A stretch of 5,750 bases of DNA from contig CAMPKG010000220.1 of the NCBI GenBank assembly GCA_946887085.1, positions 1 to 5,750 on the forward strand, given 5' to 3'. Positions 1 through 5,750 of the stretch are shown here, piece by piece. Every line of letters starts with the position of its first letter. Within the stretch, counting starts at the first letter, position 1. This stretch comes from an uncultured Sphingobacteriales bacterium (GTDB lineage: Bacteria; Bacteroidota; Bacteroidia; Chitinophagales; Chitinophagaceae). Made by a program: the position numbers and the translations under genes. The notes beneath the pieces were generated by a model. It was not told the DNA's origin. It searched no databases and saw only the letters and a list, made by a program, of their open reading frames with translations.

Positions 1-1523
1 TTCAGGAACCATTCGCTTTGGGCCAGGTAAACCAGGTTACCGTCCTTATCTTCCATCACGTTGGCCTGTTTAAAGCGCACAAAATCTTCGATGGCTTTCT
101 TGTCACCGGTTATCCAGCAAGCTTTATAAAAGTTCAACGGGACGAAAGAACAGGATGCACCATACTCCTGCAGCAGGCGGTATTGTATCACCTCAAACTG
201 CAGCTCACCCACACAACCGATGATCTTGCGGTTGCCGCCGTGCTGGGTGAATAGCTGCGCAACACCTTCATCAGTCAGCTGACGGATACCCTTTTCCAGC
301 TGCTTGGTCTTCATTGGGTCTTTGTTCACCAGCTCCTTGAATATCTCGGGAGAGAACGTGGGAATACCGGTAAACTGCATTTGCTCGCCCTCAGTAAGTG
401 TATCACCTATCTTAAAGTTACCTGTATCAAACAAACCGACTACATCACCGGGAAATGCTTCTTCAATTACATCCTTATCGCGCGCCATGAATGAGTACGG
501 GTTGCTGAATCGCACATCTTTATCGAGGCGGGTATGATGGAAATATTTATTACGCTCAAACCTGCCCGAACACACCCGCAGGAACGCGATACGGTCGCGG
601 TGGCGCGGGTCGAGGTTAGCGTGAATTTTAAAGATAAAGCCGGTGAATTTATCCTCGCCGGGTTCCACATGCCTTTTATCCGTATCACGACCCAATGGCA
701 GCGGAGCCACCTTGATGAATGTGTCCAGCAATTCCTTCACACCGAAATTATTTACCGCAGAACCGAAGAATACGGGTGCTACTTTCCCTTTCAGGTAGGC
801 ATCAGTATCCAGCTCACCATATACTCCTTCCAGCAGTTCTACGTCTTCACGCAGTTGATTTGCATCGCGGTCGCCGACCGTTTCGTCCAGCAGCTTATCA
901 GCCAGGTTTGGTATCGGTATAGTGTTCTCTTCAGTTGCTTTCTGGCTGGCAGTAAACAGGTTCAGGCTTTTATCATAAAGACTATAAACACCTTTGAATT
1001 CCTTACCCATATTGATAGGCCAGCTAAGCGGGTGCAGAGAAATATGCAGCTCCTTTTCTATTTCGTCCAGCAGGTCGAACGGGTATTTGCCGTCACGGTC
1101 CATTTTATTGACGAACACGATGATCGGCGTATCCCTCATCCGGCATACTTCTACCAGCCGGCGTGTTTGCTCCTCCACCCCGTTCACACTGTCAATAACG
1201 AGGATAACGCTATCCACCGCCGTCAATGTGCGATAAGTATCTTCCGCAAAGTCTTTGTGACCCGGAGTATCGAGGAGGTTAATGAGCACATCTTTATACT
1301 CGAAACTCATTACCGAGGTAGCCACCGAGATGCCGCGCTGGCGCTCTATCTCCATAAAGTCGCTGGTAGCATGTTTTTTTATCTTGTTGCTCTTCACCGC
1401 ACCGGCCACCTGGATCGCTCCACCAAAAAGCAGCAGCTTTTCAGTCAACGTAGTTTTACCCGCATCCGGGTGCGATATGATGGCAAACGTCCGCCTGCGG
1501 CTGATCTCTTTTTCGTATTTCAT
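1..1523 (-). CDS. prfC: Peptide chain release factor 3 (RF3), 3' end outside the window
   Basis: RF3 is a cytoplasmic translational GTPase that speeds removal of RF1 or RF2 from the ribosome after peptide release. Reading the minus strand from ATG 1523-1521 gives 507 uninterrupted codons to the window edge. G1 is SHPDAGKT (residues 17-24), switch I is in [11 protein letters not shown] (60-70), G3 is DTPGH (85-89), G4 is NKMD (139-142) and G5 is GSA (254-256). The N-terminal stretch [18 protein letters not shown] (27-44) is characteristic of RF3 and separates it from EF-G. The barrel domain and C-terminal domain follow, through [16 protein letters not shown] near residues 435-450. E. coli RF3 is about 529 residues, so roughly 20 are missing at the left edge. 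The start gives the usual [14 protein letters not shown]-terminus. No frameshift is seen. It is divergent from the sigma operon and probably unrelated to it. The leader is unusual (see the hairpin and upstream ORF). Confidence 0.97.
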
Positions 1524-1564
1524 TCTTTGAATTCAAAGTCAAAATTCAAAAGCCCAAAGCTCAT
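1520..1564 (-). CDS. Possible 14-codon upstream ORF (leader peptide) of prfC
   Basis: On the minus strand, ATG at 1564-1562 opens a frame coding for [14 protein letters not shown]. It closes with TGA at 1522-1520, which overlaps the prfC ATG (1523-1521) as ATGA, the layout typical of translational coupling. The ORF starts at the loop of the leader hairpin and runs through its 3' arm, so ribosomes on it would melt the structure next to the prfC start. Against a coding role: the frame is made largely of the TTTGAATTTTGA-type repeat, no clear ribosome binding site precedes it, and a short ORF of this size can occur by chance. Whether it is translated cannot be told from the sequence. Confidence 0.3.
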
Positions 1565-1585
1565 TTTGAATCTTGACCTTTGAAT
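1531..1585 (-). repeat. Long imperfect inverted repeat in the prfC leader
   Basis: Arms at 1531-1551 and 1564-1585 are reverse complements except for one substitution (A1543 against C1572) and one extra base (C1578), around a 12-base loop at 1552-1563. In the prfC transcript the substitution becomes a G-U wobble, giving about 21 paired positions with one bulged G. The stem ends 7 nt before the prfC AUG and so covers the place where a ribosome binding site would lie. A 12-bp palindrome (TTTGAATTCAAA, 1526-1537) and the tandem TTTGAATTTTGAATTT (1579-1594) sit at its borders. There is no U-run after it on either strand, so it is not a standard terminator. It may be a translational control structure or one copy of a dispersed intergenic repeat. 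Confidence 0.75.
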
Positions 1586-1713
1586 TTTGAATTTGGAAAC
1601 CGCAAATTTCCGAAAAAATCAGGGCAACTACCGATAAAAGATGGAAAATATCTGCATTTCAAGCTGCGGACGGCGGTGAAAGCTGCAAAAAACCATATTT
1701 TTTCCGCTTTACG

Positions 1714-1742
1714 CTAACATTTTGCCAAAGGGGAACGTCAAT
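1714..1742 (+). promoter_or_regulatory. Candidate ECF-type promoter of the sigma factor operon
   Basis: CTAACATTTTG (1714-1724) is followed after 11 bases by CGTCAAT (1736-1742). The AAC and CGTC blocks lie 17 nt apart, the usual -35/-10 geometry of promoters read by ECF sigma factors, many of which use an AAC core at -35 and a CGT-type -10. The same two blocks with the same spacing occur before the secreted-protein gene (3915-3943), with 17 of 18 positions identical. The CGTC lies 57 nt upstream of the sigma TTG codon, so transcription would start near 1748-1751 and leave a leader of about 45 nt. Autoregulation of this kind is common for ECF operons. The assignment to this particular sigma factor is inference. 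Confidence 0.72.
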
Positions 1743-1792
1743 ATTGATACCCAAACGTGATCTTGACGATGAATTGAGCCCGGAACAGATGA

Positions 1793-2374
1793 TTGGACGA
1801 AAAAGCTAACATATTGGTTCACCCCGGCCATGCGCAATCCGGTGATCCGGCCCTCAAAGGACTGGTAAGGGATGCTATTGCCGGAAAAAGAACGGCGCAA
1901 AAGGAGATCTACGACCGCTATTCACCGCTTATTTACGGCATCATCAGGCGATACACCAGGGACGAAGCAGCTGCATGCGAGATACTGAATGATACTTTTT
2001 TCAAGATACTTACCCGGTTGGAGAGCTTCGCTTTCAAAGGGTCGATAGAAGGATGGATGCGTACCATCGCAGTGCATACTATCACCGATCACGTTCGCAA
2101 AAACCTGCGGTACAATGAAGCTGTAAACCGCGATATCGAGCAGCCGGATGCCCGTGTGGACCAGGATATCACTGCGCATATTGCCTATAAGGACCTGCTG
2201 GGTATAATCCATGAGCTACCCGACACGCATAGAATGGTCTTCAACCTTTTTGTGTTTGAAGATCTGTCGCATAAAGATATTTCGGCACTGCTCGGAATAT
2301 CCGAGAATAACAGCCGCTGGCATCTGAACGATGCCCGCAGGCGATTGAAGGAAAAAATAACATCGGCGATGTAA
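1793..2374 (+). CDS. RNA polymerase ECF sigma factor (sigma-70 family)
   Basis: 193 residues, normal for an ECF sigma factor, which directs RNA polymerase to a small set of promoters, usually in answer to an envelope or extracellular signal. Region 2 spans about residues 35-105: QKEIYDRYSPLIYGIIRRYT, the ILNDTFFKILTRL core-binding helix (64-76), and the -10 recognition helix around GWMRTIAVHTITDHVRK (87-103). A short linker follows, then region 4 (about 138-190): LPDTHRMVFNLFVFEDLSHK, then the helix-turn-helix ISALLGISENNSRWHLNDAR (163-182). No extra C-terminal domain is present. The start is a TTG directly after an in-frame TGA; the next possible start is TTG 1814, and the first in-frame ATG is inside region 2. 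The nearby ATG 1789 is out of frame by one base across an A5 run (1800-1804), so a slipped or miscalled A is possible. The stop overlaps the next gene as TAATG, implying a co-translated pair. Confidence 0.93.
   Translation: MDEKANILVHPGHAQSGDPALKGLVRDAIAGKRTAQKEIYDRYSPLIYGIIRRYTRDEAAACEILNDTFFKILTRLESFAFKGSIEGWMRTIAVHTITDHVRKNLRYNEAVNRDIEQPDARVDQDITAHIAYKDLLGIIHELPDTHRMVFNLFVFEDLSHKDISALLGISENNSRWHLNDARRRLKEKITSAM
1806..1819 (+). repeat. Third copy of the promoter -35 block, inside the sigma gene start
   Basis: CTAACATATTGGTT here is identical over 14 bases to 3915-3928, which is the -35 block of the downstream candidate promoter. No CGTCAAT follows at the required distance (positions 1828-1834 read CCATGCG), so it is not a complete promoter. 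It covers codons 5-9 of the sigma gene. It could be a chance match, a decoy binding site, or a trace of local duplication. Confidence 0.5.
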
Positions 2375-3903
2375 TGGAAGACAGGAACGATCATATCGAC
2401 CAATACTTCAGGCAGGCACTGGATGGCGTGACGGAAACGCCACCCGCAGCTGTATGGGCTGCGCTTGAAAAAAGGCTTGACGGAAAGAAACGCCGCGGCG
2501 GATTTTTCTGGTTATGGCTTTTGTTTGGCTTCCTTGCGGCAACAGGCTTAGGTATTTTCTATGCGCAAAAGCCAGCCCAAAATAAGATCAATCTAACCGC
2601 CGGCGCTTCAAACAGTACGCTATCAAACACCACTATCCCGCAAATCCCGCGGCATTCGGCAGATATACCTGACCAAAAAACCGAAGTAAGCGGCTCCACA
2701 GTAAAGAATTCAACTGCAGTAACTAAAACAAAGCACAACAAACCTGATCTCCATCAACGTGTACCCAGGTCAATTTCATCAGTTGAGAACCCGGTCATAA
2801 GCAGCAGTCAACCGGTTTCACCAACGCAGCAAGCAACCGCAGACACCTTAAGCACACCGGTCATCGCAAACACGACGCCAATGCAACCTGATACGGCGGT
2901 GGAACTGTTGCCATTTGCAGGTGAACCCTACCCTGAGGAATCCCGTAAATATGACCTTGAAACTTACCAGACACTCGAGCCAAAAGCCGGGAAAACCATC
3001 ATTTTATCGAAACCTGCAGATACTATTGCCATAGAAAAACCTGTTGCAGATCTCCCACATGCTGAAACAGATTCTGAAAAAGCTATCGTTCGGCCCGAGG
3101 TAGAATTAGAAGACAAACCGACTCGGGTAGAAAAACTAAAATTCACAGCCGGAATTAAAACAGGTTATGAGTTTGGCACGAAACGACTTCGTGCAAACAG
3201 CATCGTCATTTCACCATACCTGCAATACTTTTTCAATAGCAAATGGGGCATCATGACACAGCCGGCGCTCAAATATTCATTTACGCCAGATGCAGTTCTG
3301 CTGCAGGAAACATACAATAAACCCATTGACAGTTCGATCACCGGATTGTTACCTATCATCCCAAGCGGCAATAATCCCGGTACATCCACCGGCAACAAAA
3401 TCGTGTATCAAAAAACTTACGACTCTATATCCATAAAACATTTTCTTACCAACACACGCCACTGGAATGTAGACCTTCCCTTAATGCTGGTGTATCGCAT
3501 GAACAAAAAACTCGAGCTGTACGGAGGTTTGAACATGCAAATCACGAGAGTAGCCCGTATCGGCAAACAGCAACAAACCGTTGCACGCATTACGAAAACG
3601 GACACCTTAGAGATGGACCCGAACGCAAGCGAATCTGATACACCGGCGCTGTCATCAGTGATACCCAACACAGGCATTGCGTACAGCAATTACCAGGGAT
3701 CAGCGTTTAACAATCCGCTCATCAATCCATTCAAACTAGGCGTAACATTTGGTGCAAGCTATCTACTCAATAAGCGATTGAGATTCGATATACTGTACAG
3801 ACAAACTCTGTCGAGGCTCAACTATATTCCCAACCCGCAAGTCCGTGAGATCTATAGCCAACCCTATTTAAGATTAACTTTGGGTTACAAACTCACAAAA
3901 TAG
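2374..3903 (+). CDS. Probable envelope-spanning anti-sigma/sensor protein with C-terminal outer-membrane beta-barrel
   Basis: 509 residues in four parts. Residues 1-41 are a cytoplasmic segment (DQYFRQALDGVTETPPAAVW, then ALEKRL), the P-x-x-x-W pattern seen at the N-terminus of many Bacteroidota proteins encoded beside ECF sigma genes. Basic KKRR (38-41) precedes one hydrophobic helix at about 44-64, predicting N-in orientation. Residues 65-250 are a Thr/Ser/Pro/Lys-rich linker of low complexity. From about 255 to the end, alternating beta-strands (KFTAGIKTGYEFG, ISPYLQYFF, HWNVDLPLMLVYRM, LELYGGLNMQI, RFDILYRQTL, PYLRLTLGYKL) resemble the PorT-like outer-membrane beta-barrel family. Its start overlaps the sigma stop by one base, so the two are expected in fixed ratio, as for a sigma/anti-sigma pair. 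I infer that the N-terminus holds the sigma factor and the barrel senses something at the outer membrane. The alternative is a barrel protein whose helix is a cleaved signal sequence with a long n-region. No classical zinc-binding anti-sigma motif is present. Confidence 0.8.
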   Translation: MEDRNDHIDQYFRQALDGVTETPPAAVWAALEKRLDGKKRRGGFFWLWLLFGFLAATGLGIFYAQKPAQNKINLTAGASNSTLSNTTIPQIPRHSADIPDQKTEVSGSTVKNSTAVTKTKHNKPDLHQRVPRSISSVENPVISSSQPVSPTQQATADTLSTPVIANTTPMQPDTAVELLPFAGEPYPEESRKYDLETYQTLEPKAGKTIILSKPADTIAIEKPVADLPHAETDSEKAIVRPEVELEDKPTRVEKLKFTAGIKTGYEFGTKRLRANSIVISPYLQYFFNSKWGIMTQPALKYSFTPDAVLLQETYNKPIDSSITGLLPIIPSGNNPGTSTGNKIVYQKTYDSISIKHFLTNTRHWNVDLPLMLVYRMNKKLELYGGLNMQITRVARIGKQQQTVARITKTDTLEMDPNASESDTPALSSVIPNTGIAYSNYQGSAFNNPLINPFKLGVTFGASYLLNKRLRFDILYRQTLSRLNYIPNPQVREIYSQPYLRLTLGYKLTK

Positions 3904-3914
3904 ATCGTAATGCT

Positions 3915-3943
3915 CTAACATATTGGTTATTCGTTTCGTCAAT
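3915..3943 (+). promoter_or_regulatory. Candidate ECF-type promoter of the secreted propeller gene
   Basis: CTAACATATTG (3915-3925), 11 bases, then CGTCAAT (3937-3943). This differs from the sigma operon promoter at one position of 18 and has identical spacing, while the 11-base spacer is unrelated, the pattern expected of selected -35 and -10 boxes. The CGTC lies 56 nt before the ATG at 3993, against 57 nt for the sigma gene. It starts 12 nt after the stop codon of the barrel gene. No terminator separates them, so read-through from the sigma operon could also reach this gene. Transcription would start near 3949-3952. Confidence 0.75.
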
Positions 3944-3951
3944 TATAGCAA

Positions 3952-3970
3952 GCAGCATCCGGATGCCTGC
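3952..3970 (+). promoter_or_regulatory. Palindrome at the 5' end of the secreted-protein transcript
   Basis: GCATCCGGATGC (3955-3966) is a perfect 12-bp palindrome, extended by GCA (3952-3954) against TGC (3968-3970) with one bulged C. If the promoter at 3915-3943 is right, this lies at or just after the transcription start and would form a hairpin at the very 5' end of the mRNA, or act as an operator for a dimeric regulator. It is followed by an A-run rather than a T-run, so it is not a terminator on the plus strand. Confidence 0.45.
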
Positions 3971-3992
3971 ATCATCTAAAAAAATTGATTTT

Positions 3993-5750
3993 ATGAAAAC
4001 AATACTTACACTTCTATTAGCCTGCTACAGCATGGCGGCTTTCGGTAGCAAGGCTACATTCAAAAAACTGGCTGAGGTCAACAAATGCTGGACCGAACAA
4101 AAAGACGTTCCACAGTTACCCGCCTGCAATTCATTGAGTGAACGCGAATGGATCAAACTTCACTTATCGTTGGCAGAGCGGACTTTGCGCTCTCGCGACA
4201 TGAGTCATCTGACGGCCGCACAAAAACAAAAAAGATTGCAAAGCCTTAATGACCTGCACAGGTATTGGCTGGAGGGAAATTTTCCAGTGAATGATGAGTA
4301 CGCTTTCCGCACGCCGATATTCATCGACAAATACAATAACTTCTGTGCAGTAGGTTACCTGGTAAAAGCCAGCGGCCATGAAAAAATTTCACGCATGATC
4401 GCGGCCAATACCAATCTCGCTTACGTGCGCCAGATGAACTATCCCGAGCTGAACGCCTGGGCGAATGACTATGGGTTTACTACGGATGAACTTGCATGGA
4501 TACAACCGGGATACCCTCCTGTCTGTAATGCCAAACCTGTTGGCGGAGGAACCAACGGCGAAATAATGGATATGTTTGCCGACGAAGCTGAAGGCAAGCT
4601 CTACATCGGCGGGAATTTCACCAAGGTAGATGGCAACATCAACGCGGGCAATATTGCCTGCGTAACCATGCAAGGCGGCACCTATAAATGGCATAGTATG
4701 AGTACTGGTGTAAATGGCCCTGTGTATGCAATCGAAAAATTTGACAACAAGATCTTTATCGCAGGTGAATTCACACTTGCCGGCTCAACCGCAGTGCACA
4801 ACATTGCATATTGGGATGGCAGCGCCTGGCAACCGTTCGGCTGTACCTATGGAAGGATCAACGACCTGCTGGTGTATAAAGGCGAGTTGTATGCCGCCGG
4901 AGATTTTGATGTATGCGCAGCATTAGCCGAAGTGAATTTTGCGCGCTGGAATGGCAGCAACTGGCAACAAATGCCGGGCCTTACAGGACACGTAAACACT
5001 ATGGCAATATGGAATGAAAAAATTGTGTTGGGCGGATCCTTCGAACACACCAGTGCGGCGAAGAACGTCATCACCTGGGATCCCAACAACTGGTTTACGC
5101 CGTTCAACAATAACATTGTAAACGAGGTAAAAGACCTGGAGATATTTAAAGGTGACCTGTATGCAGCAACAAAATTCAGTGGCAGCGCAGATAGTGCATT
5201 GTTGAAGAAACTGACCGGACAAAGCTGGACGACCGAACCATCACTTTCTTTCGCCGACATCGATAACACCATCACTTACAACACGCTTTGCGCGCAGGCG
5301 GACACGCTGGTAGTGGGTGGCAATTTCAATAGCGGCGGGATGATCCTTGTTGGCTCGGGCATTTCCAATTGCTTTAACCTGAACGGTGGAGACTGGTTCC
5401 TTGTTGATGACGAGATCAATAAACTGGTTGTATTCCAGGGCAAATTATTCGCCGGCGGGAAATTCACGAAAGACACAGATAACCCTACTATCCCACTCAA
5501 CGGCATCGGCTTCAAGGAATACAAGTTCACGAACAACATTCCCGAAATACCCCGGAATGGTGGAGTGAACCTATACCCAAATCCCGTAAAAAACTCCCTG
5601 AATGTTAACAACACGGGCGAGGAAATCAACTACAATATCTACGATCTGCAGGGCCGCAAAGCATTGTCGGGAACTACGCAGAAGGAAATAGATGTGCAAA
5701 CATTGCAGCCGGGTCACTACCTGATAAGGGTAGAAGATAAAAAAGCCGGC
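3993..5750 (+). CDS. T9SS-exported beta-propeller protein with unnamed N-terminal domain, 3' end outside the window
   Basis: 586 codons with no stop before the window edge. Residues 1-18 form a Sec signal peptide (MKTILTLLLACYSMAAFG, A-F-G before the likely cut). Residues about 20-176 are a helical domain with the conserved-looking core TPIFIDKYNNFCAVGYLV (107-124) and ending ELAWIQPGYPP. I recall similar regions at the N-terminus of other Bacteroidota secreted proteins but cannot name the family. Residues about 190-512 carry seven repeats marked by 'L-Y-x-G-G-x-F' strands at 203, 254, 299, 344, 389, 439 and 485, several with a following 'W-[DN]-G-x-x-W' turn, which is the pattern of a seven-bladed propeller. 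NLYPNPVKNSLNV (526-538) opens a type A Por sorting tail that continues to the edge, with YLIRVEDKK near its end; about 10 residues should remain. The tail sends the protein through the type IX system to the surface or medium. No catalytic motif is visible. ATG 3993 follows an A/T-rich leader, usual in Bacteroidota. Confidence 0.9.
   Translation, partial: MKTILTLLLACYSMAAFGSKATFKKLAEVNKCWTEQKDVPQLPACNSLSEREWIKLHLSLAERTLRSRDMSHLTAAQKQKRLQSLNDLHRYWLEGNFPVNDEYAFRTPIFIDKYNNFCAVGYLVKASGHEKISRMIAANTNLAYVRQMNYPELNAWANDYGFTTDELAWIQPGYPPVCNAKPVGGGTNGEIMDMFADEAEGKLYIGGNFTKVDGNINAGNIACVTMQGGTYKWHSMSTGVNGPVYAIEKFDNKIFIAGEFTLAGSTAVHNIAYWDGSAWQPFGCTYGRINDLLVYKGELYAAGDFDVCAALAEVNFARWNGSNWQQMPGLTGHVNTMAIWNEKIVLGGSFEHTSAAKNVITWDPNNWFTPFNNNIVNEVKDLEIFKGDLYAATKFSGSADSALLKKLTGQSWTTEPSLSFADIDNTITYNTLCAQADTLVVGGNFNSGGMILVGSGISNCFNLNGGDWFLVDDEINKLVVFQGKLFAGGKFTKDTDNPTIPLNGIGFKEYKFTNNIPEIPRNGGVNLYPNPVKNSLNVNNTGEEINYNIYDLQGRKALSGTTQKEIDVQTLQPGHYLIRVEDKKAG

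Follow-up and report, generated by a model that had tools for sequence, protein, structure and literature searches.

Does the ECF sigma factor encoded in this DNA read a promoter in front of its own gene, and does it also read a near-identical site in front of a nearby gene for a secreted protein? We consider this question for the whole stretch of 5,750 nucleotides, which we call the window, and for related loci and genomes. To judge from comparative sequence analysis, the locus encodes a Bacteroidota switch, composed of a sigma factor and its probable membrane-spanning restraint, in which one shared promoter sequence appears to drive both the sigma gene itself and a neighbouring gene whose product is an exported surface protein; the sequence recurs at the corresponding genes of related bacteria. 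The features on which this reading is based are listed in Table 1.

Table 1. Features of the window and their positions
Feature	Position	Strand	Remarks
Promoter site 1, putative autoregulatory	1714..1742	+	exact pattern match; conserved before orthologues
ECF sigma factor, 193 aa, TTG start	1793..2374	+	sigma-70 regions 2 and 4
Probable Dma-like anti-sigma factor, 509 aa	2374..3903	+	predicted anatomy as described for Dma proteins
Promoter site 2, putative	3915..3943	+	exact pattern match; 5' of T9SS cargo gene
Target gene, secreted protein, Rax2/DUF5122 beta-propeller matches	3993..5750	+	continues beyond window end

Two promoter-like sites

A sequence-only reading of the window had proposed two occurrences of CTAACATWTTG-N11-CGTCAAT, and a pattern search of the window found both as exact plus-strand matches. 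Site 1, located 5' of the sigma gene, consists of the -35 box CTAACATTTTG, N11 and the -10 box CGTCAAT. Site 2 starts 12 nt past the anti-sigma stop codon and consists of CTAACATATTG, N11 and CGTCAAT. As had been claimed, the boxes are identical at 17 of 18 positions, the spacers are unrelated (2 of 11 bases in common), and the two gaps that hold the sites are those preceding plus-strand genes. The distance from AAC to CGTC is likewise 17 nt as claimed, so that site 1 has the form of an ECF promoter, i.e., an AAC-type -35 and a CGT-type -10 about 16-17 nt apart and before the sigma factor's own gene. No further match was found in the window with up to three mismatches allowed. Dinucleotide shuffles of the window contained 0.01 matches on average, and none of 200 contained two or more.

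The distance to the start codon, given previously as 56-57 nt, holds if it is counted from the -10 box and if the target gene starts at 3993. Counted in this way, the first base of CGTC is 57 nt from the sigma start (TTG 1793) and, for site 2, 56 nt from the ATG at 3993, where a signal-peptide-like sequence begins (MKTILTLLLACYS). The target's ORF opens at 3963, and this in-frame ATG is closer, at 26 nt from the CGTC of site 2.

Proteins encoded in the window

The sigma protein contains only sigma-70 regions 2 and 4, as is characteristic of ECF (group 4) sigma factors. Both Pfam domains are over their cut-offs (Sigma70_r2 at 39-104 and Sigma70_r4_2 at 135-185), as is the sigma70-ECF model. The target protein has Pfam matches to PF18962 and PF12768. 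Its C-terminal sorting domain, TIGR04183, scores 38.5 bits against a cut-off of 23, which, with a signal peptide recognized by eye from the 3993 start, assigns the protein to T9SS type A cargo. Its N-terminal sequence is common to the gene in the same place of one related locus (L001).

The middle gene (2374-3903) had gone unmentioned in the sequence-only reading. The first base of its ATG is also the last base of the sigma stop codon, and its product is the probable anti-sigma factor of the adjoining sigma factor. We base this assignment on the layout of the protein, which has a short N-terminus, a hydrophobic segment at about 43-64, a low-complexity tether and a C-terminal barrel domain (a weak match). 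Like the genes for Dma proteins, it adjoins an ECF sigma gene, both in the window and in 37 of 37 loci with at least 44% identity, in which the orthologous gene after sigma was recognized by its N-terminal sequence. The conserved N-terminal stretch reads HIDxxFRxxLGxYTExPPxxVWxxLExRLD. A domain search of the N-terminus returned no match to a named anti-sigma domain, and comparison of the anti-sigma family profile with solved structures gave no meaningful match.

The single transmembrane helix is predicted by hydropathy only (mean 1.97 over 19 residues from 44); a similar hydrophobic segment occurs in most relatives' middle proteins and is weak in L026 and L032. The tether is identified by composition only, with 63% P/S/T/N/Q/E/K/D in residues 65-250. 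As for the barrel, OMP_b-brl_2 matches the window's protein with an E-value of 0.0011 and 19.5 bits, below the Pfam cut-off of 27, and matches 10 of 33 aligned members at E-values up to 0.01 (best 6.4e-07). The length of the protein in the 37 relatives ranges from 369 to 1024 aa.

Conservation of the site before sigma orthologues

The proposal had been made to depend on the boxes being conserved in front of orthologous genes, a test that it passes. Among 35 orthologous loci (at least 44% identity and enough upstream sequence), 34 have the site before sigma, with the consensus CTAAC[A/G]TT-N14-CG[T/C]C. Box scores are 9-10 of 10 positions in 33 of the 35 loci, with lower scores in L021 (8) and L032 (7), and all 34 sites have the C preceding TAAC, a position left out of the score. 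The spacing is identical in all 35 aligned upstream sites, where 16-18 was allowed and ties were given to 17. Of 16 further loci, 14 score above 11; the other two (L203 in G044 and L211 in G080) have nothing better than degenerate sites, and the site of L032 is weak. The site is absent before all 10 of the more distant sigma genes (at most 42% identity) that were examined.

It is important to consider that, when the sequence of each locus was shuffled 30 times, the best box score frequently reached 8-9 and in some cases 10, and single box scores are therefore weak evidence. A matrix scan of 38 loci gave 65 matches (35 training sites and 30 others), compared with 3 in the same loci read backwards. 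A site 9-19 nt past the anti-sigma stop, as in the window, is found in 5 of 37 related loci (L001, L002, L007, L026 and L032), the one in L002 being weak, with TGTC.

Sites in related genomes

The genome scan suggested by the sequence-only reading was carried out in relatives, and the regulon that emerged is small, comprising the sigma gene and T9SS cargo genes. We found 43 sites in 9 relative genomes, 18 of which are non-sigma sites at most 75 nt from an ORF. In 15 of these 18 cases the ORF encodes T9SS type A cargo over the cut-off, as the third gene of the window does; the three exceptions are L151, L158 and L185. Another 16 of the 43 sites are neither at a sigma gene nor near a target: 7 lie inside ORFs, 2 before another sigma gene, 2 without an ORF and 5 at 133-282 nt. 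Some T9SS cargo genes with a site adjoin the sigma operon in the relatives. In one relative with the arrangement of the window (locus L003, on the complete chromosome CP075895), the scan gave three sites besides the one at the sigma gene.

In 11 genomes, the loose pattern has no raw excess (44 sites versus 64 reversed-control sites), so our case is built on placement, spacing and the strict pattern instead. With regard to placement, 29 of 34 sites are outside ORFs of at least 100 aa, versus 3 of 30 reversed-pattern sites, and an ORF starts 10-75 nt downstream of 21 of 34 sites, versus 0 of 30. With any of 13 spacings permitted in a search of 11 genomes, the predicted value accounted for 14 of 16 matches, or for 9 of 11 once the five sigma-gene sites are removed. 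The strict site is present in 14 of 18 genomes with a sigma orthologue and in 12 of 129 without (Fisher p 1.6e-9).

The sites also vary together with the sigma factor. The third -10 base agrees between the sigma site and its companion in 22 of 25 pairs (23 of 28 when weak matches and L026 are included), and sigma residues 74-75 go with the -10 variant. Because the CGCC clade has a single origin, this co-variation rests on approximately two evolutionary changes. The co-varying variants form a natural set for studying how ECF sigma factors tell promoters apart.

Proposed mechanism and alternatives

Comparative genomics, namely the conservation of the site and the T9SS-cargo regulon in relatives, thus supports the earlier proposal that the sigma factor reads both sites. 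The best explanation as a whole, which we hold to be very probably correct, is that the sigma factor of 1793-2374 uses both sites as its promoters, with a Dma-type restraint and a T9SS-exported output. At rest, sigma would be sequestered by the product of the gene that follows it, a Dma-type anti-sigma factor whose predicted parts are an N-terminus in the cytosol, a single helix in the inner membrane, a long tether across the periplasm and a barrel in the outer membrane. We infer that an envelope or surface signal releases sigma. The freed sigma would bind site 1 and transcribe its own operon, giving positive feedback in which the restraint is co-expressed, and would transcribe the gene for the T9SS-exported surface protein from site 2.

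An improbable alternative is that the sites are ECF promoters whose reader is a second ECF sigma factor in the cell, acting alongside this one or in its place. Indeed, CCAAC or CTAAC ... CGTC or AGTC precedes the start of a different ECF sigma gene by 180-234 nt in 11 of 14 relatives (with CTAAC in G009, G010 and G100), the best upstream stretches begin with CCAAC in 7 of 10 distant sigma genes, and some genomes (G008, G108) have two sigma paralogues, G008 having one from each of the CGTC and CGCC clades. Since near-identical motifs (CCAAC...CGTC, AGTC or GGTC) belong to other ECF sigma factors of the relatives, the reader of a site cannot be identified from its boxes alone. However, the strict site is rare in genomes without an orthologue, and the -10 variant goes with the neighbouring sigma in most cases. 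We also considered a sigma cascade, given sites 190 nt (G010) and 220 nt (G009) before another ECF gene. These were not counted as targets, because that ECF gene's own motif, seen in the 11 of 14 genomes, is the more likely explanation.

We attach much less probability to the idea that the boxes are unrelated to sigma and are either bound by some other regulator or part of a housekeeping promoter. A pair of matching boxes does not by itself distinguish a promoter from an operator, and one genome (G101), in which no sigma orthologue was found at 1e-40, has 81 strict sites, those inspected lying in a dispersed repeat. Against another regulator are the fixed spacing with a free spacer, the orientation, the 10-75 nt placement, and the co-occurrence and co-variation of the boxes with sigma. 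The housekeeping promoter consensus of Bacteroidota is TTTG and TAnnTTTG, which the boxes do not resemble. Finally, it is scarcely credible that site 2 arose by chance or by recent copying of the region of site 1: the boxes are nearly identical within the window, but the spacers differ, no shuffle had both sites, similar arrangements with different spacers recur in relatives, and the conservation contradicts it.

Relation to known systems

An example of the classic ECF sigma factor with a cognate membrane anti-sigma factor is sigma E of E. coli, with RseA. The system proposed here resembles it in its autoregulated operon, with sigma and a downstream restraint, and in its AAC-type -35 and CGTC-type -10; unlike RseA, the restraint here probably has a domain in the outer membrane.

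In Bacteroides, according to the available portions of PMC13088901, das2 and the genes next to it are upregulated when dma2 is lost, which favours the mechanism proposed here, and Dma proteins have an N-terminal domain, a transmembrane helix, a disordered tether and a C-terminal barrel. The window likewise has an ECF sigma gene adjoining the gene for a protein that would have this four-part anatomy, to judge by its sequence. The targets differ: those portions describe neighbouring genes, nigD1 (for Dma1) and polysaccharide loci, as well as vesicle effects, whereas here they are T9SS cargo genes. The same portions contain no statement of what Dma proteins sense, and the words "T9SS" and "motif" are absent from the text of PMC13088901. 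Our analysis connects a Dma-type system with T9SS cargo, which that paper does not do, and gives a recognition sequence, open to testing, for one Dma-type sigma/anti-sigma system. With a small, predictable regulon beside the sigma operon, reporter assays and suppressor screens become feasible.

In Porphyromonas gingivalis, the available portions of PMC7712824 describe SigP, with PorX/PorY, as an autoregulated ECF sigma factor linked to the type IX secretion system; PorA, a T9SS cargo, feeds a signal into this pathway. An autoregulated ECF sigma factor tied to T9SS is also what we propose. In contrast, SigP has T9SS machinery genes as its targets and answers to a two-component system (PMC7712824), while the targets here are cargo genes and control would lie with an adjacent, barrel-bearing probable anti-sigma factor.

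A literature search with the box letters gave no relevant title among the matches listed. In titles and abstract starts of the literature on ECF21, T9SS with ECF, ECF classification and Dma1/Das1, we found no promoter for a Dma-linked sigma factor, although papers on ECF group classification may list a predicted motif. A search for T9SS cargo with anti-sigma and Chitinophaga found no literature.

A more far-reaching reading, which is tentative and on balance doubtful, is that these loci represent a feedback-controlled branch of Dma/Das dedicated to type IX surface cargo, with insulated sigma paralogues. As parts of this joint conjecture, the outer-membrane end of the anti-sigma factor might monitor the surface or the export of T9SS cargo, and sigma might replace that cargo, closing a direct feedback loop from outer membrane to nucleoid. 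A two-residue code before the sigma2 loop (T-K/R, R/K-D or E-K) might insulate the paralogues by reading the third and fourth -10 bases (CGTC, CGCC or CGTT).

A copy of the first box within the sigma gene

A third copy of the first box, CTAACATATTGGTT, is present at 1806-1819 and was absent from the sequence-only reading. We rejected this half copy as a promoter, as it has no -10 box and lies inside the sigma reading frame. It encodes A-N-I-L at the sigma N-terminus, of which N-I recurs in many orthologues, and its isoleucine codon, ATA, is the one that these genes use most (245 ATA, 169 ATT and 80 ATC). We take it to be coding sequence.

Two matching sites in one window

As the sequence-only reading had claimed, the pattern CTAACATWTTG-N11-CGTCAAT occurs twice in the window, and these are the sole matches there at up to three mismatches. 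The two sites agree at 17 of 18 box positions, while their spacers are unrelated (2 of 11 bases in common), and the −10 box lies 57 nt from the start codon of the sigma gene and 56 nt from that of the second gene, if its ATG at 3993 is taken. A chance origin of the pair is very unlikely, as 0 of 200 shuffles contained two sites. The further proposal, that the window's own sigma factor reads both, is right as far as sequence can tell. Because the sigma stop codon and the ATG of gene 2 overlap by one base, these two genes are probably one operon. A third copy of CTAACATATTGGTT, at 1806-1819, was rejected as a promoter; it lies within the sigma reading frame, has no −10 box and is accounted for as coding sequence.

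Table. Genes and candidate ECF promoters of the window
Feature	Position	Strand
prfC (peptide chain release factor 3)	3-1523	minus
Site 1	1714-1742	plus
ECF sigma factor (gene 1)	1793-2374	plus
Gene 2 (509-residue protein)	2374-3903	plus
Site 2	3915-3943	plus
Secreted protein (gene 3)	from 3963/3993 to past window end	plus

Conservation upstream of the sigma gene

Using an alignment of 36 sigma homologues, we collected genomic loci and kept the best 80 of at least 581 relative-encoding stretches. Among these 80, we read the upstream stretches wherever identity was 44% or higher (37 loci), of which L001 and L016 are too short upstream. Before the sigma gene, 33 of the 35 other loci score 9-10 of 10 positions (TAACAT plus CGTC), with L021 scoring 8 and L032 scoring 7. 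A single box score is weak, because mononucleotide shuffles (30 per upstream stretch) average about 7 and reach maxima of 8-10. What counts is the recurrence across loci, and the C preceding TAAC, which the scoring ignored.

Conservation upstream of orthologous sigma genes is present, in 34 sites. With the window, these make 35 aligned rows in which CTAAC is invariant, partly by choice because rows were selected by their boxes. The next four positions usually read A or G and then three Ts, and the free stretch is followed by CG(T/C)C (CGTT in L026) and an A/T-rich triplet. None of the 43 loci at or below 41% identity, among the same best 80, scores above 8 of 10. A second set, of 147 genomes, added 16 loci at 44% identity or higher; by matrix score, 14 of them exceed 11, and L203 (in genome G044) and L211 (in G080) have degenerate sites. 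All 10 examinable loci at or below 42% identity (of 11 matches) score below 7; the best stretch starts with CCAAC in 7 of these 10, in 6 cases with AGTC or GGTC.

The chosen sigma start is TTG in 34 of 35 loci (L026, L031 and L032 excluded) and GTG in L005. Other in-frame starts are available in many loci, and TTG is the sole listed start in L003, L007, L010, L013 and L014. A retained rare start codon could keep sigma levels low.

Further sites in the sigma locus

The matrix built from the 35 rows gives 65 matches on 38 loci, 35 of them training sites, versus 3 in the loci read backwards. The 30 non-training matches sort mostly into three positional classes: 9-19 nt 3' of the stop of gene 2, the probable anti-sigma gene (window, L001, L002 (weak), L007, L026, L032), further downstream (L002, L010, L013, L014, L024, L029, L030, L049), and, in 13 loci, upstream of sigma but on the other strand, serving a divergent gene. 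We inspected downstream ORFs for 28 of the 30, omitting L009 at 1577 and L035 at 3773, both weak; 3 leave the contig, L007 lacks a long ORF, and the other 24 have an ORF, mostly starting, by eye, like a secreted protein. The T9SS type A cut-off is reached by 9 of 10 scanned adjoining targets (L026 is below, at 20.8 vs 23), and the divergent gene of L025 is below it at 21.2. In L001 (Flavipsychrobacter sp., the nearest named relative), the gene past the site has the N-terminal sequence of window gene 3. Divergent targets in L006, L011, L020, L023, L027 and L035 belong to one recurring family: proteins of about 290-300 residues that combine a T9SS sorting domain with a choice-of-anchor J domain, the latter scoring under cut-off in L011.

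Sites across genomes of relatives

The sequence-only reading had suggested scanning for the rest of the regulon, and we ran genome-wide scans on relatives. Here placement and spacing stand out, but raw counts do not: they prove nothing, because the loose pattern gives 44 sites in 11 genomes versus 64 for the backwards control. Placement was compared, using crude ORF calls, for the 34 of 44 sites and 30 of 61 control sites (9 genomes) that had a locus. Sites fall outside ORFs of at least 100 residues in 29/34 cases versus 3/30 for the control, and an ORF starts 10-75 nt downstream in 21/34 versus 0/30. When the spacing was allowed to take any of 13 values, the predicted one was seen in 14 of 16 strict matches and 2 were shorter by one base; without the five sigma-gene sites, the figure is 9 of 11.

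We fetched 43 of the 44 sites (one, in G002, is at a contig end). Nine precede a sigma orthologue. Another 18 have an ORF within 75 nt, and 15 of these ORFs exceed the curated cut-off for the T9SS type A sorting domain, for which the chance is about 2e-14 at an assumed 8% base rate; the others are L151, L158 (whose site is inside another ORF) and L185. T9SS domain matches number from 76 to at least 150 per genome, so the sites concern only a small part of the cargo genes.

The remaining 16 sites are mixed. Crude calling puts seven inside an ORF (L152, L162, L171, L172, L177, L179, L184), with a T9SS type B protein ORF at 254 nt beyond L152 and a pseudouridine synthase ORF at 105 nt beyond L171. 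Two precede another ECF sigma (L174, L183), and no ORF follows a further two (L159, L180). For the last five, the next ORF starts 133-282 nt on: type A proteins in L167 and L170, one sub-threshold (21.2 vs 23), and very long, unscanned ORFs in L168 and L169. Some 65-130 nt past sites without a long ORF, a hairpin and then a T run occur at L007:10409-10530 (+) and L180 near 6351 (minus); these loci are candidate sigma-driven small RNAs.

Co-occurrence of site and sigma factor

Our co-occurrence sample was 147 genomes of one family, taken from a larger group. The sigma factor is matched in 22 at 1e-40 and in 18 at 1e-45, a line chosen after the table was seen; the four others are of a distant kind. 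Strict sites occur in 14 of the 18 genomes versus 12 of 129 others (Fisher p 1.6e-9), with 44 sites versus 13 control sites in the 18. With the 1e-40 line, the result is 14/22 versus 12/125 (p 1e-7), and without the previously known G001, G007, G009 and G011 it is 11/14 versus 12/129 (p 4e-8).

Eleven of the 12 orthologue-less genomes with a strict site hold 16 such sites together, and the 128 genomes without the twelfth, G101, have 78 control sites. G101 (2.3 Mb) has 81 strict sites and no sigma orthologue at 1e-40. Its spacers are near-identical among 27 sites listed, and the 8 sites inspected lie within a dispersed repeat about 100-130 bp long (e.g., L219:1557-1689 and 6742-6874) with no consistent gene behind it. 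Separately, another ECF sigma gene (L226-L239) carries, 180-234 nt upstream of its start, CCAAC or CTAAC followed by CGTC or AGTC; 11 of 14 genomes show this stretch.

Co-variation of the −10 box

The third −10 base agrees between the autoregulatory site and a companion site of the same locus in 22 of 25 pairs (16 T-T, 6 C-C; Fisher p 0.001, relatedness ignored), with discordance in L011 at 4758, L013 at 1080 and L014 at 6454. This set excludes the two weakest matches (L009, and L035 at 3773; discordant) and L026 (concordant), with which agreement is 23/28 (p 0.005, relatedness ignored).

The 10 CGCC sigma genes fall into a single clade (L013, L014, L017, L018, L022, L024, L029, L030, L036, L049). 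Residues 74-75 are R/K-D in all 10 and E-K in both CGTT rows; of the 26 CGTC rows, 23 carry T at 74 and 22 carry K/R at 75. Columns 60, 74, 75 and 171 separate CGCC from CGTC fully, where variant labels come from a companion or weak site for L001 and L032 and from a cut-off −10 box for L016. In an alignment to solved sigma factors, residues 74-75 directly precede the loop that contacts the −10 strand in other ECF sigma factors. The distance between the site and the sigma start that we chose is 97-134 nt in the CGCC clade versus 36-88 nt in 23 CGTC rows. In G008, leaders are likewise long (154-282 nt) where a CGCC site precedes a secreted protein.

Gene 2 and known anti-sigma systems

The mechanism itself is already known. 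In our searches of the literature on ECF sigma groups, Dma/Das and T9SS, we found no recognition sequence, T9SS cargo regulon or −10 co-variation for this sigma subfamily. In another member of the Bacteroidota, experiments in PMC13088901 on Dma2/Das2 back this logic: removal of dma2 raises das2 and adjacent genes. The likeness is in protein make-up, which that paper reports for Dma as we see it for the gene 2 family, and gene 2 is predicted to be Dma-like. By eye, the gene after sigma has a similar beginning in 37/37 loci (weakest in L026 and L032), and most of these relatives have a hydrophobic segment, then a linker of widely varying length, and usually an end like an outer-membrane barrel strand; exceptions are L034 (short) and L015 and L022 (cut by a contig end). 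A barrel-domain match is below cut-off in the window protein, and 10 of 33 aligned members match the domain.
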